Shown here: positions 1 through 64,000 of the stretch, piece by piece | Layout: each line of letters opens with the position of its first letter | Numbering within the stretch: position 1 is the first letter of the stretch | Virus record (IMG/VR): IMGVR_UViG_3300005528_000059 | Span: 1-64,000 of that record | Strand: one strand, 5' to 3' | Length of the DNA: 64,000 nucleotides | Source of the DNA: a virus | Made by a program: the position numbers and the translations under genes | Notes under the pieces: model-generated | Database searches by the model: none | What the model was told of the DNA's origin: nothing | The model's input: the letters and a program-made list of their open reading frames with translations, nothing else

Positions 1-1626
1 GCTGACAGCGCCTTAGCAACTAGAGCGACAACTCTTGAAGCTCAGATGGCAAACACCTCTAGCTCAGGACTTCAGTCACGTATTGCAACAGAAGAAACTG
101 CCCGCGCTTCGGCTGACAGCACCTTAGCTTCACAAATTACAGTCCTAACAGCAAGCGTCAACGGTAATCCAAACCTGTTTCCATACCCTACGCCTATAGC
201 CAATCGAACACCCTCGCAATTGGGTTGGGCTGGAACACCTATAACATCAACTTTTTCCTCTGGAGTTGGTGGTTTAGTGTACTATAGAGCACGAGCCTCC
301 GGTGGTTCTGCAATGAACGAAGGTTATAGTTTTGATTTGCCTGAAGCTATGACGTTTAGTACGGGGCAACAGTTTACTTTTTCGTGCTACGGCTACGGCG
401 GAACTGCCACCGTTGGGGACAGACTGTACGCCTTCCTCGATTTTAGGTCTGCTGATAATTCAACAAGTCTCTATATAAGCCAAACTATGACTTTGAATAG
501 TGGAGGCACTAGACAGTCTGCAGTTGGTACTTTCCCTGGATCGTTTACTAATGGAAGACTTCGTGTAGTATTCATACGCGAGTGGCCTTCATCGGGTAGT
601 TACCAAGATTTAGTGTTCAACATGATCAAGGTAGAGTGTGGGCCGATCGCTACTGCTTTCACGAATTCTGCCCAAGTTGCACAATTCTCCTCGGTGAGTG
701 TAGATGCCTATGGACGCGCTTACGCTATCTCCGGAACTCAGACGGAAGTAAACGGTCGAAAAGGTGGTTTCGTTATGGACAACAATGGTGTCCTAACGAA
801 TTTTCAAATTACAGCTGATGATTTCCGGATTTACCAATCGGTTGGTGGATCGAACATTGTTCCGTTCCGTGTCGTGGGGGGCCAAACTCAGATTAACGAT
901 GCACTTGTTAGAACACTTAATGTCGTTCCAGATGGAGGTGGTCCTTCACATCGCGTACAGTTAAGACCTAACTCAGTGTCAGGAGCAGACGGAGCCTCAT
1001 TTACATTTTCTCCCGCCTATGGTGGTATTCCACTGATCCGACCTGTTGTTCTGCAACCTCCTGCGCTTGCTGCTAACGAGACTTATGACATTTCAGCTAC
1101 TAATTTGTCCGCATCAGGCTTTACGATTAGAGCTAAGAAATTCACAGCAGGAACCCCAACAGCACAGTCCTCGGGTGCTGGTTCAAATGTGGGAGGTACT
1201 CCACAGTGGCGTGCTCATAAGCCTACTACAGCCGATGCAGACGGTAATAGCTACACTTACTCCTGGACAGCGACTCTCGATAAAGTTTCTCAAGAGTTCT
1301 TTGGAGGCTCATCTTGGTATGCAGAATACTACGGCGAGTTTGACGTGTACTACAATTCAGGGTCTAGTTGGGTGGTCGCCTATTCTGTCGGTGTCGCATT
1401 TGAAAGTTTCTATGGAACTACTCCACCAGCAACTGTCACAGGTCAAGCAGCGACTTCTACAGCAGTGCTTCCGGCAATCGGCCAACACGGGTCCCAAGAA
1501 TTCGGGTTACACCCAACAGTCGGGGCAATCACAGCTTTTGCTGGGGTAAATTACACGACAACAAGTCAGTCGAGTGTCGTATCTTTGCCAGGAAACTTTA
1601 CATTTGATATTTTCGCGCCAACGTAA
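1..1626 (+). CDS. Tail-tip / host-specificity protein, C-terminal part (gpJ/DUF1983-like)
   Basis: The reading frame is open from base 1, so the gene begins upstream; the ATG at 46 is only an internal Met. The first ~50 codons carry the alternating pattern (ATEETARASAD, LASQI) typical of the region before DUF1983 in siphovirus tail-tip proteins. A beta-rich, lectin-like stretch follows, then a DUF1983-like segment near codons 240-310 (GRKGGFVMDNNG, FQITADDFRIY), then a Gly/Ser/Thr-rich end. In lambda-type phages this protein sits at the tail tip and contacts the receptor. It is followed directly by a lipoprotein and the lysis genes. The family is fairly sure; the receptor cannot be told. Confidence 0.8.
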   Translation, partial: ADSALATRATTLEAQMANTSSSGLQSRIATEETARASADSTLASQITVLTASVNGNPNLFPYPTPIANRTPSQLGWAGTPITSTFSSGVGGLVYYRARASGGSAMNEGYSFDLPEAMTFSTGQQFTFSCYGYGGTATVGDRLYAFLDFRSADNSTSLYISQTMTLNSGGTRQSAVGTFPGSFTNGRLRVVFIREWPSSGSYQDLVFNMIKVECGPIATAFTNSAQVAQFSSVSVDAYGRAYAISGTQTEVNGRKGGFVMDNNGVLTNFQITADDFRIYQSVGGSNIVPFRVVGGQTQINDALVRTLNVVPDGGGPSHRVQLRPNSVSGADGASFTFSPAYGGIPLIRPVVLQPPALAANETYDISATNLSASGFTIRAKKFTAGTPTAQSSGAGSNVGGTPQWRAHKPTTADADGNSYTYSWTATLDKVSQEFFGGSSWYAEYYGEFDVYYNSGSSWVVAYSVGVAFESFYGTTPPATVTGQAATSTAVLPAIGQHGSQEFGLHPTVGAITAFAGVNYTTTSQSSVVSLPGNFTFDIFAPT

Positions 1627-1656
1627 CTCGGGAGATCGGATATTAAAGAAAGTAAC

Positions 1657-1685
1657 TTGCATCGGACTGGTAAAGCTAGTAAAGT
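1657..1685 (+). promoter_or_regulatory. Candidate promoter before lipoprotein gene
   Basis: TTGCAT and TAAAGT are separated by 17 nt in the 107-base gap between the tail-tip gene and the lipoprotein gene, 48 nt before its ATG. It resembles the TTG...T promoters elsewhere in the window but has a 17 nt spacer. Seen by eye only. Confidence 0.35.
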
Positions 1686-1733
1686 CTCCTTTAGTGTAAT
1701 CAAACACTACTTCAAAAAGCCTTGGAGAGCTAT

Positions 1734-1919
1734 ATGAAAAATATCACAAAGTATCTGTACGGTATTCTTACTGTCTTCTTGTTCGCAACACTTACTGCCT
1801 GCTCTAGTGGTGAGCCAGCGTCTTCATTGGCTACTAACACAGTTGAGCAAATAGACTCTCTTACCTGCGAAGAACTTGGACAACGTGACGATCAAGGCCG
1901 TCCAATTCCTCAGTGCTGA
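1734..1919 (+). CDS. Small outer-membrane lipoprotein, candidate superinfection-exclusion factor
   Basis: 61 residues. A hydrophobic signal (residues ~8-21) ends in the lipobox LTAC-SS, so the mature protein would be an acylated peptide of about 40 residues with two further Cys that could form a disulfide. The ATG at 1734 was chosen because GGAG lies 6 nt before it; an in-frame TTG at 1722 lacks a ribosome site. It is not Rz1, which lies downstream. Cor (phi80, HK022) and Llp (T5) are phage lipoproteins encoded beside the receptor-binding gene that block the receptor, and the position here suggests the same role. That role is inference. Confidence 0.75.
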   Translation: MKNITKYLYGILTVFLFATLTACSSGEPASSLATNTVEQIDSLTCEELGQRDDQGRPIPQC

Positions 1920-1934
1920 TAATAAGGAGCCTTT

Positions 1935-2372
1935 ATGAAAATTCAACTAATCATTCTAACGGTTGTCATAGGGGCCTTTTCTACAGCTATCTTCTTGAAG
2001 GATTCTGAGATAAAGACTTTGAAGAAAGATAAGACTGAGCTAATTGATAAACTTTCTAAGGCGAATGTTGCAAAACAAAAACTTCAGTCTGACCTGTTTA
2101 CTGCACAACAATCTAATGATCAGTTAGTTAAATCATTGGATACATTGTCCGACGACGCTGTTGACACTCTTCAAAAGAAAGCATCTTGGTGCCTGAATCG
2201 TGTATCTGAAGTCCGAGCAGGGCTAGCTGTTCCTCCTAGGAAAGTTTATGTTAAAGTTCCCGCTGAGGTGAGGATTCTCAATGAACAAACTTGTCCCCTT
2301 ACTGATAATCCTGATGTGTACAGCTTGCGAGACCTCCTCCTCGCTGGGAGAAAGACAAATAGTAGTAACTAA
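1935..2372 (+). CDS. Rz: Inner-membrane spanin subunit (Rz-like)
   Basis: 145 residues. An N-terminal membrane anchor (about residues 3-20) is followed by a Lys/Glu-rich coiled coil (25-75) and a periplasmic tail, the usual i-spanin plan. AAGGAG stands 7 nt before the ATG. The o-spanin gene starts inside this gene in another frame, a hallmark of Rz/Rz1 pairs. Together they fuse inner and outer membranes in the last step of lysis of Gram-negative hosts. Sequence identity to known Rz proteins is not obvious, so the call rests on topology and context. Confidence 0.85.
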   Translation: MKIQLIILTVVIGAFSTAIFLKDSEIKTLKKDKTELIDKLSKANVAKQKLQSDLFTAQQSNDQLVKSLDTLSDDAVDTLQKKASWCLNRVSEVRAGLAVPPRKVYVKVPAEVRILNEQTCPLTDNPDVYSLRDLLLAGRKTNSSN

Positions 2373-2562
2373 GTTCGCCTGCCCTCCGCTAGCGAAAACG
2401 TTACCGGCAAATGAACCTATACCAGAAACTGACGTTTTGGTATTTAAAGAAGCCCGAACATTCATAGTCACTGAATACGCCGTGTGGGCTAGAGACTTGT
2501 TTGACGAGCGTGTTGCAATAAGGCAATCCTGCCTTAAACTTGAGGAGAAAACTAATGACTGA
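2281..2562 (+). CDS. Rz1: Outer-membrane spanin lipoprotein (Rz1-like)
   Basis: 93 residues with a signal peptide ending in the lipobox LMCTAC (Cys16), so it is predicted to be acylated and anchored in the outer membrane. The first 92 bases overlap the end of Rz in a different frame, and its ribosome site (GAGG) lies in the Rz coding sequence. It is longer than lambda Rz1 and has a mostly hydrophilic mature part. Its end overlaps the next gene. This is the partner of the upstream i-spanin. Confidence 0.85.
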   Translation: MNKLVPLLIILMCTACETSSSLGERQIVVTKFACPPLAKTLPANEPIPETDVLVFKEARTFIVTEYAVWARDLFDERVAIRQSCLKLEEKTND

Positions 2563-2815
2563 AGAAGAGAAAATCGATGAAGCTCGAGAAATCTTTAAAG
2601 CTTCTAGAAAAGCTTATACAGAAGTTATCGATGAGAAACTGAATGAGGTTATCGAGATGATTCAAGGGGAGGAAGCCGTAGATAAGTATTGGCTAGGCTC
2701 ACCTCCTCCCGAGTTACAAAGTATAGCGAACACGATTCGCCTGTATCGCCCTAACCCAATAACTGTGCCGCCTCATCTGATGATGGGACAACCAGCTCCC
2801 GTAGGTTCGATCTAA
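2555..2815 (+). CDS. Small hydrophilic protein in lysis cassette, unknown
   Basis: 86 residues: a charged helical N-terminal half followed by a Pro-rich C-terminal third (LGSPPPEL, NPITVPPH). The ATG at 2555 follows GAGGAG by 7 nt; the frame also has an upstream TTG at 2540 that overlaps the ribosome site. Its stop overlaps the endolysin start (TAATG), so the two are translationally coupled. No family recognised; no signal peptide or membrane segment. Confidence 0.75.
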   Translation: MTEEEKIDEAREIFKASRKAYTEVIDEKLNEVIEMIQGEEAVDKYWLGSPPPELQSIANTIRLYRPNPITVPPHLMMGQPAPVGSI

Positions 2816-3630
2816 TGTTGGGACAGCCCTTAGTCATCAGACAAGGTAAGCTAGTAGGAGTGCCGTTTGAAGAATCGGCCTCCTACGGAGGAGCTTTGCC
2901 AACTCCGACAGCAATCATAATCCATTTCACTGGTGGAGCTACAGCTCAAAGTTCTGCTGAGTGGTTTCAAAACCCCGCAGCAAAAGCTTCTGCTCACGTA
3001 ATCGTAGATCGCGATGGCTCCATCATTCAGTGCGTACCGTTTACTCGTGTAGCTTTTCACGCAGGACGCTCCTCGTGGAAAGGTCGAGTTGGGGCTAACA
3101 ATTTTACAATCGGCATTGAGATTGCCAATTGGGGAATCCTCTCTAGTCGCGCGGACGGAATGTACTACTCAAGTTCAGGGGCAGCAGTTCATCCTAACAG
3201 GGTTGTTCTTGCTGAGCATAAGAACGAAAATGTTCGCAGAGCTTGGGAAGCTTACACACCTGAGCAAGTGCGAGCCGTGGGCGACCTTATTACTGCCCTA
3301 AAGGCTAGCTACCCTACGCTAGTAGAGGTAATTGGTCATGAAGACGTCGCCCCGAGTCGCAAGACCGACCCTGGACCAGCGGCCCCCATGCGCGTTTGGC
3401 AAAGCAAGCTAAACAGTAATCGTGACTCGGACGAAGCTGATTACTGGCAAGTAGACGCTCCAGGAGGAGTAAATCTTCGTACGGGACCAGCTACTACTTT
3501 CAAGGTTCTTAGAGTCCTCCCGGATAAATTGAAAGTTGTTTGCCTAGACCGCAAGAACTCTTGGTTTAAAGTTGAACTAAACTCAAATGAAAGTGGTTGG
3601 GTACATTCTAACTACTTGAAAGATATCTAA
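2815..3630 (+). CDS. Endolysin: N-acetylmuramoyl-L-alanine amidase with SH3 domain
   Basis: 271 residues. The N-terminal ~195 residues form an Amidase_2/PGRP-type zinc amidase: His37 (IIIHFTGG), FHAGRSSW near 81-88, and GHEDVAPSRKTDPGP with His175 and Asp185 complete the expected zinc site. The C-terminal ~60 residues (from about 209) are a bacterial SH3-type wall-binding domain (VNLRTGPATTFKVLRVL, GWVHSNYL). It cuts the amide bond between muramic acid and the peptide stem. There is no signal peptide, so release needs a holin. Start codon overlaps the previous stop. Confidence 0.93.
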   Translation: MLGQPLVIRQGKLVGVPFEESASYGGALPTPTAIIIHFTGGATAQSSAEWFQNPAAKASAHVIVDRDGSIIQCVPFTRVAFHAGRSSWKGRVGANNFTIGIEIANWGILSSRADGMYYSSSGAAVHPNRVVLAEHKNENVRRAWEAYTPEQVRAVGDLITALKASYPTLVEVIGHEDVAPSRKTDPGPAAPMRVWQSKLNSNRDSDEADYWQVDAPGGVNLRTGPATTFKVLRVLPDKLKVVCLDRKNSWFKVELNSNESGWVHSNYLKDI

Positions 3631-3636
3631 TGTAGA

Positions 3637-3663
3637 CCGTCTAGTGACTTTGTTGCTAGACGG
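3637..3663 (+). promoter_or_regulatory. Intergenic hairpin after endolysin
   Basis: CCGTCTAG (3637-3644) and CTAGACGG (3656-3663) form a perfect 8 bp stem with an 11 nt loop, 6 nt after the endolysin stop. No T-run follows, so it is not a simple intrinsic terminator; it may stabilise the lysis mRNA 3' end. Confidence 0.55.
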
Positions 3664-3673
3664 ATTTACTTGC

Positions 3674-3730
3674 CTCTGGTTATTTTTACTGCTAAACATT
3701 CAGCTAATGCTTTAGCAAGTCAGACCAGAG
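3674..3730 (+). promoter_or_regulatory. Two-tier intergenic stem-loop
   Basis: An outer stem CTCTGGT (3674-3680) with ACCAGAG (3724-3730) encloses an inner stem TGCTAAA (3690-3696) with TTTAGCA (3711-3717). With the hairpins on both sides it makes this 156-base gap almost wholly structured. It could be a small RNA or a leader element; function unknown. Confidence 0.45.
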
Positions 3731-3748
3731 TAGCGGTGCAGAACTGGT

Positions 3749-3778
3749 CCTTTCAACTATACGTTTACTCTTGAAAGG
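3749..3778 (+). promoter_or_regulatory. Hairpin covering the ribosome site of the next gene
   Basis: CCTTTCAA (3749-3756) and TTGAAAGG (3771-3778) are perfect inverted repeats with a 14 nt loop. The 3' arm contains GAAAGG, the only Shine-Dalgarno for the ATG at 3787. Folding would block translation of the membrane protein, so timing of its synthesis may be under RNA control. Confidence 0.55.
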
Positions 3779-3786
3779 CTCCATCG

Positions 3787-4197
3787 ATGTCCGAAGGTGT
3801 TTCTTCCTTACGAAAGACTCAAAATAATCGCCTCACAAATGAGGAGATTTCTCATTCTCAATTACTTCAAACAATAATTCTTCACATCGAGCGGCTTGGT
3901 GACCGCATGGACCATACTGACACAAAGATTGATGAACTCCGATCAAAGTTCGAAAGTGCTGATCAAAATCGTCAAAAGATGGCCGAAGATATTTCTTCTG
4001 TGAGAACAGAAGTAGGAATCGTAAAAGCCAGTGTGGAAGCTGGTAAGAACCCGCCTTGGTATATGGGTCCAATTCCCATGGCCGTGATCGTAGGTCTAGC
4101 ATTTTTAGCAGGAGGCGGTTTCTGTGTTCTGATCATTAGTCAACTTGATTTTATAGAGCCTCTCACAAAAATGAAAGGCTTAGTTGTCAATGAGTGA
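3787..4197 (+). CDS. Coiled-coil protein with one C-terminal membrane span, holin-like candidate
   Basis: 136 residues. Residues ~15-85 are a long charged coiled coil (ERLGDRMDHTDTKIDELRSK). One strong membrane segment follows at ~94-117 (PMAVIVGLAFLAGGGFCVLI), with a short polar tail. Topology and place next to the endolysin recall XhlA-type lysis proteins, but there is only one span and no clear family match. Its ribosome site lies in a hairpin. The holin role is a guess. Confidence 0.7.
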   Translation: MSEGVSSLRKTQNNRLTNEEISHSQLLQTIILHIERLGDRMDHTDTKIDELRSKFESADQNRQKMAEDISSVRTEVGIVKASVEAGKNPPWYMGPIPMAVIVGLAFLAGGGFCVLIISQLDFIEPLTKMKGLVVNE

Positions 4198-4588
4198 TGT
4201 AGAAATCCCTACTTTCCCAATGAGTATTTTGCATGGCTCACAGCGCCGTGTGATTTTGAATATTGTGGATGGGGATATTCCACCGCTATCTAGCTACTAT
4301 CCTTCTCCTGCTCCACCGCTACCTCCCGCTAAGGACCTCACTTCCTTTTCAGTCTTTGCTTCTGCTAAAGTTAAGGGTGAGGCGACTCCATTTTTCTACA
4401 AGGAAGTCACCTACCTTGACAGGGTTGCAGGGAAGGTGGCAATTGATGTATCATACTCGGAGAGTAGGCTTTTTCCTCTCAGGAAGAAGATTATCATGGA
4501 TATCGAAGTTCGTGCAGCTCCTAATTTTCAAGAGGTTGTTGCTCAAGCTGATGTCCAAGTAACCGAAGGCTCAAACCTAGACACCTGA
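4190..4588 (+). CDS. Putative virion protein, BppU-N-like, unknown
   Basis: 132 residues. The ATG at 4190 overlaps the preceding gene; AAAGG lies upstream. The layout is beta-rich: an early HGSQRRVILNIVDG strand pair, a Pro-rich linker (PSPAPPLPPAKDL), then alternating strands. This loosely recalls N-terminal domains of baseplate upper proteins that pack an input range and strain terms, but the match is weak. It precedes structural genes and is probably a minor virion component. Confidence 0.65.
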   Translation: MSDVEIPTFPMSILHGSQRRVILNIVDGDIPPLSSYYPSPAPPLPPAKDLTSFSVFASAKVKGEATPFFYKEVTYLDRVAGKVAIDVSYSESRLFPLRKKIIMDIEVRAAPNFQEVVAQADVQVTEGSNLDT

Positions 4589-4601
4589 AAGGAATAACTC
4601 G

Positions 4602-5021
4602 ATGCCAAGTTTCGTCTATAACAGTTTTCTTCGCGATCTCGCCACAGGTGCGATCGACCTAGACACTGACACTTTTCGCATTCTGCTAACTACCTCGGCG
4701 TACACCGAGAATCAGGATACTCATACAAAACGCTCTGATATCACTAACGAAGTCGTAGGCACAGGTTATACGACAAAAGGTGCCGTCACTACTGTGACTG
4801 TAGCCGCAGTCGATACTACGAACAATCGTGTCGTCACAACTTTCGGTGCAGTCTCTTGGGCATCCTCAACGATTACCGCTCGTAAAGCGGTTATCTACAA
4901 GGATCGTGGTGGCGTTGCAACGGCTGACGAACTAGTTGCAGTTATTGACTTCGGAACTGATCAAATCAGTAACAACGGTACTTTTTCGCTGAGTGCTTCC
5001 ACTATTACTGCACAGAACTAA
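4602..5021 (+). CDS. Phage structural protein of the LLT/NGYTxGG type
   Basis: 139 residues. It matches a widespread small phage protein pattern: an opening about a particle region (SFLRDLATGAIDLDTDTFRI), LLTTSAYTENQDTH, then a GTGYTTKGAVT turn and a beta-rich body ending in a strand-turn-strand. Such proteins occur among tail or capsid-decoration genes; the exact place in the virion is not known. GAAAGGA lies before the ATG. Not confused with an enzyme: no catalytic motifs. Confidence 0.75.
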   Translation: MPSFVYNSFLRDLATGAIDLDTDTFRILLTTSAYTENQDTHTKRSDITNEVVGTGYTTKGAVTTVTVAAVDTTNNRVVTTFGAVSWASSTITARKAVIYKDRGGVATADELVAVIDFGTDQISNNGTFSLSASTITAQN

Positions 5022-5024
5022 CCT

Positions 5025-6551
5025 ATGACTGTACTCGTTGATCTTGCTGGCGTTAGCACTACAAGCACCGGAACAGGCGGACCGTTGGACTTAGGGCCAG
5101 CGCTCGTTGGACATCGGACTCTTGCAGCAGCTAACGCGGCTGGTCAACTACCTAATGGCTCAACACTCTCGTACACGATCCTCAACAATAACCAAGCTGA
5201 GACTTGTACGGGAGTCTATGACAGTACCTTAAATACGTTAACTCGTGTTTTTCGTAATAGTACGACGGGTTCTGCGCTTAATTTGACAGGCACTTCAGAA
5301 ATCATAATTGCAGCCAACGCGGATGATTTCTCAACTTCTATCAGTTATGTACCTTCAACTAGGGCTTTGTCTAGCTCTACGGGCAATGGTTTTACTTTTC
5401 CAATCTTTAGTTCGACTTTAGCAGGTCTTGTTCCCCTTTCCGGAGGAGGCACATCCCTGTTCTTAAGAGCAGATGCCAGTTGGTCTAGTGCAGTGACTTC
5501 CGTTGGAGGTACAGGTTCAGTTTCTGGAATAACATTAACTGGCTCAGTTACAGAAAGCGGTAACTTGACACTGGAGGGAACTCTGTCAGTTGTCGGAGCT
5601 AATTTTGGCTCTCAGACGGCTAACCGAGTTTTCGCGGCACCAAACGGCTCAGATGGAAATCCGTCATTTAGAGCCTTGGTCGCGGCTGATATTCCAACGC
5701 TAAATCAATCTACTACGGGCTCGGCAGCTACCCTCACTACACCGCGAGATATCGCGATGACTGGTGACGTAAGTTGGAGTGTCAGCTTTAACGGCTCAAC
5801 CAATGTGACAGCGGCTGGAACGATCGCTAATGACGCCGTAACTTATGCCAAGATGCAGAACGTGACAGCGAATAGCGTGCTAGCTCGCGCAGCAGCAACA
5901 GACGGCGATGTCAGTGCGATAGCCTTGGCTGCGTCGCAACTGTTCGGTCGTGGCGCTACAGGTGATCTCACTGCTATTACGCTGGGTTCCGGACTTTCCA
6001 TGTCTGGTAGCACGTTGAATGCCGTGAGCTCAGCGGGTAAGCAGACATTGTATATTCCTGCTGAGTATATGAAGTCACGAGTAACGAACGGTCCATCAGC
6101 AGGATTTATTGAAACTGTGAATAATAGGATCAATCTCATAACGCTTGACTTTGACTCTATTACACAAGAGTTCGCACAGTTCCAAGTTGCCATGCCTAAG
6201 TCATGGGATGAAGGCACTGTGACTTTTGAGCCCATTTGGTATCATCCAAGCGCGACAACTAACTTCGGGGTGGTGTGGTCTCTAGCAGGCGTTGCCCTGT
6301 CTGACACCAATGCGCTGGACACGGCGTTTGGCACGGCGGTGCAGGTCACAGACACAGGCGGTACGACGAACGCGCTATACGATGGCCCTGAGAGTGCTGC
6401 GGTTACGATTGGAAATGTGCCTGCTGAAAATGACTATCTGATGTTTCAAATTGCTCGAGTGCCTGCTGACGCGGCTGACACATTGGCCACCGATGCTCGA
6501 CTACTTGGTATCCGTCTATTCTACACGACCAACGCAGGGAACGACGCCTGA
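5025..6551 (+). CDS. Tail fibre-like protein
   Basis: 508 residues. The N-terminus contains ALVGHRTLAAANAAGQLPNG followed by TLTRVFRNSTTG, a pattern common at the virion-attachment end of phage tail fibres. The middle is a Gly/Ser/Thr-rich shaft with FLRADASWSS and TANRVFAAPNGSDGNPSF segments, also typical of fibres. The C-terminal ~160 residues form a more compact beta domain. It overlaps the next fibre gene by TGATG. Likely a host-contact or side fibre. Confidence 0.8.
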   Translation: MTVLVDLAGVSTTSTGTGGPLDLGPALVGHRTLAAANAAGQLPNGSTLSYTILNNNQAETCTGVYDSTLNTLTRVFRNSTTGSALNLTGTSEIIIAANADDFSTSISYVPSTRALSSSTGNGFTFPIFSSTLAGLVPLSGGGTSLFLRADASWSSAVTSVGGTGSVSGITLTGSVTESGNLTLEGTLSVVGANFGSQTANRVFAAPNGSDGNPSFRALVAADIPTLNQSTTGSAATLTTPRDIAMTGDVSWSVSFNGSTNVTAAGTIANDAVTYAKMQNVTANSVLARAAATDGDVSAIALAASQLFGRGATGDLTAITLGSGLSMSGSTLNAVSSAGKQTLYIPAEYMKSRVTNGPSAGFIETVNNRINLITLDFDSITQEFAQFQVAMPKSWDEGTVTFEPIWYHPSATTNFGVVWSLAGVALSDTNALDTAFGTAVQVTDTGGTTNALYDGPESAAVTIGNVPAENDYLMFQIARVPADAADTLATDARLLGIRLFYTTNAGNDA

Positions 6552-9211
6552 TGCTGCGGTTAAATACTCTTTTAGGAGTAGGTGGGCGTCCGATAATCAA
6601 TGACAATGCTTGCCTAGCTTCTCCAATATTCATTGATCCGTCTATTATCGGTACTATGTGGCAAGAGATCACTGGTACGTCTGGCACAGCCGTAGTTGTT
6701 GACGGTCCTGTTGGCTCTATTAGAAACCGAGGCACGCTTGGCGGTATAGCAAGAGCCACGAGCACAGGGCGGCGACCTATACTTAGAAACTCCGGTGGAC
6801 AGTTTTGGCTAGAAATATCTACCGCTACACAATCAGAATTGTCACTTTCCTTCACCTCCCAAGTAACTCCCGTTATTTGGTGGGCAAATGGAATTCGCTA
6901 TGAATCCACGTCTTGGGCTTGGACAGGTTTTGGTTCTTGGAAAACAGAAGCTAGCGCAGATGCAGACTGGGTTGTGGGCGAGCATGTAATAGGGGGTCGC
7001 GTAAACAACACACCATCAATACTTATTACCAGAGGATCTTCAAACAGTAACTCGCAACCTCTCCCGTACTCCCAAGACCACGTCGTTACATTCCTAAGTT
7101 CAAGTTCTGCTAGGGTACTTAGACGAGATTTGCTCCCCTCAAACTCAACAGCAAGCAGCTACGGTAATCACATAGTAGACATAGTGCGGTTTTTTACTCG
7201 ACCCACTGGGGAGCACACTGACGGTCGTTTCTACGGCTTTGTGGCTCGATTCACGCAGCCATCAGTGGCTGAAGAAGAACAAATGATACGATCTATAGCG
7301 CGCCGACAAGGACGTAATCTGAAGTCGTTCGACCTTACATCGATCTCACCAACAATTGGAGCTATTGAAGGTGGAACACCTATAACACTGACAGGTTTAG
7401 GTTTTCCTGCTGACCCTATTGTTACCATCGATAATGTCCCCGCAACAAATGCCGTGAGAGTGAGTTCTACTTCAATAACGGCTGTCACTCCGGCGGGAAC
7501 TTTTGGAAACAAAAATGTCACACTCTTATCAAATGGTGAAGTTAGTACACTAGCCTCTGCGTTTGATTATGGTGTTTTTATACTAGACACTCTGACAGCT
7601 ACCGCTGCTTACAGTACCAGACAAGTTCGCAATGCTTACACGGGTTTCTGCATCCGAGTACGCAGATCAAACGATAATGTAGAATTAAATATCGGATTTA
7701 CTGTTAGCGGACAATTGGACACTGCTGCCTTGCTCGATCATTGCGGTGCAAACAGCGGATTTGTTACGAGATGGTACGACCAGTCCGGCAATGGATTGCA
7801 CTTGGTCCAGGACACTACAACATCACAACCACGTATTGTGAACGCTGGCGTCTTAGAAACACTTGGTGGTGTTCCCGCGATTGTATTCGACGCAACAGAT
7901 GACAGACTAGAAATAGGGACTTGGGGAGACTTATCACAACCCTATACTCAAAACGGTGTTATCAGGACAGCCACCTCATATCCCGGTTTTCCTGCTATGG
8001 TCGGTCCTTCAAATGACTCAACATACACAAATGCTGTAACCTACATAGAGACTAATTTTCGCACTATCGGCCCTTTCACTGATACCAACGGTCCTAGACT
8101 ACCTGTCACAACGACTGAACGACTTGTCTTTACCTCATCATTTGACGGTAATAACACCAATTTTGCTAAAAACGGTGTAGTCACGGCGAATGGCTGGGTA
8201 GGTGGAGGTACTCTTTCCGGTGTGCGCTTGGCGGGTCCGGGAGTGACATATCAGGAAATAACCATATTCGGGAATGTTTTGTCTGTCGCTAATCGTCAAA
8301 TGCTCGAAGCTAATCAAATTGCGTACTTCGGTGTCCCTAGTTTGCCTTGGTCTGGCGTTAATTTACTTGCCGGAGTGAACAATTATGTTTCGGTCGCAGC
8401 AAACGGTACAACTTGGGTGGCGGTCGCGGACTCAACAAACCAAGCAGCGAGATCGACCGACAATGGTGTTACGTGGTCGGTCGTCACGATGACAGCCAAC
8501 AGAATTTGGGAAGATACAGCAGCAAACGGCACAACTTGGGTAGCTGTAGCCTTCGAAGCTGATGCTAACCGTTCTACTGATAACGGCGCATCTTGGTCTA
8601 ATGTTTCGTTGCCATTGTTTGCGGCTTGGCGCGCAGTTGCAGCAAACGGCACAACTTGGGTAGCTGTAGGAACTAACATTAGCCAATGTATTCGATCCAC
8701 TGACGATGGCGCAAACTGGGTAACAGTGAACCTGCCTGCCAATCGTTTTTGGTTCAATGTCACAGCAAACGGTACAACTTGGGTAGCTCTTGCAGGTAAC
8801 GGAACAGACCAATCTGCACGATCAACTGATAACGGAGCATCTTGGACGGCAATCACATTGCCCGCTTCCAGAGATTGGCGCGGTCTGGCGGTCAACGGCA
8901 CAACTTGGGTAGCAGTTGCCACAGGAAATACAAACCAAGCCGCCCGCTCTACTGATAATGGCGCTACATGGTCGGCAATCACTTTGCCTTCTGCTCGAAA
9001 CTGGAGGTCTGTCGCCGCAATAGGTACAACTTGGATAGCGGTAGCGGAGAGCAATGGCAATGAAGCAGCCCTGTCTGTTGACAATGGTGTAACTTGGTCG
9101 TCTGTTGCCTTACCAAGTGCACGAAATCGACGCGCCGTTGCAGCCAACGCGACAACATTTGTGACGGTCCCTTATGGCAATACTGACGCTGCACGAGCAG
9201 TAGTGAGCTAA
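6551..9211 (+). CDS. Large modular fibre/adhesin: IPT + lectin-like + Asp-box propeller
   Basis: 886 residues in modules. Residues ~1-260 are an unrecognised beta-rich head. Residues ~263-340 are an IPT/TIG Ig-like fold (ISPTIGAIEGGTPITLTG). Residues ~345-600 are a concanavalin/arabinofuranosidase-like jelly roll (AYSTRQVRNAYTGFCIRVRR, WYDQSGNGLHL). From ~607 to the end come seven ~40-residue repeats with NGTTWVAVA and STDNGxxW (Asp box), fitting a seven-bladed beta-propeller. Probably a receptor- or glycan-binding virion protein. Confidence 0.85.
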   Translation: MLRLNTLLGVGGRPIINDNACLASPIFIDPSIIGTMWQEITGTSGTAVVVDGPVGSIRNRGTLGGIARATSTGRRPILRNSGGQFWLEISTATQSELSLSFTSQVTPVIWWANGIRYESTSWAWTGFGSWKTEASADADWVVGEHVIGGRVNNTPSILITRGSSNSNSQPLPYSQDHVVTFLSSSSARVLRRDLLPSNSTASSYGNHIVDIVRFFTRPTGEHTDGRFYGFVARFTQPSVAEEEQMIRSIARRQGRNLKSFDLTSISPTIGAIEGGTPITLTGLGFPADPIVTIDNVPATNAVRVSSTSITAVTPAGTFGNKNVTLLSNGEVSTLASAFDYGVFILDTLTATAAYSTRQVRNAYTGFCIRVRRSNDNVELNIGFTVSGQLDTAALLDHCGANSGFVTRWYDQSGNGLHLVQDTTTSQPRIVNAGVLETLGGVPAIVFDATDDRLEIGTWGDLSQPYTQNGVIRTATSYPGFPAMVGPSNDSTYTNAVTYIETNFRTIGPFTDTNGPRLPVTTTERLVFTSSFDGNNTNFAKNGVVTANGWVGGGTLSGVRLAGPGVTYQEITIFGNVLSVANRQMLEANQIAYFGVPSLPWSGVNLLAGVNNYVSVAANGTTWVAVADSTNQAARSTDNGVTWSVVTMTANRIWEDTAANGTTWVAVAFEADANRSTDNGASWSNVSLPLFAAWRAVAANGTTWVAVGTNISQCIRSTDDGANWVTVNLPANRFWFNVTANGTTWVALAGNGTDQSARSTDNGASWTAITLPASRDWRGLAVNGTTWVAVATGNTNQAARSTDNGATWSAITLPSARNWRSVAAIGTTWIAVAESNGNEAALSVDNGVTWSSVALPSARNRRAVAANATTFVTVPYGNTDAARAVVS
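8371..9200 (+). repeat. In-gene tandem repeats encoding Asp-box propeller blades
   Basis: About 120-126 bp units encode NGTTWVAVA...RSTDNGxxWxxxxLPxxR. Six units carry the Asp box and the seventh is a half unit. The copies beginning at 8521 and 8641 share an identical stretch of about 29 bases exactly 120 bp apart, so slippage or recombination could change blade number. Confidence 0.85.
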
Positions 9212-9227
9212 GAATTCGAGGAATATC

Positions 9228-9722
9228 ATGGACCAGCTTCAAGAGTACGCACTTATCGAAAACGACCAGATCGCACGCACTGAATGGTTCAAGCGCCCTA
9301 GCCTCGTGCCGGAAGGCGACTGGCGCGTGATCGGTGAAGTCACGCCTGAATTTAATTCTGCAACGCATCGTCTTGGTGAGAAGATGCTAGGAATACTTGA
9401 AAGTGGCGCGGTGGCTTACGTGTGGTCAATCGTTGCATTGCCTCCCCCACCCGTTCGCCAGAGAGTGACAAACGCTGCTCTAGAGATCGCTTTAGAGCAA
9501 CTAGGATTACTTGAAACTGTTGAGTCATTCGTAGAGCAATTACGTCAGCAAGCTCCAAGGGCTCCTGCCGTGATACTCTGGAGGAAAGCTACCGAGTTCA
9601 GAAGATCAGATGCACTTTGGGATTTCTTCGCTTCCCAACTTAATATGACTTCTGAAGATGTTGATAATATCTTCAATCTCGCAGGGCAAATAGATGACTC
9701 GTTCAACAACACGTGGGAATAA
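9228..9722 (+). CDS. Fibre-associated protein, possible assembly chaperone
   Basis: 164 residues. It opens with a short acidic/aromatic region (EYALIENDQIARTEWFKRPS), then a Pro-rich link (ALPPPPV) and a helical C-terminal domain. Size and place immediately after a fibre gene recall fibre assembly proteins, but no motif proves it. CGAGGAA lies before the ATG, and the stop overlaps the next gene (TAATG). Confidence 0.6.
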   Translation: MDQLQEYALIENDQIARTEWFKRPSLVPEGDWRVIGEVTPEFNSATHRLGEKMLGILESGAVAYVWSIVALPPPPVRQRVTNAALEIALEQLGLLETVESFVEQLRQQAPRAPAVILWRKATEFRRSDALWDFFASQLNMTSEDVDNIFNLAGQIDDSFNNTWE

Positions 9723-10078
9723 TGTCAGCTAGATTTCTTAACAAAGCATTTCAAGTTTGGCCGTCGGAGGAACCTGTCAACGGCAAAGCTTTAGACTGTT
9801 TAGCTGAAGATTTGTATTTCGAAACTTCGGATGGGGAATTAATCACTGTTCCCGCTGGTTTCAAAAGTGACGGTGGTTCAATCCCGTGGTGGGGCCGTGT
9901 AGTCATTAATCCAACACACAATCAAAGAGCGTGGTGGGTTCACGATTGGGCATGGGAGAACAACCGAAAAGACCATGATAAACTTTTACGAGAAGCTTTA
10001 AAAGTAGATAATTGCCCTAGATTAAAAAGACATTTAATTCTGTTAGCTGTTCAATTTGCTTGGTGGCTTTATAAATGA
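9722..10078 (+). CDS. DUF1353 family protein
   Basis: 118 residues. The DUF1353 pattern is clear: ITVPAGFKSDGGSIPWWG, then an HxW helix pair (WWVHDWAWENNR) and a C-terminal hydrophobic helix. DUF1353 proteins are common near phage structural and lysis genes, and their role is unknown. The ATG at 9722 is used because the upstream GTG at 9713 has no ribosome site. Overlaps the next gene by ATGA. Confidence 0.85.
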   Translation: MSARFLNKAFQVWPSEEPVNGKALDCLAEDLYFETSDGELITVPAGFKSDGGSIPWWGRVVINPTHNQRAWWVHDWAWENNRKDHDKLLREALKVDNCPRLKRHLILLAVQFAWWLYK

Positions 10079-10659
10079 AATACCCAACTGATCCTCGCAG
10101 ACTTCTTGAGATCATAGACAAGTTAGAAAATCGTATTCTGGACTTAGAATCCCAATTGCCAGTTTATCACCCTATAGAGGATAATAGGATTAACTATAGG
10201 CTTTCGGGAAAACTACTTAAACTTTTCAATTTACTAAAATACGATAAAGCTGTAGAGCTGGATACGCTCTGTGGATATGTCGGTACCGACAATCGAGAAA
10301 CAGTTAGAATGAATCTGTGCCATCTTCGTAAGAAACTTATTAAGCACGGTATTGGAATCACTAATTATAGAGGTCTTGGTTACTGTTTGATTAAGATAAG
10401 TCCTGAAAAAGTTTCATTCTCCATGAGTAGCCAATTACAGGAGCTTTTTAACCTTCTCAGTTATAGTAAGTACTCTACTATTGAAAAACTTATTGTGTCG
10501 TACAGAGCTAAAAACAAGAGGGCTATTTATAACAAGATTCATAGTTTACGCATGTTTCTTCAAAACCAAGGTATAACCATTGACCATATTCAGGATAAAG
10601 GATATATCTTGCGTAAAATGACTAAACTGGAAACTGAAGATTTTTCAGACCCTCTCTAA
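10075..10659 (+). CDS. Double winged-helix DNA-binding protein (OmpR C-terminal-like)
   Basis: 194 residues with an internal duplication. Residues ~42-105 and ~116-180 each read as an OmpR/PhoB-type effector domain: a helix, a recognition helix (ETVRMNLCHLRKKLIKHGI; RAIYNKIHSLRMFLQNQGI) and the closing hairpin (RGLGYCL; DKGYILR). There is no receiver domain. A short coiled coil precedes them. It is probably a phage transcription factor binding a two-half-site operator, but the target is unknown. Confidence 0.75.
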   Translation: MKYPTDPRRLLEIIDKLENRILDLESQLPVYHPIEDNRINYRLSGKLLKLFNLLKYDKAVELDTLCGYVGTDNRETVRMNLCHLRKKLIKHGIGITNYRGLGYCLIKISPEKVSFSMSSQLQELFNLLSYSKYSTIEKLIVSYRAKNKRAIYNKIHSLRMFLQNQGITIDHIQDKGYILRKMTKLETEDFSDPL

Positions 10660-10686
10660 AACAAGCTGGCCTTCCGCGCCGAGAGG

Positions 10687-10715
10687 TTGCCAATTTCTAA
10701 GTAATCTGATAAGTT
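10687..10715 (+). promoter_or_regulatory. Candidate promoter before the structural pair
   Basis: TTGCCA and TAAGTT are 17 nt apart, in the 105-base gap before the GTG start at 10765. A short inverted repeat GTGCT-ATTG-AGCAC lies between it and the ribosome site. Evidence is weak. Confidence 0.3.
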
Positions 10716-10764
10716 ACTCACTCTTGCTTATTCACTGTGCTATTGAGCACAAGGAGAGTCTAAA

Positions 10765-11241
10765 GTGGCTGATGGTGTACCTGTAACTCCCGGAGCTGGT
10801 GTTGAAATTGCTTCGCGAGAGGTTCCGTACTCTGGCGAAAATATGCAGATGCAGGTCGTTGGCTTAGCTACGCTTGAAGGTGCTGACGATGCCAAGGTCG
10901 CTACGGATATCTCGCCCGATAATCCGATACCAATCGCTGCGTATGGTGAGCTGATCGAAGTTCTTGAAGCGATGCGGATGGGAATCAATTCGCTTGCTAA
11001 GTCTATTGGCTTTGCACTTCCAAACGCCCAAGGCTTTCCGATGATGGAAGCGCGTCAAACAACAGCGGCCAACCTGCAAGTGACTGCTTCGCTCGCAGCC
11101 ACACAAACTCTGGCCACTTTGACGACACTGACCACGCTGGTTAACCAGCAGCAAATCGGCGGCAATGCGGCTAACGATTTGATTCCCGCTTACATGCACC
11201 TTCAGGCCGATGGCCTTCGCTATAACATCACGGTGACCTAA
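10765..11241 (+). CDS. Putative virion structural protein, unknown
   Basis: 158 residues, starting with GTG after a strong AAGGAGAG. A beta-rich N-terminal half (GVEIASREVPYSGENMQMQV) is followed by an Ala/Thr-rich helix (AANLQVTASLAATQTLATL). No family recognised. It is two bases from the kelch-like gene and shares its raised GC content, so the pair probably moved together. Confidence 0.7.
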   Translation: MADGVPVTPGAGVEIASREVPYSGENMQMQVVGLATLEGADDAKVATDISPDNPIPIAAYGELIEVLEAMRMGINSLAKSIGFALPNAQGFPMMEARQTTAANLQVTASLAATQTLATLTTLTTLVNQQQIGGNAANDLIPAYMHLQADGLRYNITVT

Positions 11242-11242
11242 T

Positions 11243-12670
11243 ATGCCTACGACAAACGGTAATCGCCCAATCCTAGACCTGAAGCGTTGGGAATACTGCG
11301 CTCCTGCTCCTGCCGCGACTGTGGCGGGGTCTATGATCTCATCTAGTCGCCACTATCGACAGCAACAGCTTTTCATTCCCAGTGTCACTACGGCTTTCAT
11401 CTATCAGCCGAACGAGGATGGCTGGATTGCTATTCCCTCGCCCGCTTTACCTGCTGCTTCCCTGATCGCAGGCGCAGCGGCAACTTCTGGTGCTGCAAGC
11501 ATCGGCAACACGGTCGGCGCGGCCAGTTTGACCGCAACTGCGGGTACGTTGAATAGCTTCACTACCAACCAGCCTCTGGCGCGAGACCTACGCGGCTACA
11601 AAGTTCATATCATGGCCGGACCTAATGCTGGTGCGGTTCTTGACATTGTGAGCAACACTGTCGGCGCTAACGCGGTCATCACTGTACCGACGCAAGGGAA
11701 TGCGTTTTCGAACGCGACTGTCTACCGTCTGCTTACTCCTGTTTGGTATGTCAGCGCGGGCGGCACAATTGCTGCTGGTTCGTTCCGCAAATACTGCTTT
11801 GCTACGAACACTTGGACTTCGCTGGCCGTCCTGCCTGCGACGATTGCAACCGACGCAAAGCTGGTCGCCACGCCTTCAATCGTCGATGGCGACTTTAAGG
11901 CTTTTGCGACTGGCACGATCACAAGCGCGACAAGCACCACGGCGGTCAACAGCGTCAAAGCTTGGGCGACCAATCAATGGGTCAACAGCCAAATTCGCAT
12001 CACTGGCGGCACAGGTGCGGGCCAAGTCCGCACGATCACAGCAAATACTGGCACCACTCTCACTGTCGCAGCTTGGACAGTCACGCCCGACACCACTTCG
12101 ACGTATGCAATCGAGGGGAATGATAACTTCCTCTATTTGCTCGGCAACAACGCGGTCACCATGTACCGCTACGACATTGCGGCTAACACTTGGTCCACCC
12201 TGTCGCCTGTTGCGGCTCGTGCAGCAGCTCCCGGCGCTGGGATGTCAGCCCACTGGGTCCACACTTCTCTTGAGGCTGACTTCAACAATGAAAGCGCCAT
12301 CATGGCAGGTCGCTACATCTACAGCTTCCAAGGTGCTGCATCAGCCAACCTGCATCGGTATGATATTGCAGGCAACACATGGGCAACGATTGCCTATGCT
12401 CCTGCTGTCGAAACCTTCACGACAGGCACCAAGTATGCCCTGCATCATGATAACCTCTACATTCAAAAAGAGGCGACAGGACGCTGGTTTGTGTTCGATA
12501 CTGCCCGAAGCAATATGAGCGCGTTTGGCACCATGCTCTATCCGCAGGGTGCGGCTTTGGTAGGGGATACGGCTTTTGACGTGGCCTACCAAGATGGGGA
12601 AACCGAGATCTTTTACGTCTACATGCTACTCAACACTTCTCCAATACTGTTAAGGCAGATGGTGATCTAA
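11243..12670 (+). CDS. Kelch-like beta-propeller virion protein
   Basis: 475 residues. Kelch-type blade endings recur: RKYCFATNTWTSL, YRYDIAANTWSTL, HRYDIAGNTWATI, with Gly-rich turns between. Ala/Thr/Gly-rich insertions occupy the first half. Base composition is clearly richer in G+C than flanking genes (for example about 67% over 11461-11520 against about 45% over 13021-13080), suggesting later acquisition. Likely an exposed binding protein of the virion. Confidence 0.75.
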   Translation: MPTTNGNRPILDLKRWEYCAPAPAATVAGSMISSSRHYRQQQLFIPSVTTAFIYQPNEDGWIAIPSPALPAASLIAGAAATSGAASIGNTVGAASLTATAGTLNSFTTNQPLARDLRGYKVHIMAGPNAGAVLDIVSNTVGANAVITVPTQGNAFSNATVYRLLTPVWYVSAGGTIAAGSFRKYCFATNTWTSLAVLPATIATDAKLVATPSIVDGDFKAFATGTITSATSTTAVNSVKAWATNQWVNSQIRITGGTGAGQVRTITANTGTTLTVAAWTVTPDTTSTYAIEGNDNFLYLLGNNAVTMYRYDIAANTWSTLSPVAARAAAPGAGMSAHWVHTSLEADFNNESAIMAGRYIYSFQGAASANLHRYDIAGNTWATIAYAPAVETFTTGTKYALHHDNLYIQKEATGRWFVFDTARSNMSAFGTMLYPQGAALVGDTAFDVAYQDGETEIFYVYMLLNTSPILLRQMVI

Positions 12671-12840
12671 TGAATACCAACGAGCTTCTTACCTTACTTA
12701 AAAATTCTGTGACTGCGTTGCAGGCAGAGCGAGCTACTGCTAGCTCAAGCGGTCAAGTTGCTCGAGTTTTGGAAATCGAGATCAAAATCCTCGAAACGCA
12801 AACTACAATCGAACAGCTTGAAGGCGTTCAACCGGAGTAA
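12670..12840 (+). CDS. Small helical protein between adhesin genes
   Basis: 56 residues starting at an ATG that overlaps the previous stop (TAATG). The sequence is helical and charged (VARVLEIEIKILETQTTIEQ), probably a short coiled coil. It could be a small assembly or trimerisation partner of its adhesin neighbours. No family recognised. Confidence 0.7.
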   Translation: MNTNELLTLLKNSVTALQAERATASSSGQVARVLEIEIKILETQTTIEQLEGVQPE

Positions 12841-12847
12841 CTGAGTC

Positions 12848-14569
12848 ATGTTACTCTTATTATTCTCTAGTCAACAAGCAATACTTGCCGCTCGATCAGG
12901 AGCGGTAGGTCGAGCCGCGATTGGACGTGTTGCAGTCGGTGCAGGAACTAGCGGTGCTGCTACCTCTTCTTCAGCCAGTGTTACTGTAAACGGTGGAACT
13001 TTTTCAGTAGGGTTCTCCTTAACTACTGGAACTGCAACCACTATCAGTAATCCAACTGTTACTGGCGGAACGTTCGTAGTATCTTATTCTCTTGTTGGAG
13101 GGATTGTCACTACAATCCGCAGTCCGACAGTTGCCGGTGGCGACTTCACTTTCACATACAGCTATGTCGCAGGCACCGCATCTACAGGAACCGGAGCTAA
13201 CGTAAACGGTGGATCGTTCAGCGTTGGGTACTCCTTCGCAGGGGGAACTGCTACAGCGATACAGAATTCAACGGTGTCCGGTGGGACTTTCAACGTTGGA
13301 TTTTCCTTAACTTCCGGAATCATTAGTGTTGACGATTTCTCCACTGGAGGAACGTTCACCATTGGATACGCCTTAGCAGGTGGAGCAGTAACGACTGTTC
13401 GTAGTCCAACAGTAGCGGGCGGAGTATTCTCCATTGGATACTCCCTCACTCCGGGAACAGTATCCACTGGAACAACTACGAATGTCAGTGGCGGATCATT
13501 CACTGTAGTATTCACCCTTACAGACGGTGTAGTCACCACTGTTCGTAACCCGACGGTTGCAGGCGGAGCACTCTCAATTGGCTACTCGCTAACAGGTGGA
13601 ACAATTACTACTGTTCGTAGCCCAACTGTCACAGGAGGCGCAGTAGGATTCACTTACGTTTTCGCAGCGGGGATGGCCTCCACTGGGACAACTCAACTAG
13701 GTCAGCCGTTCATTGTAACCTACCTGCTAGTGGGCGGAACAGTCACGACTGTTCGAAATCCTACGGTTGCAGGTGGGTCTTTTGTAACAACTTATAATTT
13801 CTCAGCAGGAGCCGTTAGCTTAGGGGCAACTCCTTCGGGAGCTGCGTTCTCGTACACGCTTTCGTTGGTTAGTGGAACGGTTACTGCGAACCGCAGTATT
13901 TCAGTCGCAGGTGGAACTCTATCCTTTGGATATAATTTCGCAGCCGGAACAGCTTCCGCTGGTGGTTCGGCTAATCCCTCAGGTGGTGTGTTCTCTATTG
14001 GGTTCTCCCTAGTTAGCGGATCAGTTAGCACTCAGTCTAATTCAAACGTCTCAGGGTTCAACTATTCTATTGGGTATGCGATTTCCGCAGGAACAGCTAG
14101 CGGTGTAAGATTCGTAACTGTTGACGGTGTCAGCTATGTAGCAGGTTGGTCTTTGACCCCAGCTATCGCGTCGGCTGTTAGAAACATCTCGGTTGCGGGC
14201 ACGAACTTCGCCTTCCCAATCTTCTTGGCTACTGGCTCAGTTACGATTGACGCTCTTACACCACCAAGAGCGCTGACAGTAAACTATTCTCTTTCCACTG
14301 GAACCGTCACGGCTATTCGCAGCCCAGTCATATCCGGTGGAAACTTAGGATACCTTTACGATTTCGCAGCGGGTGGCGTAGCTATATCTATCAGCCGCGT
14401 AGGCTTCGACTTTGGATTTAATTACTCCTACGATCCAGGTGAGGCCAGTGTAACTGAAGGTATTTTTGTAGTCAACGGAATTTTCACTATTGGTATCCCT
14501 TCGATCAAGGAATACACAATCCCATTTACTGCTGCTCAAGAGATTACGATTTACTTGAAAACAGCGTGA
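12848..14569 (+). CDS. Repetitive beta-strand adhesin-like virion protein
   Basis: 573 residues, almost free of charged residues until the end. After an N-terminal Ala/Gly segment (GRAAIGRVAVGAG), about 20 repeats of 23-24 residues follow, consensus TVAGGxFSIGYSLTGGTVTTVRSP. Such two-strand units would stack as a beta-solenoid or fibre. The last ~35 residues are different and could cap the rod. It closes the structural block, so it is likely a virion surface fibre. Confidence 0.75.
   Translation: MLLLLFSSQQAILAARSGAVGRAAIGRVAVGAGTSGAATSSSASVTVNGGTFSVGFSLTTGTATTISNPTVTGGTFVVSYSLVGGIVTTIRSPTVAGGDFTFTYSYVAGTASTGTGANVNGGSFSVGYSFAGGTATAIQNSTVSGGTFNVGFSLTSGIISVDDFSTGGTFTIGYALAGGAVTTVRSPTVAGGVFSIGYSLTPGTVSTGTTTNVSGGSFTVVFTLTDGVVTTVRNPTVAGGALSIGYSLTGGTITTVRSPTVTGGAVGFTYVFAAGMASTGTTQLGQPFIVTYLLVGGTVTTVRNPTVAGGSFVTTYNFSAGAVSLGATPSGAAFSYTLSLVSGTVTANRSISVAGGTLSFGYNFAAGTASAGGSANPSGGVFSIGFSLVSGSVSTQSNSNVSGFNYSIGYAISAGTASGVRFVTVDGVSYVAGWSLTPAIASAVRNISVAGTNFAFPIFLATGSVTIDALTPPRALTVNYSLSTGTVTAIRSPVISGGNLGYLYDFAAGGVAISISRVGFDFGFNYSYDPGEASVTEGIFVVNGIFTIGIPSIKEYTIPFTAAQEITIYLKTA
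12979..14480 (+). repeat. About 20 tandem ~70 bp coding repeats
   Basis: Codons for VAGG...SIGYSL...GTVTTVR recur every 69-72 bases. Early units are nearly alike in protein, later ones drift, which is typical of repeat expansion from one end. Confidence 0.8.
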
Positions 14570-14604
14570 GCCGAGCGAGGCGGTTTCCTCGACAGGAGGT
14601 AAGA

Positions 14605-14925
14605 ATGGAAGTCGATATCACCGAAATCGTGAACATGGTGTTTCAAGGTGCTGCTCTTTTGATCAGCATTATTGTTGGTCATTTTGTGAAACAGGAACAG
14701 GCAAAGAAAGCTATTCTAGGCGCAATCCAATTCGCTTTGGATTTCGCTAAGCAGAAAGTTCAGACTGGTGGCATGTCAAAAATTGAAATTGATAATCAGC
14801 TTGTCGCGCTGGCTGTAGAATATCTTAACAAGCGGTTTCCTTCAGCGATTAAACAACTCGGTATCAAGCAGGAGGACTTGGAAGAGATTGTACTTTCTCG
14901 ACTTCCTAGTACCAATCGTGGTTAG
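14605..14925 (+). CDS. Holin_LLH-like membrane protein, candidate holin
   Basis: 106 residues. One N-terminal membrane span (about 9-25, FQGAALLISIIVGHFV) is followed by a soluble helical domain (QFALDFAKQ, IEIDNQLVALAVEYLNKRFPS, EDLEEIVLSRL). That plan resembles the LLH-type phage holin family. The ATG at 14605 has AGGAGGT 6 nt upstream; an in-frame GTG at 14566 overlapping the previous gene lacks one. It ends the virion/lysis block before a terminator. Confidence 0.65.
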   Translation: MEVDITEIVNMVFQGAALLISIIVGHFVKQEQAKKAILGAIQFALDFAKQKVQTGGMSKIEIDNQLVALAVEYLNKRFPSAIKQLGIKQEDLEEIVLSRLPSTNRG

Positions 14926-14945
14926 TTAATTTTGAATCCTTAATG

Positions 14946-14978
14946 AACGAGCCTCCTGCAACGGGGGCTCGTTTGTTG
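14946..14978 (+). terminator. Rho-independent terminator of the virion/lysis block
   Basis: AACGAGCC (14946-14953) pairs perfectly with GGCTCGTT (14966-14973), helped by an inner CC/GG pairing, and is followed by a T-rich tail. It marks the boundary between late and replication genes. Confidence 0.85.
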
Positions 14979-15004
14979 TAATGACAATTGTCTTTGTTTA
15001 TAGT
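14976..15004 (+). promoter_or_regulatory. Promoter with palindromic operator in spacer
   Basis: TTGTAA and TATAGT are 17 nt apart, 21 nt before the ATG at 15025. The spacer contains the perfect palindrome GACAATTGTC (14983-14992). The upstream bases TTGTTGTAATGAC recur at the promoter at 62173, where a different palindrome fills the spacer. Confidence 0.6.
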
Positions 15005-15024
15005 ACAACGAACGGAGATTTACA

Positions 15025-15453
15025 ATGCAGACTAAAGAAACTGAGTTTTCAAAATTCGTGAGGACCACAGATAAAAGTTTTGACCTACGTCGTATCGAAA
15101 CTGCCGAAGAGGATGGAACTGCGGATTTGCTTGGCTATCATGTGCCGACAGGGAAAGGTTTAACTATTGAGCTCAAGTCCCGACCAGTTAACAAACTAGG
15201 CAAAATTGATATGCAACTCAAACCCGACCAGCGTATCTTCCTAAGATGGGCTACACACTTTTTAACTTCACTAGTTGTTGTTGATTTGCAGGACGAGCGT
15301 GTGCTAATTCTTCCAGCGGTGAATACGTTAGGGTGGCATACAGGCACTCATCTAACCCAGGAGCTGCAGAGTTTGATCGACTTAGGTGGATTTGTCGTTC
15401 CAAAGGAGAAATTGCACGCTGCCCTTGCTGCCTACCTTACAAGGGCGGTTTAG
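15025..15453 (+). CDS. PD-(D/E)xK nuclease-like protein
   Basis: 142 residues. The motif order fits a restriction-fold nuclease: Asp34 in GTADLLGY, Glu49-x-Lys51 in LTIELKSRP, then Gln69 in LKPDQR. This resembles VRR-NUC or Holliday-junction-resolvase-like phage enzymes. It is first in the replication block and directly before an SNF2-type helicase, a common pairing in phage recombination modules. Metal-dependent DNA cleavage is inferred. Confidence 0.75.
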   Translation: MQTKETEFSKFVRTTDKSFDLRRIETAEEDGTADLLGYHVPTGKGLTIELKSRPVNKLGKIDMQLKPDQRIFLRWATHFLTSLVVVDLQDERVLILPAVNTLGWHTGTHLTQELQSLIDLGGFVVPKEKLHAALAAYLTRAV

Positions 15454-15529
15454 CCTGCCTAAGCCTTGCCCTACCCTATAGCACAAACAAGCCACAGCGC
15501 AGCGCCCCAGCCTCCTAAAAGGTCTATTT

Positions 15530-17212
15530 ATGCAGCAAACCACCCAACCCAAGCTAAAGCTAGAGCGAGGTGCTATAGTTATAGAAGGTCAGATGTCTGA
15601 CAAGCTAGAATATACGCTTGCGACACTTCCTGGAAAGAGTAAGCGGCTAAACGGCACAGTCTATATTCATGAGACACAGCAGAATATGGACTACATTATC
15701 AACAGACATCCGAATATTCAAATGGATGGATATCTAAGATCAAAATATGTTATCTCATTTGACGATGAAGAATCTCAAGCCATTCCGGATTTTGCGAAAG
15801 ACTATGTTTTTCACACCCAACCGTACAATCACCAGAAGAAAGATTTTTATAGATTCTGTGACGCTAATTTCTACGCCTTATTCTACGAGATGGGCGCTGG
15901 AAAAACTAAACTGGTCATCGATCTGACTGCAGTCAAATATCTAGCGGGTGATGTCAACACACTTATCGTTATTGCTCCCGGAGGTGTTCATCGACAATGG
16001 GCGGAAGAGCAGATACCAAAACATCTTCAGCCAGACATTCAAAGAATGTGTCATGTGTCGAGTGCTCGCGAATACAGAAAAGGTATTGACAACTTCGAGG
16101 AAGTCTTAGCGTTTGAGGGTTTAGCTGTTTTCTGTTTTCATTATCAAAGTGTCTCACTCGAAGACGGACCTGTACGAGATTTGATTAATCGAGTCATTCG
16201 TACTCGTAAGAAAGTTAAAGTAGTATTCGACGAGTCTACTGCGATTAAGAATGAAAAGTCTAACATCACAGAGTATATGCAAAGCCTTACCTCAAGAACA
16301 GTTTGTCGTGCGATTTTGGACGGCACACCTGTTACGAAAAATCTGTTCGATGTGTTTAGCCCCTTCAAGTTTTTAAGCCCAACAGTCTTCGGTGATAACT
16401 ATTATGCTTATCGTGCTCAGTATGCTGTAATGGGTGGGTACAAGAATAAGAAAATCAAAGCGTACAAAAATCTTGATGAGGTTCAAAATAAGATTGACCG
16501 TTACGGAAGTCGTGTTCTGAAGAAGGATTGTATGGACCTTCCTGAGAAAATCATTGACTATACATTTACAGAATTGACACAGCAGCAGTTAGATACTTAC
16601 TCGCTTTTGAAAGAGCAGTTTGTTATCGATATGAGCGAGGGTAAAATCCAAGACGTCGTTCGTGCTGCTAACAGAATTCAGATTCTTCAAGCTATCTTGT
16701 CAGGCTTCATACCTAACCCCGAAGATAAGCCTAAGCGGATTGAAAGTAATCGTGCTACGACAATGGTCGAGTGGTTGCGCATGAACGAGAAGAAAACAAT
16801 TATCTGGGCAAAATATCACGAAGAAATTGCTATAATCAGTGAGACGCTTGCTAGGAGCTTCAACGAAGGATTCGTTGTTTACTCCGGACTCCAGAACGAT
16901 GATCAGAAACAAGCAAATCTTAAAAGGTTTAAAACTGACCCAGGAACGCGCTTCATCATTGGCAGTAAGTCCATGGATCGAGGTCTAGACATAGTAGAAG
17001 GGAAACGGGCTTTCTGGTATTCACCGACTTACATGCTCGACCAGTATCTACAGGCTAACGATCGTATCCATCGTGGTGGTCAAACTGAGTCTGTGCACAT
17101 TACCCGATGCACAGCGGGCGGAAAATACGTAGACCAACAGGCTTGGGATACATTAGAGATGCGTAAGAACTTTGCGACTGAGCTGCTAGATGTTAGAAAC
17201 AGTTTCTTATAA
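15530..17212 (+). CDS. SNF2/SF2-type DNA helicase
   Basis: 560 residues. Motif I is MGAGKTK (121-127), motif Ia near LIVIAPGGVHRQW, the Walker B variant FDEST (233-237), motif III LDGTPVTKN, and the C-terminal RecA domain ends with motif VI (QANDRIHRGGQ). This is the layout of SNF2/RapA-like phage helicases (about 450-600 residues). It acts on duplex DNA using ATP, probably in replication or recombination with the preceding nuclease. AAAAGG precedes the ATG. Confidence 0.92.
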   Translation: MQQTTQPKLKLERGAIVIEGQMSDKLEYTLATLPGKSKRLNGTVYIHETQQNMDYIINRHPNIQMDGYLRSKYVISFDDEESQAIPDFAKDYVFHTQPYNHQKKDFYRFCDANFYALFYEMGAGKTKLVIDLTAVKYLAGDVNTLIVIAPGGVHRQWAEEQIPKHLQPDIQRMCHVSSAREYRKGIDNFEEVLAFEGLAVFCFHYQSVSLEDGPVRDLINRVIRTRKKVKVVFDESTAIKNEKSNITEYMQSLTSRTVCRAILDGTPVTKNLFDVFSPFKFLSPTVFGDNYYAYRAQYAVMGGYKNKKIKAYKNLDEVQNKIDRYGSRVLKKDCMDLPEKIIDYTFTELTQQQLDTYSLLKEQFVIDMSEGKIQDVVRAANRIQILQAILSGFIPNPEDKPKRIESNRATTMVEWLRMNEKKTIIWAKYHEEIAIISETLARSFNEGFVVYSGLQNDDQKQANLKRFKTDPGTRFIIGSKSMDRGLDIVEGKRAFWYSPTYMLDQYLQANDRIHRGGQTESVHITRCTAGGKYVDQQAWDTLEMRKNFATELLDVRNSFL

Positions 17213-17221
17213 GGAGTGCAC

Positions 17222-17854
17222 ATGAGCGACATCGACTTTGATGAGCTAGAGCAGGATTCCCAGCTTAGTTCAGTATCCGATAAACATTATGAAAATCTTT
17301 CTGAAGCTGTTGAAAAGCTAGCTATCCTTCGCGCACGTAAGGCTAAAGGCGAAACGTACATGAAGGAGATTGATGCTGAGATGGCTGATCTTCAACGTCG
17401 TGTCCTGCCAGCTATGATGGAAGCGGCAAGAACAAAAGACTTCACCTCCTTGGACACTGCTACCAAGGTGGAGATGAAGACCATCATCAAGGCTACCATG
17501 CCTAAAGAAAAAGATGATGACGATCATGATGAGCCGTACGAGGTACGGAAAAAGAAAGCTATTGGGTGGCTTGAAAGAAACAATCTTGATGATATTGTGG
17601 CACGCGAGATTTCCGTGACACTTGGCAAAGACTCGACAGAGCTTGCCCAAAGACTTCTCGACGCCATACGACTAGCTTCGAATGGTGCCGTGGAGCCAGA
17701 ACTGAAAGATAGCGTCAATTATATGACGCTTAACGCAGTTCTAAAACGCCGTCTGGAGTCTGACCAAGAGGTTCCAACTTCAGAAGACGGCTTTGACGTT
17801 TTTACTGGCCGCATCGTAGATGTTGTGTCAGCTACAAAACGTAAGAGAACGTAA
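17222..17854 (+). CDS. Replication-block protein, unknown
   Basis: 210 residues. Helical N-terminal half with an acidic stretch (KEKDDDDHDEPYE) and a C-terminal part ending in basic residues (SATKRKRT). AAGGAG (17211-17216) dictates the ATG at 17222 rather than the GTG that overlaps it. It sits between the helicase and the SSB-tailed protein and is probably a DNA-associated accessory factor. No family recognised. Confidence 0.8.
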   Translation: MSDIDFDELEQDSQLSSVSDKHYENLSEAVEKLAILRARKAKGETYMKEIDAEMADLQRRVLPAMMEAARTKDFTSLDTATKVEMKTIIKATMPKEKDDDDHDEPYEVRKKKAIGWLERNNLDDIVAREISVTLGKDSTELAQRLLDAIRLASNGAVEPELKDSVNYMTLNAVLKRRLESDQEVPTSEDGFDVFTGRIVDVVSATKRKRT

Positions 17855-17894
17855 GAGCAAGAAATAACTAACGAAAAACAAAGGACTAATAACT

Positions 17895-18779
17895 ATGACC
17901 GATGAAAAGAAAAAGGCTTCAACCGAAGTCGCAGAAGTAGAAGTCAAGGAAACAGCACTCACAACAGCAGCCCCGATGTCCATGGAGGATATGCTGGAAT
18001 CTGACTCCGGCTCAGGTATGGAAAACCTGACCAGTGATGTTCTTCAGATTCCGTTCCTTACTATTTTGCAAGCGCTCTCGCCTCAAGTTACTCGCGGTAA
18101 TGCCGAGTATATCAAGGACGCGCAGCAAGGTATGATTTTTAACACCTTGACAAAGCAAGTCTATCCAGCTATCGCGGCTGATGACGAGCCAGGAATCTTG
18201 GTGAGCGCAGTGTACTTCGCAACGAAGCATATTGAGTGGAAAGATCGCAAGAAAGGTGGCGGTTTGCGTCGTGTCTGGGGCGAAGACTTGAGCTTCCAGA
18301 ACTCGCCTGACTACGTTTACAACGCTGAGTCACAAACTTACGTCAACGCAGATGGCGAGAGCTCTGTGATTCAGCACTTGGAAACTTATCTCCAAATGTT
18401 GGGCACCCCTGAGCAACTGGAGTTGAGCCAAGCTATCGTCAGTATGAAAGGTACTCAACTGAAGAAAGCGAAGATGTGGAATAGCTTGCGGACAAACTTG
18501 CGTGTCAAGACACCATCTGGAAAGCTCATCAATCCACCTTCGTGGTTCGGTGTTTACAGATTACGTACAGCCCTGGAAAGCAACGACTCCGGTAGCTGGT
18601 TCGGTTGGAAAATTGAGCACTACAAGAATCTGAACGAGTTCGAAGAAGGTCCGTACATCTACGGAGAGGCAAAACGCCTTTACGAAGGTATTCACGATGG
18701 TTCTATTCGTGCTGATGAGAACATGCGCAGCGTAGAAAGCCTTTCCAACGCTGACGTAGCTAGCGATATTCCGTTCTAA
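17895..18779 (+). CDS. Probable single-strand DNA-associated protein with SSB-type tail
   Basis: 294 residues. The core (IPFLTILQALSPQVTRGN, YIKDAQQGMIFNTLTKQ) matches a phage family found in replication modules. The C-terminus SNADVASDIPF copies the acidic SSB tip (D-x-I-P-F) that docks host and phage replication proteins. Two other proteins in this window end the same way. A single-strand DNA or recombination role is likely; no OB-fold is evident from sequence alone. Confidence 0.75.
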   Translation: MTDEKKKASTEVAEVEVKETALTTAAPMSMEDMLESDSGSGMENLTSDVLQIPFLTILQALSPQVTRGNAEYIKDAQQGMIFNTLTKQVYPAIAADDEPGILVSAVYFATKHIEWKDRKKGGGLRRVWGEDLSFQNSPDYVYNAESQTYVNADGESSVIQHLETYLQMLGTPEQLELSQAIVSMKGTQLKKAKMWNSLRTNLRVKTPSGKLINPPSWFGVYRLRTALESNDSGSWFGWKIEHYKNLNEFEEGPYIYGEAKRLYEGIHDGSIRADENMRSVESLSNADVASDIPF

Positions 18780-18815
18780 CTGCTAAAAGCAGCTTTGCGA
18801 GAGTAAACCCACTTG

Positions 18816-18857
18816 GCTTCTGCGCAGGATTGTATATACCTATTCCTGGGCAGAAGC
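18816..18857 (+). promoter_or_regulatory. Long hairpin in leader of the Ala/Lys-rich gene
   Basis: GCTTCTGC (18816-18823) pairs with GCAGAAGC (18850-18857), and CAGGA pairs with TCCTG inside it, separated by a G-G mismatch, with a 14 nt loop that contains TATATACC. No T-run follows. It lies 31 nt before the start codon and could control translation or RNA stability. Confidence 0.55.
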
Positions 18858-18888
18858 ACCCAACTTATCCGTTTTGAGGAGTATGAAA

Positions 18889-19611
18889 ATGAGTGAAGTC
18901 GAAGAAGTAGCAGCCGCAGAAGTTGAAGACAAAGCTGCGAAGGCCGCTGCAAAAGAAGCCGCGAAAGCTGCCAAGGCTGCTGAAGCTGCTGAAAAGAAAG
19001 CTGCAAAAGCTGCTGAGCGTGAAGCTGCGAAAGCCGCCAAGGCTGCTGAAAAGAAGGCTGAAGTTCCAGTGTTCGTCGGCCCTAACGCCGCGAGCGAAGG
19101 CACTGTTTATGATCGCCTGCGCAAAGTAGTTTCGGGTGCTGAAGGTTTACCAATGGATGAGTTGATCACTCACACGATCACCAGCGGCTTTGTTGCTGAT
19201 AATTCCAAGGCGTTCACCGACAAGCCAGCATCCTTCTTGCGCGGCTACTTCACCACGGGTATCCGCAAGGGCTTCTTTGCGACCACTGCTGGAGCAGTTT
19301 ACACGAGCGAAAAGCGTCAGCAAGCTACTCGCAAGGTAGCCAAGGAAGTTCCAGAAAGCGCATCAGTTGTCCTGTTGGTGTTGCAGCAATTGGCAACTGT
19401 CGCAGCTGATGGTGAAAGCAACGTCGGCGTGGGCGTCGAGCCTCAAGAAATTGTGAAGGCGTCCGAAAAGACGAAGTCCACAGTTAACAAGGCGCTGAAG
19501 AAGCTGGAAGAAGGCGGTTACATCGAGCTTGACCAAGTCGGTGAGCCTGACCCGAAGGACGTCGCTTTCCTTACCCAAAAAGGCTCGGATTACACAGTCG
19601 AAGCTGCGTAA
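18889..19611 (+). CDS. Ala/Lys-rich-tailed winged-helix DNA-binding protein
   Basis: 240 residues. Residues ~12-58 are almost only Ala, Lys and Glu (KAAKAAEAAEKKAAK), like a histone-H1-type tail. The C-terminal domain (~165-225) has a MarR-like helix-turn-helix and wing (EIVKASEKTKSTVNKALKKL, EEGGYIEL). GAGGAG lies 7 nt before the ATG at 18889; an ATG at 18883 is too close. It likely coats or regulates phage DNA. A strong terminator follows. Confidence 0.8.
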   Translation: MSEVEEVAAAEVEDKAAKAAAKEAAKAAKAAEAAEKKAAKAAEREAAKAAKAAEKKAEVPVFVGPNAASEGTVYDRLRKVVSGAEGLPMDELITHTITSGFVADNSKAFTDKPASFLRGYFTTGIRKGFFATTAGAVYTSEKRQQATRKVAKEVPESASVVLLVLQQLATVAADGESNVGVGVEPQEIVKASEKTKSTVNKALKKLEEGGYIELDQVGEPDPKDVAFLTQKGSDYTVEAA

Positions 19612-19627
19612 TTTCTGATTATCTTTT

Positions 19628-19659
19628 AAGCCCGATCCTAGTGCAGGATCGGGCTTTTT
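19628..19659 (+). terminator. Strong rho-independent terminator
   Basis: AAGCCCGATCCT (19628-19639) and AGGATCGGGCTT (19645-19656) form a perfect 12 bp stem with a 5 nt loop and are followed by TTTTT. It separates the DNA-binding gene from the modification cluster. Confidence 0.95.
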
Positions 19660-19677
19660 GTTTGAGGAGGACCTCCC

Positions 19678-20571
19678 ATGCTTGTGAAGCCAATGTCTAC
19701 TAGACCTAAGACTTACGAAGAAGCCCTGTCTCTTCTGGAATACTATCTTCATGAGAGGGAGAAAATTCGCTTAGCTAAACTCGGGGATAGTCACCCCACT
19801 TCAAGCGACCCTATATTGAAAAAGTATAGGTTTACCAATGTCCTGCGCGCCCACGATCGTACTACTCAATGGGGTGTAGAGAACATCTACAAGCCTTTGA
19901 TGGCTGAGGATGCAGGCGCAGAGATTATTCTTTTGAACGCTGGTATCTTTAGATACTTTGGCACGACTGACTTTTTCAAAGAGTTAGGCATTCAACGCGA
20001 CTTCCAGCCTGAAGTTATCATTGGGAAAGCACGGGAAATGCGCGCTCGTGGCCAGAAAGTTTTTACGTCGGCTTACGTAATCACTAACGGTGGTATCAGT
20101 CTGCCAAAAGAAGAGGTCGTAGTCAACCATTACATCAGGGCATTGTACACTAATATTCCCGAGATTCTAGGGAACTACGAGAACAAATTTGAAATCTACG
20201 CAAAGCGTATGTATCAGCTCAAGGGATTTGGTGGCACAGGTTTCATGACAAAGGAAGTTCTTTCCGATGTCCTCCTGTCAGGTGTAGTAGACTTCACTGA
20301 CAAGTACGAGTGGAGTCCGGTTGGTCCTGGAGCCCTTCGTGGCTTAGGTTGGATGTTTCCGAACAGTCGCCACAATATTCCAAAAGGTGACAAAGCTGTC
20401 CCTCTTCTCCGTATGATTGCCAAGGACTTGAAGTTAGAGCCTTGGATGCCTCAGTTTGGAAAAGAGCTTGACCTTCACGGTATTCAATTTGCTATGTGCG
20501 AGCTTGACAAATATGCGCGAACGCTATATGATGGCGGCGCACCTAAAGCAATCTACAAGCCCTACTTCTAA
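19678..20571 (+). CDS. Thymine hypermodification protein, HMUDK helical / aGPT-PPlase family
   Basis: 297 residues. The family signature is strong: SDPILKKYRFTNVLRAHDRT (43-62), KVFTSAYVIT in the middle, and GPGALRGLGWMF near the C-terminus. Proteins of this family (5-hmdU DNA kinase helical domain, or alpha-glutamyl/putrescinyl-thymine pyrophosphorylase) act in making hypermodified thymine in phages such as phiW-14 and ViI. No P-loop kinase is fused here. It opens a run with a glycosyltransferase-like protein, a ThyA-fold enzyme and an HD nucleotidase. GAGGAGG precedes the ATG. Confidence 0.88.
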   Translation: MLVKPMSTRPKTYEEALSLLEYYLHEREKIRLAKLGDSHPTSSDPILKKYRFTNVLRAHDRTTQWGVENIYKPLMAEDAGAEIILLNAGIFRYFGTTDFFKELGIQRDFQPEVIIGKAREMRARGQKVFTSAYVITNGGISLPKEEVVVNHYIRALYTNIPEILGNYENKFEIYAKRMYQLKGFGGTGFMTKEVLSDVLLSGVVDFTDKYEWSPVGPGALRGLGWMFPNSRHNIPKGDKAVPLLRMIAKDLKLEPWMPQFGKELDLHGIQFAMCELDKYARTLYDGGAPKAIYKPYF

Positions 20572-20585
20572 CTCGGAGCGAAGTA

Positions 20586-21407
20586 ATGACAAAAGAAATG
20601 AGAATTTATATTCCCAGTCGGGGAAGAGCCGACCCACGGCTTCAATACACCTCAAGAATCCTTAACGATGCAGGTATCGTTCATTACCTAGTAGTTCGCC
20701 CAGACGAGATGGAAGCATACCAAATAATGCTCAATCATCATGCCGATGAATTTCGTCACACAAAACTTCTCGATCGTCCAGAGTCCTGCACGAACTTGTC
20801 ACAGACACTTAGCCACTTGATTCGAGTATCCGCAGGGATTGGTGTGAACTGTTTGCTGCTAGATGACGATCTTCGTTTCAGCAGACGTATTAGCCAGAAA
20901 GGTCCAGAACTCCGTAAGGCTGACCCTCAGGACATGCCTGAGCTTATCGCACGCTTAGCAGCACTTCTTGATGGTGACGTGAAGATGGCTGGTATTTCTG
21001 CCCGTACTATGAACCAAAATCGCTATCCTGATACGGTTCAATACTGTGGTCGCCAGATGCAAGCTCACGCTATTGACACAGAGTTTTTCGTTGATGAGGG
21101 TATCGATCCTGCACGAGTTATCTGTAAGTCTGATTTTCACATGACGCTTTGCGTGTTGGAAGCGGGTTATCGTAACGCAATCATTTGTGATTACACCGTG
21201 GACCAAGCTTCTGGCTCGAACGCCAAAGGCGGAGTTTCTACCTACCGCACTGCTGAAGTTATCAATGAGGGTGCAGAGCTGCTAAAACAACTGCATCCCG
21301 ACTACGTTAAGATCGTAGAAAAGGCTACCGTGTGGAAAGGCATGTCTGGCATCCGTAAGGAAGTCAACATCGGTTGGAAAAAAGCTTACAAGGAGGCTAA
21401 GTTATGA
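20586..21407 (+). CDS. GT-A-like glycosyltransferase, TAGT-like, probably for modified base
   Basis: 273 residues. It opens with MRIYIPSRGR, the nucleotide-sugar strand-loop of GT-A folds, and has a DxD-type metal motif in LLLDDDLRF (Asp93-95). A later conserved stretch reads GGVSTYRT. This resembles the TET/JBP-associated glycosyltransferases predicted to add sugars to modified bases. It overlaps the ThyA-fold gene by ATGA. The acceptor is inferred from neighbours to be a hydroxymethyl-type pyrimidine in DNA. Confidence 0.75.
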   Translation: MTKEMRIYIPSRGRADPRLQYTSRILNDAGIVHYLVVRPDEMEAYQIMLNHHADEFRHTKLLDRPESCTNLSQTLSHLIRVSAGIGVNCLLLDDDLRFSRRISQKGPELRKADPQDMPELIARLAALLDGDVKMAGISARTMNQNRYPDTVQYCGRQMQAHAIDTEFFVDEGIDPARVICKSDFHMTLCVLEAGYRNAIICDYTVDQASGSNAKGGVSTYRTAEVINEGAELLKQLHPDYVKIVEKATVWKGMSGIRKEVNIGWKKAYKEAKL

Positions 21408-22465
21408 AGACTATGTTAGAATCTACTCATCCCGATTACGGTCTTTTGTTTATCGCACGAGATGCAATGAACAATTCAGGTTGGATCAAGCGCGATAGTC
21501 GTGCTGGTTTCACAGTTGAGTTTGAAAGCCCTGTGATCGTCAAAAACAGCCGTTACTATATTTCGTCTTCGCCTGTTCGAGATGCTAATCCGTTCTTCCA
21601 TTTGGCTGAGTCCCTTTGGATGCTTGCTGGTCGCCAGGACTTGGACTTTCTTCTTATCTTCAACTCCACCTTCGGCCAGTTTTCTGACGATGGCAAGTTT
21701 GTTCGCGGTTCGGCCTATGGTTATCGCTGGCGTGAATTCTTTGGCAAAAATCAGATTGCTAGTATTATCAATGAGTTACAGAATACTGCGTCGCGTCGTG
21801 CTGTTCTAACACAGTGGTCTGTCGAAGACCTTAACATTGACTCCAAGGACGTTCCCTGCAACACTCAAACGTACTTCCTTGTTCGCAATGGCAAGTTAGA
21901 CATGACTGTAGTCAACCGCTCAAACGATTTGATCTATGGAATGTACGGAAGCAACATTGTTCACTTCTCGATTTTGCATGAGTATATCGCTTCTGCGCTG
22001 AACATCGAGAAAGGCGATTACTACCAAATGTCAAATTGTTTGCACATCTACACGGATAACTCTGTGTTCCAAAAGATGCAAAGCAACTATCGTGCTGACT
22101 TCTCTGCTCCCGAAGTCGACAACGATTTGGCAGGCTATTGTGATAATCCTTACGGCTCATTGGTCCAAGCACCAATTGGTGACGCTGTGCAGTTCATGTC
22201 TGACCTCACTGAATTTTTTAATAAATTCGATGAGTTGCGTAGTACTGCCCCCGATCGTGATGCTCTGGAAGATTTGGGCCTAGCTCTTGGGCAAATCCGA
22301 GATACGACTTCCCCTTTGCTTCAAGATTTCTATCACATGGGCTTAGCCTGGATTTCTTTCAAGCGCAAACAGAAGCCTATTTGGTTGCCGAACGACGGTG
22401 GCACTATCTGGCGTTTCGTCAGTCAGAATTACCTGACACGTCGCAACAGGGAGATTCTTTCTTGA
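21404..22465 (+). CDS. Thymidylate synthase-fold enzyme (TS or dUMP hydroxymethylase)
   Basis: 353 residues, longer than E. coli ThyA (264). Key features: AYGYRWR (104-110), the phosphate-binding Arg pair SRR (130-132), the catalytic Cys152 in DVPCNTQ, RSND (172-175) and Asn184 in YGSNIVHFS. Two points set it apart from ordinary ThyA: the residue after the catalytic Cys is Asn instead of His, and the loop before Asn184 is one residue longer. In a hypermodification cluster a dUMP hydroxymethylase is as likely as dTMP synthesis. AAGGAGG precedes the ATG. Confidence 0.88.
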   Translation: MKTMLESTHPDYGLLFIARDAMNNSGWIKRDSRAGFTVEFESPVIVKNSRYYISSSPVRDANPFFHLAESLWMLAGRQDLDFLLIFNSTFGQFSDDGKFVRGSAYGYRWREFFGKNQIASIINELQNTASRRAVLTQWSVEDLNIDSKDVPCNTQTYFLVRNGKLDMTVVNRSNDLIYGMYGSNIVHFSILHEYIASALNIEKGDYYQMSNCLHIYTDNSVFQKMQSNYRADFSAPEVDNDLAGYCDNPYGSLVQAPIGDAVQFMSDLTEFFNKFDELRSTAPDRDALEDLGLALGQIRDTTSPLLQDFYHMGLAWISFKRKQKPIWLPNDGGTIWRFVSQNYLTRRNREILS

Positions 22466-23022
22466 TACAGAATCTAGCACACTTAGAGGATCGTTTGGAT
22501 ACGGGTGGTGTAACTCGCTACCACGCTGCCCCCGACGTAGAACCTCAGAATATTGCCGAACACTCTTGGAGGGTCTGTCAGACCCTCCTTTTCATTTATC
22601 CAGAGGCTTCTGCTGACTGCATGCGGTATGCCCTTGCCCACGACATGGATGAACGTTTCGTAGGGGATATTCCTTACTTTACAAAAGCAAAATTAGACAT
22701 GTCGGTTGTCGAAGCCGAAGCAGACAAACTGTTAGACAACTTCATGGACTCCACGGATGTCCGTGGAACAAAACTTCAGAAGCACGAAAAACTACTTGTT
22801 GATTTCTGTGATCGATACGAGCTAACCGTTTACTGCCTTAGCCAAAGGACACGCGGGGGACGCCGTATAGCGCTCTCGGGTATTAGTATATGCTTGCGTA
22901 CCCTAGACGAGTTTAGAGCTATAGCTATTAGCGCCCCTGTTCTACGAACGCAAATCTATGCGTTAGCACGCACTATGGAGTTGCTAGTGTACGAGGCAAA
23001 TCTATCTCTAAACAAAAATTGA
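22462..23022 (+). CDS. HD-domain 5'-deoxynucleotidase (YfbR-like)
   Basis: 186 residues from a TTG at 22462 that overlaps the stop of the ThyA-fold gene; AGGGAGA lies upstream. The HD motif is clear: TRYHAAPDVEPQNIAEHSW (His34) and ALAHDMDE (His60-Asp61), with DIPYF next. YfbR-type enzymes remove the 5' phosphate of deoxynucleoside monophosphates. In phages with altered thymine such enzymes can lower a competing nucleotide pool. Substrate not provable here. Confidence 0.85.
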   Translation: MIQNLAHLEDRLDTGGVTRYHAAPDVEPQNIAEHSWRVCQTLLFIYPEASADCMRYALAHDMDERFVGDIPYFTKAKLDMSVVEAEADKLLDNFMDSTDVRGTKLQKHEKLLVDFCDRYELTVYCLSQRTRGGRRIALSGISICLRTLDEFRAIAISAPVLRTQIYALARTMELLVYEANLSLNKN

Positions 23023-23076
23023 AGTGGCGTCTGACGTTTAGGTAAGTTACACTAAAACACAAACAAGGAGAGCACC

Positions 23077-23520
23077 ATGATTGACCAAGTAGGTGGTAGT
23101 CATTATTCTAGAGCAGGCAATTTCCAGCATTGGGATTTGTGGCTTCTTATTCGACCTTTTGACGGTAACATCCTTATCTACGCAGCTACCAAGTATCTTG
23201 CTCGCCTTGATATGAAAGAGCCTTTGGTGGGTGTTCGTAAGTCTATCTCTTATCTTGAGAAGTATCTTATCCACGTCAAGCAAAAAGCTGCTAATCCACA
23301 AGTGCCGTTTGCTGTCTGTATCTCCCAAGAGCCTACGCCACTTGATCGTATTCTTCAAACGCTTCCAACGGTTGAAACTGACCCACGCATCGTTGGTGTG
23401 TATATCGCTCTTAGCGGACATCCTACCTTGAGTACTGTCGAAAATTGCGTGAAAGTTCTTAAGTCCTACGTCGAGGACGAACAAAGAAAGCCTGTGGCGG
23501 CTGATGCTTTTAACATCTGA
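23077..23520 (+). CDS. DUF3310 protein (T7 gp1.7-like nucleotide kinase family)
   Basis: 147 residues. The first ~70 residues hold the DUF3310 pattern: VGGSHYSRAGNFQHWD, then YAATKYLAR, then VRKSISYLEKYL. T7 gp1.7, in this family, phosphorylates dTMP and dGMP. The C-terminal half is extra and unrecognised. It is placed between the HD nucleotidase and DNA polymerase, fitting nucleotide metabolism. AAGGAGAG precedes the ATG. Confidence 0.8.
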   Translation: MIDQVGGSHYSRAGNFQHWDLWLLIRPFDGNILIYAATKYLARLDMKEPLVGVRKSISYLEKYLIHVKQKAANPQVPFAVCISQEPTPLDRILQTLPTVETDPRIVGVYIALSGHPTLSTVENCVKVLKSYVEDEQRKPVAADAFNI

Positions 23521-25414
23521 TTTTCCAACCAGCCTGCCGAAAATACGTGTTGTCGATACAGAAACATGTGATCCACATCTAAAACGTCGAGGTCCAGGCT
23601 GGCCTTATTATGACGTTGCAGAAGCCGGTATTATTGGGATAGGTGTTTTCTGTCCTGAAAATAACCAGAAATTCTACATACCTATCAATCATGCTAATAG
23701 TGAATGTGTAGATATTGACACTGCAATGCGATGGGCCGAGCAGGTTCTGTTTGATCCTGATTGCACAATGGTCTTTGCCAACGCCGAGTACGACTTAGGG
23801 TGGTTTCATCATCACGGGGTAAAATACAACGGCTTCAAAATTGAGGATGTTCAAGTACAAGCTCCATTGATAAATGAGCATGAGTTTAGCTTCTCGCTCG
23901 AGAATCTTTCTCGACGTAACAAAGTCGCGCAGAAAAACGAAGAGGTACTTCTTCAATATGCTCAACAAGTTGGTATCGCTTCAAAAGATGTGAAAGCATC
24001 GTTGAGGTTCATGCCTGCTGATATCGTTGGGCAATACTGTGTAGACGACTGCATTGCAACATGGGAGAATTTTCAAGCGCAGCTTCCAGAAATGGAACGC
24101 CAAAACCTTTGGAGCATCTACGAGCTAGAGACTTCGCTTATACCGCACATGATCCCAATGCGTATGCGTGGCGTTCGTATTGACCAGGATCGTTGTGAGG
24201 TAGTCTCCAAGCAATTCTTCGATTTGGAGCAAGCGGCTCGCTCGGTTATCAAAGACCAGACCGGCATTCATGTTGAAAGCCCTTGGGCTTCAGCAGAGCT
24301 AGCCAAGGTATTGGATCATGTGGGTATTCCGTACCCTACTACTCCCAAAACTGGTAAACCTTCTATTAAGAAAGACTACATGGAAGGTCTACCTGAGCAT
24401 CCTGTTATTGATGCTATTATCGACTTCCGGAGGTTCAACAAAGCACGCACGACTTTTACTGAAGGCTTCTTTGACGAGTTCTGCATTAAGGGTCGTGTTC
24501 ATACGAACTTCAACTTGTTGAAAAGCGACGAAGGAGGCACCATCAGTGGAAGGTTATCTTCCGACAGCCCCAACATGCAGCAGATTCCTGCACGAGACCC
24601 TGAGATTGGTCCACTCGTTAGGTCGATCATCTTAGCTGAAGAGGATTGCTTATTCGCCTCGTTAGATTATTCCCAACAGGAGCCGCGACATACTGTTCAC
24701 ATGGCTTATCTGTTGCGTAATGCTTCAGCAGCAGTCTTGCGTGAGCAATTCATTCTTAATCCTAAAACTGACTTCCATCAGATGAATTCTGACCTTACAG
24801 GTATTCCTCGTAAGGCAGTTAAGGAAATTGGTCTTGGCCTTGCTTACGGAATGGGCGGGGGTAAGCTAGCTCGAAAACTTCGACTTCCGTTTACTTTGTC
24901 TAACTTCCGTGGCAAAGAAATTGAGAAAGCTGGCCCAGAGGCGCAGGCACTCCTGGATAAATTTCATGCCCGTGCTCCGTACATCAAAGACTTAGGCAAA
25001 GAGTGTAAGAAGGCTGCTCAGTCGCGTGGCTATATTCGCACACCGATGGGCCGAGTTATCCACTTCCCAACAATCAACGGCGAAGTATGGAAGTCTCACA
25101 AAGCACTGAACGGCCTTATCCAAGGTATGAGTGCTGACGAAACTAAGCGAGCAATGGTCATGTGTGCGCAGGCAGGATTCCCATGTGCTTTACAAGTTCA
25201 CGACGAGCTAAACTTTACGCAGTTCAGTAATCCTGAAGACACTTATGTTGTTGCGCAGATTATGCTGGATGCTATGATAACTTCTGTGCCTTCCAAGGTC
25301 GACGTTGAAATTGGTAAGAGCTGGGGTGAGTGTGAGTTGTATGAGTTTAAGACTCATACACTGAAACGTTCTTACGTGGAACGAGATAGCCAGGAGCTAC
25401 TTTATGCAGCATAG
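23504..25414 (+). CDS. Family A DNA polymerase with 3'-5' exonuclease
   Basis: 636 residues. Exonuclease motifs are intact: DTET (18-21), NAEYD, and YCVDD. Polymerase motif A is LDYSQQEPR (Asp388), motif B RKAVKEIGLGLAYG (Arg436, Lys440, Tyr448), motif C LQVHDE (His566-Asp567-Glu568). The residue equal to E. coli Phe762 is Leu444, a variant known in viral PolA and linked to altered fidelity. No 5' nuclease domain is attached; it is the next gene. This is the phage replicative polymerase. Confidence 0.96.
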   Translation: MLLTSDFPTSLPKIRVVDTETCDPHLKRRGPGWPYYDVAEAGIIGIGVFCPENNQKFYIPINHANSECVDIDTAMRWAEQVLFDPDCTMVFANAEYDLGWFHHHGVKYNGFKIEDVQVQAPLINEHEFSFSLENLSRRNKVAQKNEEVLLQYAQQVGIASKDVKASLRFMPADIVGQYCVDDCIATWENFQAQLPEMERQNLWSIYELETSLIPHMIPMRMRGVRIDQDRCEVVSKQFFDLEQAARSVIKDQTGIHVESPWASAELAKVLDHVGIPYPTTPKTGKPSIKKDYMEGLPEHPVIDAIIDFRRFNKARTTFTEGFFDEFCIKGRVHTNFNLLKSDEGGTISGRLSSDSPNMQQIPARDPEIGPLVRSIILAEEDCLFASLDYSQQEPRHTVHMAYLLRNASAAVLREQFILNPKTDFHQMNSDLTGIPRKAVKEIGLGLAYGMGGGKLARKLRLPFTLSNFRGKEIEKAGPEAQALLDKFHARAPYIKDLGKECKKAAQSRGYIRTPMGRVIHFPTINGEVWKSHKALNGLIQGMSADETKRAMVMCAQAGFPCALQVHDELNFTQFSNPEDTYVVAQIMLDAMITSVPSKVDVEIGKSWGECELYEFKTHTLKRSYVERDSQELLYAA

Positions 25415-26288
25415 TGAACCGAGTAAACTAGTCGTAGTTGATGGAAATAACATTTCCCATGCAGCTTTTCACACCAGTCAAAACATGCGGGATAGTCGTG
25501 GTCGTCCAACAGGAATGACTGTTACTTTTCTTAGTATGCTGTTGTCTGCTAGGAAAGCTTTTAATTTTCCATGTGAGTTTGTCGTCGCTTGGGATGGGAA
25601 AAATTGCTGGCGAAAAGGTCTGTACTCTGAGTACAAGGCTAACAGAAAATCCGAGCCTGACACTGATTATCAGTGGTCTCGAGAAATTCTAGAGGAACTC
25701 CTGCCGTCTTTGGGTATTCATCAAGTTCGTGCTAACTGCCAGTTCAAAGGCGATACATACGGGCTAGAAGCTGATGATATCGCAGCCTTGTACATCTACA
25801 CAAATCAGACTCGCACCTTGGTATCGTCAGATAAAGACTGGCTCCAGCTTTGGGATGAAGATGGTGACCCTGTTCGCATTTATCGCAGTGTCCAGAAGCA
25901 ACTTATCGAAACCCAAGAAGACTTCCAAGAGGCTACGGGCTACTCTTCCGTTGAGGAAATGCGTTTCTGCAAAGCTCTGACTGGTGAGTCAGGTGACAAT
26001 ATTCCAGGTATCAAAGGTGTTGGAACAGTCACTGCTCGTAAGTTTTATCACAATGAAATTGCTGCTGAGAAGCCGGTGTATCGAACCATCACTTCTTGGT
26101 TAGAAGACCCGCTCGGTTATCCACGTAGCTACGCACTCTGGAGCCTCGACCTAGAGTGTATTCCTAAGGAGCCCAACTACATGGGCGTCAACGGAACTAA
26201 GAATGCTGAGATGGCACACAACGCTCTAGATAATATTGAAGCTTCTAAACTCATCTCGCAGCGTATTTGGGATAAACTTTGGAGTTAA
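25404..26288 (+). CDS. 5'-3' exonuclease / flap endonuclease
   Basis: 294 residues, the size of a T5-type 5' nuclease. Conserved parts: VVVDGNN, YSEYKANR, LEADDIAALY, VSSDKDWLQL and the helix-hairpin-helix GESGDNIPGIKGVGTVTA. These carry the metal-binding acidic residues. It overlaps the polymerase gene by 11 bases and supplies the activity that in bacterial Pol I is fused to the N-terminus: removal of RNA primers and flaps. Confidence 0.95.
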   Translation: MQHSEPSKLVVVDGNNISHAAFHTSQNMRDSRGRPTGMTVTFLSMLLSARKAFNFPCEFVVAWDGKNCWRKGLYSEYKANRKSEPDTDYQWSREILEELLPSLGIHQVRANCQFKGDTYGLEADDIAALYIYTNQTRTLVSSDKDWLQLWDEDGDPVRIYRSVQKQLIETQEDFQEATGYSSVEEMRFCKALTGESGDNIPGIKGVGTVTARKFYHNEIAAEKPVYRTITSWLEDPLGYPRSYALWSLDLECIPKEPNYMGVNGTKNAEMAHNALDNIEASKLISQRIWDKLWS

Positions 26289-26294
26289 AGTAGC

Positions 26295-26322
26295 TTGCAG
26301 CGAAACGCAGAAAGGTTAGTAT
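26295..26322 (+). promoter_or_regulatory. Phage promoter TTGCAG-16-TAGTAT
   Basis: One of twelve sites with the same 28-base frame. Here the -10 ends only 6 bases before the ATG at 26329, so the transcript from this site would be nearly leaderless, or it serves a start further in. Confidence 0.5.
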
Positions 26323-26328
26323 AAACAA

Positions 26329-26727
26329 ATGCAAACCTTTCTTCCTTATCCCTGTCTCTACTCTTCTCTACGTTGCCTAGACTATCGACGCCTAGGCAAA
26401 CAACGTCTCGAAGCCAAGCAAATGATAAACGCGCTGACCGGTGCTAGTTCCGGTTGGCGCAATCATCCAGCTACTGTCATGTGGGATGGTTACGTTCCCG
26501 CGCTTATGCACTATCACAATCTGAGTATCGCACTTTGGGTCGAGCGTGGCTATCGTAACACCATGCCCATCTTCGTAATTGACAATAGCCAAGTTCAGTT
26601 ACCTTTCTGGTTTGGCGACAAAGATTTCCACTCAGCTCATCGTGCAGCTTTGCTTTTCAAAGATTACGACTTCTACTCCAAGTACGGTTGGGCAGAAGAA
26701 CCTAAGTTGGATTACCTATGGCCCTAG
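26329..26727 (+). CDS. Pyrimidine-dimer glycosylase-like protein (MSMEG_6728/Pyr_excise type)
   Basis: 132 residues. The whole length matches this small family: MQTFLPYPCLYSSLRCLDYRR opening (first 20 residues conserved), RLGKQRLEAKQ, GWRNHPATVMW, HRAALLFKDYDFY and the ending LDYLWP. Related proteins include T4 endonuclease V-type repair enzymes. In a thymine-modifying phage, base excision could also act on unmodified sites. Overlaps the next gene by 10 bases. Confidence 0.8.
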   Translation: MQTFLPYPCLYSSLRCLDYRRLGKQRLEAKQMINALTGASSGWRNHPATVMWDGYVPALMHYHNLSIALWVERGYRNTMPIFVIDNSQVQLPFWFGDKDFHSAHRAALLFKDYDFYSKYGWAEEPKLDYLWP

Positions 26728-27914
26728 ACTTCATACCTAACGACCAGCAAGACAAAGCCCTTACCAAGATTCGCAAATGGTGGCAGGACGGCGCACGCAA
26801 GCCATTTCTGTTTGCGGGTGCCGCTGGAACAGGTAAGACTACCTCTGCTCGTATGGGTGCTGAGCAATGTGACATCCCTCTAGAAAAGATTAGTTTCATG
26901 GCTCCTACGGGTAAAGCTGCCCGAGTCCTTGCTCACAAGACTAAGCAACCTACCAGTACGATTCACTCTGCTATTTACAGCGCCAATCGTACTCAGGTTG
27001 ATGATCTTCGTGTAGCACTCACTGAAGAAATGAAAGACCCTAATGCTAACGAAGAAGCCATCTCAGCTTTGGAAAGCGAAATTTCAGAACTAGTCAACAG
27101 CAGCGACGGTCCAACTTTCCGCTTCAAAGAAGCTCTGCTAGGTCAAGGTGTGATGCTTATCGACGAGGCATCAATGATTGGTGCTGACGTGTGGAAAGAC
27201 TTAGTTAAGATTCAAGTACCTAAGATATTCATCTTTGATCCATTCCAGTTGCCACCGGTCAAACAGAAATGGGGCATGGAAGGTATGGAGCCTGATGTCT
27301 TTCTAACGCAGATCATGCGACAAGCCGAAGGCTCTGGTGTAGCTAAGGCAGCGGCTGACATTCGGGAGGGACGTACTATTCGCGCATACGGCGATGAGTT
27401 CCAAGTTGCTCCAAAGGGCCTGCTCACTGTGAAAGACTACGCCGAGAATTTTGATATCGTCTTAACAGGCACTAATGATCTGCGCAAGCGAATGAACAAA
27501 CTGTTACGCAGATACGCTGGATATCCCGAGGAGCCCGTAGTCGGCGACAAAATCGTTGCTCTCGCTAACGATAAAGCCACGGGCATATCTAACGGCGAAG
27601 TATTCACAATCACTAGCATCAACCGTTCGGGCAAGCGGGTAGCTAACTTTGATCTTGTTGACGCCTTTGGAAATAGATTCCGCAGGATTGACGCCTATCT
27701 CCCAGTGTTCAAAGACGAAGCTCTTTCCAGTGGCGCTCCTCACCATACCGTGTCGTTCACTTATGGATACTGCCTGACCGTTCATAAGTCTCAAGGCAGC
27801 GAATATCCACGTGTTGCAGTAATCGACTCATGGAAAGGTGCAGATCACGAGAAGTGGCTATACACCGCAGTCACTCGTGCTTCAGAGACATGCACGTTAG
27901 TAACTTCCTCTTGA
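26718..27914 (+). CDS. Dda/RecD-like SF1 helicase
   Basis: 398 residues. Walker A is GAAGTGKTT near residue 34-42; motif Ia MAPTGKAA; Walker B VMLIDEASM; motif III FIFDPFQLPPV; and the C-terminal UvrD_C_2 region has YGYCLTVHKSQGSE and AVTRAS. This is the plan of T4 Dda and RecD2-like 5'-3' helicases. It likely helps start or rescue replication forks. Confidence 0.94.
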   Translation: MALDFIPNDQQDKALTKIRKWWQDGARKPFLFAGAAGTGKTTSARMGAEQCDIPLEKISFMAPTGKAARVLAHKTKQPTSTIHSAIYSANRTQVDDLRVALTEEMKDPNANEEAISALESEISELVNSSDGPTFRFKEALLGQGVMLIDEASMIGADVWKDLVKIQVPKIFIFDPFQLPPVKQKWGMEGMEPDVFLTQIMRQAEGSGVAKAAADIREGRTIRAYGDEFQVAPKGLLTVKDYAENFDIVLTGTNDLRKRMNKLLRRYAGYPEEPVVGDKIVALANDKATGISNGEVFTITSINRSGKRVANFDLVDAFGNRFRRIDAYLPVFKDEALSSGAPHHTVSFTYGYCLTVHKSQGSEYPRVAVIDSWKGADHEKWLYTAVTRASETCTLVTSS

Positions 27915-27973
27915 GTGCTGATCGATAGCTATTGAGAACAGCATGTGTAATAAACTCCAATCAGGAGTGATAC

Positions 27974-28561
27974 ATGCGCGCTTTAATTTTCGATACCGAG
28001 ACAACAGGACTTTGGAATAACCGAGCTGCTCGAGGAAATCCAAATCAGCCAGATGCAGTTCAGCTAGCAGCGATGCTTGTAGACCTCACAACGTTCAAGC
28101 CAATCTCGTGGCTAAACGTTCTGGTTTCAGACGCCAAACCTTCAGAAGAAAAAGCTTTAGAAACTCATGGAAAAACACCTGAGCTGCTAGAGCAGTTCGG
28201 TGTTCCAAGGCGCGTAGCAGTAGCTATCTTCAATAATCTTTTAAAGAAGACTGATGTTCTTATTGCACATAACATTGAGTTCGATTTGAACATCATGGCG
28301 CAGGCTTACATTCTAGAAGGTATTGCTCCTCCTGATTTTCCTCCGCGATATTGCACGATGTTGTCCAGTGTAGATATCTGTGCTATACCAAGCCCTCATC
28401 GCAGCGGGTCTTTCAAATGGCCCAAACTCATTGAGGCTTACAAATTGCTAGTTGATCCTGAAGGGTTCTCTAACGCACACGACGCTCTCGCAGACGTTAG
28501 GGCGTGTTTTGAAATTCTAAAAGTCCTGCACCAGAAAGGATTATTCGATGTCAAGGTTTGA
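27974..28561 (+). CDS. DnaQ-like 3'-5' exonuclease
   Basis: 195 residues with the DEDDh motifs: FDTETTG near 6-12, IAHNIEFDL near 97, and HDALADV near 165. The polymerase already has its own exonuclease, so this separate one may work in repair, nucleotide recycling or host DNA decay. Stop overlaps the terminase small subunit start. Confidence 0.9.
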   Translation: MRALIFDTETTGLWNNRAARGNPNQPDAVQLAAMLVDLTTFKPISWLNVLVSDAKPSEEKALETHGKTPELLEQFGVPRRVAVAIFNNLLKKTDVLIAHNIEFDLNIMAQAYILEGIAPPDFPPRYCTMLSSVDICAIPSPHRSGSFKWPKLIEAYKLLVDPEGFSNAHDALADVRACFEILKVLHQKGLFDVKV

Positions 28562-29168
28562 TGACGATCTAGATTTCTCAGACGAGGATGAAGGCATTGA
28601 AAATGAGCATGAGCCTTTTAATCCGTACATGGACAAGCCGCCCTCACTTCGGGAGTTAGTTGAGTACGGAATGGAAGTTGATCATGACGGCCTGCCGGTC
28701 ATGCACGCATCACTTCGGCAGAAGCACAATTTCGTTCTTCAATTCTTCGAGTCGGGTGACTGGGGAACAGCTTACAAGATCGTCTTCGACGCAACAGCTG
28801 GATCGAAGGAAGCGCGTGACAAAGCTAACCAGCTTATCCGTGGCGATCAGTTCATCCGTGATCTGCTTTCGGTTGCTCGTTCCCGTGTAGAAGAAAACAC
28901 TGCTGGCCTTCTAGCTGAGCACACGGCTATTCTCGCGGTACTACGCGATGGAGCCGCTGCGGATAAGAAGTGGGCCTCTGCCGTGGCTGCTGAAGTTCAA
29001 CGCGGGAAAGCTCTTGGCCTTTACACTGTCAAAGCTGAAGGCGGTCTACTAGATGCTCAGCGCGAAGGCGAGACGATGTCCGAAGACTTCATTACGGAAA
29101 TGCTTTCCAAGCTTCGCGATCTACCCGAGAACGAGCGCAAGAATATCGCTTCGTTAATCGCAGGTTAA
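28548..29168 (+). CDS. terS: Terminase small subunit
   Basis: 206 residues. Acidic N-terminus, then a helix-turn-helix-type region (LRQKHNFVLQFFESGDWGTA) and a coiled helical core (RSRVEENTAGLLAEHTAIL). It sits one base before the large subunit gene. Size, fold pattern and position fit TerS, which finds the packaging site. Sequence identity alone would not be enough. Confidence 0.8.
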   Translation: MSRFDDDLDFSDEDEGIENEHEPFNPYMDKPPSLRELVEYGMEVDHDGLPVMHASLRQKHNFVLQFFESGDWGTAYKIVFDATAGSKEARDKANQLIRGDQFIRDLLSVARSRVEENTAGLLAEHTAILAVLRDGAAADKKWASAVAAEVQRGKALGLYTVKAEGGLLDAQREGETMSEDFITEMLSKLRDLPENERKNIASLIAG

Positions 29169-29169
29169 T

Positions 29170-30654
29170 ATGAACGCTGTTCGTCAAGTAAGTATGATAG
29201 CGGCACTTCGTGAAGCGGCTTTGCGAAAGGCCGCTAGCGAAAATCCAGCTGACTATTGTCGCTACGTGCTAGAAGTCGAACCTGCTGAGCATCACATATT
29301 GATGCTTAATGAGCTGAACAGTGTTATCGAGGAGATGTTAAAAGGTCGCAGCGCCATGCGCTTGATGATCTTAGCTCCTCCTGGAAGTGCTAAATCAACT
29401 TATACGTCACATGGATTTGCTTCCTATGCAATGGGAAGACTTCCTGCGGGTTATAACATCGCAGTGGGTACGCACACTGATGGCTTCTCGAAATCATGGA
29501 GTCGTAAAGTTCGTAACACCTGTCGATCACGCAGACACTTGAATGTGTTCCCTAACTCGGGGGTTAGCAAAGATCACGCTGCTGTTCAGGAATGGTCAAC
29601 ACTCGATAATAAAGAGTTCTTCGGTAAAGGTGTAGGCGGGACGATCACTGGTAAGCGTGTAGACCTTTTGATTCTGGACGACTTAATCAAAGGCGAGAAG
29701 GCAGCTAACTCCAAGGCTGATCGTCGCACAGTTATTGATTGGTACCTCACTGACGTATATACACGATTAAAGCCTGGAGCATCTATTGTCATCGTTAACA
29801 CACGCTGGCATGAAGAAGACCTTCCAGGATATCTAATCGAGCAGATGGAAAACGGCGTCGGCGAGCCTTGGAAGATTCTTAAACTTCAAGCACTTTGCAC
29901 CGATCCTGAAAACGACCCAATGAAACGCCAAGTCGGGGAGGTTCTCTGGCCTGGATGGCAACCTTTGGAAGAAATCCTGCGCATCCGCGATAAGTCTGGT
30001 ATGAGCACTCGGGTATTCGATTGCTTGTATCAACAGGAGCCTAAGTCCAAGGAAGGTTCGATAGTTCTACGTAAATGGTTCCTCACCTACACAGACGAGG
30101 AGCTACGTGTAGCACTTTCACATCCTAGGTCGCGTCTGTATATCAGTATAGATACCGCCGACACTAAAGATGCTAGAAATGACCCGACAGTTGCCTTAGT
30201 TATCCTGGAGCACGAAGGACGATCTTATCTGCTGAAAGAGTATCGAGAACGAAAAGAGTTCAACGAACTCAGCAAAGATATAAAGAGCCTCATTCGAGAA
30301 ATGACTCTGAAGTATAAGAAGCCTACTGCTATCCTCGTAGAAGGTAAAGGTGGCGGCTTAGCTATCATCTCTGACTTGAAGAACGGTGTTAACGTTCCGG
30401 TCATTAAAATCAACCCTAACGAAATCGGTGATAAAGAGTTCCGCTTTGACAAAGCTACACCTTACATCGAATCTGGGGCGTTCCTGCTACCTGATAAAGA
30501 CTTGCCTTGGGTTGATGCTTACTTAGACGAATTAACGACTTTCCCAGCTTCCCGTAACGATGATCGAGTCGACTCAACCTCGCAATATATCAACTATATT
30601 CAGAATAAGCCAAAGAAACGGCGTTCAACGGGCAGGCGCACTGCCCACGGGTAA
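29170..30654 (+). CDS. terL: Terminase large subunit
   Basis: 494 residues. ATPase: Walker A APPGSAKST (69-77) and Walker B LLILDDL (166-172). Nuclease: ISIDTADTKDARNDPT (Asp328), then DDRVDSTSQ near 460. These are the T4/lambda-type packaging ATPase and headful or cos nuclease centres. The terminase lies far from the virion genes seen at the window start, next to the replication block. Basic tail KPKKRRSTGRR. Confidence 0.96.
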   Translation: MNAVRQVSMIAALREAALRKAASENPADYCRYVLEVEPAEHHILMLNELNSVIEEMLKGRSAMRLMILAPPGSAKSTYTSHGFASYAMGRLPAGYNIAVGTHTDGFSKSWSRKVRNTCRSRRHLNVFPNSGVSKDHAAVQEWSTLDNKEFFGKGVGGTITGKRVDLLILDDLIKGEKAANSKADRRTVIDWYLTDVYTRLKPGASIVIVNTRWHEEDLPGYLIEQMENGVGEPWKILKLQALCTDPENDPMKRQVGEVLWPGWQPLEEILRIRDKSGMSTRVFDCLYQQEPKSKEGSIVLRKWFLTYTDEELRVALSHPRSRLYISIDTADTKDARNDPTVALVILEHEGRSYLLKEYRERKEFNELSKDIKSLIREMTLKYKKPTAILVEGKGGGLAIISDLKNGVNVPVIKINPNEIGDKEFRFDKATPYIESGAFLLPDKDLPWVDAYLDELTTFPASRNDDRVDSTSQYINYIQNKPKKRRSTGRRTAHG

Positions 30655-30822
30655 ACTAGGAAGCGCGGGCGCTGCCTGTGGAGGCAATCCTATAGCGGGC
30701 ATGGGCAACGCACTAGCAAGGTAAACCGCCTTTACACTACATTTAGTTGAAAATTGTGCCAGTTTGCTCGCACACTACTAGATATGGTAGTTTGGGGGTT
30801 CCCTAAAGCTTTGGAGCGCGTT
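30655..30822 (+). other. GC-rich spacer before ribonucleotide reductase
   Basis: 168 bases without a likely gene. It includes GCGCGGGCGCTGCC and GTAAACCGCC, words also found in other spacers of this genome. The reductase reading frame stays open back to a TTG at 30754 but without a ribosome site. No clear TTG-16 promoter was found. Confidence 0.5.
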
Positions 30823-32757
30823 ATGTCTAACTCACAAGAATCCCACATGCTACCTTATCAACGATACATTCACATGTCGCGCTATGCCAGATTTAGAGAC
30901 GATTTAGGTCGCCGAGAAAACTGGGAAGAAACTGTTGATCGTTATGTTTCTTTCTTTGAGAAACGGGAAGGATCGAAACTTCCGCGGAGCCTATGGGCAG
31001 AACTTCGCTCGGCTATCGGTGGTATGAAGGTGATGCCATCCATGCGCGCAATGATGTCAGCCGGTCCTGCTTTGGAAAAAGAAAACCTTTGTGGTTTCAA
31101 TTGCTCTTATCTTTCAATCTCGCGTGTGCGTTCACTTGCTGAGATGCTTTACATTCTAATGTGCGGCACAGGTGTTGGGTTTTCTGTTGAGCGCCAGCTT
31201 ATCAAGAAACTACCAGAAGTCGCCGAGGGTCTTCCAGCAATTGACAAGACTCCTTACGTTGTAGAAGATTCCAAGGAGGGATGGGCAGAAGCCTACGAAC
31301 ATCTACTGACAAACCTCTGGGAAGAAAATATCATTCCCACATTTGACTATAGTTTAGTTCGCCCCGCAGGGGAGCGTCTTATGACGATGGGAGGGAGAGC
31401 TTCTGGCCCCGGACCACTGAAGGATCTTTTCCAGTTCACCATTCAGACTTTCATGAATGCTCGCGGTCGCAGACTGCACTCCACGGAACTTCACGACTTG
31501 GCCTGCAAAGTCGGTGAAATCGTAGTGGTAGGCGGTGTTCGCCGTTCTGCGCTTATCTCGTTGTCTAACTTGTCTGATGACCGTATGCGCGATGCTAAAT
31601 CGGGCAACTGGTACATCACCCATCCGTGGCGTTCCATGGCAAACAACTCAGCGGCTTACACAGAAAAGCCTGATTGCTTCGTGTTCACAAAAGAGTGGCT
31701 GGCCCTCATGAACTCTGGCTCGGGGGAGCGCGGTATTTTCAATCGTGAAGTAGCTCAGCGTCGTGTGAAGAATCTACCAACCGGCCGAGATCACAACCAC
31801 GAGTTCGGTACTAATCCATGTGGTGAGATTATTCTTCGTGACATGGGCCTTTGTAACTTGACTGAAGTGATTCTTCGCCCAACAGACACCTACGAACAGA
31901 TGGTGGAGAAAGTCCGTTACGCCACCATCCTCGGCACACTACAATCAACTCTTACCAAGTTCAAATTCGTTGACTCAACTTGGGAAAAGAATGCTATCGA
32001 AGAAAGACTGTTAGGCGTGTCCTTGACAGGTATCTTGGACTTGGAAGTATTCCGTCTGCAGAATGGCTTCTCTGAAAAAGACGCACGCCAAATCCTTCGC
32101 GACCTGCGCAAAGTGGCTCACGAGGTTAACAAAGAGTTTGCCGATCTTCTTGGTATTGAGCCAAGCAAGGCGATAACTTGCGTCAAGCCTTCTGGCACGG
32201 TTTCGCTGCTGACCAACTGTTCTCCAGGAATTCATCCAGGATATGGCAACCAAATCATTCGCCGTATCCGTAATGACATGAAGGACCCAATGACACAGTT
32301 CCTCATCGAGCAGGGTGTGCCTTGGGAGCCATGCGTCAACAAGCCAGAAGAAGTCGCAGTGTTCTCGTTCTACATCGAGTCCAGCGACTACACTCTGGAT
32401 GATCTGACGGCTGTTCATCATTGCAACATTATCAAGATGTTCGCTGAGGAATGGTGTGACCATAATCCATCCTCTACAGTTATTGTTCGCGATAACGAAT
32501 GGCTGGAAGTGGGTGCATGGGTCTACAAGAACTTCGACTCAATCCTAGGAACCTCGTTCTTGCCCTACTTCGGCTCCTCAACTTATCAGCAGCTTCCTAT
32601 TGAACCTGTGTCTCGCGCAGTTTGGGAAGAAGGCGTTGCCAACAGTCCAAGTGACTTGGATTGGTATCGCTTGGCTGAAATCGAGAATGGTGTGGACAAC
32701 GTCGAGCGGACGCGTGAGCTGGCTTGTGTATCAGGCACTTGCGAAATTCCAAACTAA
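30823..32757 (+). CDS. nrdJ: Class II (B12-dependent) ribonucleoside-triphosphate reductase
   Basis: 644 residues, monomeric RTPR type (Lactobacillus enzyme 739). The radical motif is NPCGEI (Cys333, Glu335). Cys344 lies 11 residues later, the same spacing as Cys408/Cys419, and Cys90 or Cys94 would be its partner. The C-terminal relay pair is present (ACVSGTCEIPN, Cys635/Cys640). It makes dNTPs from NTPs with adenosylcobalamin and needs no oxygen. The ATG at 30823 was chosen for GGAG 7 nt upstream. Confidence 0.95.
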   Translation: MSNSQESHMLPYQRYIHMSRYARFRDDLGRRENWEETVDRYVSFFEKREGSKLPRSLWAELRSAIGGMKVMPSMRAMMSAGPALEKENLCGFNCSYLSISRVRSLAEMLYILMCGTGVGFSVERQLIKKLPEVAEGLPAIDKTPYVVEDSKEGWAEAYEHLLTNLWEENIIPTFDYSLVRPAGERLMTMGGRASGPGPLKDLFQFTIQTFMNARGRRLHSTELHDLACKVGEIVVVGGVRRSALISLSNLSDDRMRDAKSGNWYITHPWRSMANNSAAYTEKPDCFVFTKEWLALMNSGSGERGIFNREVAQRRVKNLPTGRDHNHEFGTNPCGEIILRDMGLCNLTEVILRPTDTYEQMVEKVRYATILGTLQSTLTKFKFVDSTWEKNAIEERLLGVSLTGILDLEVFRLQNGFSEKDARQILRDLRKVAHEVNKEFADLLGIEPSKAITCVKPSGTVSLLTNCSPGIHPGYGNQIIRRIRNDMKDPMTQFLIEQGVPWEPCVNKPEEVAVFSFYIESSDYTLDDLTAVHHCNIIKMFAEEWCDHNPSSTVIVRDNEWLEVGAWVYKNFDSILGTSFLPYFGSSTYQQLPIEPVSRAVWEEGVANSPSDLDWYRLAEIENGVDNVERTRELACVSGTCEIPN

Positions 32758-32780
32758 GCTAACTGCCACTAAGCAAAAGA

Positions 32781-32810
32781 AAAAGGCCCTAGCATTGCTA
32801 GGGCCTTTTA
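32781..32810. terminator. Bidirectional rho-independent terminator
   Basis: AAAAGGCCCTAGC (32781-32793) and GCTAGGGCCTTTT (32797-32809) form a perfect 13 bp stem with a 3 nt loop. A runs on one side and T runs on the other serve both the reductase on + and the converging genes on -. Confidence 0.95.
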
Positions 32811-32908
32811 TGTGCCTAGGACACGCGGGCGTGGCCGTATGAGTGGGTTCAGGGTTGCTTGCTTAGGGTAGCCTAGCCCAACCTAAAAACAGGCTAGTGA
32901 GCGCTTTA

Positions 32909-33178
32909 TTAGGCCGCAATTTTATACTCTGATCCACCTGCGCGAATCCACTTAACACCTTCCATTGGGATGGCACGATAACCTCTAGCTCGAACGTCGT
33001 ACACGGACACAAGGTCTTTGTCTTTGAACGTGTAAGCTTTCTCGCCACCTTTTAAATGTTTCTTAACGCGCAATCGTCCATTGAGCACGCGCAAGCTTTG
33101 ATCGCTACGTTTCTCAAAACAAACGGTGAAGAATTTGTGCCCTACGATTTCAATAAACTCGTCAACGGTCATTTGCAT
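32909..33178 (-). CDS. Small SH3-like beta-barrel phage protein
   Basis: 89 residues. The pattern LRVLNGRLRVKKHLKGGE, then LVSVYDVRARGYRAIP and a closing VKWIRAGG, belongs to a common small phage family predicted to be a beta barrel; function unknown. It is the last of three - strand genes and ends before the bidirectional terminator. Confidence 0.8.
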   Translation of the reverse strand: MQMTVDEFIEIVGHKFFTVCFEKRSDQSLRVLNGRLRVKKHLKGGEKAYTFKDKDLVSVYDVRARGYRAIPMEGVKWIRAGGSEYKIAA

Positions 33179-33234
33179 TTGGTGTCTCCCTTACTAGGTA
33201 GCACCACTATGCGGCTTCCTGCACTGATTACAAG

Positions 33235-33489
33235 TTATTTATTGTCCGCTACCAACTCGGGAGGGAAGAACTCTTGTGCGCCAATTTGGAGAACTTCAAG
33301 AACTTTAAATCTATCCATCTTGGAAACTAGAATATGCACACGCTCATCTTCATATTGAAGAAGGACGACTGCTGCCTTAACTTCAGTTTCGCCGAGCATG
33401 TCTTGTGCGTGACGAAGAAGTTCATCAGGTGTCCAGTCGTTGGCATCTCCTGATTTTTGAGTTCTTCGAAAACCTAAATTCTCAATCAT
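33235..33489 (-). CDS. Small protein of the minus-strand ligase unit, unknown
   Basis: 84 residues (MIENLGFRR start). The internal ATG at 33489 was chosen because AGGGA lies 7 nt before it; an earlier ATG at 33510 lies inside a perfect hairpin and has no proper ribosome site. Mixed alpha/beta (AAVVLLQYEDERVHILV). No family recognised. Confidence 0.65.
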   Translation of the reverse strand: MIENLGFRRTQKSGDANDWTPDELLRHAQDMLGETEVKAAVVLLQYEDERVHILVSKMDRFKVLEVLQIGAQEFFPPELVADNK

Positions 33490-33505
33490 TTGCAAATCCC
33501 TGAGT

Positions 33506-33534
33506 TGCATCCCTGTTACGCTAACAGGGATGCA
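33506..33534 (-). promoter_or_regulatory. Perfect 13 bp hairpin between ligase and next gene
   Basis: TGCATCCCTGTTA and TAACAGGGATGCA pair perfectly around a 3 nt loop (CGC). No T-run follows on the - strand, so it is more likely an RNA processing or stability element than a terminator. Confidence 0.7.
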
Positions 33535-33543
33535 GTCAAGAAG

Positions 33544-34455
33544 CTAGGCGTCCTTGCGACGCAGGAAGACAGGGAACCTTGGACGATCTTTAGCACCAGA
33601 AGGCTGGTGTTTGATCTCGATCGTAGCACCTAACCAGTCAGCTTGGTTTTCCCAAACGAGCTTGCGCAGTGCATCATCAAAACCTGTACCAACATCAAAC
33701 TCAAGCTCGTAATCATCAGCTCTACAAATCAGAGCGCCTAGTGTATTCATAGGCACTTTGTTTTCTTTGTGGGAAGAACGTTTCGTGTAGCCGCGCTCAT
33801 CGATAGTAGCTTCGTTTTGGTTGCTGTAGCGTTCTTTGAAACCAATGATCGTACAGTCTAAGTCATCAAACTCTTTAAGCTTGATTAGATAGCCTTCCCG
33901 CATTGTGGAACGACCAGTCTTGTAGAGGCCCATACTGCTACGAAGCATGAGTCCTTCGAAGCCCGCAGCCATGTAATCTACAAAGACTTCTGTGGCGTGT
34001 TGGCGGGAAAAGATGTCAATATGTGGCAAGAACTCTACGTATTCTTTTAAGTTACTTTTGTCAATGGCTTCTCGTGCTTCTAGCTCGCGTTTTTGCCAAG
34101 GCAGGCCACGACCTTCATCATACTTGTCAAACACAAGATACTTGAACTTAGGCGTGCCACCTGCTGACATAATTCCCGAGGAAGTGCTATTGTAGACATC
34201 TGGATACGCATAGCTTCCGTAAGCGTTGAGGACTACAATTTCCCCGTCCAGATGCTCCAGCGCAGGAGATGAAGAAAGCACCTCTTGGACATGTTGATTA
34301 GGCAAAGTTTTCAGTTTGCGGCTGAGTACTTGCCCTTGTTTAATGTAAGCACGGATACCATCCAACTTTGGAGAACCTACCGCTTGATTCCAGTTGATAA
34401 GGTCCCAGTCGGTTTCTTTCTTCAAAGTAGCAGCTAGTAAAGGTTGGAAACTCAT
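33544..34455 (-). CDS. ATP-dependent DNA ligase
   Basis: 303 residues, compact T7-like ligase. The nucleotidyl-transfer Lys30 stands in SPKLDGIRA. Later motifs: LDGEIVV (motif III-like), FEGLMLR (motif IV) and YLIKLKEFDD (motif V), then an OB-fold tail (TLGALICRADDYELEFDVG). It seals nicks with ATP. It leads a three-gene - strand unit; AAAGGAGC precedes the ATG. The upstream gap to 34609 is a divergent promoter region. Confidence 0.95.
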   Translation of the reverse strand: MSFQPLLAATLKKETDWDLINWNQAVGSPKLDGIRAYIKQGQVLSRKLKTLPNQHVQEVLSSSPALEHLDGEIVVLNAYGSYAYPDVYNSTSSGIMSAGGTPKFKYLVFDKYDEGRGLPWQKRELEAREAIDKSNLKEYVEFLPHIDIFSRQHATEVFVDYMAAGFEGLMLRSSMGLYKTGRSTMREGYLIKLKEFDDLDCTIIGFKERYSNQNEATIDERGYTKRSSHKENKVPMNTLGALICRADDYELEFDVGTGFDDALRKLVWENQADWLGATIEIKHQPSGAKDRPRFPVFLRRKDA

Positions 34456-34609
34456 GTACGCTCCTTTATGTAAGTATTGTATTATTGGCCTTCACGGGCT
34501 TTCAAGCAAGGTTAAAAACCTCGTTAGAAAAGAAATAGTTAACCCGTTTGCAGAGCTTGCTCCTGAAGTGCATAAACTGGCATAGTGTACGGCTAATTGG
34601 AGAAAACAG

Positions 34610-36760
34610 GTGCTCTACCGGACCGAAGTGCTACCCACCTCTTTTTCGAGAAAAGAGGTACGGGATCAAGAAGATGTCTGGCGCAAGGATGGCTACGAGC
34701 CATTACTTCGCAGAATGTTTCCAGAGGGAATAGTTGAGTCAGGCTGTTTCAGAGTATCGTCTAGTGGCGACTCCGGCCGAAGAATGTCATTTATCCTGGA
34801 GAACGGCAAGTGGACTGACTTCTCTGAGGAGATCGTTCGTAACGGTTTGTTGTCTTTCATCTACGAGATCGAAGGCTGGTCAGGTATCCAGAATTTTACC
34901 CGCAGAGTTAACATACCTTTTGACTTTGTTATCATGGATGGCAAACCTCCTCCGCTGGATTTCTGCTCGCGACTAGCAATTAAGATTGACAGGCTTCTCG
35001 CCGGTAGATGGGATTATGTTGACGACGATGGCTTTTACCTAGGAAGTCGTTTACGTTTTGAGGACAAAAAAGGCGCGAAAGAGTTTCGCCTTCTTTCCAA
35101 CCGCACGAGGATGGTGAAGAACGCTAACGGTAAAATCGTAGAGCGTCAAGAAGGATGGCGAATAGATGGCACATGGGTTGGGGGCGATCCACTGTACATT
35201 GAGCCAGGATTCACTTCCCGAGACAAACCAGTATTGATCTGTGAAGGCGAGAAAGCTACAGACGCAGCTAGGAAGCTTCTTGGCGAAGAGTACGATTGTA
35301 TTACATGGGGTTCAGGTTCTGCAGGCTCCGCTAGAAAAGCGATGTGGAAGTTCGTAGGCTCACGGAAAGTTTTCTGCTGGCCTGACAAAGACGAGCCTGG
35401 AAGGAAAGCCTCTTCAACATTATCCAAGTTTATCAAGGATTTGCGCGTTGCTCAGGTATGGACAGAGGAAACGCTCAAGACAGGCGACGATTTAGCTGAC
35501 GTTGACGCAGACAAGATTGACTGGGTTCGACAGCTACTTCTTGACGCGCCCATAGGCGGATCAGCCGGGAGTGGCCAGCTTCGTGACGACTGGGTATATG
35601 CCGTGGTCCCCGAGCGGTTTATCAATATCAAACAAAACTTCGAGCTGACTGTTTCGGCATTCCGCAGAGCGCACATGCGACTTGGGATGATTGCAGACGA
35701 GGAGATGCTCAACGACGGCCAGACACAGCAAGTTCAGGATGTCACTTATTTTCCGGGACAGCCAGTTATTGTGACCGAGATAGACCCAGAAAACGGGACG
35801 TCTGGGGAATACTACAATATGTGGCGAGACACAGGCGTTGAGGCAATCAATGGCGAGCCAGAAGTATTCCTCAAACATTTGGAATCTCTTATTCCAGAGG
35901 CGTATATACGGGACGAGCTGCTGGATTATCTAGCCTTTATCACACAGAACCCTGCTAAAAAGACAACCTTCTGCCCGTTGATCATTGGGCCGCAGGGTAT
36001 CGGCAAGTCCTATCTTCTTCGAGTTATGAGTGCCGTGCTAGGGCAGACAAACGTCAAGGAAATTACCACGCAAGATTTATCCTCAGACTTCAACAAATGG
36101 ATGACCAATTCTCAGTTGATCGTTGTGGAAGAAATCTTCGGAGCCGGTAAACGCGAAATTACAAACAAGATGAAGACACTGATCTCATCACCTACAGTCC
36201 AAGTCAATGCTAAAAATAAGAACCTCCGAGAAATTGAGAACAGAGCAAACTTCCTACTTTTCAGCAACGAGCGTGTACCGCTGATTATCGACCCCGATGA
36301 TCGGCGGTTTTTCATATATCGTTCCCAGATGGAAGCACAGCCTGCATCTTACTACTCTGATCTATTCTCGGACTTGGAAGACAAAGGTGGTTCATATATC
36401 CGCAGATACCTGGAGAATAGAGACATCTCGCACTTCAGTCCAAACAAGGTAGCTTTGATGACACCTTCCAAACTCGAGATGATCAAAGCCAACGAGTCAC
36501 CGATTGAAGCTGTTATGAAACTAGCGATTGAAGCCAAGCGTAGTATCTTCAGTATGAATCAAGTAACACTGTTTGATATTGTAGAGTGGTGTACTTCCCA
36601 GAAGGGCGTGCGTATGGCTGACGTCACTGTTGACGCAGTTCGCAACCTCTTGGATAAATTAGGGTGCGCCCAAAGTCCGCCGCTTGAAGGCGCGGAAGCT
36701 TATTTTGTAAGAGAAGTTCCTAATCCTGAGGCTCAGGCAACACAAGCTCAAATCTTTTAA
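34610..36760 (+). CDS. Primase-helicase: TOPRIM plus SF3-type helicase
   Basis: 716 residues from a GTG, with GGAG 7 nt upstream. A TOPRIM domain begins near 207 (VLICEGEKATDAA, WPDKDEPGR). The C-terminal half is a DUF5906/NrS-1-type SF3 helicase: Walker A IGPQGIGKSYLL near 460, Walker B LIVVEEIFGA, then LLFSNERVPL and DPDDRRFF. The N-terminal 200 residues likely hold further primase parts. It opens DNA and lays primers for the polymerase. Confidence 0.9.
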   Translation: MLYRTEVLPTSFSRKEVRDQEDVWRKDGYEPLLRRMFPEGIVESGCFRVSSSGDSGRRMSFILENGKWTDFSEEIVRNGLLSFIYEIEGWSGIQNFTRRVNIPFDFVIMDGKPPPLDFCSRLAIKIDRLLAGRWDYVDDDGFYLGSRLRFEDKKGAKEFRLLSNRTRMVKNANGKIVERQEGWRIDGTWVGGDPLYIEPGFTSRDKPVLICEGEKATDAARKLLGEEYDCITWGSGSAGSARKAMWKFVGSRKVFCWPDKDEPGRKASSTLSKFIKDLRVAQVWTEETLKTGDDLADVDADKIDWVRQLLLDAPIGGSAGSGQLRDDWVYAVVPERFINIKQNFELTVSAFRRAHMRLGMIADEEMLNDGQTQQVQDVTYFPGQPVIVTEIDPENGTSGEYYNMWRDTGVEAINGEPEVFLKHLESLIPEAYIRDELLDYLAFITQNPAKKTTFCPLIIGPQGIGKSYLLRVMSAVLGQTNVKEITTQDLSSDFNKWMTNSQLIVVEEIFGAGKREITNKMKTLISSPTVQVNAKNKNLREIENRANFLLFSNERVPLIIDPDDRRFFIYRSQMEAQPASYYSDLFSDLEDKGGSYIRRYLENRDISHFSPNKVALMTPSKLEMIKANESPIEAVMKLAIEAKRSIFSMNQVTLFDIVEWCTSQKGVRMADVTVDAVRNLLDKLGCAQSPPLEGAEAYFVREVPNPEAQATQAQIF

Positions 36761-37202
36761 CTCGAGAATCAAAAGCCTCAATAATATCGTTAAGCATCGC
36801 TAGACGACCCTCGAAGAATTCTGGGGTCTGTATTTTTAATGGGTGGTTTCTTTGAACTTTAGTGAATAAACAAGGCTTCGCCGAGAACATCAGATAGTAG
36901 ACTTTGTTCGGCATAGAGGAGTAGAACTGCGATCGATAACCACAGAAGAAAGGATCGTTTTCTCCCTGAGGATATTTGCGTTCCATATTCTGAACGGCGA
37001 CAAGCAGCCGAGCAACTCGCATGTCAATATCCGAGAATATACGGTTACGATATTTTCCTTTATAGGCTGTATCCATGGATTTAGAACGCATTTTAGGAAG
37101 AGTGTTCACATACTCTGCTACTTTCTGTAGGAGCTCAAACGGAGGAGCTTTGACAGCATCCATTTGATTTGTGACTTTATCTTTCTGGCGTTCTTCTGTC
37201 AT
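36720..37202 (-). CDS. Unknown minus-strand protein converging on primase gene
   Basis: 160 residues. Charged helical N-terminus, then RNRIFSDIDMRVARLLVAVQ and FFCGYRSQFYSSMPNKVYYL. Its last 41 bases overlap the end of the primase gene on the opposite strand, so neither end has a terminator between. No family recognised. Confidence 0.75.
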   Translation of the reverse strand: MTEERQKDKVTNQMDAVKAPPFELLQKVAEYVNTLPKMRSKSMDTAYKGKYRNRIFSDIDMRVARLLVAVQNMERKYPQGENDPFFCGYRSQFYSSMPNKVYYLMFSAKPCLFTKVQRNHPLKIQTPEFFEGRLAMLNDIIEAFDSRVKRFELVLPEPQD

Positions 37203-37504
37203 AAATTAGGAGCCTTTATTTTCCTAGTCAGGCGTGCAGTTTCAAGAACAGCTTCACCGTGAAAAGTGATTTTGTATTTGCTTCTTTTACCATCTGGAAT
37301 TCTCAAAACCAATTTCTTCTCGACAAGGTGTCTCGCGACGTAGCCATCGATCCGCTGGGAAGTTCCAGCTTTCTCTAAGACGCCGAGCCAGAAAAGCGCA
37401 GTATCCGAAAGAGCAAACGCAATGCTGTCTATTGAATCTTTGCGTGGATCAAATCGTGAACGAACTGGACCTTTAGGGCGAGTTGATCTAAACGGTGGGG
37501 CCAT
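37199..37504 (-). CDS. Possible winged-helix regulator, minus strand
   Basis: 101 residues. A basic N-terminal stretch is followed by ALFWLGVLEKAGTSQRIDGY, ARHLVEKKLVLRIPDG and KYKITFHGEAVLETAR, the usual order of a small winged helix. The ATG at 37504 has AAGGAAA upstream; an ATG at 37522 does not. It is divergent from the promoter at 37530 and might control it. Moderately sure it is real, less of the fold. Confidence 0.65.
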   Translation of the reverse strand: MAPPFRSTRPKGPVRSRFDPRKDSIDSIAFALSDTALFWLGVLEKAGTSQRIDGYVARHLVEKKLVLRIPDGKRSKYKITFHGEAVLETARLTRKIKAPNL

Positions 37505-37529
37505 ATTGTTTTCCTTGAGCATTTAGTGC

Positions 37530-37557
37530 TTGCTATGCAGTTAGGACGCTTTATAGT
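37530..37557 (+). promoter_or_regulatory. Phage promoter TTGCTA-16-TATAGT
   Basis: The closest of the set to the bacterial consensus -10. It lies in the divergent gap. An inverted repeat TAGTTA-6-TAACTA follows the predicted start of transcription and could be an operator. Confidence 0.65.
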
Positions 37558-37605
37558 GCAACCCATGCTAGTTAAATAGCTAACTACGCAGCAATGGAGG
37601 CTACA

Positions 37606-37809
37606 TTGTACACATACAAGCAATTCAAGCAAGCTGTTAATGCCTACCTAATAGGCAAGATTGGCTTGTCAGCAGACGACCTTGCAGACTGCCAATGGCG
37701 AGACTTGTTCGAAGACACATTTGAAGAAACAGGTGTGCTCGACATTGAAGCTCTCATTGACTGTGTAGTTGAGTATAACCCAGAAGTAGAGGAGTTTTTA
37801 CGTGATTGA
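37606..37809 (+). CDS. Small acidic protein, unknown
   Basis: 67 residues from TTG at 37606, because GGAGG lies 5 nt before it; an ATG at 37594 in frame has no ribosome site. Sequence is helical and acidic (DLFEDTFEETGVLDIEALID). First gene after the 37530 promoter. No family recognised. Confidence 0.7.
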   Translation: MYTYKQFKQAVNAYLIGKIGLSADDLADCQWRDLFEDTFEETGVLDIEALIDCVVEYNPEVEEFLRD

Positions 37810-38203
37810 AGGTTTTGTCGAACTGCCAGCGAGCAGGCATTCCGGTGGTAATGAAGAGTATTCATTGTCGTTTACCCAAGAACGTGGGAAGACCATTTTG
37901 AACCTTCGTGTACCAAGTGATGACACAGTCATCAGTCCAGCTAAGCAAGCAAAAATCTTAATCTCAGAAACAGAGAATAAGATTGCTGTGGTTAGCGCAG
38001 ATTCAGGCCGCAGCATTCGAATCAAAGGCCACTCTATTATCATTCGTGTAGGCACTGTTGAAGCTGAAGAACGCGAAAACCTTGAAAAGCTGCGCGAGTT
38101 ATATCCGATCACTGGTAAGATTGTGTTTGGTGATACCAATCACCACCTTATCAAAATTTCACAGCCGTTGTTTGATGTAATCCGTAAGCAATTCATGGCT
38201 TAA
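37802..38203 (+). CDS. Unknown protein, beta-rich
   Basis: 133 residues from a GTG with GAGGAG 7 nt upstream, overlapping the previous gene by 8 bases. Alternating strands (TILNLRVPSDD, IRIKGHSIIIRVG) and a C-terminal helix. No family recognised. Placed between a small acidic gene and the DUF2786 gene, before ssb. Confidence 0.75.
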   Translation: MIEGFVELPASRHSGGNEEYSLSFTQERGKTILNLRVPSDDTVISPAKQAKILISETENKIAVVSADSGRSIRIKGHSIIIRVGTVEAEERENLEKLRELYPITGKIVFGDTNHHLIKISQPLFDVIRKQFMA

Positions 38204-38226
38204 CTTAACTCTACTGGGAGGAAACT

Positions 38227-38898
38227 ATGAACGACCTTAGCTCTGTCTACCGTCGTGTGCGAGCCTTGCTTGCCAAGACTGAAGAAAACAATTGTACCGA
38301 AGCAGAAGTTCTTTCTGCTATGGCGAAAGCGCAATCTCTTATTGACCAGTACAACCTAGATATGTACAGTATAGATGAGCCTGACAAACTCAGCTATAAA
38401 GTGTTTAAGATGCAGTCGGCTATGAAATACCCGCGTGGCTGGCGAGGAAACATTGGCACCGTCCTTGGAATAAATACAGGTGTCTACGTGTATTACCACA
38501 CTCTTCAAAAAGAGAAAGACGACTACCTTGTTATCTGTGGTCGCGAAGAAACAGTCCAGACCGTGGAACACATCCTGCTTTATCTTATCAAATACATTGA
38601 AAAAGAAGGTGCAAATTTCGTAAAGAGACACGGATACGGATTACAGCAGAAACGAGAATTCTGTAAGGGCATGTCTTTGAAAGTATGCTCAAGAATATCT
38701 TCTGCTAGTAATCTTTCTGATCACCCTAATCTGCCTAGTATCCTAGAAAATCAAATTCTTTTGATTAAAGAAGATCTTGGACTAGAGGTCAAGACTGTTA
38801 AGAGGAAGATAGTTAAGACTTCATCCATACTTGCGGCTGGCTACCAAGAAGGTGATAAAGTTCCATTGCGTCCTGAAACTAAAAAGGTTGCTGGCTGA
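38227..38898 (+). CDS. DUF2786 domain protein
   Basis: 223 residues. The DUF2786 motif is at the N-terminus: RVRALLAKTEENNCTEAEVL then AMAKAQSLIDQYNLD. The rest (ICGREETVQTVEHILLYLIK, QKREFCKGMSLKV) matches the usual longer partner domain of phage DUF2786 proteins. Function unknown; often found in replication or recombination regions. GGGAGG precedes the ATG. Confidence 0.85.
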   Translation: MNDLSSVYRRVRALLAKTEENNCTEAEVLSAMAKAQSLIDQYNLDMYSIDEPDKLSYKVFKMQSAMKYPRGWRGNIGTVLGINTGVYVYYHTLQKEKDDYLVICGREETVQTVEHILLYLIKYIEKEGANFVKRHGYGLQQKREFCKGMSLKVCSRISSASNLSDHPNLPSILENQILLIKEDLGLEVKTVKRKIVKTSSILAAGYQEGDKVPLRPETKKVAG

Positions 38899-38914
38899 AC
38901 GCATGTAAAGTAAT

Positions 38915-38943
38915 CTGCCATTTCAAGGAGACTGAAATGGCAG
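38915..38943 (+). promoter_or_regulatory. Translational control hairpin of ssb
   Basis: CTGCCATTTCA (38915-38925) and TGAAATGGCAG (38933-38943) form a perfect 11 bp stem. The 7 nt loop is AGGAGAC, holding the Shine-Dalgarno, and the start codon (38937-38939) lies in the 3' arm. This is a textbook shape for autogenous or temperature control of translation. Confidence 0.75.
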
Positions 38944-39395
38944 ATATGAATTTGGTCATGCTCATGGGCAGGGCTGGTAAAGATGCAGAACGTATTTCAA
39001 TTAGCGATAACTTCTCGTACGTGAAGTTCAGCTTGGCTACTTCTGAGCGATGGCTAGACAAAGCTTCTGGGGAGTGGAAAGAGAAAACTCAATGGGCGAA
39101 CATCGTTGTTCGTAATGACCATTTGATGGAAACTGCGATGAAGAAAGTGACCAAAGGAACTTATCTGATGGTTCATGGAACGTTAGAAACTCGCAGCTAC
39201 GAGAAAGATGGAAAAACGAACTATGTTACTGAAGTAGTGATTCCAAAGTTTGGTGGGGTCCTTAATGTCATCACAGCTAAAGAACAATCTTCGTCGAGCA
39301 GCGGGGACCGAGATCATTTTCCTTCGGCTCCTCCTGCTACTCCTTCAAAGAAAGGCTATCCGTACAATACGCTGGACGACGATATCCCATTTTAG
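38937..39395 (+). CDS. ssb: Single-stranded DNA-binding protein
   Basis: 152 residues. The OB-fold (1-110) follows bacterial SSB: MNLVMLMGRAGKDAE, VKFSLATSERW, EKTQWANIVV, GTYLMVHGTLETRSYEKDGK. A Ser/Pro linker leads to the acidic tip NTLDDDIPF, which recruits replication and repair proteins in Gram-negative bacteria. Its start codon and ribosome site are locked in a hairpin. The stop codon's last base is the first base of the tRNA. Confidence 0.96.
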   Translation: MADMNLVMLMGRAGKDAERISISDNFSYVKFSLATSERWLDKASGEWKEKTQWANIVVRNDHLMETAMKKVTKGTYLMVHGTLETRSYEKDGKTNYVTEVVIPKFGGVLNVITAKEQSSSSSGDRDHFPSAPPATPSKKGYPYNTLDDDIPF

Positions 39396-39470
39396 GCTCA
39401 ATAGCTCAGTGGATAGAGCATCCGCCTTCTAAGCGGACGGTCGCAGGTTCGAATCCTGCTTGAGTCGCCA
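39395..39470 (+). tRNA. tRNA-Arg (anticodon UCU)
   Basis: 76 nt, all arms pair: acceptor GGCTCAA with TTGAGTC (one G-U), D arm GCTC/GAGC, anticodon stem TCCGC/GCGGA with loop CTTCTAA, T arm GCAGG-TTCGAAT-CCTGC. CCA is encoded. It reads AGA (and AGG by wobble), codons that are rare in many Gram-negative hosts and used in this phage. It starts on the last base of the ssb stop codon, so the two are one transcript. Confidence 0.97.
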
Positions 39471-39560
39471 AACTAATAGCAGCTAGAGCTTTTATCTAGT
39501 TTGCAGGTGTGCTAGTGTTGCAGTGGAATGTACTCCGACATTTCGCTCCCGAGTCAACTT

Positions 39561-39590
39561 AGTCCCCCGTAGTTTGCGGGGGACTTTTTC
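39561..39590 (+). terminator. Rho-independent terminator after ssb-tRNA
   Basis: AGTCCCCCG (39561-39569) and CGGGGGACT (39577-39585) pair perfectly, loop 7 nt, followed by TTTTTCTTT. It closes the replication block; small genes follow. Confidence 0.95.
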
Positions 39591-39642
39591 TTTGGGAAAA
39601 GTAAAGGCTTTACAAGAACTTACGAACGTTTAAGGTGGGTTT

Positions 39643-39891
39643 ATGGTTACTTTTGAACAGGCGCTACAGATTATATCCAATAGCCAAGGCGTTTCTAAAA
39701 ACTCCTTGAAGAAAGGATTAGAAACTGTTGCTCCAGAAGACTTAGGACTTCTTATTGAGTTTTTGCGTAAAAGAGTTCCTGTAGGGTTTTATGCAAGACT
39801 TCAAAAGCGACTTACTAACGAATTAGTGAAAGGAAATCTTTTCCTTTCACAGCACACACGAACAACGATGAAGGAGTTTCTAAATGTCTGA
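39643..39891 (+). CDS. Small helical protein, unknown
   Basis: 82 residues. AAGGTGG lies just before the ATG. The body is helical (LETVAPEDLGLLIEFLRKRV). A TTTACA-16-TAAGGT sequence (39609-39636) could be its promoter but would make the transcript leaderless. It heads a unit of three overlapping genes. Confidence 0.75.
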   Translation: MVTFEQALQIISNSQGVSKNSLKKGLETVAPEDLGLLIEFLRKRVPVGFYARLQKRLTNELVKGNLFLSQHTRTTMKEFLNV

Positions 39892-40126
39892 TGCAACAAT
39901 TATCAAAACCATTGCTCTTATTGGTGAGCTTTCCACCATCTCGCGTAAGATTGCTTTACGAGAAGAAGTAATTTCTGATTTAGCAGGAAAATATACTCCT
40001 GAGGAACTAGAAAAGACATTCATGGAACTCGAAGGTTTGTACATGGAGCGACTTGATTTTCTCCGCAGGAACAGAGCTACTATGGCTGAGTCCCAGAGCA
40101 TCATTTCTAAGAAATATAGTAAATAA
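39884..40126 (+). CDS. Small coiled-coil protein, unknown
   Basis: 80 residues, nearly all helix (LAGKYTPEELEKTFMELEGL). AAGGAG precedes the ATG, which overlaps the previous gene by 8 bases; its own stop overlaps the next start (TAATG). No family recognised. Confidence 0.75.
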   Translation: MSDATIIKTIALIGELSTISRKIALREEVISDLAGKYTPEELEKTFMELEGLYMERLDFLRRNRATMAESQSIISKKYSK

Positions 40127-40488
40127 TGCCTAGGAGCAACTTCCGTAAGCGTGACTCAGCTTACCTTGTGAAAAGTAGCCCTGACTCCCTGTTGCTCCTC
40201 TACTCAGTTTATCGCAAACTGAGTAGAGGAAAGACAAAGAATTCTACGTTATCTGCCTTGCTTAACGAATGTGGGGAGCTATCTACAGAGAAAGATCGAC
40301 AGATCGCGCTGCTGCTTTTGTCGCGTCATGAAGCTTCTCGAAAACAACAAGTCGCTATAGAGCCAATGCTTGGAAGACTAGGTCAGGAAGGTCTTAAAAA
40401 ACTCATGCGTGATTGCCTAGAACATTGGGCAAACTCAGCAGATGCTCCTATTCCAGCGGTGCTAAATAAACTCTTGCAGAAACTTTAA
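40126..40488 (+). CDS. Small basic helical protein, unknown
   Basis: 120 residues, basic N-terminus (RSNFRKRDSAYLVK) and a Leu-rich helical body (DRQIALLLLSRHEASRKQQ). Last gene of its unit; the next promoter lies 3 bases after the stop. No family recognised. Confidence 0.75.
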   Translation: MPRSNFRKRDSAYLVKSSPDSLLLLYSVYRKLSRGKTKNSTLSALLNECGELSTEKDRQIALLLLSRHEASRKQQVAIEPMLGRLGQEGLKKLMRDCLEHWANSADAPIPAVLNKLLQKL

Positions 40489-40491
40489 CAG

Positions 40492-40519
40492 TTGTATTCT
40501 TGCTAGGACAGCTTAGGGT
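40492..40519 (+). promoter_or_regulatory. Phage promoter TTGTAT-16-TAGGGT
   Basis: Member of the 28-base set; identical -35 and -10 to the site at 55301. The -10 ends 26 nt before the ATG at 40546. Confidence 0.65.
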
Positions 40520-40545
40520 GTAATTGTAAACGTAAGGAGATACAC

Positions 40546-41067
40546 ATGCACCAGCAGTTCGAGCAATTTCACAATCGGTTATACCGAGCAGTGACCGCTA
40601 GTCCCCTCGGTGGGACACAATTCGTTCAATACCAGCATGGCGGTTGCGCAAACATTTTAGAGTTTCTAGATACTGTGATGTACCAGCATTATCCAGTTAC
40701 CTACATCTTGAAAGATTTTAGTCTTGGCAAGATAATTGATATGCAAGCTTATCTGACTCATGGATTCAAACGCCCAACTCCAGAGGCTCTTCAACCAATT
40801 TCTAGGGCGTTGGGATATTTTTTCAGCTTCTGCACTAGCTTAGGTATTAACGAGGTGACTACAGACGTACCTGCTCAATTTCACAAATCCTTGGAGAACC
40901 CTAGAACTTGTATGATTCTTAAGAATCTAACTGCTGAGTTGTACATTCCTCATCGAGAAGTGTTGCTTGTAGCTGACAATTTAGTGTCTGACTTTGGAGC
41001 ATGCTTTGCACCAGAACCAGATGAAGGCGAAGAGCCAGTGAACACGGAGTTCCTTAACGACCGCTGA
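40546..41067 (+). CDS. Unknown protein
   Basis: 173 residues. Mixed fold with an aromatic middle (RALGYFFSFCTSLGINEVTT) and an acidic end (EPDEGEEPVNTE). AAGGAGA precedes the ATG. It is the first gene after the 40492 promoter. No family recognised. Confidence 0.78.
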   Translation: MHQQFEQFHNRLYRAVTASPLGGTQFVQYQHGGCANILEFLDTVMYQHYPVTYILKDFSLGKIIDMQAYLTHGFKRPTPEALQPISRALGYFFSFCTSLGINEVTTDVPAQFHKSLENPRTCMILKNLTAELYIPHREVLLVADNLVSDFGACFAPEPDEGEEPVNTEFLNDR

Positions 41068-41126
41068 GGGACGACACGTTTACAGGAGAAAAGTTCTAAG
41101 GCACTATTCCTACAAAGGAGATTCCC

Positions 41127-41381
41127 ATGCGCATCATGACTGTAGTAGTGTTATACGATCTTTCCTCAGTGTGGCCTAAATCTGACGAAGAACCGAACGC
41201 AGATAATGATGCGTTCGTGGATCGTTTAGCGACAGTTCCAGGCTGTATCCAGGTGCAGCATTCTTTTGATCAATACATCGAAGTTGATCTCCAAGTTAGT
41301 TGTTTCAAAGAAGCCGAAGTTCGCTCTGCAGAAATTTGGAATACCATTCTAAACATCCTAGGGGTAGAGCAGCCATGCTAG
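41127..41381 (+). CDS. Small acidic protein, unknown
   Basis: 84 residues. Starts with a hydrophobic strand (MRIMTVVVLYDLSSVW) that could be the first strand of a ferredoxin-like fold rather than a membrane span. AAAGGAG precedes the ATG. Overlaps the next membrane-protein gene. Confidence 0.75.
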   Translation: MRIMTVVVLYDLSSVWPKSDEEPNADNDAFVDRLATVPGCIQVQHSFDQYIEVDLQVSCFKEAEVRSAEIWNTILNILGVEQPC

Positions 41382-41515
41382 AGAACCTCAACCTCTGGAA
41401 AAATATCGCAATCGGAATAGGAGTTTATCTAGTTCTACTAGTAGTATTCTTATTCTTCTTCTCTATCGCCGTTTCTAAACATAAAATCTCGGAAGGTTTC
41501 TTTGATGATAAATGA
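41375..41515 (+). CDS. Small single-span membrane protein
   Basis: 46 residues with one long hydrophobic segment (about 10-33, IAIGIGVYLVLLVVFLFFFS) and a short charged tail. The start at 41375 overlaps the stop of the previous gene and follows AGGGG. The size and type are common for host-membrane modifiers, but nothing proves a role. Confidence 0.7.
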   Translation: MLENLNLWKNIAIGIGVYLVLLVVFLFFFSIAVSKHKISEGFFDDK

Positions 41516-41861
41516 CTGGGCCTCTTTTTGCTTGCTGTTAGCTACGTTAATCATAGTGTTTCTTGAGACAGAGAATCGCTACCAACAATCTTTAATAGCA
41601 AGTAGAGACAAGCATATCAAAAAGATATCTGATCACAGTTACAGGGTGATCGATGTCGCTGGAAAAATAGCAGATAGTTTGCAGCAAACTGAGAAATCTC
41701 TGCACATTTCCAAACAGGTGATCGAAGAGCTTCTTTCTAGAGCTGTGCCATTTATCGATGACTCTTCAGATTTAGAAAGTTTAACTGAATTCCGTGAGAC
41801 TATGCGTGTCTATTACACGGAGTGGAGAAAAATTCACCCCTATGGAGTACCCGATGCCTGA
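41505..41861 (+). CDS. Membrane-anchored coiled-coil protein
   Basis: 118 residues: an N-terminal anchor (about 5-20, ASFCLLLATLIIVFL) followed by a long charged coil and helical domain (VAGKIADSLQQTEKSLHISK). Topology resembles an i-spanin, but it is far from the lysis genes. ATG at 41505 follows GGAAGG; overlaps both neighbours. Confidence 0.72.
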   Translation: MINDWASFCLLLATLIIVFLETENRYQQSLIASRDKHIKKISDHSYRVIDVAGKIADSLQQTEKSLHISKQVIEELLSRAVPFIDDSSDLESLTEFRETMRVYYTEWRKIHPYGVPDA

Positions 41862-42150
41862 GGACCTACAGCACTATCTGAGTTTAATGGAAGAGAAACA
41901 CGCCAATCTTGAGCAAGAGCACGTTCAACTGCAAAAAGATTTTGACGTAATCTCGAGTAGTCTTAAAGAACTAATCGAGATACTCATCGAATTATTTCCA
42001 GCGGGAGCTACGAACACCCGTGCCATTCAAGTCAAACGTTATCTACTTCAACAGTACCCGCTGTTTTTAGATAAAATTTCTCCGATGTACTTGGTAGCTA
42101 TACGGGAAGAAATTCAACATTCAGACAAGAAAAGAACCCGGAGGAAGTAA
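41854..42150 (+). CDS. Coiled-coil protein, unknown
   Basis: 98 residues. Long coiled coil at 10-50 (LMEEKHANLEQEHVQLQKDF) and a basic tail (DKKRTRRK). ATG at 41854 chosen for GGAG 6 nt upstream. Coupled by overlap to both neighbours. Confidence 0.72.
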   Translation: MPEDLQHYLSLMEEKHANLEQEHVQLQKDFDVISSSLKELIEILIELFPAGATNTRAIQVKRYLLQQYPLFLDKISPMYLVAIREEIQHSDKKRTRRK

Positions 42151-42509
42151 TGGAAAACATAGAACGACGTCATCTTGGTGAAGACCTTTACGCTAGTTGT
42201 GATGGCTATCACATCTGGTTAGAAAAAATACTGCATAGCCCAGACACTTTTCAAAAGATTGTGGCGTTAGAACCAAGCGTCTTTTTTGCTCTTTCTTCGT
42301 ATGCTAAACGATCAGGATTTGGTACAAACTCTAATGAGCTTAGTGACCCTACGTATCTTGGGGACGGTGTTTATGCTCATCATATCCCTAGTGTAATTAC
42401 TTTAAGTGTTGGTAGTCATCTGGCTCCTGTTGATGTTGTGTTAACTCGAGAGCTTTTTCAAAAGCTAGAAGAATACGCCGAATATATTGGACAACTTGCG
42501 AAAGAATAA
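42150..42509 (+). CDS. Unknown protein
   Basis: 119 residues, start overlapping the previous stop (TAATG). Mixed alpha/beta (PSVITLSVGSHLAPVDVVLT). It ends the unit that began at 40546; a new promoter follows within 10 bases. No family recognised. Confidence 0.75.
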   Translation: MENIERRHLGEDLYASCDGYHIWLEKILHSPDTFQKIVALEPSVFFALSSYAKRSGFGTNSNELSDPTYLGDGVYAHHIPSVITLSVGSHLAPVDVVLTRELFQKLEEYAEYIGQLAKE

Positions 42510-42516
42510 AAATAAC

Positions 42517-42544
42517 TTGTATTGAAAATACGAAATATTACTGT
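42517..42544 (+). promoter_or_regulatory. Phage promoter TTGTAT-16-TACTGT
   Basis: Member of the 28-base set. The -10 ends 26 nt before the ATG at 42571. GTATT-3-AATAC forms a small inverted repeat overlapping the -35. Confidence 0.55.
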
Positions 42545-42570
42545 TACATTAGCAACTAAGGGAGAACAGT

Positions 42571-42750
42571 ATGAACGAGACAGTCCAACGTGGTTGCCAC
42601 ATGCGCCACGAAGTTCAAGAAGATTTACTTCTTCGCGAACTTAAAAAGAGAATTGATACTCTGTTGCGTAGTGGTCAAAGTGGGCCTGAGCTGAGTTCAG
42701 CTTGGGAAAAATTCCGTGAGTACTCAGATTCGCGTAAAGAGCTAGCTTAG
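42571..42750 (+). CDS. Small charged helical protein, own promoter
   Basis: 59 residues, helical and highly charged (QEDLLLRELKKRIDTLLRSG). AAGGGAG precedes the ATG. It is a single-gene unit between two promoters of the same type, which argues that it is expressed for a purpose. No family recognised. Confidence 0.75.
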   Translation: MNETVQRGCHMRHEVQEDLLLRELKKRIDTLLRSGQSGPELSSAWEKFREYSDSRKELA

Positions 42751-42763
42751 GAAGTAAAACTTG

Positions 42764-42791
42764 TTGCTTAGAACTGTGGACCTTTTAAAGT
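42764..42791 (+). promoter_or_regulatory. Phage promoter TTGCTT-16-TAAAGT
   Basis: Member of the 28-base set; the -10 ends 29 nt before the ATG at 42821. Confidence 0.55.
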
Positions 42792-42820
42792 GGTTTTACT
42801 AACTAAGTAGGGAGAGTACT

Positions 42821-43132
42821 ATGCACATTGAGCCTTTATCCAAGCACGCGTCTATCGAAGACTGGGGACTCTTACTTGGATTCTTAGATGAAGAAGACCC
42901 TGCATCGGTAGTTGAGCAATTTGCTGCTGGTTATGGATTCGGTAAACTCTACGAAATGGGTGGAAAAATCAATTCCAACTCCGGTAGATACGAGTCAGCT
43001 TATGCCGAAGATCCACCATTGGACCCGCTGAGTGTTCTGTATTTCCGCGACGAAAAAGTTATGCTTTTTCCGTATGCGATCGTGGCTATTATAAAGCCTG
43101 ATACGCCTACTTTCATCACCCGCATGGACTAG
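42821..43132 (+). CDS. Unknown protein, single-gene unit
   Basis: 103 residues. Acidic helical start (EDWGLLLGFLDEEDPASVVE), then a Gly/Tyr-rich part and a hydrophobic strand (KVMLFPYAIVAIIKP). AGGGAGAG precedes the ATG. Followed by a hairpin spacer. No family recognised. Confidence 0.75.
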   Translation: MHIEPLSKHASIEDWGLLLGFLDEEDPASVVEQFAAGYGFGKLYEMGGKINSNSGRYESAYAEDPPLDPLSVLYFRDEKVMLFPYAIVAIIKPDTPTFITRMD

Positions 43133-43144
43133 CCTGTGAAGGCG

Positions 43145-43182
43145 CTTTAAGCTAGGTAGGCGTTGCCTTGCCTAGCTTAAAG
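43145..43182 (+). repeat. CTAGG-hairpin spacer element
   Basis: CTTTAAGCTAGG (43145-43156) and CCTAGCTTAAAG (43171-43182) pair perfectly over 12 bp; wobble and Watson-Crick pairs continue inward. The ~150-base spacer around it (43133-43284) is similar in plan to those at 48195, 53139 and 62755. No T-run follows. Confidence 0.65.
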
Positions 43183-43284
43183 ATTGCTGTGCACGGCGTC
43201 GCCCCGTTGTCTTGGCGAGCATTTAAAGCTGGCATTTGCCTGTAGAGGCTTTATGCTAGGTAATAGTTAAGTAGGGAGATAACT

Positions 43285-43506
43285 ATGACCACTATAACCG
43301 GTGAGCAAGCTCAGTCTGACCATTTTGTGATGGCTAGTGTGCGATTTTATTTGCGCATCGTAGCTGTTGGTATGAAAGTGCGCGGCATGACTATGGGCAA
43401 GCTCTTAGCGCGTGCTAGCGACTTCACAGGCAAAAAGTACACTGCGACTAAAGAAAGCTGTCGTGTAGCTATCGACGACCTCACAGCTCTCCTGGAGAGT
43501 GTGTGA
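43285..43506 (+). CDS. Small protein, unknown
   Basis: 73 residues, mixed helix with a basic middle (VGMKVRGMTMGKLLARASDF). AGGGAGATA precedes the ATG. Its stop overlaps the next start. Confidence 0.72.
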   Translation: MTTITGEQAQSDHFVMASVRFYLRIVAVGMKVRGMTMGKLLARASDFTGKKYTATKESCRVAIDDLTALLESV

Positions 43507-43862
43507 TGATTATCGGTACGAACATGGTGTTGCGCCGCCTTCCGCTAACTGGTAGTTGCTGCTTGATTGACAACTCGGCTGGTTTGTATAGCCGACGCCG
43601 TATTCTTCGTGAGATGTTACACATCTACGATACTGGTCAATTGTTGGCTACTCCAGATTGTATCGCTGAAGCACAAACTGTGATTACCGATACTCCAGGC
43701 TGGATGGAGGAATATGGCCTCACTGAAGACATGCTGGAAACTTGTATGCACGAGCTTTCCGAAGAAGTTCTTCATATTCTTAACAAAATGGCTCCTGAAG
43801 GTTGCACACTCTTTTGGGAAGATAATTGCCTCATGTGCGCGGTGGAGAACGAGCATGTCTAA
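43506..43862 (+). CDS. Cys-containing small protein, unknown
   Basis: 118 residues from the ATG at 43506 (GGAGAG upstream). Six Cys are scattered (GSCCLID, PDCIAEA, METCMHEL-type, EGCTLFWEDNCLMC). A metal site is possible but unproven. Coupled by overlaps to both neighbours. Confidence 0.75.
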   Translation: MIIGTNMVLRRLPLTGSCCLIDNSAGLYSRRRILREMLHIYDTGQLLATPDCIAEAQTVITDTPGWMEEYGLTEDMLETCMHELSEEVLHILNKMAPEGCTLFWEDNCLMCAVENEHV

Positions 43863-44247
43863 TCTTAAATGGTACGTTGGTCAACATGGTGAAAACTATC
43901 CTTATTGTTTTGATACTCGTGAAGAAGCCTTAGCCCATGGAAAGTTTGACTTCTTCGACACAGGATTTCACTTGACACATGCTGCTCAAGACCCTATTCG
44001 TTTAAGCGAACATTTCGTCCTTGACGATTGGATTTTTGATGTAGATTCAAATGCGTTATCTGAATTAGGTGATCCTGAAGGTGATGGGTTATTGATCGAT
44101 GTAGATTTTGAAGGTTTAGAGGAAGCTGTTCGCAAAGCTATCGACGATTGGCAAACTGCCAAGAACGTAGTAATCCTTCCCTATATGTTCACTACTATAA
44201 AATCTTCTGAGTTTATTCCGCCGGAGCCTGCTAACGATGAAGAATGA
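43855..44247 (+). CDS. Acidic protein, unknown
   Basis: 130 residues, starting at the ATG at 43855 (GGAG upstream). It begins with WYVGQHGENYPYCFDTREEA, a strand-helix pattern seen in small phage proteins, and is strongly acidic. Overlaps both neighbours. No family recognised. Confidence 0.75.
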   Translation: MSNLKWYVGQHGENYPYCFDTREEALAHGKFDFFDTGFHLTHAAQDPIRLSEHFVLDDWIFDVDSNALSELGDPEGDGLLIDVDFEGLEEAVRKAIDDWQTAKNVVILPYMFTTIKSSEFIPPEPANDEE

Positions 44248-44575
44248 CATGGGAATAGACGTAGACTTGTTCAATGAACTGGAGAAGTATTTCCTCGGGA
44301 GATTCATCGTTGATCCTTTGGAGCAAGAGCTTTTCAATTTAATCGTAGCTTTTGAGCGTAATGGCGATTGGTTCTTGACGACTACCGCGTTTGTTGAGCA
44401 ACTCCTAGAGTTTTTCACTGCTCGCATAGGTGTAGACTTCGATGGAGTCCGTGGTTTTCCAGAAGCTAACATCGAATCGTGGATGGTCTATTATCTTCGC
44501 AATGCTTTGAAGTTTGACAAAACATGGGGTATCAAAACTGAAGACATTACGAGGGATGAAGATGAGTCCGATTAA
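44237..44575 (+). CDS. Acidic helical protein, unknown
   Basis: 112 residues, helical, acidic end (KTEDITRDEDESD). GGAG lies 11 nt upstream. It overlaps the DnaA-like gene by 14 bases and is presumably translated together with it. Confidence 0.73.
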   Translation: MKNDMGIDVDLFNELEKYFLGRFIVDPLEQELFNLIVAFERNGDWFLTTTAFVEQLLEFFTARIGVDFDGVRGFPEANIESWMVYYLRNALKFDKTWGIKTEDITRDEDESD

Positions 44576-44891
44576 GATGATCGACATCATGGAAATAGTT
44601 GCCAGCGAATCTGGCTGTGTGGTGGCCTCTTTTATTCATCCAATACGTACTCGCAAAGCTACTCTCGGTAGGCATGTAGCGATCTATATGTGTCGAAAAC
44701 ATACACCTAATTCTTTGAAAGCTATCGGCGCGCGATTTAATCGCGACCACACTAGCGTGATCCTAGCTATCAACAACATCGAGAGCAAACTAGCTGTTGA
44801 GGGGTTTACTGAAGTTCACAAGTTAGTCCAAGCCGTTGAAGCTAAGATTCTTCAACGAGCTTGCAAGGAAATAAAAAATGTTGTTTTCTGA
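44562..44891 (+). CDS. Stand-alone DnaA domain IV (DnaA-box-binding domain)
   Basis: 109 residues. Nearly the whole protein matches bacterial DnaA domain IV: a first helix (KMIDIMEIVASESGCVVASF), the basic loop (RTRKATLGRH), YMCRKHTPNSLKAIGARF, and the signature helix NRDHTSVILA (60-69), then a last helix pair. No AAA+ domain and no domain I or II. Domain IV alone binds DnaA boxes, so the protein may compete with host DnaA or mark a phage origin. ATG at 44562 follows GAGGG. Confidence 0.88.
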   Translation: MSPIKMIDIMEIVASESGCVVASFIHPIRTRKATLGRHVAIYMCRKHTPNSLKAIGARFNRDHTSVILAINNIESKLAVEGFTEVHKLVQAVEAKILQRACKEIKNVVF

Positions 44892-45060
44892 ATTCCAACT
44901 TTTAGTTGCTTGCGGAATGCTAGGAGTTTTCTATGGGTTTTCTGCTTATGCAACAAAGAAAGTAGATAAAATCTACTACTGGCTAGCGATAGCTTTGTTT
45001 GCTACGATCATCATTAGCATTAGCTTGCGGTTAATCCGAGGAGATTTTCATGCCAACTGA
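44878..45060 (+). CDS. Small membrane protein with two spans
   Basis: 60 residues: spans at about 5-22 (EFQLLVACGMLGVFYGFSAY) and 32-51 (IYYWLAIALFATIIISISL), with a basic loop between. AAGGAAAT precedes the ATG. Overlaps neighbours on both sides. Confidence 0.72.
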   Translation: MLFSEFQLLVACGMLGVFYGFSAYATKKVDKIYYWLAIALFATIIISISLRLIRGDFHAN

Positions 45061-45598
45061 ATTTTTAGTGTTGGAGTCATCTGAAGTCGAAGTCACTCTC
45101 AAAAGTGCTGTAGAAGACGCTCTATTAGACTATCAGCGGCTGACAAAGAAAAGCCTTGAATATCGTGATGTAGACTTGACTTTGGTGCGTTTGATAGTAG
45201 AGCATCTAGTCAAAGGACTAGACGATCCGATGCCTACACAGAACGAATTCTCCAGAGGTGCGGACTGGGGTATGGTATTCATGACGACTAGTCTTTACGA
45301 AAGATTAGGAGGCAAACTTCTATCCGCCTCCAATAATATCATTTCTAACGACGAAGTTAAGAAAAAGCACTTTGGAAATTTTGGACCTGATACTGCTCGA
45401 TTCGTAATCGATGAAGGTGTCATTGACCACGCCTTTGGATACGGCGGTGGCTCCACACGAACAGCTATCCTCATCTCACACGGACTTATTCGTAAGCCTC
45501 GCACGATGTGTTATAAATCCCCGTTGACCGAAAAAGGTTTTGATTATCTACGTTCACTAGTCAGCCCTTCGCAAGTTAAAAGATTGATACAGCGATGA
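45050..45598 (+). CDS. Unknown protein, possible C-terminal winged helix
   Basis: 182 residues. N-terminal helical part, then FGYGGGSTRTAILISHGLIR and LTEKGFDYLRSLV, which could be a winged helix. CGAGGAG precedes the ATG. Overlaps the next gene by ATGA. No family recognised. Confidence 0.75.
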   Translation: MPTEFLVLESSEVEVTLKSAVEDALLDYQRLTKKSLEYRDVDLTLVRLIVEHLVKGLDDPMPTQNEFSRGADWGMVFMTTSLYERLGGKLLSASNNIISNDEVKKKHFGNFGPDTARFVIDEGVIDHAFGYGGGSTRTAILISHGLIRKPRTMCYKSPLTEKGFDYLRSLVSPSQVKRLIQR

Positions 45599-45927
45599 GA
45601 CAAACATCCGTCGAGGTAAGTCAGAAAATCAAGTTTGGAGACGAGCGCACTCGCTACACTGTGCAAGCTTTCAGTCAGCGATATATTATTGCTACGAAAG
45701 TGTTCAAGCTCAAACGCAATAATTATCTTTATACGATTATCGATGTGTTCCGTGGAATACGCGGACCTAGCGATCTTCTTTTTGGATCGCCTTATACTTT
45801 TAACGATTATGAAGGAGCTACGATGAATATCGCTATGCTTCACTCTGGACGCCAAAGTATATCTCTTAGAAAAGCTGTTCCTTTAACAGTTGAAGAACTT
45901 GAACAGATCAGTAAGCTGATTAAATAG
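45595..45927 (+). CDS. Unknown beta-rich protein
   Basis: 110 residues, strands dominate (RYTVQAFSQRYIIATKVFKL, YLYTIIDVFRG). A SH3- or OB-like fold is possible. It ends 3 bases before the next promoter. Confidence 0.73.
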   Translation: MRQTSVEVSQKIKFGDERTRYTVQAFSQRYIIATKVFKLKRNNYLYTIIDVFRGIRGPSDLLFGSPYTFNDYEGATMNIAMLHSGRQSISLRKAVPLTVEELEQISKLIK

Positions 45928-45930
45928 TGC

Positions 45931-45958
45931 TTGTTTTCCTTTAAGGACAGCTTACTAT
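45931..45958 (+). promoter_or_regulatory. Phage promoter TTGTTT-16-TACTAT
   Basis: Member of the 28-base set; its spacer ends AAGGACAGCT, close to GGACAGCT in the site at 40492. The -10 ends 28 nt before the ATG at 45987. Confidence 0.62.
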
Positions 45959-45986
45959 GGTGCTTGTAGGCAGTAAGGAAAAACAC

Positions 45987-46307
45987 ATGCAAAATCGCAT
46001 ACCAGTAGACGAAGAGCTACTCAATATGATTGGGTTTTATTTGTCTAAACTAGACGACGCAGGAATCGTATTCTCTGACCAAGAGATTGAGTTCCAGCTG
46101 TTGCTTGACACCTTGTGGGAAAGCACAGCTCCTGACGAAGATGCTATGCTTCAGCGTTCGACGCTAGAAAGTTTGCACGACTACTTCGCTCAACGTTCAG
46201 ATACCGTAGATGGTGACTACGGTGCTCCTGAGCCTAACCTGCCAGCGCGCATCGCTCACGATTTGGGCGCGTTGCTTCTCATTAAGGATATGTCCAATGA
46301 TAGTTGA
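45987..46307 (+). CDS. Acidic protein, unknown
   Basis: 106 residues, helical and acidic. The ATG at 45987 was chosen over one at 45957 because the latter lies in the promoter -10; AAGGAAAA precedes 45987. Overlaps the next gene. Confidence 0.75.
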   Translation: MQNRIPVDEELLNMIGFYLSKLDDAGIVFSDQEIEFQLLLDTLWESTAPDEDAMLQRSTLESLHDYFAQRSDTVDGDYGAPEPNLPARIAHDLGALLLIKDMSNDS

Positions 46308-47226
46308 TGCTGCTAAATATGTTCTTAACAGCAATCCAAATGATGAGGGCTTTTGGGCGATCTTAGGACTTCCCTCGGAAGTCGGCGAAACTCCGCCTCA
46401 CGTCGTGCTGCCTGATTATCATGTAGTTGCTAGGCGACAAGTATCTCTTGAGTGGCGTCCAATAAGTGCTCCTTCCCAAGTTTACTTTGACTTACCAGAT
46501 TGTCCAGGCGTTCCACCCTTGACCCCGTTTGAAGTTCAACAGCAGCTAAAAGATTTCCCAACTGATAGCCTTAACCAAGACGGCTGGGAATTTAGTATGG
46601 ATGGTCCGCAAATGAGTCCACCGGAAGTGTGGTTCCCAGTGTGTACGAAAAACGAATATCTTTTTACTGCTGAAGGTGACATTGAAGATGAACTTACACC
46701 TAGGACTAATTGGGTCTGTTTGACTAAAGACTCTCGAGTAGTTCCAGTTCCGTTGGTTGATGCTTTAATAGTCACTGCCAAAGACATTGAGGATATGAAA
46801 AATTACCCCACGCTTGGTCCCATGTGGGGTGCAGCTCGTCGTATTACAGATGAAGTAGTTAACTCGTTTGGAGATAACGATTTCAAAGGTGTTGTGGCTA
46901 AGGCCGTGGAGGAGTTTACCGAACAACTGAACAAACGTGTCGAAGATAGTTTGTGGCTTGATTTAGAGCACAATCTTCATGGGCGTTTTTGGGATGGTGT
47001 TCGACAAGTGATTAATGGTCTGCTAACTGGGGATGAGTGGACGCTTAAAACTTACGTTGGAGCAGAGTCACTTCTCGCTCGACGACCTGAGCTGCTCAAA
47101 GCTATAGCTCAGCATATTCCTGAGGAAATTGTAGGCATGCAAGTAAAGGCACTTGAAGAGCGCATCGCCTATCTGGAAAAATCTGTCGAGTGGCATAAAT
47201 CACAGTCCATTCGCCATAATTATTAA
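46297..47226 (+). CDS. Unknown 309-residue protein
   Basis: The largest gene in this part of the small-gene region. Beta-rich first half with Pro-rich turns (PVPLVDALIV), then a helical C-terminal half (FTEQLNKRVEDSLWLDLEHN) ending in a coil (LEERIAYLEKSVEWHK). AAGGA precedes the ATG at 46297. No family recognised; no catalytic motif seen. Confidence 0.78.
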   Translation: MIVDAAKYVLNSNPNDEGFWAILGLPSEVGETPPHVVLPDYHVVARRQVSLEWRPISAPSQVYFDLPDCPGVPPLTPFEVQQQLKDFPTDSLNQDGWEFSMDGPQMSPPEVWFPVCTKNEYLFTAEGDIEDELTPRTNWVCLTKDSRVVPVPLVDALIVTAKDIEDMKNYPTLGPMWGAARRITDEVVNSFGDNDFKGVVAKAVEEFTEQLNKRVEDSLWLDLEHNLHGRFWDGVRQVINGLLTGDEWTLKTYVGAESLLARRPELLKAIAQHIPEEIVGMQVKALEERIAYLEKSVEWHKSQSIRHNY

Positions 47227-47235
47227 AGGTGCAAC

Positions 47236-47505
47236 ATGGTCATCGAAGATAACAACTCCCCTGCTCTTATTATGATTAGAACAGCTGAAGACGTGGAAAG
47301 TCCAGCTATAGTTATGAAGGGTATCTCAATCAATTGCATTGTTTTTGAAGGAACTCATTTTATCGGTATTGTTCTTAGTGACATGGGGCAGACTCTAGCC
47401 TCGGTGTGCTTACTCAATCCCGAAGATGTAGACGCTATGGTGAGAATTTTGCTAGAAGCAAAAACACATTTTCTGGGTTCTCCTTCTTCAGATACTATCA
47501 ATTAG
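47236..47505 (+). CDS. Small beta-rich protein, unknown
   Basis: 89 residues, mostly strands (PAIVMKGISINCIVFEGTHF). AAAGGTG precedes the ATG. Directly before an SSB-tailed protein. Confidence 0.75.
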   Translation: MVIEDNNSPALIMIRTAEDVESPAIVMKGISINCIVFEGTHFIGIVLSDMGQTLASVCLLNPEDVDAMVRILLEAKTHFLGSPSSDTIN

Positions 47506-47513
47506 GAGTTATC

Positions 47514-48194
47514 ATGCCTCGTGGGTACAATAACTCGCACTATTCCGATTCGCTCAAATTAATCAACGGCGAAATAAAAGTTGTTGCGGTGAAACACCGA
47601 ACGCTTAGCATAGGTAAAGCAACAGTAAATAAAGATAAGGAGAATAAAGTGACGCAAAATCTCAGCACTATCGCAGCGATTATGCTCGATGACAATCTGG
47701 TTAGTGTAACTGGCTCGTTTGCCAATTATCAAAACAAAACTCGTAAGACTTACACTTACAAGTGTCTCCGGTCAATGGCAGAAACATTGAAAAAGAACGA
47801 CTTAATTGTTGTCGAGAAAAAGACTTCTGAAGGCGAAGGCGCGCTGTTTACAGTTGTGTTCGTAGTAGATGTACACGACACGCTCAACATCGATCCAGAT
47901 GATGGTATCAATTACGCCTATGTTGTCAGCAAAATTGACACTGGTTTGCTGGACGTTCTTCAGAAAGCTGAAGACGACATGGTTGCACACATCAAACGTA
48001 AGCGTCGCGAAGCTTGGAAACAACAACTTGTCACTTCGCTTGTTACGCCTGAGCTAGAACAAGAAAAACTGCGTGCTAAGGCGACTTTGGAAGCCTTCAT
48101 CGTGCAACCTCCAACGGAAGTTGGTCCATCACCTGCGTATCGTGGCGTAAGCGTTTTTGTTGAACACGTTGACGACGACCACATACCTTTTTGA
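47514..48194 (+). CDS. Unknown protein with SSB-type C-terminal tip
   Basis: 226 residues. A beta-rich core (VVAVKHRTLSIGKATV, LFTVVFVVDVHD) is followed by a basic helix (AHIKRKRREAWKQQL), a linker and the tip VDDDHIPF, close to the SSB tip DDDIPF. It may bind the same partners as SSB. TAGGAGTT precedes the ATG at 47514. Followed by a hairpin spacer. Confidence 0.78.
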   Translation: MPRGYNNSHYSDSLKLINGEIKVVAVKHRTLSIGKATVNKDKENKVTQNLSTIAAIMLDDNLVSVTGSFANYQNKTRKTYTYKCLRSMAETLKKNDLIVVEKKTSEGEGALFTVVFVVDVHDTLNIDPDDGINYAYVVSKIDTGLLDVLQKAEDDMVAHIKRKRREAWKQQLVTSLVTPELEQEKLRAKATLEAFIVQPPTEVGPSPAYRGVSVFVEHVDDDHIPF

Positions 48195-48224
48195 GCCCTA
48201 TAAACGGCTCACCGCTGGCGTGTT

Positions 48225-48256
48225 TAGGTTTGGCTAGGGTTGCCTAGCCAAACCTA
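48225..48256 (+). repeat. CTAGG-hairpin spacer element
   Basis: TAGGTTTGGCTAGG (48225-48238) pairs perfectly with CCTAGCCAAACCTA (48243-48256), loop GTTG. The surrounding 152-base spacer has the same plan as 43133-43284, with GGGCTTTGCCCGTGG and CTAGAAAGCAT words shared with 62755-62920. No T-run follows. Confidence 0.7.
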
Positions 48257-48275
48257 TTGATTGCCGTGTAGGGCT

Positions 48276-48303
48276 TTGCCCGTGGCTCTAGAAAGCATCT
48301 AAT
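48276..48303 (+). promoter_or_regulatory. Candidate phage promoter TTGCCC-16-TCTAAT
   Basis: Same 28-base frame as the other sites but the -10 second base is C. It lies in the hairpin spacer, 43 nt before the ATG at 48347. Confidence 0.4.
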
Positions 48304-48346
48304 TGTAAAGCTAGGGCTTAGCTAGCAAACCGCTGGAGGTAATTTT

Positions 48347-48553
48347 ATGATTCCGGTTCGAATATACGGTGCTGATGTCAAACTGACTTCTGATGCAGAA
48401 GACGTTCATGCGCTTTGGGCGCTACGGGTTGACAGTTTCTTAGTCAGTGCTTGGGAGCCAACTCCTAAGGAATTGGAATCGCTCAACAACGGCGGAAAAG
48501 TTTTGCTGTTCGTTAAAGGTCCTCACCCAGCAGTAATGATCACAGCGGAGTAG
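48347..48553 (+). CDS. Small beta-rich protein, unknown
   Basis: 68 residues, strand-rich (IPVRIYGADVKLTSDAEDV; KVLLFVKGPHPAVMI). GGAGG precedes the ATG. First gene after the 48195 spacer. Confidence 0.73.
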   Translation: MIPVRIYGADVKLTSDAEDVHALWALRVDSFLVSAWEPTPKELESLNNGGKVLLFVKGPHPAVMITAE

Positions 48554-48556
48554 TTC

Positions 48557-48901
48557 ATGTTTCAAATAACCGGACAACACGGATTTCACATAACATTAGC
48601 TAATGGGTACACGATCAGTGTTCAAATTGGTAGAGGCTACTATTGTGATAATCACTACTCGTTGTCCTCGTTAATTTCTGCTGAGCTCGCGGATTTCGCT
48701 GGACCAGCTCCGCCTACTTTAACAGCGGAGATTGCAGTAATTCAGCCTAATGGTGAATTGATGAGGCAAGAAGATGGTGACAACATTTTGAAGTACCAAA
48801 CTGTCTCTGACTTTTTGTCGTTGATGAATCGTATCAACGCTATTTCGCCAATCAGAATTGTTTCTACTCCTTTGCTCTTGGAAGGGCCGCTAAATGAATA
48901 A
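48557..48901 (+). CDS. Conserved phage protein of the GFxxTxANGYTxSVQ type
   Basis: 114 residues. The opening FQITGQHGFHITLANGYTIS and VQIGRGYYCDNH match a small protein often found in phages and prophages, with no known function. It is probably a beta-sandwich. Overlaps the next gene by 8 bases. Confidence 0.78.
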   Translation: MFQITGQHGFHITLANGYTISVQIGRGYYCDNHYSLSSLISAELADFAGPAPPTLTAEIAVIQPNGELMRQEDGDNILKYQTVSDFLSLMNRINAISPIRIVSTPLLLEGPLNE

Positions 48902-49433
48902 AGAACTGCTCGAAGAGCTGTTAGGTGCTATTCCGTCTGGAGAGTACCATGTAGTGTTTGTTTCTTCCCCCAGCCCAACAGCAGTAGAAATCTGGGAACT
49001 GAGCAACGATACTCGCCCAAGTAGGATGCACTCAGGCTTAGATAAGCGAAAGCTAGCAACTATCGCTATTGATCATAAATTGACGCAGCGACAAGCTGCG
49101 GCGTTGGGAGCCTTGTTCGCTCGATCTAAATTGCTAGCCAAAGAGAACCTCTTTTTGTACAACGAGAACTTTGCGCTCGCAGCTTGGCAGTGTGTTTATC
49201 TTGATGGTGTTACTGGTTTGACTAGTGACGACCACGGTAACTCCTATTGTAGTATGGCGCAGAAAAACAAAGAGTTAGAAGAGCGCAATAAGGAGCTCGT
49301 CGCTGCTTTGAAAGCTGCTCAAAACGTGTTTATCGAATATGCCGAGATGCACGCTGCCAAACCTGATTTGGAAAAAGCCAAGCGAAATGTTGAGCATGCG
49401 CTCAACATCGCTAATGTTATAAAGGGTGACTAA
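48894..49433 (+). CDS. Unknown protein with C-terminal coiled coil
   Basis: 179 residues. An alpha/beta N-terminal part (YHVVFVSSPSPTAVEIWEL) and a coiled coil in the last third (QKNKELEERNKELVAALKAA). Coupled to the following membrane-protein pair by overlap. No family recognised. Confidence 0.75.
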   Translation: MNKELLEELLGAIPSGEYHVVFVSSPSPTAVEIWELSNDTRPSRMHSGLDKRKLATIAIDHKLTQRQAAALGALFARSKLLAKENLFLYNENFALAAWQCVYLDGVTGLTSDDHGNSYCSMAQKNKELEERNKELVAALKAAQNVFIEYAEMHAAKPDLEKAKRNVEHALNIANVIKGD

Positions 49434-49780
49434 TGAATTGGGCAATCCAATATCTCCTTTTCTGTCTTTGTCTGATATCTTTAGTGTTATTCGTTATCTG
49501 GGCAAGTCGAGAAATCCTATTTCAGATGAAAGTCTGCCCGATTTGGAGCAGAACATTGAACGCACTCATGGATGCAGACGTAGAAGTCTCCTTTAGTCCC
49601 AGTTGGACTACTTTAGGGAATGTTCAAATCTATACAGGAGGCAATGACTCTGAGTATGGTAGAGCACTCCTAAGGAACGACAACCCAGATAGAGCAACTC
49701 AAAAGCGGCTGAAAGAGTATTTCGCTTACAAATACGGAAGTATGGTTCTTAAACAAGCTATCGAAGGAACAGGGTCATGA
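49433..49780 (+). CDS. Membrane protein, paralogue A of tandem pair
   Basis: 115 residues: one N-terminal span (about 6-24, QYLLFCLCLISLVLFVIW) then a soluble part with VCPIWSRTLNALMD, and PDRATQKRLKEYFAYKYG at the end. The soluble part is shared with the next gene. Start overlaps previous stop. Confidence 0.78.
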   Translation: MNWAIQYLLFCLCLISLVLFVIWASREILFQMKVCPIWSRTLNALMDADVEVSFSPSWTTLGNVQIYTGGNDSEYGRALLRNDNPDRATQKRLKEYFAYKYGSMVLKQAIEGTGS

Positions 49781-50175
49781 GTGCGGTATCTGAAGTTCTT
49801 ATCCCACTTGCAGTATGTGCTGGACTTGTCGTAGTCGTAACAGCTCTTACCCTAGGCGCTATGCTTTTTATTGGCTACGTCCGTGGGGAGATCTATCATG
49901 CAACTAGAGTTTGTCCAATCTGGAGTGAGACACTCAACGAACTAATGGATAGTGATGTCCCTGTTGAACGACGACCTGCACAGGATTGGGTTGCTCTAGG
50001 TCCTGTCATAATTTTTGTTGGTGACTACCCTGACAACTATGGACACGAGTCTGGGCACAGGGATTATCCTGATCGTAAGACACAGAAACGTCTTAAAGAG
50101 TACATCGCTCGCAAACACGCTATTGAAATCTTTGACAAAGTAGCTGACAACTTAAATGTTGCAAAGAACCCCTGA
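49777..50175 (+). CDS. Membrane protein, paralogue B of tandem pair
   Basis: 132 residues: an N-terminal span (about 7-32), then VCPIWSETLNELMDSDV and PDRKTQKRLKEYIARKHA, aligning with its neighbour over about 75 residues. This shows a tandem duplication. The next promoter starts inside its 3' end. Function unknown. Confidence 0.78.
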   Translation: MSAVSEVLIPLAVCAGLVVVVTALTLGAMLFIGYVRGEIYHATRVCPIWSETLNELMDSDVPVERRPAQDWVALGPVIIFVGDYPDNYGHESGHRDYPDRKTQKRLKEYIARKHAIEIFDKVADNLNVAKNP

Positions 50176-50186
50176 CACCGTAGGGT
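50159..50186 (+). promoter_or_regulatory. Phage promoter TTGCAA-16-TAGGGT
   Basis: Member of the 28-base set, same -10 as four others. It overlaps the end of the previous gene; the -10 ends 34 nt before the GTG at 50221. Confidence 0.62.
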
Positions 50187-50220
50187 GTAATTTAAAGCAC
50201 AGCTAGTAGGAGCGTAGTAC

Positions 50221-50526
50221 GTGAAGCAAGTACCTTTCAAAGAGCGAGAGTTGATCAACATGGGTGCTGGTTATACGCTCGCAACTCTAGGTCAGGGTTC
50301 GACTGTTCGCATACATTGTCCCGATGGCAAGTATCTGATTGTTACTCCGCGTATGTATTACGAGCCTTACGAAGAAATGGCACGAGCTCTTGCTGCTGAG
50401 CGAAACAGACTCAAGCAAGCCTTAGAAGAAATCAAGAAAGAGTGCTCCTGGTTTGCTCATGACGGTTATGGAATAGTTTCTACTATTCAAGAAATCTGTG
50501 AAGAAGGACTTAAAGATGTCGAATAA
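50221..50526 (+). CDS. Unknown protein, GTG start
   Basis: 101 residues. TAGGAG lies 8 nt before the GTG. Beta-rich start (TVRIHCPDGKYLIVTPRMYY) then a helix (AAERNRLKQALEEIKKECSW). No family recognised. Confidence 0.73.
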   Translation: MKQVPFKERELINMGAGYTLATLGQGSTVRIHCPDGKYLIVTPRMYYEPYEEMARALAAERNRLKQALEEIKKECSWFAHDGYGIVSTIQEICEEGLKDVE

Positions 50527-50776
50527 TCCAAAGTTACTTCAGAATTCCTTTGAGGAGTTTTGTAGACTTGTCTACCCAGAAGCTGCTCTTCAACAGCAAC
50601 AGGAGATGCGTCTTTGTTTCATGGCTGGTGCCGAGAGTCTTCGCCGGTTGATGTCCAAAGCCGGAGAGCATGGGATTGAGGGAGTAGCTATTATAGATGA
50701 GTACATCTATGAGGAGTTATCTACTTTTCATGAAAACACTATATCGTTGTTTGAATTTGAAGGAACACCACAATGA
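50516..50776 (+). CDS. Small helical protein, unknown
   Basis: 86 residues. RLVYPEAALQQQQEMRLCFM followed by AGAESLRR recalls a motif frequent in small phage proteins (hydrophobic helix with FxxGA). ATG at 50516, AAGGA upstream. Overlaps neighbours. Confidence 0.73.
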   Translation: MSNNPKLLQNSFEEFCRLVYPEAALQQQQEMRLCFMAGAESLRRLMSKAGEHGIEGVAIIDEYIYEELSTFHENTISLFEFEGTPQ

Positions 50777-51174
50777 GCGACGAACAATCCAAGTATTGGA
50801 TTTACAAAATCAGTGGCGAAGAAGAACTTTTTGCTCTAAGACATGCAAATCCTATAAATCACTACGACGCAGCTAGGCTAGCCTCCGAGGATTATTTTCT
50901 CTATCGTGGTCAACGAGCCTTCGTAGAAGAAGGCGAAGACATAGAGATAATGGTTCGTTGTCCAGAAGGCAAAACCTCTTTCCATACCGTTCGTTGGGAA
51001 GAAGAGATTCTCTGTCGCAGCAATGCAGTTATTCCAGGTACTGATTTCTACCAGAGAGTAGCCCAACGTTTTGGAGTTTCTCGCGAAGTAGCTAAGAAAG
51101 TTACCCTTGCTCGCTCTTACGGAGGAGGCAGGGAAATTGTAGAGCAGATGCTGGGAGAACTAAATGAACGATGA
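50773..51174 (+). CDS. Protein with a fragment like family A polymerase fingers
   Basis: 133 residues. Residues ~90-119 align with the O-helix region of this phage's own DNA polymerase: TDFYQRVAQRFGVSREVA against TDFHQMNSDLTGIPRKAV, and then K, L, Y, G in the same spacing (Arg104, Lys108, Leu112, Tyr116-Gly117). No palm or catalytic Asp is present. It may be a gene remnant recruited for another role, for example binding DNA or the polymerase's partners. Start coupled to previous gene (ATGA). Confidence 0.75.
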   Translation: MSDEQSKYWIYKISGEEELFALRHANPINHYDAARLASEDYFLYRGQRAFVEEGEDIEIMVRCPEGKTSFHTVRWEEEILCRSNAVIPGTDFYQRVAQRFGVSREVAKKVTLARSYGGGREIVEQMLGELNER

Positions 51175-51361
51175 ACAGAAAATTGCCTATGTGAATGGAC
51201 AAATCGCTTGTGCTCAAATTGAAGCTATGGGTATGGTAGCTGATAATGCTTACTGGCAAAGCCTAGGTCAAGCTCCAGCGTACACTCTTACGCACTTCCA
51301 AGACTTGATTTACAAGTATGGCATTCACAACAATGCTATCATAGAATTCTTCAGAGACTAG
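51164..51361 (+). CDS. Small helical protein, unknown
   Basis: 65 residues, helical (IACAQIEAMGMVADNAYWQS; FQDLIYKYG). GGGAG precedes the ATG; 11 base overlap with the previous gene. Small proteins of this look are common in phages. Confidence 0.72.
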   Translation: MNDEQKIAYVNGQIACAQIEAMGMVADNAYWQSLGQAPAYTLTHFQDLIYKYGIHNNAIIEFFRD

Positions 51362-51362
51362 C

Positions 51363-51638
51363 ATGTCTTTAGCCCTTACGATTCACGAATCGCGTGTTTT
51401 TCTCTTAGATGCGATTAGCGATGCTCGACATGGATTAGTAAAGGCTTACCACGATCAAGCTTGCACTATGGAACAACTGTCCGCTAGGACTAACATTCCA
51501 ATCGGTAAGCTAAAGAAGATCATGATGATTAGTGGAGAAGTTCCTAATTTAACTGATCTTGTTACGATAGCATGGGCTTTGAAACAACGAGTTGCTATCT
51601 CAATCGTCCCCATGGAGGAAGAAAATGATTCATCTTGA
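51363..51638 (+). CDS. Small XRE-like helix-turn-helix protein
   Basis: 91 residues. A Cro/cI-type HTH occupies 36-75: CTMEQLSARTNIPIGKLKKI, then SGEVPNLTDLVTIAWALKQR. There is no oligomerisation domain beyond it. It is a candidate regulator of the small-gene units, perhaps of the promoters with palindromic spacers. It overlaps a membrane protein gene. Confidence 0.7.
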   Translation: MSLALTIHESRVFLLDAISDARHGLVKAYHDQACTMEQLSARTNIPIGKLKKIMMISGEVPNLTDLVTIAWALKQRVAISIVPMEEENDSS

Positions 51639-51918
51639 CATACAGACCTTAACATATATGTTAATCCCTGTAGTGATTATCGCTACGATCATAGTTCTTC
51701 TGCTGGTAGCTGTGGGGATCATGTTAGTAGCTGAAGGTCTTTCACGGCTCACAAATTGGATATGGTATAAGATATCTAAGAAAGAAACTCCTTTAGTGAA
51801 TTTACGGGCTTTCGTAGCAAAAGCTGCAATCACTTTCCTACTTCTTTTTCTTGCCTACAGCATTCTCACAGCTTCTTACGAAGTTGCGTACAAGATAGCT
51901 GTTTCGCTTAGGAGCTAA
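51625..51918 (+). CDS. Membrane protein with two spans
   Basis: 97 residues: a long first span (about 10-36, MLIPVVIIATIIVLLLVAVG) and a second (about 68-86, AAITFLLLFLAYSILTASY) with a basic loop between. ATG at 51625 follows GGAGG. Last gene before the 51933 promoter. No family recognised. Confidence 0.73.
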   Translation: MIHLDIQTLTYMLIPVVIIATIIVLLLVAVGIMLVAEGLSRLTNWIWYKISKKETPLVNLRAFVAKAAITFLLLFLAYSILTASYEVAYKIAVSLRS

Positions 51919-51932
51919 CGAGTAATAAGCCC

Positions 51933-51960
51933 TTGCAAGGAAGCTAGGATTGCCTAGGGT
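51933..51960 (+). promoter_or_regulatory. Phage promoter TTGCAA-16-TAGGGT
   Basis: Member of the 28-base set with the same -35 and -10 as the site at 50159. It drives the three CGTxAC paralogues from 52005. Confidence 0.65.
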
Positions 51961-52004
51961 GTAGCTATGGCGCTGGTAGCGCTGACTATGCGTAGGAGCA
52001 AGTT

Positions 52005-52394
52005 ATGAACGTTGAGAACTTCAAGTTAGTTCGTGAGCACGTCGCACTTAACGAAGAATTTCACATGGAAAACATGCGCACAGAGTGTGGAACTCCTGCT
52101 TGTGTTATGGGAAGTGCTGAAGCGATTATTCGCAGCCTGTATGAGTCTGGAGCGCTCTCAGAAGGAAAATCGCCTTTATATCCTTGTGGGAGATACGTCG
52201 ATCAAATCTTCATGCGTGAGTGGCTAGGTGTGGACTCTGTTGAGTTTGATCAAATTTTTCTTGGTAATTTCTCCAGGAACTATCTTAGCAATATTCGCAA
52301 GGCAGAAGTTCTTGCTTACCTTGATTTATGTATCGAGCGTGGCGAAATCGTTTTTGACGAGTTCGAATGGCCTCGTGTTTTGTGGGGAGATTAG
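52005..52394 (+). CDS. CGTxAC-motif protein, paralogue 1 of 3
   Basis: 129 residues. The pattern NFKLVREHVALNEEFHMENM, CGTPACVMGSAEAI, then WLGVDSVEFDQIFLGNF and a closing helix repeats in the next two genes. Two Cys and a Gly/Ala-rich turn suggest a small metal or disulfide site. Similar CGTxxCxxG proteins are common in phages; their role is not known. Confidence 0.8.
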   Translation: MNVENFKLVREHVALNEEFHMENMRTECGTPACVMGSAEAIIRSLYESGALSEGKSPLYPCGRYVDQIFMREWLGVDSVEFDQIFLGNFSRNYLSNIRKAEVLAYLDLCIERGEIVFDEFEWPRVLWGD

Positions 52395-52395
52395 T

Positions 52396-52788
52396 ATGAA
52401 TATCGAGAACTTCAAATTGCTTCGCGATCATGTTGCGGCAAATAGCAAATTCAGTATGAATTCGATAACGCATCGGTGTGGTTCTGCAGCCTGTATCATG
52501 GGTAGTGCTGAAGCGATTATTCTGTCACAGACAGAGAATCCTCGTATTAGCGAGTTTACTTTCCATGATGTAAATGGTCGCTTGCGCGTTTGTTCATACT
52601 ATATTCGTTCTAAGTGGCTAGATATCAGTTTTGCTGAGTACGATCATATTTATATGGGAAATTTCTCTATTTACCCAAGTATGGATCAAATTACTCAAGC
52701 TGAGGCTGTAGCATTCTTGGATATGTGCATCGAATCTGAGCATGTGTTCTTAGGCCAAGTAGTTTTCGTTCCGGAGGAAATGCTATGA
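52396..52788 (+). CDS. CGTxAC-motif protein, paralogue 2 of 3
   Basis: 130 residues, ATG at 52396 one base after the previous stop. NFKLLRDHVAANSKFSMNSI and CGSAACIMGSAEAI align with paralogue 1 over the whole length. It is the closest pair of the three. Confidence 0.8.
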   Translation: MNIENFKLLRDHVAANSKFSMNSITHRCGSAACIMGSAEAIILSQTENPRISEFTFHDVNGRLRVCSYYIRSKWLDISFAEYDHIYMGNFSIYPSMDQITQAEAVAFLDMCIESEHVFLGQVVFVPEEML

Positions 52789-53138
52789 AGAAAGAAAATT
52801 GGCAGCAACTTTATGACGACGTAGCAGACAATCAAGATTTTAACATGATAGATTTTCTCCACCCGTGCGGAACCGCTGCCTGTCTTCTTGGACATGTTGC
52901 TACACTTATGATACCTAGCACAGAATCTCAAGATGAGGAAGAGCTGCTTAAAAAACGTGAAAAGTTAATCCGCACTGGTGATCAGGAAATGGCCGATTGG
53001 TTAGGTATCACTTTAAATCAGCTTCCTGAATTTTACGTTGGCTCCTGGGCAGGAAAAGGCATAAGCTGCATCACGAAAGAGGATGCGTTGTATTGGCTCA
53101 ACGAGTGTCTTGAAAAAGGCGAAGTAACTCGTATTTAA
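52785..53138 (+). CDS. CGTxAC-motif protein, paralogue 3 of 3
   Basis: 117 residues, overlapping paralogue 2 by 4 bases. NWQQLYDDVADNQDFNMIDF and CGTAACLLGHVATL keep the core, while the middle has diverged (ESQDEEELLKKREKL). Followed by a long spacer. Confidence 0.8.
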   Translation: MKKENWQQLYDDVADNQDFNMIDFLHPCGTAACLLGHVATLMIPSTESQDEEELLKKREKLIRTGDQEMADWLGITLNQLPEFYVGSWAGKGISCITKEDALYWLNECLEKGEVTRI

Positions 53139-53391
53139 TGTTCTGAGCGGGTGCTTAGGCGTTTTGGCACCCAAGCGCACAATTTGGACGTTTTAGGAGC
53201 CACGGGGCAAGCCAAGGGAGGCACTCTTGCGGGTAGGGTGCTAGGGTTATGCCCTAGGTTAAACCGCCCGCTGGCGAGCAATTTGTGGCGCTCGTGTATT
53301 TTGCATCCCGTGGAAACAATTAACCTTGTGTTGAAGCCTAGACGCTTTAGGGTTATGGCTTAGGCAGTTATTTGACCGTAGGGGTAAACAC
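53139..53391 (+). other. Longest gene-free spacer, CTAGG-hairpin type
   Basis: 253 bases. It is richer in G+C than the genes around it and holds CTAGGG-5-CCCTAG, GTTAAACCGCCCGCTGGCGAGC-like words shared with other spacers, and a promoter at 53326. A 70-codon open frame inside has no ribosome site and odd composition, so it was not called. Confidence 0.6.
53326..53353 (+). promoter_or_regulatory. Phage promoter TTGTGT-16-TAGGGT
   Basis: Member of the 28-base set, at the end of the long spacer; the -10 ends 38 nt before the ATG at 53392. Confidence 0.62.
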
Positions 53392-54141
53392 ATGGAAAGA
53401 AAACTTAGCAGTGAGAGCTTGAAATTACTATGTCAAGCTTCTTTTTCCTGTAGGGAAGAAATGCAGCATTTGAACGATAAGAATATGGCACTGCGTCAGC
53501 ATAGTGCTGAGATAGCAAGTAACTTAGAAAAATACCAAACATCGCTAGCTGCGGGTGTGAACAGTGACGGTTTTCACTATGTTTATTTTCAAAATTCAAC
53601 TATCTTTGACAAGCCTTCTATGCTTTCGCCTTCTATGTTGTTGTCAACTATCAGCGAGAGTCGCAAGGCGTTGGTTACTAACAGGCTAGAGATCGAAGAT
53701 AACGAGCGTCAGATCGATGAGCTCGACCGTCTCATGGAATTGTATGACGAAGATGCAATTGCTTTTGGCATTGTACCGGAGCCCACTTCAGAGGCTTCTG
53801 CTGCTGTAAATGAGTTACTTGCTACAATCGAAAATCCTCTTGGGGATTTGCTCAATATCAAAACGCGCATCCTCGTTAAAGGTATCGCTTGTGATGTGCA
53901 GGAAGTTTTCCTGAAGGTGCAAGAGATCGTAGTTAGTCTTGTCAGTATGGAAAAACAGCAAGTTGAAGCTGATACGTTTCTTCATGACGACGTGGGTATG
54001 GACGACTTAGACTTCGTTGACCTCATACTCCGCCTGCAAGAAGAGTTTGATTGCTGCATTCGCACGGCTGATGTCCATGGCTGGCGAACAGTAGGCGATG
54101 TCGTGCGCACTGTCATGAACAACTCAAAGGTGGCTCACTAA
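53392..54141 (+). CDS. Coiled-coil protein with acyl-carrier-like domain lacking the serine
   Basis: 249 residues. Residues ~20-130 are mostly coiled coil. The last ~80 residues follow acyl carrier protein: a first helix, then FLHDDVGMDDLDFVDLILRL (196-215) and QEEFDCCI, then helices III-IV. In ACP the motif is D-S-L with the phosphopantetheine serine; here it is D-D-L (Asp205), so it cannot be loaded in the normal way. It may bind ACP partners such as SpoT or lipid enzymes as a decoy. Function inferred. Confidence 0.78.
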   Translation: MERKLSSESLKLLCQASFSCREEMQHLNDKNMALRQHSAEIASNLEKYQTSLAAGVNSDGFHYVYFQNSTIFDKPSMLSPSMLLSTISESRKALVTNRLEIEDNERQIDELDRLMELYDEDAIAFGIVPEPTSEASAAVNELLATIENPLGDLLNIKTRILVKGIACDVQEVFLKVQEIVVSLVSMEKQQVEADTFLHDDVGMDDLDFVDLILRLQEEFDCCIRTADVHGWRTVGDVVRTVMNNSKVAH

Positions 54142-54407
54142 TGTTTAACAAAAAATCTTACTGCTACTTTACGATTCCTGGCACAGATTATCAAGTAGGG
54201 GATTCCTTTGTAACTTCTGAAGCTTTCTCAGGTAAGCGTTTCAAAGTGCGAATCATCGAAGTGTACTACGCAGGAAGTTACTCAGCTATTGAGTGGCCTC
54301 TTGAAGGTCTCAGCTTAGTTTGGTACAAAATCACTAATTTCACGGATAAACTTGCGTATCGAGTTCGTCGTGGATGGTATAAAATTCTAGACAGATGGAG
54401 TCTGTAG
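54141..54407 (+). CDS. Small aromatic beta-rich protein, unknown
   Basis: 88 residues, strand-rich and Tyr/Trp-rich (SYCYFTIPGTDYQVGDSF; LAYRVRRGWYKILDRW). Start overlaps the previous stop (TAATG). It might be a peripheral membrane or SH3-like protein. Confidence 0.72.
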   Translation: MFNKKSYCYFTIPGTDYQVGDSFVTSEAFSGKRFKVRIIEVYYAGSYSAIEWPLEGLSLVWYKITNFTDKLAYRVRRGWYKILDRWSL

Positions 54408-54698
54408 ATGAGAGTGTTAGAGCAAAAAGTCTGGTCTGTCCAAGTCACTTGCACGGGTCATGGTAACAACACGAGCGGCTGTGGATCGCTTTTAGAAGTT
54501 GAAAAAGAAGATATTCGCTACTACGCAGGCAAGTCAGGTAACCCCTCTGTGGACGGAACTTTTTTCTATCAGCCTGAAGCAGCAGTCATTCGTTGTCCCT
54601 CATGCAGTGCGTTAACTGATTTATCAGAAGAGCAGCGTCCAGCTGATTGGCGGAGCTGCACGGAGTTCACTGGAGCCTGGAAAAGAAGTGGGCTTTGA
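54408..54698 (+). CDS. Zinc-ribbon-like small protein
   Basis: 96 residues starting at the base after the previous stop. Cys residues at VTCTGHGNNTSGCG and IRCPSCSAL make a plausible four-Cys zinc ribbon holding two beta strands. Similar proteins are known in phages without assigned role. Confidence 0.75.
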   Translation: MRVLEQKVWSVQVTCTGHGNNTSGCGSLLEVEKEDIRYYAGKSGNPSVDGTFFYQPEAAVIRCPSCSALTDLSEEQRPADWRSCTEFTGAWKRSGL

Positions 54699-54699
54699 C

Positions 54700-55098
54700 A
54701 TGACAATAGAAGAGTGGGAAGAATGCCTATCAAATTGGGAAGCTCGTCCTGATGAAGATCGTTATCATTTCCTTTGTGCTCCTGAATACAAGCCTTTCTA
54801 TGGATATCTGCTCCCTAACGGCTGCGCTATCACATGTCCACAGTATGGACATATCGGTATCGAGCTTCGTGTAGGAAAAACACAGCGCGAGTTAGAGCTA
54901 GAAGGTTGGGTTAAACTAGCTCAGGGTCCAGCTATTCCGGGAACTGGCACTTTCTTTCTGAAATCCTACTCTATGGCCTACGCCTGCAAAAAATTAACAC
55001 GTGAACAGAAAATATGGTTAGATAGCGTAGGCTTCTTTTACGTGGACACTGACGTAGTTGCTTTAGGTGTCGAACGATTCGCTTTTAAACCGGAGTAA
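54700..55098 (+). CDS. Unknown protein
   Basis: 132 residues from ATG at 54700; no strong ribosome site, so translation may depend on coupling with the previous gene. Mixed fold with GYLLPNGCAITCPQYGHIGI. No family recognised. Confidence 0.72.
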   Translation: MTIEEWEECLSNWEARPDEDRYHFLCAPEYKPFYGYLLPNGCAITCPQYGHIGIELRVGKTQRELELEGWVKLAQGPAIPGTGTFFLKSYSMAYACKKLTREQKIWLDSVGFFYVDTDVVALGVERFAFKPE

Positions 55099-55102
55099 GC
55101 AA

Positions 55103-55282
55103 GTGTCAAAGATTCCTGATTATAGTAAACTGAGCCCTAACCTTTTGGCAAATGTAGACACTCTTTGGCGAGGAGCTGTATGTGCCGCGCTGAACTCACC
55201 CGTGTTTGGCGTAGCCTCTAATCCTGCTAGCTCTGCAGACCAAGTTGTCGAAGAGTACCTCAAACGTTTTTCGGGGCGCTAA
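55103..55282 (+). CDS. Small helical protein, GTG start
   Basis: 59 residues from the GTG at 55103, with CGGAG 7 nt upstream. Helical (LLANVDTLWRGAVCAALNSP; ADQVVEEYLKRF). It ends the unit before the 55301 promoter. Confidence 0.7.
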   Translation: MSKIPDYSKLSPNLLANVDTLWRGAVCAALNSPVFGVASNPASSADQVVEEYLKRFSGR

Positions 55283-55300
55283 CTACCGATAACAAAGTGC

Positions 55301-55328
55301 TTGTATCTTGCTGCCGATGGCTTAGGGT
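55301..55328 (+). promoter_or_regulatory. Phage promoter TTGTAT-16-TAGGGT
   Basis: Member of the 28-base set; same hexamers as the site at 40492. The -10 ends 32 nt before the ATG at 55361. It starts the longest run of overlapping small genes in the window. Confidence 0.65.
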
Positions 55329-55360
55329 AGTTTTGTAAAGCAACAACACAGAGGCGCAAC

Positions 55361-55675
55361 ATGACCGCACTAATTGACAAATACCCAGCTCTACGCGATG
55401 CGTACCTTGTTCTACAGAGCTGTAACGGTGGGTTATGGGGTGCTCGCACGCCAGAAAATGCGTGTTTGGAAGTTGATGAAGTCATAGTTCGAGCTGATCC
55501 CGAGCTTCTCAATCACATCGATCAATGGCTCCAAACCCTCACGGAGGATGAGCTTATCGATTTTGTCGATGGTGACGAAGACGAAAAAATAGCTTGGCTA
55601 AAAACTCAAAGCTATCCAGCTGACCAAGCCGACAAGTTGTTCGACGATCTTTTTGAAATACCTGACTACGACTAA
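55361..55675 (+). CDS. Acidic helical protein, unknown
   Basis: 104 residues, strongly acidic end (ELIDFVDGDEDEKIAWLKTQ; DDLFEIPDYD). GAGGCG lies before the ATG. First gene after the 55301 promoter. Acidity could mimic DNA, but nothing further supports that. Confidence 0.75.
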   Translation: MTALIDKYPALRDAYLVLQSCNGGLWGARTPENACLEVDEVIVRADPELLNHIDQWLQTLTEDELIDFVDGDEDEKIAWLKTQSYPADQADKLFDDLFEIPDYD

Positions 55676-55685
55676 GGAGTTAACT

Positions 55686-55895
55686 ATGCGACAAAGTTCA
55701 GTAAATATGGCAGCGGGAATGGCTCTAGCAATGATTGGTGTAAATGGTTTGACTCCATCGGGCCGTAAACCGCAGGGTCCGGAGTTTCAGAACCTTCCCA
55801 AAACTTCAAAGCATGTCGATCAGTTTTATCTCAACGCGGCACAAGAAAAGCGCGAGCGTAAGATGGCGAAGCGTGCTTCGCAGTTGCTTAAATGA
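55686..55895 (+). CDS. Small basic protein, unknown
   Basis: 69 residues: an Ala/Met-rich hydrophobic N-terminus (MAAGMALAMIGV) and a basic helical tail (EKRERKMAKRASQLLK). AAGGAGT precedes the ATG. Overlaps next gene. Confidence 0.73.
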   Translation: MRQSSVNMAAGMALAMIGVNGLTPSGRKPQGPEFQNLPKTSKHVDQFYLNAAQEKRERKMAKRASQLLK

Positions 55896-56098
55896 CTAGG
55901 GCAGAGTTGAGGGCGTGCGGTCCGTTTTGGATGGACTTTTCTCACGAGAAAAATATGTACGGAGTAGAGTGTAGCAATCCTCCAAATGGAGGGCACTACA
56001 TTCTTTTTGTACCCAATGATGAGGATGGTAGTATTTCTACTGAGATCGCCAACATCCTCAACTCAGCTTTGAATTTTCCACGAGGCACAGGCCGATGA
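55892..56098 (+). CDS. Small protein, unknown
   Basis: 68 residues, two Cys and Gly/Pro turns (VECSNPPNGGHYILFVPNDE). ATGA overlap on both sides. No family recognised. Confidence 0.7.
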   Translation: MTRAELRACGPFWMDFSHEKNMYGVECSNPPNGGHYILFVPNDEDGSISTEIANILNSALNFPRGTGR

Positions 56099-56418
56099 GC
56101 ATACGACATCACAGCGCGTTCATTGATTATTTTGAAAAGAATACTGACACTCACAATGTCGTAGCTTTCTTAGCAGATAATCCTTTTCCTCGGAACATTT
56201 TGCTGGGCTTGGAAGATAAGTTCAAAGTGCAGTTTTGCCAGAGTGATGACAAAGACCTTGAGCTATATGGCTACAATGCAATCGGCTATCTTTTCGCCAA
56301 GGCTAATGAGTTTGGGCCTCATCCAGCTTCACACGATGTCACCAAGGCTATGCTGCTTCAGTTCTACTACGGTAGCGAAGGTGGTGAGTTCTCAATCTAC
56401 GTTTTAGTATATCGTTAG
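56095..56418 (+). CDS. Unknown protein
   Basis: 107 residues, mixed fold (NPFPRNILLGLEDKFKVQFC; EFSIYVLVYR). Start overlaps the previous gene by ATGA. No family recognised. Confidence 0.73.
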   Translation: MSIRHHSAFIDYFEKNTDTHNVVAFLADNPFPRNILLGLEDKFKVQFCQSDDKDLELYGYNAIGYLFAKANEFGPHPASHDVTKAMLLQFYYGSEGGEFSIYVLVYR

Positions 56419-56427
56419 GAGCAAGCG

Positions 56428-56883
56428 ATGAACCTTAATTTAGAAGCTGGCGATTATCTTATTTGCTCTAGTCAGGAATACAATGAGCAACTTGAGCTCG
56501 TTCAGTTAGGTAGGCATCCTACCTACACAGATATTCAAATCTGTGACTTCCATGGTGAAAACGAGCTTAAAGTGTTTGTTACTTATAAGACACCTTTTAT
56601 GCTTCCAGACTCGCCGCCTGTTCCTCTTCAAAACTACAGGTGGTGTGGGACTACTTCCGAAGAGTTACTAAAAACAGCTTGTGAAGCGTACGACCAAGCT
56701 TCAGGCGGTGGTCACGAAAACGTGGACGACATTCGCATGAAAGCCGCTCTTGAAGCTGTGCTAGAAAAGTTAGCCCCTGAGTTTCACCAAGCCGATAACT
56801 TCGAAGCGGACGATAAACTTGTCGATGAGTTCGTAGCTAACTGGATTCTAAGAAACGAGGCTAAGCATGGCAGAGGACTATAA
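56428..56883 (+). CDS. Unknown protein
   Basis: 151 residues: beta-rich N-terminal half (GDYLICSSQEYNEQLELVQL) and a helical C-terminal half (DDIRMKAALEAVLEKLAPEF). TAGGAG precedes the ATG. Overlaps the next gene by 17 bases. Confidence 0.75.
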   Translation: MNLNLEAGDYLICSSQEYNEQLELVQLGRHPTYTDIQICDFHGENELKVFVTYKTPFMLPDSPPVPLQNYRWCGTTSEELLKTACEAYDQASGGGHENVDDIRMKAALEAVLEKLAPEFHQADNFEADDKLVDEFVANWILRNEAKHGRGL

Positions 56884-57271
56884 GTATAGCGGCAAAGTCA
56901 TAGGCGGCTCCATGGATGGTCGCACTGTGTCTAAGAATGACCCTCCGACCTTTAAGAAATTTATCTTTGCTCGCCATCGAGGCAGCAGTAAAAGATTTTT
57001 TGAAGTCTACCATTGGGTTTCTTCTAAAGGTACTCCAGCGTGGCGCTATTCCCATGATGAGCCTGATACTCGAATCCCTGAGCCAGATCACGATTGGGCG
57101 GCTATCGAGCAGATGCAGATAGACATTCAGTATCTCAAACAACGACTAGCGCGTGCTGAAGATGTGATTCGCAATATGTATCACAACACTGAGTTAGTTC
57201 CGCTGGCCGATCTTATCGAATACAAGCAAGACTATAATTTTGACTTGGGGAAGCCTGATGACAAAACGTAG
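56867..57271 (+). CDS. Unknown protein
   Basis: 134 residues. N-terminal beta part (KYSGKVIGGSMDGRTVSKND), C-terminal coil (IEQMQIDIQYLKQRLARAED). The GGSMDGR opening is often seen in small phage proteins of unknown role. Overlaps both neighbours. Confidence 0.75.
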   Translation: MAEDYKYSGKVIGGSMDGRTVSKNDPPTFKKFIFARHRGSSKRFFEVYHWVSSKGTPAWRYSHDEPDTRIPEPDHDWAAIEQMQIDIQYLKQRLARAEDVIRNMYHNTELVPLADLIEYKQDYNFDLGKPDDKT

Positions 57272-57470
57272 GCTATACACTCACTATATGCTGACGCAAG
57301 ATGTTGTTATTCCGAAAGGAACAATTCTGCGAGTAGCGCCTAGTGAACTCGGCGGCCCTAGTCATGTGTGCGCTCCTGTCACATTAGGCAAAGACTTCTC
57401 TGGTGACTTCGTTGTGCAAGTTCACAAAGACGCCATGGATAGTGGCTTCTTTCAAGCTTCTTTGGTGTAG
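57258..57470 (+). CDS. Small beta-barrel-like protein, unknown
   Basis: 70 residues, strand-rich (DVVIPKGTILRVAPSELGG; DFVVQVHKD), in length and pattern like an SH3 barrel. ATG at 57258 inside the end of the previous gene. Confidence 0.72.
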   Translation: MTKRRLYTHYMLTQDVVIPKGTILRVAPSELGGPSHVCAPVTLGKDFSGDFVVQVHKDAMDSGFFQASLV

Positions 57471-57474
57471 GGAA

Positions 57475-57687
57475 ATGCTCGATTATCAGAAAGAGTATTT
57501 ATGGGAGAACTGGTCGATGGATAAGCTAGCGGCAGAGAAAACTCTTATGGATAAAGGCCCAGAGTTCACTAACGTTTGCTCTATAGAAATTAGTCAGTAT
57601 CTTCCTAATGGTGAAGTTCAAGTCTTCGTGACTAGGCGCTATTGGACTCGCACACGCGAACCGTTGAATCAAGAGGTGTATCGATGA
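57475..57687 (+). CDS. Small protein, unknown
   Basis: 70 residues from the ATG at 57475, ribosome site close (AGGGA). Trp-rich start (EYLWENWSMDKLAAEKTL) and a strand pair at the end. Overlaps next gene by 4 bases. Confidence 0.68.
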   Translation: MLDYQKEYLWENWSMDKLAAEKTLMDKGPEFTNVCSIEISQYLPNGEVQVFVTRRYWTRTREPLNQEVYR

Positions 57688-57965
57688 AAACTATCGGCAT
57701 TGTTATTGACGACTGGAAGCTTTCCATATTCAAACACCACCTTACCGAAGCTGGATATAAATTCACCTTTCATAAAGGTATCAGTTTCGGTACGTTGATA
57801 CTTAGAGTGCAAGCTAGATTCGCCTCAGATATAGCGTCCGCTGTTCAAGCAGCTGATGCTGAATGCGCTAGTATCAAGAATAAACAAACTTTGATACGTG
57901 CCTGTATTCGTCAATCCAAAGCCTTAGGAGCGTTTGCGTTCAGAGCGCAGATGAAAAAGCCATGA
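57684..57965 (+). CDS. Unknown small protein
   Basis: 93 residues, ATG at 57684 with AGAGG upstream. Alpha/beta with a ferredoxin-like rhythm: MKTIGIVIDDWKLSIFKHHL, GISFGTLILRVQA, then a helix with basic end. Overlaps next gene. Confidence 0.73.
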   Translation: MKTIGIVIDDWKLSIFKHHLTEAGYKFTFHKGISFGTLILRVQARFASDIASAVQAADAECASIKNKQTLIRACIRQSKALGAFAFRAQMKKP

Positions 57966-58114
57966 TGGAAACTTTTGCAGTTTTTGCCTCTATCGTTAGT
58001 GTTTTAGTTGCTATCGTTTCGATCCGGATTTCTTGGCGCACAAGCCAAGAGCTCATCCAAATGTTGGAAGATCAAGTTAACGATATGTTAAAGGATCATA
58101 CTAAAGATGACTGA
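57962..58114 (+). CDS. Small single-span membrane protein
   Basis: 50 residues. Membrane span at about 4-22 (TFAVFASIVSVLVAIVSIRI) and a charged helix behind it. The start overlaps the previous gene, the end overlaps the next. No family recognised. Confidence 0.68.
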   Translation: MMETFAVFASIVSVLVAIVSIRISWRTSQELIQMLEDQVNDMLKDHTKDD

Positions 58115-58250
58115 GCAACCTGTTAAAGAACCACAGGAATTCTGCCCTACGCCACGTGAGCCTCAGTGTTGTCAGCAGCCTGTTGTTCTGGGCAACGCAG
58201 GTTTCATTGTTTGGCGGTGTGAGCACTGTGGCTCGGAGTCTTGGACATGA
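58107..58250 (+). CDS. Mini zinc-ribbon protein
   Basis: 47 residues. CC at 21-22 and CEHC near the end (WRCEHCGSESW) frame a short beta pair, a plausible four-Cys zinc ribbon. Overlaps both neighbours by 4-8 bases. No family recognised. Confidence 0.68.
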   Translation: MTEQPVKEPQEFCPTPREPQCCQQPVVLGNAGFIVWRCEHCGSESWT

Positions 58251-58528
58251 ACGACGAAGAGATTTTCATTCGAGAGCGTGATAGACTTAATCGCCTAACC
58301 GGCCATGAGCCAGATGCTTTTCTTAGGGAGCGTCAGCATGAGGAGCTGATCAAGCTCAAGCGTCAGAACGAAAAGTTGAAAGAAGCACTTCTTGGTCTGC
58401 TTTCGCGTCTTAGTCTAACTATTCGCGGTAAACAAGCGAAACGTTACTATGTTCACGACTGGCATATAGACGACTTCGCAAGAGAAGTTCGTAACGCTAA
58501 AAAACTCCTAGAAGGAATTAAGAAATGA
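58247..58528 (+). CDS. Coiled-coil protein, unknown
   Basis: 93 residues, almost all charged helix (ERQHEELIKLKRQNEKLKEA). ATG at 58247 with CGGAG upstream. Overlaps next gene by ATGA. Confidence 0.72.
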   Translation: MNDEEIFIRERDRLNRLTGHEPDAFLRERQHEELIKLKRQNEKLKEALLGLLSRLSLTIRGKQAKRYYVHDWHIDDFAREVRNAKKLLEGIKK

Positions 58529-58788
58529 GTGATCAAGAAATCATTTCTGGCTTAGCTTTCGTTGGTGCGATGACAGTAGGTGTCGGATCACTTTTCGCAC
58601 TGGTAGGTATATTTACCTGGATTCGCGAGCAGTGGGGTCTTCATGTCTCTAAATCACTAGCCGTTGAGAGGTTGAGCAAGCAAGTAAATGACCTCGGTCT
58701 AGAAAACATTCGCTTGAAATACGAGCTTGCAGAACACAAACGTCTTTTTGGTGTCTCGAGTGCAGTTAAGGATAAAACAGATGAGTGA
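58525..58788 (+). CDS. Membrane-anchored coiled-coil protein
   Basis: 87 residues: span at about 8-30 (SGLAFVGAMTVGVGSLFALV) then a coil (ERLSKQVNDLGLENIRLKYE). Overlaps both neighbours. Topology like the genes at 41505 and 3787 but without sequence likeness. Confidence 0.73.
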   Translation: MSDQEIISGLAFVGAMTVGVGSLFALVGIFTWIREQWGLHVSKSLAVERLSKQVNDLGLENIRLKYELAEHKRLFGVSSAVKDKTDE

Positions 58789-58951
58789 CGATAAAAAGCT
58801 AATTGACGATCTATTAGTTGCTGCTGACAAAGTTGTAGCTTATGCTGACATGAATTGTCGTGACGAAGAGAACCACGAGATTCCAGCTGAGTTTCTAGAA
58901 CTCTGGAAAGCTGTCAACTCTGTTAAGGGCGCTAGGTATGACCGAAGATGA
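58781..58951 (+). CDS. Small acidic protein, unknown
   Basis: 56 residues from the ATG at 58781; helical (LIDDLLVAADKVVAYADMNC). Overlaps both neighbours by 8-14 bases. Confidence 0.68.
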   Translation: MSDDKKLIDDLLVAADKVVAYADMNCRDEENHEIPAEFLELWKAVNSVKGARYDRR

Positions 58952-59216
58952 TTTAGAAATAGTTCGTTTACGAGAGCAGATTTACTCGCTTCAGAGTAGG
59001 ATAACAGCTATGTCTGCTGAGATGCGTTTGCTCAAATCCGACAATAGAAATCTTGCACATACTAATGTTGAGTTCGCTAGTAGTCTTGGCAGTGCTCTTG
59101 AGATTATCGAGATTTTACGCAACGACAAACTAAGTTTAGAAGAAGACATCGCTATGCTTGAAGACGAGCTTGGCGGACTGCAGAATAATTCTTATTCTAA
59201 CCTTGCGGGGAATTGA
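58938..59216 (+). CDS. Coiled-coil protein, unknown
   Basis: 92 residues, coiled coil over most of the length (LREQIYSLQSRITAMSAEMR; LRNDKLSLEEDIAMLEDELG). Probably forms a dimer or a bundle with other coils in this run. Confidence 0.72.
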   Translation: MTEDDLEIVRLREQIYSLQSRITAMSAEMRLLKSDNRNLAHTNVEFASSLGSALEIIEILRNDKLSLEEDIAMLEDELGGLQNNSYSNLAGN

Positions 59217-59217
59217 G

Positions 59218-59697
59218 ATGTTACAGCGAGTTGAATTCACAAAGGAAAACCTTCAGCGGTGGGCAGACTGCACTCAGCCTGGAGACGAGCAGTCCATGTC
59301 TCCAGAAGGTTGGGCCATTCGAGTGTTTGATTTCGCTGAAGCTAAGGTTAATGCTCCACGCCTCGCACGGACTCTTTTAGAGGCTCAGCAGACTATTGAC
59401 AATTTGACCAAAGAGAACCAGAGGCTTGAAGCTAAGGTTGAGTATCAGTATGATGAGCTTGCCCGTATTCAAGGTTTCTATAAATGTTTGCGTGAGTTAC
59501 CAGAGATTTGTGATTATCAGACTGCTATCTTTCTGTATCTTCACGTTGCCATAAATCATCCTCGTGCTATGGAATTCTGGGAGATTGGTGCTGAACTGCG
59601 ACGAGCGCATGGCTATGAAAAAATAGCTACTAAAGCAGAAGAAACAGGCCAAGGTGTCTGGCACACAATACGGAAGGCTCTGAAAGATGAGAAGTGA
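59218..59697 (+). CDS. Unknown protein with central coil
   Basis: 159 residues, ATG at 59218. Central coil (TLLEAQQTIDNLTKENQRLE) and a helical C-terminal domain (ICDYQTAIFLYLHVAINHPR). Overlaps next gene. No family recognised. Confidence 0.75.
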   Translation: MLQRVEFTKENLQRWADCTQPGDEQSMSPEGWAIRVFDFAEAKVNAPRLARTLLEAQQTIDNLTKENQRLEAKVEYQYDELARIQGFYKCLRELPEICDYQTAIFLYLHVAINHPRAMEFWEIGAELRRAHGYEKIATKAEETGQGVWHTIRKALKDEK

Positions 59698-60010
59698 TTT
59701 CGAGATCACAGATAGAATTCTTGATCGAGCTATCGTAGCTTATGAGTTGATTAATGATTCACCGCATGGTGTCAAACGAGCTCCTATGTCTGCCGCTCTA
59801 GATTCAGCTATATATGATAGTGGTTTAGTTCAGGAAGTTCTTAACCTGCGTGAAGCCTTAGAGTTTTATGCTGATCCAAACGCTTGGAATCAACCACCTG
59901 TTAAGACGAAGCAAGGTTGGTTTACTGTGGAATATGAGAACCAAGCATCGAAGATGCAGGTTGACCGTGGCAAACGTGCTCGTGAAGCTCTTAAGGAGAG
60001 TGTGCTATGA
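59687..60010 (+). CDS. Unknown protein of REALExYAD type
   Basis: 107 residues. The helix NLREALEFYADPNAW is a motif found in many small phage proteins (R/K-E-A-L-x-x-Y-A-D). Basic C-terminus (MQVDRGKRAREALKE). Overlaps both neighbours. Confidence 0.75.
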   Translation: MRSDFEITDRILDRAIVAYELINDSPHGVKRAPMSAALDSAIYDSGLVQEVLNLREALEFYADPNAWNQPPVKTKQGWFTVEYENQASKMQVDRGKRAREALKESVL

Positions 60011-60303
60011 ATAGCGAAAAAGATTATTGGGCGATGTTCGCTGCTGCGGGGATTACTGCGGGGTGGACTGAACGTGCTTCAGCCGAGACGGCTGATAGTA
60101 TGGTATGTTCTATGGCTGAGCGCTATGGGCCTCTGGACGACAAGTCTGAGGACGTAGCTGCACTTCAGGAAGAAGTTGCTCGCCTTCGGTTAGCTTTGTT
60201 CAAATATGGCATGGCTGACGCCATGGAAGAGGCTCCACCTGAGTTACAGAATACAATCCAAAGAGCAATTGACATAAGTAGAAAGAAGCTGGGCTATGAG
60301 TAG
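60007..60303 (+). CDS. Unknown helical protein
   Basis: 98 residues, helical (DYWAMFAAAGITAGWTERAS; ALQEEVARLRLALFKYGMAD). Overlaps the capsid-like gene by 8 bases, so the two are coupled. It could be a partner of that protein, but this is a guess. Confidence 0.73.
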   Translation: MNSEKDYWAMFAAAGITAGWTERASAETADSMVCSMAERYGPLDDKSEDVAALQEEVARLRLALFKYGMADAMEEAPPELQNTIQRAIDISRKKLGYE

Positions 60304-60970
60304 CTTCTCGCTCCGACAATTGGCTTTAGTTACGTCTGCTGAGGTAGTTGGCACAGATGAAATGTGTGCTGTTATTCCGCTTGGGAATGATTTACGCAAA
60401 TACTCTGAGATGATGTTTGAAGCTATAGAGCGACGTAAGTTTATCCGTGGGAATGGTGTGGCTAATCCGAAAGGTGTCCTGGCTGAAGAAGCTCTTCCAA
60501 ACGCTATGCGTGTTCACGACGAGCGCCCCTATACTCTGGGATACATAACGACAGGTGTTGCTGGTCACTTCTCCATGAATGACAACGCTGATATATTTAT
60601 CACCCTCATCCACACTCTGGACGCACGCTATCGTCGATATGCATCATTCGTGGTGAGCACTGATGTAATGGATTTTCTCAAGCGTATCAAAGATAGCAGT
60701 GGTCAGATGATATGGCGACCAGCAATGACTGTAGGCGATCCTGAGATGCTTTACGGGTTTCCTGTTTACGAGAGCGAAGATATGCCTTTGATGAAGGAAG
60801 CCCGCTTCTCGGCCATGTTTGGTGATTTCGTTGCGGGTTATCTGATTAAAGATAGTCCTACACGCTACGAAGAAGACAAAGCAAATCGAGAGTTTATAGC
60901 TACCAAGCGAGTTGATGGCTACGTGAAAAACTTCAACGCAATCAAGCTTTTAAAATTCGCAGAGGAGTGA
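60296..60970 (+). CDS. Shortened HK97-type major capsid-like protein
   Basis: 224 residues. The second half of the HK97 fold is recognisable: RGNGVANPKGVL (51-62), DADIFITLIHTLD-like helix near 98-109, YRRYASFVVSTDVMDFLKRI (112-131), KDSSGQMIWRP (132-142), LYGFPVYESEDMP (152-164), MFGDFVAGYLIKD (174-186), and RVDGYVKNFNAIKLLKF (205-221). The N-arm, scaffold domain and E-loop region of a full capsid protein (about 300-400 residues) are missing. It lies among small early-type genes, not with virion genes. Role unknown. Confidence 0.82.
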   Translation: MSSFSLRQLALVTSAEVVGTDEMCAVIPLGNDLRKYSEMMFEAIERRKFIRGNGVANPKGVLAEEALPNAMRVHDERPYTLGYITTGVAGHFSMNDNADIFITLIHTLDARYRRYASFVVSTDVMDFLKRIKDSSGQMIWRPAMTVGDPEMLYGFPVYESEDMPLMKEARFSAMFGDFVAGYLIKDSPTRYEEDKANREFIATKRVDGYVKNFNAIKLLKFAEE

Positions 60971-60972
60971 GT

Positions 60973-61302
60973 ATGTCTGAAGAACGAGTAATAACCGACG
61001 AAGAAATCTTAGCAGCTTGTGTGCTGAAGTTTGAGTGCTATGATTTCGACGAGCCTATCACACTTCGATATTGGTTCAAACAAGTTTTGTTCAGCCTCAT
61101 TAAAGAAGGTGAGACTTTCAATGGCAAGCGTCCATTCGGCAATAGCGGTTGGGAAGCTTATCTGGGTATTCCGTTCGTGATGGCCGGTCTTCTGGAGAAC
61201 GAGGACGACAGCGAGTTTCCAGATGAGGCTTATCCAAAGTATCCTTCTGAAGCGCGCTTGCTCCTGCTTCGTGCAATCAACTTGATGGTGGGGCCGTTAT
61301 GA
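60973..61302 (+). CDS. Unknown acidic protein
   Basis: 109 residues from the ATG at 60973 (GAGGAG upstream). Helical with acidic stretches (ENEDDSEFPDEAYPKYPSEA). Coupled to the capsid-like gene before it. No family recognised. Confidence 0.73.
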   Translation: MSEERVITDEEILAACVLKFECYDFDEPITLRYWFKQVLFSLIKEGETFNGKRPFGNSGWEAYLGIPFVMAGLLENEDDSEFPDEAYPKYPSEARLLLLRAINLMVGPL

Positions 61303-61664
61303 GGGATGATCGAGGAAAAGAGTTCCAGGAGAGCCATGAGTTACCTCGTAAGGACGACACCGTTACTATCAAAGCAAAAGTGCGTTCTTTCACAGGCACT
61401 AAAGAGGGTCTGTGTGCGCTTGAAATCGTAGCTCTCGACTATTCGAGTCACACAGCTTCGTATATCAAGCAGGCTACTACTATTCGTCTTCCCTTGGAGG
61501 ATATCGTTGCTTTAGTTGATCGTCCTGTTACGGATAAAGAAATCATTGATGAACTTAAGAAAACGATCAACGAGCAAGTCGATGAAATAGCCGAGCTTAA
61601 ATCTAGGAACGAAAAACTAGAGGCGAACTACGCTAACTTGTATAACAGCACGAGGACCAGATGA
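61299..61664 (+). CDS. Unknown protein with C-terminal coil
   Basis: 121 residues: beta-rich first part (DTVTIKAKVRSFTGTKEGLC) and a coil (KKTINEQVDEIAELKSRNEK). Overlaps both neighbours by ATGA. Confidence 0.74.
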   Translation: MRDDRGKEFQESHELPRKDDTVTIKAKVRSFTGTKEGLCALEIVALDYSSHTASYIKQATTIRLPLEDIVALVDRPVTDKEIIDELKKTINEQVDEIAELKSRNEKLEANYANLYNSTRTR

Positions 61665-61915
61665 GCGAGCAAGTTGACTTAGCGACACTTCCTATCGATG
61701 AGCTGCTTGAAGTAGCTAGTGAGGAAGCTGGTAGGATTCTTAACAGACAAATGCTACTCAATCCTAATCTGTCAGACAAGCGTGCTCGTGAGATATTCTC
61801 CATGGAGCTGCTGAAAGTCGTTGCAGCATGGATGAGGGAGCAGCCGATGGGTGGACTGTGCTCACCAGGATATTCGTTAGCTATCGATAATTTAGAAGAT
61901 ATCATTAACTATTGA
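61661..61915 (+). CDS. Small acidic helical protein, unknown
   Basis: 84 residues, helical (LPIDELLEVASEEAGRILNR). Start overlaps previous stop. No family recognised. Confidence 0.73.
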   Translation: MSEQVDLATLPIDELLEVASEEAGRILNRQMLLNPNLSDKRAREIFSMELLKVVAAWMREQPMGGLCSPGYSLAIDNLEDIINY

Positions 61916-61937
61916 TACTTTCGCTAAAGGATAGGTC

Positions 61938-62150
61938 ATGGTCAAGAAGTTCGTAATGAAGCATCTAGTCTTTAAAAGAGCTGAGCCGGAGGAATTCGAC
62001 GAAACAACTGCTCCAGATTGGCTGACATCAAACAACACTATCAAAGGATCAACTATGGATAATCGTTGGTTCTGGGACGATTACGTACTGAAACTGAAAG
62101 TAGGCAAATCAATAGATACGGATTTCCATAGAATCACACGCATAGCATAA
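61938..62150 (+). CDS. Small protein, unknown
   Basis: 70 residues; AAAGGATAG precedes the ATG. Mixed composition with Trp-rich centre (DNRWFWDDYVLKLK). A second start at 62055 inside is possible. Last gene before the 62173 promoter. Confidence 0.65.
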   Translation: MVKKFVMKHLVFKRAEPEEFDETTAPDWLTSNNTIKGSTMDNRWFWDDYVLKLKVGKSIDTDFHRITRIA

Positions 62151-62172
62151 CTTCCTAGGGAAAACTTAATTG

Positions 62173-62200
62173 TTGTAATGACGCCATGATGGCGTAAGGT
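62173..62200 (+). promoter_or_regulatory. Promoter TTGTAA-16-TAAGGT with 15-base palindrome in spacer
   Basis: The palindrome ACGCCAT-G-ATGGCGT (62181-62195) fills nearly the whole spacer and touches the -10, ideal for a repressor that blocks polymerase. TTGTTGTAATGAC upstream is shared with the promoter at 14976. The -10 ends 35 nt before the ATG at 62236. Confidence 0.7.
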
Positions 62201-62235
62201 GGGCTTGTGTTTAAGGCAAGTAGGAGCCCGCAATC

Positions 62236-62754
62236 ATGTTCAAAGTTATTGAACAGTACACTATTCTCACCAGCACCTATGGTGTAGAGAAAATTGACAA
62301 CCGGACCTATGCCGCTTGGGTTGACGGCTGTCTTCTTGACAAAGCTGCATCAATTCACGCAGTTCGTCAATTTCTGCTCAACCATGCTAAGAACAAACTA
62401 GCAGACTTAGCTTCTGAGCTTGTACAGAAAGCAAGGCATGTTGATGAAGCCTTGGCCTCGCTAGATCGAGAAGAGCATGCGCTGGCTAGAAGCGTAGCGC
62501 AAGCAACCGCTCGTCCTGAAACTGAAGCGGCTCGTATCGTTTACGACGCTCTGTTAGATAGTGGTGTGGCTTTCACTGTCAATGGCGCAAGTAGCGGCCT
62601 TCATATCTTCCACATGTGGAACCCTGACGTTTACATCAGGTGTTTAGAAGATGATAATATGCCAGGAGTTCCGCGCCCTGAGGCTTGGGATGGTATCTTT
62701 ATCTGTGGCACTTCAGCAGCTCGGCAGTTCTATTTAATGCTCACGCTAGACTAA
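62236..62754 (+). CDS. Unknown protein, single-gene unit under an operator-like promoter
   Basis: 172 residues. Helical middle (LLNHAKNKLADLASELVQKA; LDREEHALARSVAQATARPE), then a beta-rich C-terminal part (SGLHIFHMWNPDVYIRC). TAGGAG lies upstream. It is alone between the palindromic promoter and a GC-rich spacer. No family recognised. Confidence 0.77.
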   Translation: MFKVIEQYTILTSTYGVEKIDNRTYAAWVDGCLLDKAASIHAVRQFLLNHAKNKLADLASELVQKARHVDEALASLDREEHALARSVAQATARPETEAARIVYDALLDSGVAFTVNGASSGLHIFHMWNPDVYIRCLEDDNMPGVPRPEAWDGIFICGTSAARQFYLMLTLD

Positions 62755-62920
62755 AGGGCGGTGCTAAATGAGGGCCTAGGGTGCGTTGTGGCGCTTGGGT
62801 AGCTTGGCGCGTGGGTAGCCTAGGGCTTTGTATCGCCCGTAGTCTAGGAAGCGTTTGTAGTTGGTAGAGGTAGGGTGGGCGTGGTAGTTTGGCGCGTGGC
62901 TTGCAGTTTAGGAGAATGTT
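62755..62920 (+). other. GC-rich spacer with repeated GGCGCxTGGGTAGC words
   Basis: 166 bases. TTGGGTAGC, TGGCGCGTGG and GGGTAGCCTAGGGCTTTG recur within it; GGGCTTTG...GCCCGTAGTCTAGGAAGC is shared with the spacer at 48195. G-rich on the + strand. No gene seen. Confidence 0.6.
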
Positions 62921-63091
62921 GTGCAGAAATACTATGATGAGCTCAGGCAAGAAAATGAGCGTCTCCGTACTGAGAACGAGAAACTCGTAGCTGAGAATAT
63001 CCAGCTCGTGGCTCAAAATTACTTACTTCAAACGACTCGAGAAATTCTCCTTGCAGAACTTCGTGAGTGCAATCGACCAAACATAGATTAA
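62921..63091 (+). CDS. Leucine-zipper mini-protein
   Basis: 56 residues from a GTG with AGGAG 7 nt upstream. Leu is at every seventh place: 8, 15, 22, 29, 36 and 43, and Asn fills the matching a positions 12, 19, 26 and 33. This is a perfect two-stranded zipper without a basic region. It likely forms homodimers or blocks a host coiled coil. No family recognised. Confidence 0.72.
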   Translation: MQKYYDELRQENERLRTENEKLVAENIQLVAQNYLLQTTREILLAELRECNRPNID

Positions 63092-63101
63092 GGGGTGCTA
63101 C

Positions 63102-63491
63102 GTGGATAAGTTAGATATCGATAAGTTTGAGCTAGCAGAGTTAGTTCAAAGTGAGTATTGTATAGTTCCTATTTGGCAGGCTCGCACAGGGTTTGTCTTG
63201 GCGAGTAATCCCCGTAGTTGGGACAAGTTTGATTGGGCCAAGAGTTTCGCTTCGCTAGAGAAGGCTGAGGCTGCATTGCTCGATCGTCCCAATACTCGAA
63301 AGGTTGGCAATCGTAAACCATGTGGTCAGTTCGAGTATGATGTTGAGCTTGGGAAAGCTGAGATCATCCGTAGTGCAGTTACTCTTCAGAATGCTTTAGA
63401 TGGGAAATTGAAGCTTCTAGGTTATACGATTGACTGTCCTGTATCTGGGCAGACATACACGTTTCGCAGTTATCCTAAGGTGGAGAAGTAG
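63102..63491 (+). CDS. Unknown protein, GTG start
   Basis: 129 residues from a GTG with AAGGGG upstream. Mixed alpha/beta (QSEYCIVPIWQARTGFVLAS; SFASLEKAEAALLDRP). No family recognised. Confidence 0.73.
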   Translation: MDKLDIDKFELAELVQSEYCIVPIWQARTGFVLASNPRSWDKFDWAKSFASLEKAEAALLDRPNTRKVGNRKPCGQFEYDVELGKAEIIRSAVTLQNALDGKLKLLGYTIDCPVSGQTYTFRSYPKVEK

Positions 63492-63809
63492 ATGTCTGCG
63501 ATCTTGAGATTTACTGCTTCTTTTTGTGTCTTTTTCCTATGGAGCCATTTGTTCGTGTGGCCTATAGGTATGATTTTTAGTGCTTGGGACCTTCTCCCAA
63601 AGCTGCCTATTGATCGCATCATAACAACAGACTTTCTGCTGTGTGTTCTTGCTTCAGCATTTATCATAGTTTGGTCTTTGTTTTGGAAAGAGAAAAATTC
63701 TTGGGAGTTGCTTCGTTCTGCCCAGCGGAAGATTAAGTATCTAGAAGCCCATTTGACTCGGCTAGGCGTGGACCGTGAAGACTTAATCCAGAAGGGTTGG
63801 GATTACTGA
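63492..63809 (+). CDS. Membrane protein with two spans
   Basis: 105 residues: spans at about 8-30 (FTASFCVFFLWSHLFVWPIG) and 47-65 (DFLLCVLASAFIIVWSLFW), then a charged helix (LLRSAQRKIKYLEAHLTRLG). GGTGGAG precedes the ATG. Overlaps next gene (TGATG). Confidence 0.74.
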   Translation: MSAILRFTASFCVFFLWSHLFVWPIGMIFSAWDLLPKLPIDRIITTDFLLCVLASAFIIVWSLFWKEKNSWELLRSAQRKIKYLEAHLTRLGVDREDLIQKGWDY

Positions 63810-64000
63810 TGCAGGGGTGTGAAGCGCTCTGTCTTAATGGGTGTTTGAAGTGCTGCTCAGAATCAGAGCTCGTTCGACGACTTGATGAAGCTATGCGTCA
63901 GCTCGCTATTCTTCAAGTAGCACATCGCACTCTTCAATCTCGCTATCACCGCAGACCCGCTCTGCATCAGCATCAGGTTCGTGCTTTGAATGCTGTGGGT
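63809..64000 (+). CDS. Cys-rich-start protein, cut by window end
   Basis: The frame is open from the ATG at 63809 to the last base, 64 codons, so the gene runs on. Five Cys in the first 20 residues (QGCEALCLNGCLKCCSES) suggest a zinc or disulfide knot, followed by a helix with basic ends (LVRRLDEAMRQLAILQVAHR). No family recognised. Confidence 0.65.
   Translation, partial: MQGCEALCLNGCLKCCSESELVRRLDEAMRQLAILQVAHRTLQSRYHRRPALHQHQVRALNAVG

Follow-up and report, generated by a model that had tools for sequence, protein, structure and literature searches.

The question raised by this locus is what a phage would do to its thymine with a gene set that places HMUDK_hel, otherwise familiar as the helical portion of 5-hmdU DNA kinases, beside a predicted glycosyltransferase. 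The window (the whole stretch of DNA analyzed, 64,000 nucleotides of a 69,408-base IMG/VR record, IMGVR_UViG_3300005528_000059) had been described in an earlier note as holding four adjacent genes of this kind. All four were present on the + strand with Pfam/PHROG matches, the probable HD start being moved to 22462. The same virus was found in a second contig (L008/L044) at 100% identity, and a nucleotide search of phage records found no close relatives of the window. The cassette and its neighbors are as follows.

19628..19656, + strand: intrinsic-terminator-like hairpin, 12-bp stem and T tail, just 5' of the cassette
19678..20571, + strand: HMUDK_hel, 297 aa (PF18723, 1.5e-29, well above cut-off)
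20586..21407, + strand: predicted TAGT glycosyltransferase, 273 aa (PF20691, 2.6e-9)
21404..22465, + strand: ThyA-fold enzyme, 353 aa (PF00303, 3.5e-21)
22462..23022, + strand: HD-domain nucleotide phosphohydrolase, ~186 aa (PF13023 (HD_3), 4.4e-10; PHROG 6047/7076)
23077..23520, + strand: DUF3310-like, by weak homology to the DUF3310 gene of locus L006 and PHROG 5839, and by synteny
23504..25414, + strand: DNA polymerase I (PolA), nearest to Mesyanzhinovviridae polymerases (~39%)

The hairpin at 19628-19656 was the longest stem in the region, and the number of such hits there was not above chance. Sequence inspection indicated TTG 22462 as the likely HD gene start (GGGAG upstream, ThyA stop overlapped in TTGA), in preference to TTG 22381, which opens a longer frame. 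From the overlap of the TAGT stop and ThyA start (ATGA) and the strong terminator-like hairpin upstream, the cassette (19678-23022) looks like a separate, translationally coupled unit.

The absence of a P-loop 5-hmdU kinase and a radical-SAM gene, claimed earlier for the window, was borne out beyond it, across the 69,408-base record. Profiles for the 5-hmdU DNA kinase (PF18748) and ADDT (PF18724) gave zero matches in the whole record even at E ≤ 10, and radical-SAM and PLP genes were searched for over the same 69.4 kb and not found. A GxxxxGK[ST] motif scan of the record gave no Walker-A kinase candidate, its four frames being two helicases, one 132-aa frame and one phosphatase-like frame. These PF18748 and Walker-A scans found no kinase hidden elsewhere in the genome.

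Signature residues of the ThyA-fold enzyme were derived by comparing PDB entries for MilA and E. coli ThyA. With the latter as reference, Cys146 and Asn177 were present, Leu143 was replaced by Asp and the Trp80 position was lost; uracil-type Asn177 and Leu143→Asp were found in 129/129 aligned ThyA homologues, with the Trp80 position lost. The enzyme matched M6-type phage enzymes at 37%. With Asn177, Leu143→Asp and the lost Trp80, it fits a predicted dUMP 5-hydroxymethylase. Asp179 is the specificity residue of T4 dCH (PMC6400193), and a dCMP hydroxymethylase was ruled out because the enzyme, like every homologue, has Asn in place of the cytosine-marking Asp. Leu143→Asp and the lost Trp80 also disfavor a normal thymidylate synthase, which bears on a reading in which the genes are in decay or confined to nucleotide metabolism, with dTMP as the ThyA-fold product and something other than DNA as the target of TAGT and HMUDK_hel. 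Given four intact frames with key residues present, and a linkage kept across dozens of diverse viruses, that reading was considered highly improbable.

The TAGT product scored 37.7 bits against PF20691, above the curated cut-off of 27.5, and matched PHROG 842 (beta-glucosyl-HMC-alpha-glucosyltransferase) at 7.8e-32. A PDB sequence search with the TAGT profile gave chance-level matches only, and the AF2 model (pLDDT 95) matched the folds of TarP, GnT-I and SpsA in the PDB. A metal-binding motif, D93-D94-D95, was invariant among 36 homologues. As modeled, the protein is a GT-A glycosyltransferase with an intact DDD.

The proposal of a thymine-modifying cassette with a sugar-bearing end product was supported and is the reading best backed, on the dUMP-hydroxymethylase signatures, the GT-A TAGT with its invariant DDD and the absent kinase/ADDT chemistry. 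Judged from sequence, the cassette would swap the phage thymine, or part of it, for glycosylated 5-hydroxymethyluracil, with HMUDK_hel as the presenting module (probability roughly 0.65). From its active-site residues, the ThyA-fold enzyme would convert dUMP to 5-hmdUMP, and the HD protein, from its family, would hydrolyze competing thymidine nucleotides. Host kinases would raise 5-hmdUMP to the triphosphate for incorporation by the phage polymerase, and TAGT would draw on a host nucleotide-sugar to glycosylate the 5-hydroxymethyl group once it is in DNA, yielding a base-J-like nucleotide. HMUDK_hel would act without any kinase by presenting 5-hmdU to the neighboring transferase, and the modification may serve to shield against host nucleases.

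Relatives were collected by patterns on two motifs (CExDKYxR and GPGxxRGL) and the nearest 80 retained, so conservation at these motifs and partner proportions are biased; among the 79 HMUDK_hel-seeded viral loci, the partner was TAGT in 30, GT-B in 25, a second GT-B-like family in 12, a protein of unassigned family in 9 and a kinase in 2, with 1 locus truncated, a recognizable glycosyltransferase thus being present in 67/79. Family c5 was tried as a glycosyltransferase, which the comparisons failed to show, and it was left unassigned. A TAGT-seeded search found HMUDK_hel as well in 33/35 loci, and in the other 2 the recovered DNA began <0.7 kb upstream of TAGT. TAGT together with a kinase or ADDT occurred in 0 of 152 loci. 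On the tree of HMUDK_hel, no fewer than 20 switches of partner type were counted. The cassette set recurred in dozens of unrelated contigs, which is far beyond chance; the cassette is no one-off and belongs to a large group in which HMUDK_hel stands beside interchangeable glycosyltransferases.

The HMUDK_hel AF2 model (pLDDT 94) matched the 5-hmdU kinase helical domains of PhiW-14, phiRSL1 and SP10, and a PDB sequence search with the HMUDK_hel profile gave chance-level matches only. An HhH-GPD origin, suggested by eye (GWGPFMAYEVV ... GPGAxRGLNR), was rejected (hhalign against E. coli Nth/MutY, probability 0.5%; no HhH-GPD (Nth/MutY) fold match in a Foldseek search of the PDB). Thirty-six positions were ≥90% conserved with kinase and with glycosyltransferase partners alike, and none was differently conserved. 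Arg27, Asp60, Lys144, Asp197 and Cys274-Glu275 are among the conserved residues. The keeping of the same residues beside both partner types argues for a presenting module, and HMUDK_hel most likely, on this conservation, binds A-paired 5-hmdU in duplex DNA, or flips it, and presents it to the adjacent transferase. T4 beta-GT glucosylates duplex 5hmU only when it is mispaired with G, not when paired with A (PMC4111573), so that 5hmU:A may need extra help. Since partner enzymes were repeatedly swapped beside a constant HMUDK_hel, the database 'kinase helical domain' is probably a general DNA-handling subunit and not a kinase part.

HMUDK_hel could itself be an enzyme, as its modeled fold weakly resembles ADDT and aGPT-Pplase1 models (E 4e-4 to 9e-3). 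It would then be a transferase that first replaces or derivatizes the 5-hydroxymethyl group, much as ADDT does in M6 once that group is phosphorylated, TAGT would add sugar to the new group, and the end base would not be simple glycosyl-5-hmdU. The invariant Arg, Asp, Lys, Cys and Glu of HMUDK_hel look catalytic, and FkbM methyltransferase or radical-SAM/SPASM extras in some relatives are in keeping with such a course. The T6 TAGT-family enzyme is thought to put a second, not a first, sugar on an already glucosylated base (PMC13390438), and the window TAGT might likewise act on a prior adduct. However, the window has no kinase to activate the hydroxymethyl group, HMUDK_hel retains the same residues next to kinases, whose reaction is phosphorylation, and phage MW202897 manages without HMUDK_hel; the transferase role was judged unlikely. 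The family as amino-acid transferase was rejected: HMUDK_hel corresponds to M6 gp55, the M6 ADDT is a separate protein (gp51) with its own Pfam family (PF18724), and the fold kinship is weak.

The record of MW202897 (circular, annotated complete) held TAGT, a uracil-type hydroxymethylase and HD, and neither HMUDK_hel nor a kinase was found in it, which indicates that HMUDK_hel is not always needed. TAGT might then glycosylate 5-hmdU in DNA directly, HMUDK_hel being dispensable or having another role, such as limiting the T positions modified; PMC4111573, summarizing the literature, gives the kinetoplastid base-J glucosyltransferase as a predicted TAGT relative. Against this, almost every relative has HMUDK_hel adjoining the gene for the transferase, and its conservation equals that in kinase systems, and direct action by TAGT was likewise held to be improbable. 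For HMUDK_hel as presenting module, a wider form was entertained tentatively, at a little under even odds: the HMUDK helical domain would be a general 5-hmdU-DNA presenting module with an exchangeable transferase slot, repeatedly refilled by phages, and uncultured viruses would include a large, uncharacterized class of glycosyl-thymine DNAs built with no phospho-intermediate, the window being one case. The slot would take a P-loop kinase, GT-A TAGT, one unassigned family and at least one, probably two, kinds of GT-B glycosyltransferase.

If true, a base-J-like thymine would arise by a route unlike the kinase-based M6, ViI and PhiW-14 systems, 5-hmdU being built at the nucleotide level and then glycosylated directly in DNA. 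The Pfam label 'kinase helical domain' would become 5-hmdU-DNA adaptor, the frequent kinase-less HMUDK_hel would be explained, and exchangeable enzymes to label 5-hmU in DNA would be in hand.

Among known systems, the 5-NedU cassette of Pseudomonas phage M6/Yuavirus (Mesyanzhinovviridae) has the same gene order of HMUDK_hel (gp55), a ThyA-fold hydroxymethylase (gp58), HD (gp59), a DUF3310-like gene and PolA. By scans of its proteins, M6 has a P-loop kinase (gp54), ADDT (gp51), PLP (gp52) and Nmad5 (gp56), and it also has a radical-SAM gene (gp53); none of these has a counterpart in the window, where TAGT fills the slot before ThyA. The Mesyanzhinovviridae order HMUDK_hel-(X)-ThyA-HD-DUF3310-PolA is thus present, and DUF3310-like is also the next gene in Rhizobium phage RHph_I65, in the same order as M6 and the window. 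The terminase was nearest to phages other than Mesyanzhinovviridae, the family likeness being claimed for the replication/modification block.

Bacillus phage SP-15 also carries a sugar-bearing modified thymine in its DNA (PMC5977210), although its sugar sits on a dihydroxypentyl chain and its sugar-metabolism genes differ. The T6-type beta-glucosyl-HMC-alpha-glucosyltransferase shares PF20691 and PHROG 842 with the window TAGT, whereas its substrate is glucosylated 5-hmC and the phage ThyA-fold enzyme is a dCMP hydroxymethylase, that of the window being uracil-type. The cultured Brevibacterium phage LuckyBarnes has adjacent ThyA-fold, TAGT and HMUDK_hel genes, with no kinase/ADDT in the 50 kb read; it differs in having two TAGT genes (only 26% identity to the window TAGT), reversed order, a longer ThyA-fold protein and no HD. 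Uncultured IMG/VR viruses (L009-L043, L046-L124) share HMUDK_hel - glycosyltransferase - ThyA-fold, mostly with HD, although their partner varies between TAGT, GT-B glycosyltransferases and others, and many also have dUTPase, radical-SAM/SPASM or methyltransferase genes. Kinetoplastid base J, like the product predicted for the window, is a sugar on 5-hydroxymethyluracil in DNA. Its 5-hmU is formed in DNA by JBP/TET dioxygenases with no HMUDK_hel, whereas in the window 5-hmU would be made at the nucleotide level by the ThyA-fold enzyme.

The virus record is linear in IMG/VR and 69,408 bases long, its first 64 kb forming the window. Four cassette genes had been claimed there by the earlier note, and their place was confirmed by a Pfam profile match to each, all on the + strand:

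19678-20571, + strand, HMUDK_hel (PF18723, 1.5e-29)
20586-21407, + strand, TAGT (PF20691, 2.6e-9)
21404-22465, + strand, ThyA-fold protein (PF00303, 3.5e-21)
22462-23022, + strand, HD protein (PF13023, 4.4e-10); start probably 22462 rather than 22381

The TAGT end and the ThyA-fold start are joined by an ATGA overlap, and the start at 22462 puts the HD gene overlapping the ThyA-fold stop codon. A hairpin resembling a terminator lies immediately 5' of HMUDK_hel, the first cassette gene. Inside the HD gene (window 22568-22588), a perfect 9-bp hairpin, GGAGGGTCT-GTC-AGACCCTCC, is followed by T-rich sequence.

The best explanation, put forward as a prediction for the virus DNA with a probability of about 0.65, is the sugar-carrying thymine proposed earlier. 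Across the whole record, neither the kinase of 5-hydroxymethyl-deoxyuridine (5-hmdU; PF18748) nor the amino acid:DNA transferase (ADDT) family (PF18724) gave a match even at E = 10, and a Walker-A scan of all frames returned only two helicases (the primase-helicase and the RecD-like one), a phosphatase-like frame and a frame of 132 aa. Genes for a radical-SAM partner and a PLP enzyme were searched for in the virus and not found; the earlier note, which saw neither kinase nor radical-SAM partner, was borne out on both. The TAGT model (AlphaFold2, pLDDT 95) matched GT-A-fold UDP-sugar enzymes, e.g. TarP, GnT-I and SpsA (Foldseek), and its LDDDL motif was invariant in 36 homologues. A TAGT-family member of T6 is thought to put the second glucose on glucosyl-hmC (PMC13390438).

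The best solved relative of the ThyA-fold enzyme was the CMP hydroxymethylase MilA, followed by E. coli ThyA, whose best chain, 1kzj, has Gly at the Trp80 position and was read as a W80G variant. In thymidylate synthase, Trp80 and Leu143 (E. coli numbering) guard hydride transfer. In the alignment of phage homologues, Trp was aligned at position 80 in 0/129 and Leu143 was replaced by Asp in 129/129, while Cys146, Asn177, Arg166, His207 and Tyr209 were present in all 129. Asn177 is the uracil-specifying residue, with Asp there in cytosine enzymes (PMC6400193). From these residues the enzyme is predicted to be a dUMP hydroxymethylase, as in Pseudomonas phage M6.

A TAGT-seeded scan of IMG/VR recovered one 100% copy of the window and 35 further loci, with ThyA-fold in 35/35, kinase in 0/35 and HMUDK_hel in 33/35, the recovered DNA of the other two beginning < 0.7 kb upstream of TAGT. 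An HMUDK_hel-seeded scan gave 79 other viral loci, grouped here by the gene beside HMUDK_hel, before ThyA-fold; as nearest relatives of the window protein, they do not give whole-family proportions, and distant kinase-linked members (e.g. M6) are under-sampled:

TAGT, 30/79
GT-B glycosyltransferase of Glycos_transf_1 type, with Alr3699 and GlgA as solved relatives, 25/79
second family, aligning end to end with the GT-B glycosyltransferase, 12/79
family left unassigned (c5), 9/79
kinase, its matches just under the Pfam cut-off, 2/79
truncated locus, 1/79

TAGT occurred with a kinase or ADDT in none of 152 loci. Brevibacterium phage LuckyBarnes was the sole cultured phage found with the TAGT and HMUDK_hel pairing, and the two GT-B-type families had no match among cultured phages. 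At least 20 partner changes were needed on the tree of 103 HMUDK_hel proteins; for example, the sister sequences L110 and L115 (uncultured viruses) have unlike partners. Between kinase and glycosyltransferase, three changes were needed.

The HMUDK_hel model (AlphaFold2, pLDDT 94) had no fold match in the PDB. In BFVD it matched the 5-hmdU kinase helical domains of phiRSL1, PhiW-14 and SP10; weaker matches there were to aGPT-Pplase1 and to ADDT proteins. A kinship with HhH-GPD glycosylases, suggested by eye from the sequence, was tested and none was found. Thirty-six positions were conserved at >= 90% in kinase-partnered and GT-partnered proteins alike, and none was conserved as different residues between the two sets; conservation at two motifs is biased because both served to find the loci, and the search-independent positions include Arg27, Asp44, Phe52, Asn54, Arg57, Asp60, Lys144 and Asp197. 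Since the same residues are conserved and partners are exchanged on the tree, the simplest inference is that HMUDK_hel would do the same job beside any transferase: it would recognise 5-hmdU within a DNA duplex, or present it. Relevant to such a presenting role, T4 beta-GT accepts 5hmU of duplex DNA for glucosylation only where the base faces G, and not where it faces A (PMC4111573). MW202897, a phage genome annotated complete, has TAGT, a uracil-type hydroxymethylase and HD with HMUDK_hel absent, and HMUDK_hel is therefore not indispensable for a TAGT system.

Further genes were seen in the recovered cassettes. A radical-SAM/SPASM gene lay between HMUDK_hel and ThyA-fold in 19 loci with TAGT, GT-B or c5 (including L046, L059, L070, L075, L078, L084, L096, L102, L120 and L123), suggesting further tailoring of the adduct. 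An FkbM-type methyltransferase gene, possibly O-methylating the sugar, was within the cassette in L046, L047, L066, L075, L078 and L094. In L071 (8707-12155), TAGT was followed by a weak APH-like phosphotransferase match, a 182-aa ORF, a MobA-like NTP transferase and Nmad5; the three genes ahead of Nmad5 are perhaps a private nucleotide-sugar pathway. LuckyBarnes (L002:6448-9609) has two TAGT genes in tandem, and its ThyA-fold protein, 517 aa long, bears an additional C-terminal half. In bacterial contigs L133-L137, mostly alphaproteobacterial, ThyA-fold directly follows HMUDK_hel, with kinase and glycosyltransferase absent. These pairs might be prophage remnants or serve defence, the latter because validated DefensePredictor systems hold '5hmdUk' and a thymidylate synthase domain (PMC13092281).

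Elsewhere in the window, the cassette is followed after a few genes by one for a pyrimidine dimer DNA glycosylase of T4 endonuclease V type (26329-26727; PF03013, 2.8e-22). An 886-aa tail-region protein (6551-9211) matched the alpha-L-arabinofuranosidase B catalytic domain (7.9e-8) and also had TIG and BNR/sortilin-like repeats. The virus's single tRNA gene was tRNA-Arg (TCT; 39395-39470). The window PolA was nearest to Mesyanzhinovviridae polymerases (about 39%) and the terminase to other phages, so the virus is a mosaic.

M6, of the Mesyanzhinovviridae, carries a kinase-based cassette in which Pfam scans assigned gp51 (ADDT), gp52 (PLP enzyme), gp54 (P-loop kinase), gp55 (HMUDK_hel) and gp56 (Nmad5); gp53 we take to be the radical-SAM enzyme. 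Downstream are ThyA-fold, HD, DUF3310-like and PolA genes. The window keeps this same block from HMUDK_hel through PolA; TAGT occupies the position before ThyA-fold, and the functions of gp51-54 and gp56 are missing. Judged from gene content, the cassette is a variant of thymidine hypermodification, with HMUDK_hel and a predicted hydroxymethylase as its constant core and an exchangeable partner, mostly a glycosyltransferase.

Follow-up and report, generated by a model that had tools for sequence, protein, structure and literature searches.

The gene at 60296-60970 (plus strand) of the analysed window, the 64,000-nucleotide stretch formed by positions 1 to 64,000 of IMG/VR record IMGVR_UViG_3300005528_000059, encoded a 224-residue, N-terminally truncated HK97-fold capsid protein (PF05065, RcGTA-type), and was carried by a phage whose own capsid belonged to the P22 type. 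The product, called here the half-capsid protein, was judged to be a domesticated non-self capsid fragment. The best explanation, held tentatively, is that a foreign truncated PF05065 gene has been kept as an accessory gene whose product poisons or misdirects the capsomers of rivals.

Identity and fold of the half-capsid protein

The open reading frame was intact over its 224 codons. The half-capsid protein matched PF05065 Phage_capsid (E 7.5e-32; 111.3 bits, curated cut-off 24.2) over the stretch of the profile from position 104 to its C-terminal end at 280, and TIGR01554 major_cap_HK97 (E 3.4e-39; 135 bits, cut-off 27.5) over positions 213-385 of 385. Its top sequence match in the PDB was the capsid of the Rhodobacter capsulatus gene transfer agent, Rcc01687 (E 1.9e-30; residues 202-384). 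An AlphaFold2 model built from a 47-sequence alignment had a mean pLDDT of 81.9, and a Foldseek search with this model ranked the RcGTA capsid first (E 9.8e-18; 34-35% identity in the alignment), followed by a cf-PICI capsid and then by T5-like and HK97 capsids. The HK97-fold assignment is secure. The first-pass annotation had recognised an HK97-type fold in these 224 residues, and both profile search and structure prediction agreed with it through clear matches; the contrary outcome, no HK97-fold match, did not occur.

Residues 1-27 (60296-60376, plus strand) corresponded to a highly diverged remnant of the second E-loop strand and P-domain entry and were modelled as disordered (pLDDT < 50). 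The P-domain spine helix was formed by residues 31-51 (60386-60448, plus strand), modelled as a helix and aligned with the major capsid protein (MCP) family. Residues 52-190 (60449-60865, plus strand), mostly the A-domain, which lies at the capsomer centre, were the best preserved part by pLDDT and by retained MCP sites. The C-terminal P-domain strands followed (residues 191-224; 60866-60967, plus strand), with a four-residue deletion in a hairpin when aligned with MCPs. The pLDDT was mostly 90-97 for residues 81-180, about 75 for residues 71-80, and about 79-94 in the C-terminal P-domain strands. Over residues 1-40, mean identity to MCPs was 18%, against 54% among the MCPs themselves.

Extent and rarity of the truncation

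The scaffold domain, N-arm and E-loop of a full-length MCP were missing from the half-capsid protein, which in alignment with full-length capsid proteins started near the second E-loop strand. The truncation reported earlier was thus upheld and its limit adjusted: the N-arm and scaffold part were lacking as described, and the start fell at about the second E-loop strand, although residues 1-27 were modelled as disordered. When the source record, which is linear and 69,408 bp long, was scanned over its full length with HMMs in six frames, the C-terminal capsid half appeared once (E 1.1e-51), and the N-terminal half gave nothing above background in any frame; the N-terminal-half HMM found 80 of 80 controls. 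A split or frameshifted full-length capsid gene was rejected on this absence.

The more than 200 relatives examined were all longer (open frames of at least 276 aa), except one cut by a contig end. This exception, locus L089 (212 aa), was among the 79 scored viral loci. In the best 80 genome loci the shortest frame had 276 aa, open at a contig end, and the next 285 aa; none of the 74 matches in a sample of 289 genomes, drawn at class level around a Caulobacteraceae genome, had an open frame shorter than 323 codons, against 230 at the half-capsid locus. No standalone C-terminal capsid half was found in any of these three sets, and a truncated family common to other phages was not recovered, the best 80 loci of each collection and the 74 matches being longer. 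Patterns made from the single half-capsid protein returned no viral or genome relatives. The gene was present in one contig only, with neither a second copy nor a junction-spanning contig found. Given the short HK97-fold entries R4JJ97 (222 aa) and A0A8S5QHD5 (191 aa) in BFVD, other capsid halves may exist.

The carrier phage and its own capsid

Contig IMGVR_UViG_3300027793_000108 (54 kb) was 99.99-100% identical to window positions 1-29934 (29.9 kb) and reached 24.1 kb further upstream. On this extension the head-tail module was complete: its coat protein was full length (389 aa; PF11651 P22_CoatProtein, E 3.2e-24; phrog_283, E 6.1e-58), and it also included portal (phrog_145, E 7e-94), scaffold (phrog_206), connectors, tail terminator, tail tube, a 1679-aa tape measure and a 2092-aa J-type protein. 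The coat protein was identical on a third contig. No PF05065 match was obtained in IMGVR_UViG_3300027793_000108, and BLASTP of the half-capsid protein against the P22-type coat was not significant (E 2.6). The coat gene lay 15.9-17.0 kb before window position 1 and about 76 kb from the half-capsid gene on the linear map, in a joined length of about 93.5 kb. The virion block that had been placed some 46 kb away (window 1-15 kb) proved to hold tail tip, beta-propeller and fibre-type proteins and an endolysin, the head genes being upstream of the window.

The half-capsid gene was neither the only nor the main capsid gene of the genome, and the possibility that it was the only one, full length for its family, fell once the overlapping contig was seen to encode a P22-type coat of full length. 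It was likewise rejected as a remnant or paralogue of the phage's own capsid gene: because that capsid is P22-type (PF11651), without significant similarity, the half-capsid gene is foreign and not a degraded gene of the phage itself. Of the roles suggested in the first-pass annotation, a second form of the phage's capsid became unlikely with an own capsid of another family, and a capsid remnant was untenable for the phage's own gene and is disfavoured, though possible, for a foreign one.

The terminase large subunit (29170-30654, plus strand; phrog_38, E 6.4e-97) had its best isolate matches in Ruegeria, Citromicrobium and Rhodobacter phages (about 34%), and Alphaproteobacteria are the likely host group of the carrier phage. 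Near-identical pieces of this phage occurred in IMG/VR contigs (L007, L008/L104 and L105) under three metagenome ids, which makes the population a recurrent one.

Further features of the record were observed. Where the contig breaks, the gene for the J-type tail protein contained tandem repeats of 111 bp (window 1-128; 11918-12180 of contig L010), with more copies in the second contig than in the source record. Amid the tail genes, large proteins with TIG and sortilin/BNR-type propeller domains (6551-9211) and with Kelch repeats (11243-12670) were encoded, for which adhesion or decoration is possible. A row of a glucosyltransferase (phrog_842), a thymidylate synthase-type enzyme (phrog_5131) and a dATP triphosphohydrolase-like protein (20586-23022) suggests hypermodified, glucosylated phage DNA. 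A single tRNA-Arg (TCT) gene (39395-39470) marked the border of the small-gene region, and a 249-aa early-region protein (53392-54141) had a C-terminal acyl-carrier/phosphopantetheine domain (PF00550, E 2.8e-7). At 62755-62935, a noncoding, G-rich stretch in which GGTAGCTTGGCGCGTGGGTAGC-like units recur folded better than its shuffles (z -2.7) and had no Rfam match.

Genomic setting

The half-capsid gene belonged to a series of seven genes that overlap one another, with tiny, early-type neighbours. The stop of the upstream gene (60007-60303, plus strand; 98 aa, no convincing family match) overlapped its start by 8 nt, and the downstream gene (60967-61302, plus strand; 111 aa, GTG start; phrog_15618, E 2.5e-10) overlapped its end by 4 nt and was followed by another overlapping small open reading frame (61299-61664, plus strand; 121 aa). 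The small early-type setting and the coupling noticed earlier were in this way confirmed. Portal and protease genes, which flank the capsid gene in a head operon, were not alongside: small genes adjoined it, and the head genes lay elsewhere and were P22-type. No capsid-like open reading frame was found near the relatives of the downstream gene in 51 viral contigs, and a link of that gene with capsid fragments was rejected (0 of 51 loci). A promoter and terminator scan gave lower counts than in shuffles.

Relatives and origin

The best 80 genome matches of the half-capsid protein were alphaproteobacterial, two of them MAGs labelled just Proteobacteria. The top ones (Phycosocius, Hyphomonadaceae, Aquidulcibacter) lay in RcGTA-type clusters with TIGR02217 (Rcc01695 family) and TIGR02218 tail genes. 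In tblastn against phage and plasmid records, every match whose annotated neighbours or open reading frames were inspected was a capsid gene of full length in an ordinary head operon, and the best plasmid matches were again alphaproteobacterial. In one public record, MW202613.1 (locus L013, 4987-6639), a wrong-strand hypothetical protein was annotated over the apparent major capsid gene. A full-length relative was present in 68 of the 289 sampled genomes of the class, so the donor capsid family is common in the likely host group, and so are PF05065-type targets. Tree placement of the half-capsid protein was unreliable because its branch was very long. Although its nearest kin were in GTA clusters, the half-capsid gene was outside any such cluster, with no adjoining head genes. 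It is a foreign PF05065 gene of RcGTA/alphaproteobacterial type, acquired by a phage with a P22-type coat.

Conservation of the gene

The GC3 (0.44) and codon score of the half-capsid gene equalled those of the neighbouring genes, against GC3 values of 0.70-0.86 in four relatives. The protein kept 43 of 61 near-invariant MCP sites and had changed 18 (30%), a site being counted when at least 90% of the 43 capsid proteins compared conserved it; true capsid proteins kept at least 89% in a leave-one-out test. Retention was 23 of 28 sites in residues 52-190, 4 of 9 in residues 191-203 and 10 of 11 in residues 204-224, most losses falling in residues 1-51 and 191-203; the difference between residues 52-190 and the rest was not significant (p = 0.09). 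The spine-helix changes W32D, A42E and A48K could weaken a shared capsomer interface. At 3.97 changes per column, the end branch of the half-capsid protein far exceeded the median of 0.27. With 30% of residues changed, a neutral simulation left the frame open in 3.5% of runs, in a crude model which assumes that the residue changes came after truncation. We read this pattern as that of a protein probably freed from shell-building, with an A-domain that appears still constrained. Judged from its GC3 match, its overlaps of 4-8 nt and the sites kept in the A-domain region, the gene is probably maintained and not freshly decaying.

Alternative explanations

A foreign capsid fragment brought in by illegitimate recombination could be a neutral passenger that drifts without function. 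The very long branch, the lost near-invariant sites, the presence in one contig only and the occurrence of remnants in phages agree with this, but under neutral drift the frame seldom stayed open in the rough simulation, start and stop both overlap neighbours, codon usage is fully adapted to theirs and the predicted fold is confident, so we consider a passenger unlikely, though it deserves weight. The same overlaps, intact at both ends, and a codon usage like that of neighbouring genes and unlike that of relatives speak against a chimera of metagenome assembly, which, even with a single contig covering the stretch, has a very slight probability.

Other functions were weighed as well. Repurposing of the A-domain for a non-capsid task, as an adaptor or in DNA or protein binding, would suit the finding that residues 1-40 and the hairpin of residues 191-203, on the P-domain side in MCPs, were the most altered; with neither a fused domain nor a clue from context, it is improbable. 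Service in the phage's own virion, as a minor capsid or vertex protein, has a similarly poor chance: the half-capsid protein is an HK97-fold domain, and minor capsid proteins with this fold exist (e.g., T4 gp24), yet the own P22-type coat has no sequence similarity to it, the gene lies far from the coat gene amid early-type small genes, and it has neither N-arm nor E-loop with which to lock into a shell. The protein might instead modulate immunity, as bait for sensors of HK97-fold capsids (CapRel-like) or as a blocker of a host response linked to GTAs. Such a role is compatible with the accessory-type gene row, with the direct activation of CapRelSJ46 by a phage capsid protein (PMC9712102), and with the tie between a CARD-NLR-like defence-type system and GTA release in Caulobacter (PMC13236601), but PF05065 bait would not obviously mask an own capsid of another family and no capsid sensor is known for the host of the carrier, which leaves a decoy rather unlikely.

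Proposed function

The likeliest job of the half-capsid protein, somewhat short of an even chance, is the poisoning of PF05065-type capsids of prophages, GTAs or rival phages. In HK97-fold shells the A-domains surround the capsomer centre and the E-loop lies over the spine helix of the subunit next to it; in the phi12 capsid the capsomers are linked by the N-arm and, as suggested, by the scaffold domain (PMC8569155). Because its scaffold domain, N-arm and E-loop are missing, the half-capsid protein would be unable to join a lattice. A piece with A-domain and spine helix could enter a capsomer and not support the lattice, which amounts to a dominant-negative design. The protein would be made early in infection and would bind, through A-domain and spine helix, to PF05065-type subunits of induced prophages, host GTAs or co-infecting phages; being itself barred from the lattice, it would poison or misdirect the capsomers of the rival. 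The phage's own P22-type coat, having no detectable sequence similarity to it, should be spared. The interference with rival assembly suggested in the first-pass annotation stays a candidate role, and its putative targets narrow to RcGTA-type/PF05065 capsids, those of prophages and GTAs of Alphaproteobacteria and of rival phages.

The nearest analogue is Ccm, the capsid morphogenesis protein of the cos-type PICI SaPIbov5, a capsid homologue that is inserted in rival HK97-type capsids, occupies pentamers and forms no capsids alone (PMC8569155). Both are capsid homologues encoded outside the head operon by a different element; Ccm acts on the HK97-fold capsid of another element, as the half-capsid protein would. 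The analogy is incomplete because Ccm (355 residues) keeps scaffold domain, N-arm and E-loop, whereas the half-capsid protein has the C-terminal half only; Ccm also comes from a satellite and targets the helper of that satellite, while the phage that carries the half-capsid gene has a P22-type head of its own. The closest solved structure and sequence family are Rcc01687 (PDB 6tb9/6tsu) and its alphaproteobacterial GTA and prophage relatives, but Rcc01687 is full length (about 400 aa) and is encoded in a portal-protease-capsid operon, unlike the half-capsid protein with its first half missing and its early-type gene row. Tab and Tai are small phage- or satellite-borne proteins that stop the virion assembly of rivals, but they act on tails and, in the available parts of their reports, are not described as derived from the inhibited protein (PMC10884400, PMC11364771). 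P4 Sid, PLE TcaP and SaPI CpmAB/Rcm are element-encoded and interfere with capsids, as proposed here, but are scaffold-type or external and not HK97-fold domains (PMC12409344, in part). Among the papers covered by a literature search, none relevant to an inhibitory role of truncated phage capsid genes was found. If the preferred reading, poisoning of rival capsomers, holds, it would be a variant of known capsid-derived interference.

Implications

In a more speculative form, the domesticated non-self capsid half would be a dominant-negative weapon against GTA, prophage and rival-phage capsids in an alphaproteobacterial host, its carrier being protected by a capsid of another family, and would constitute a phage counterpart of the restriction derived from endogenous retroviral capsids. 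If true, phages would contest virion assembly using truncated copies of the capsid proteins of their rivals, and host GTAs would be a possible phage target. Isolated capsid halves lying in the accessory regions of phages, and usually called debris, may then inhibit capsid families that the carrier does not use.
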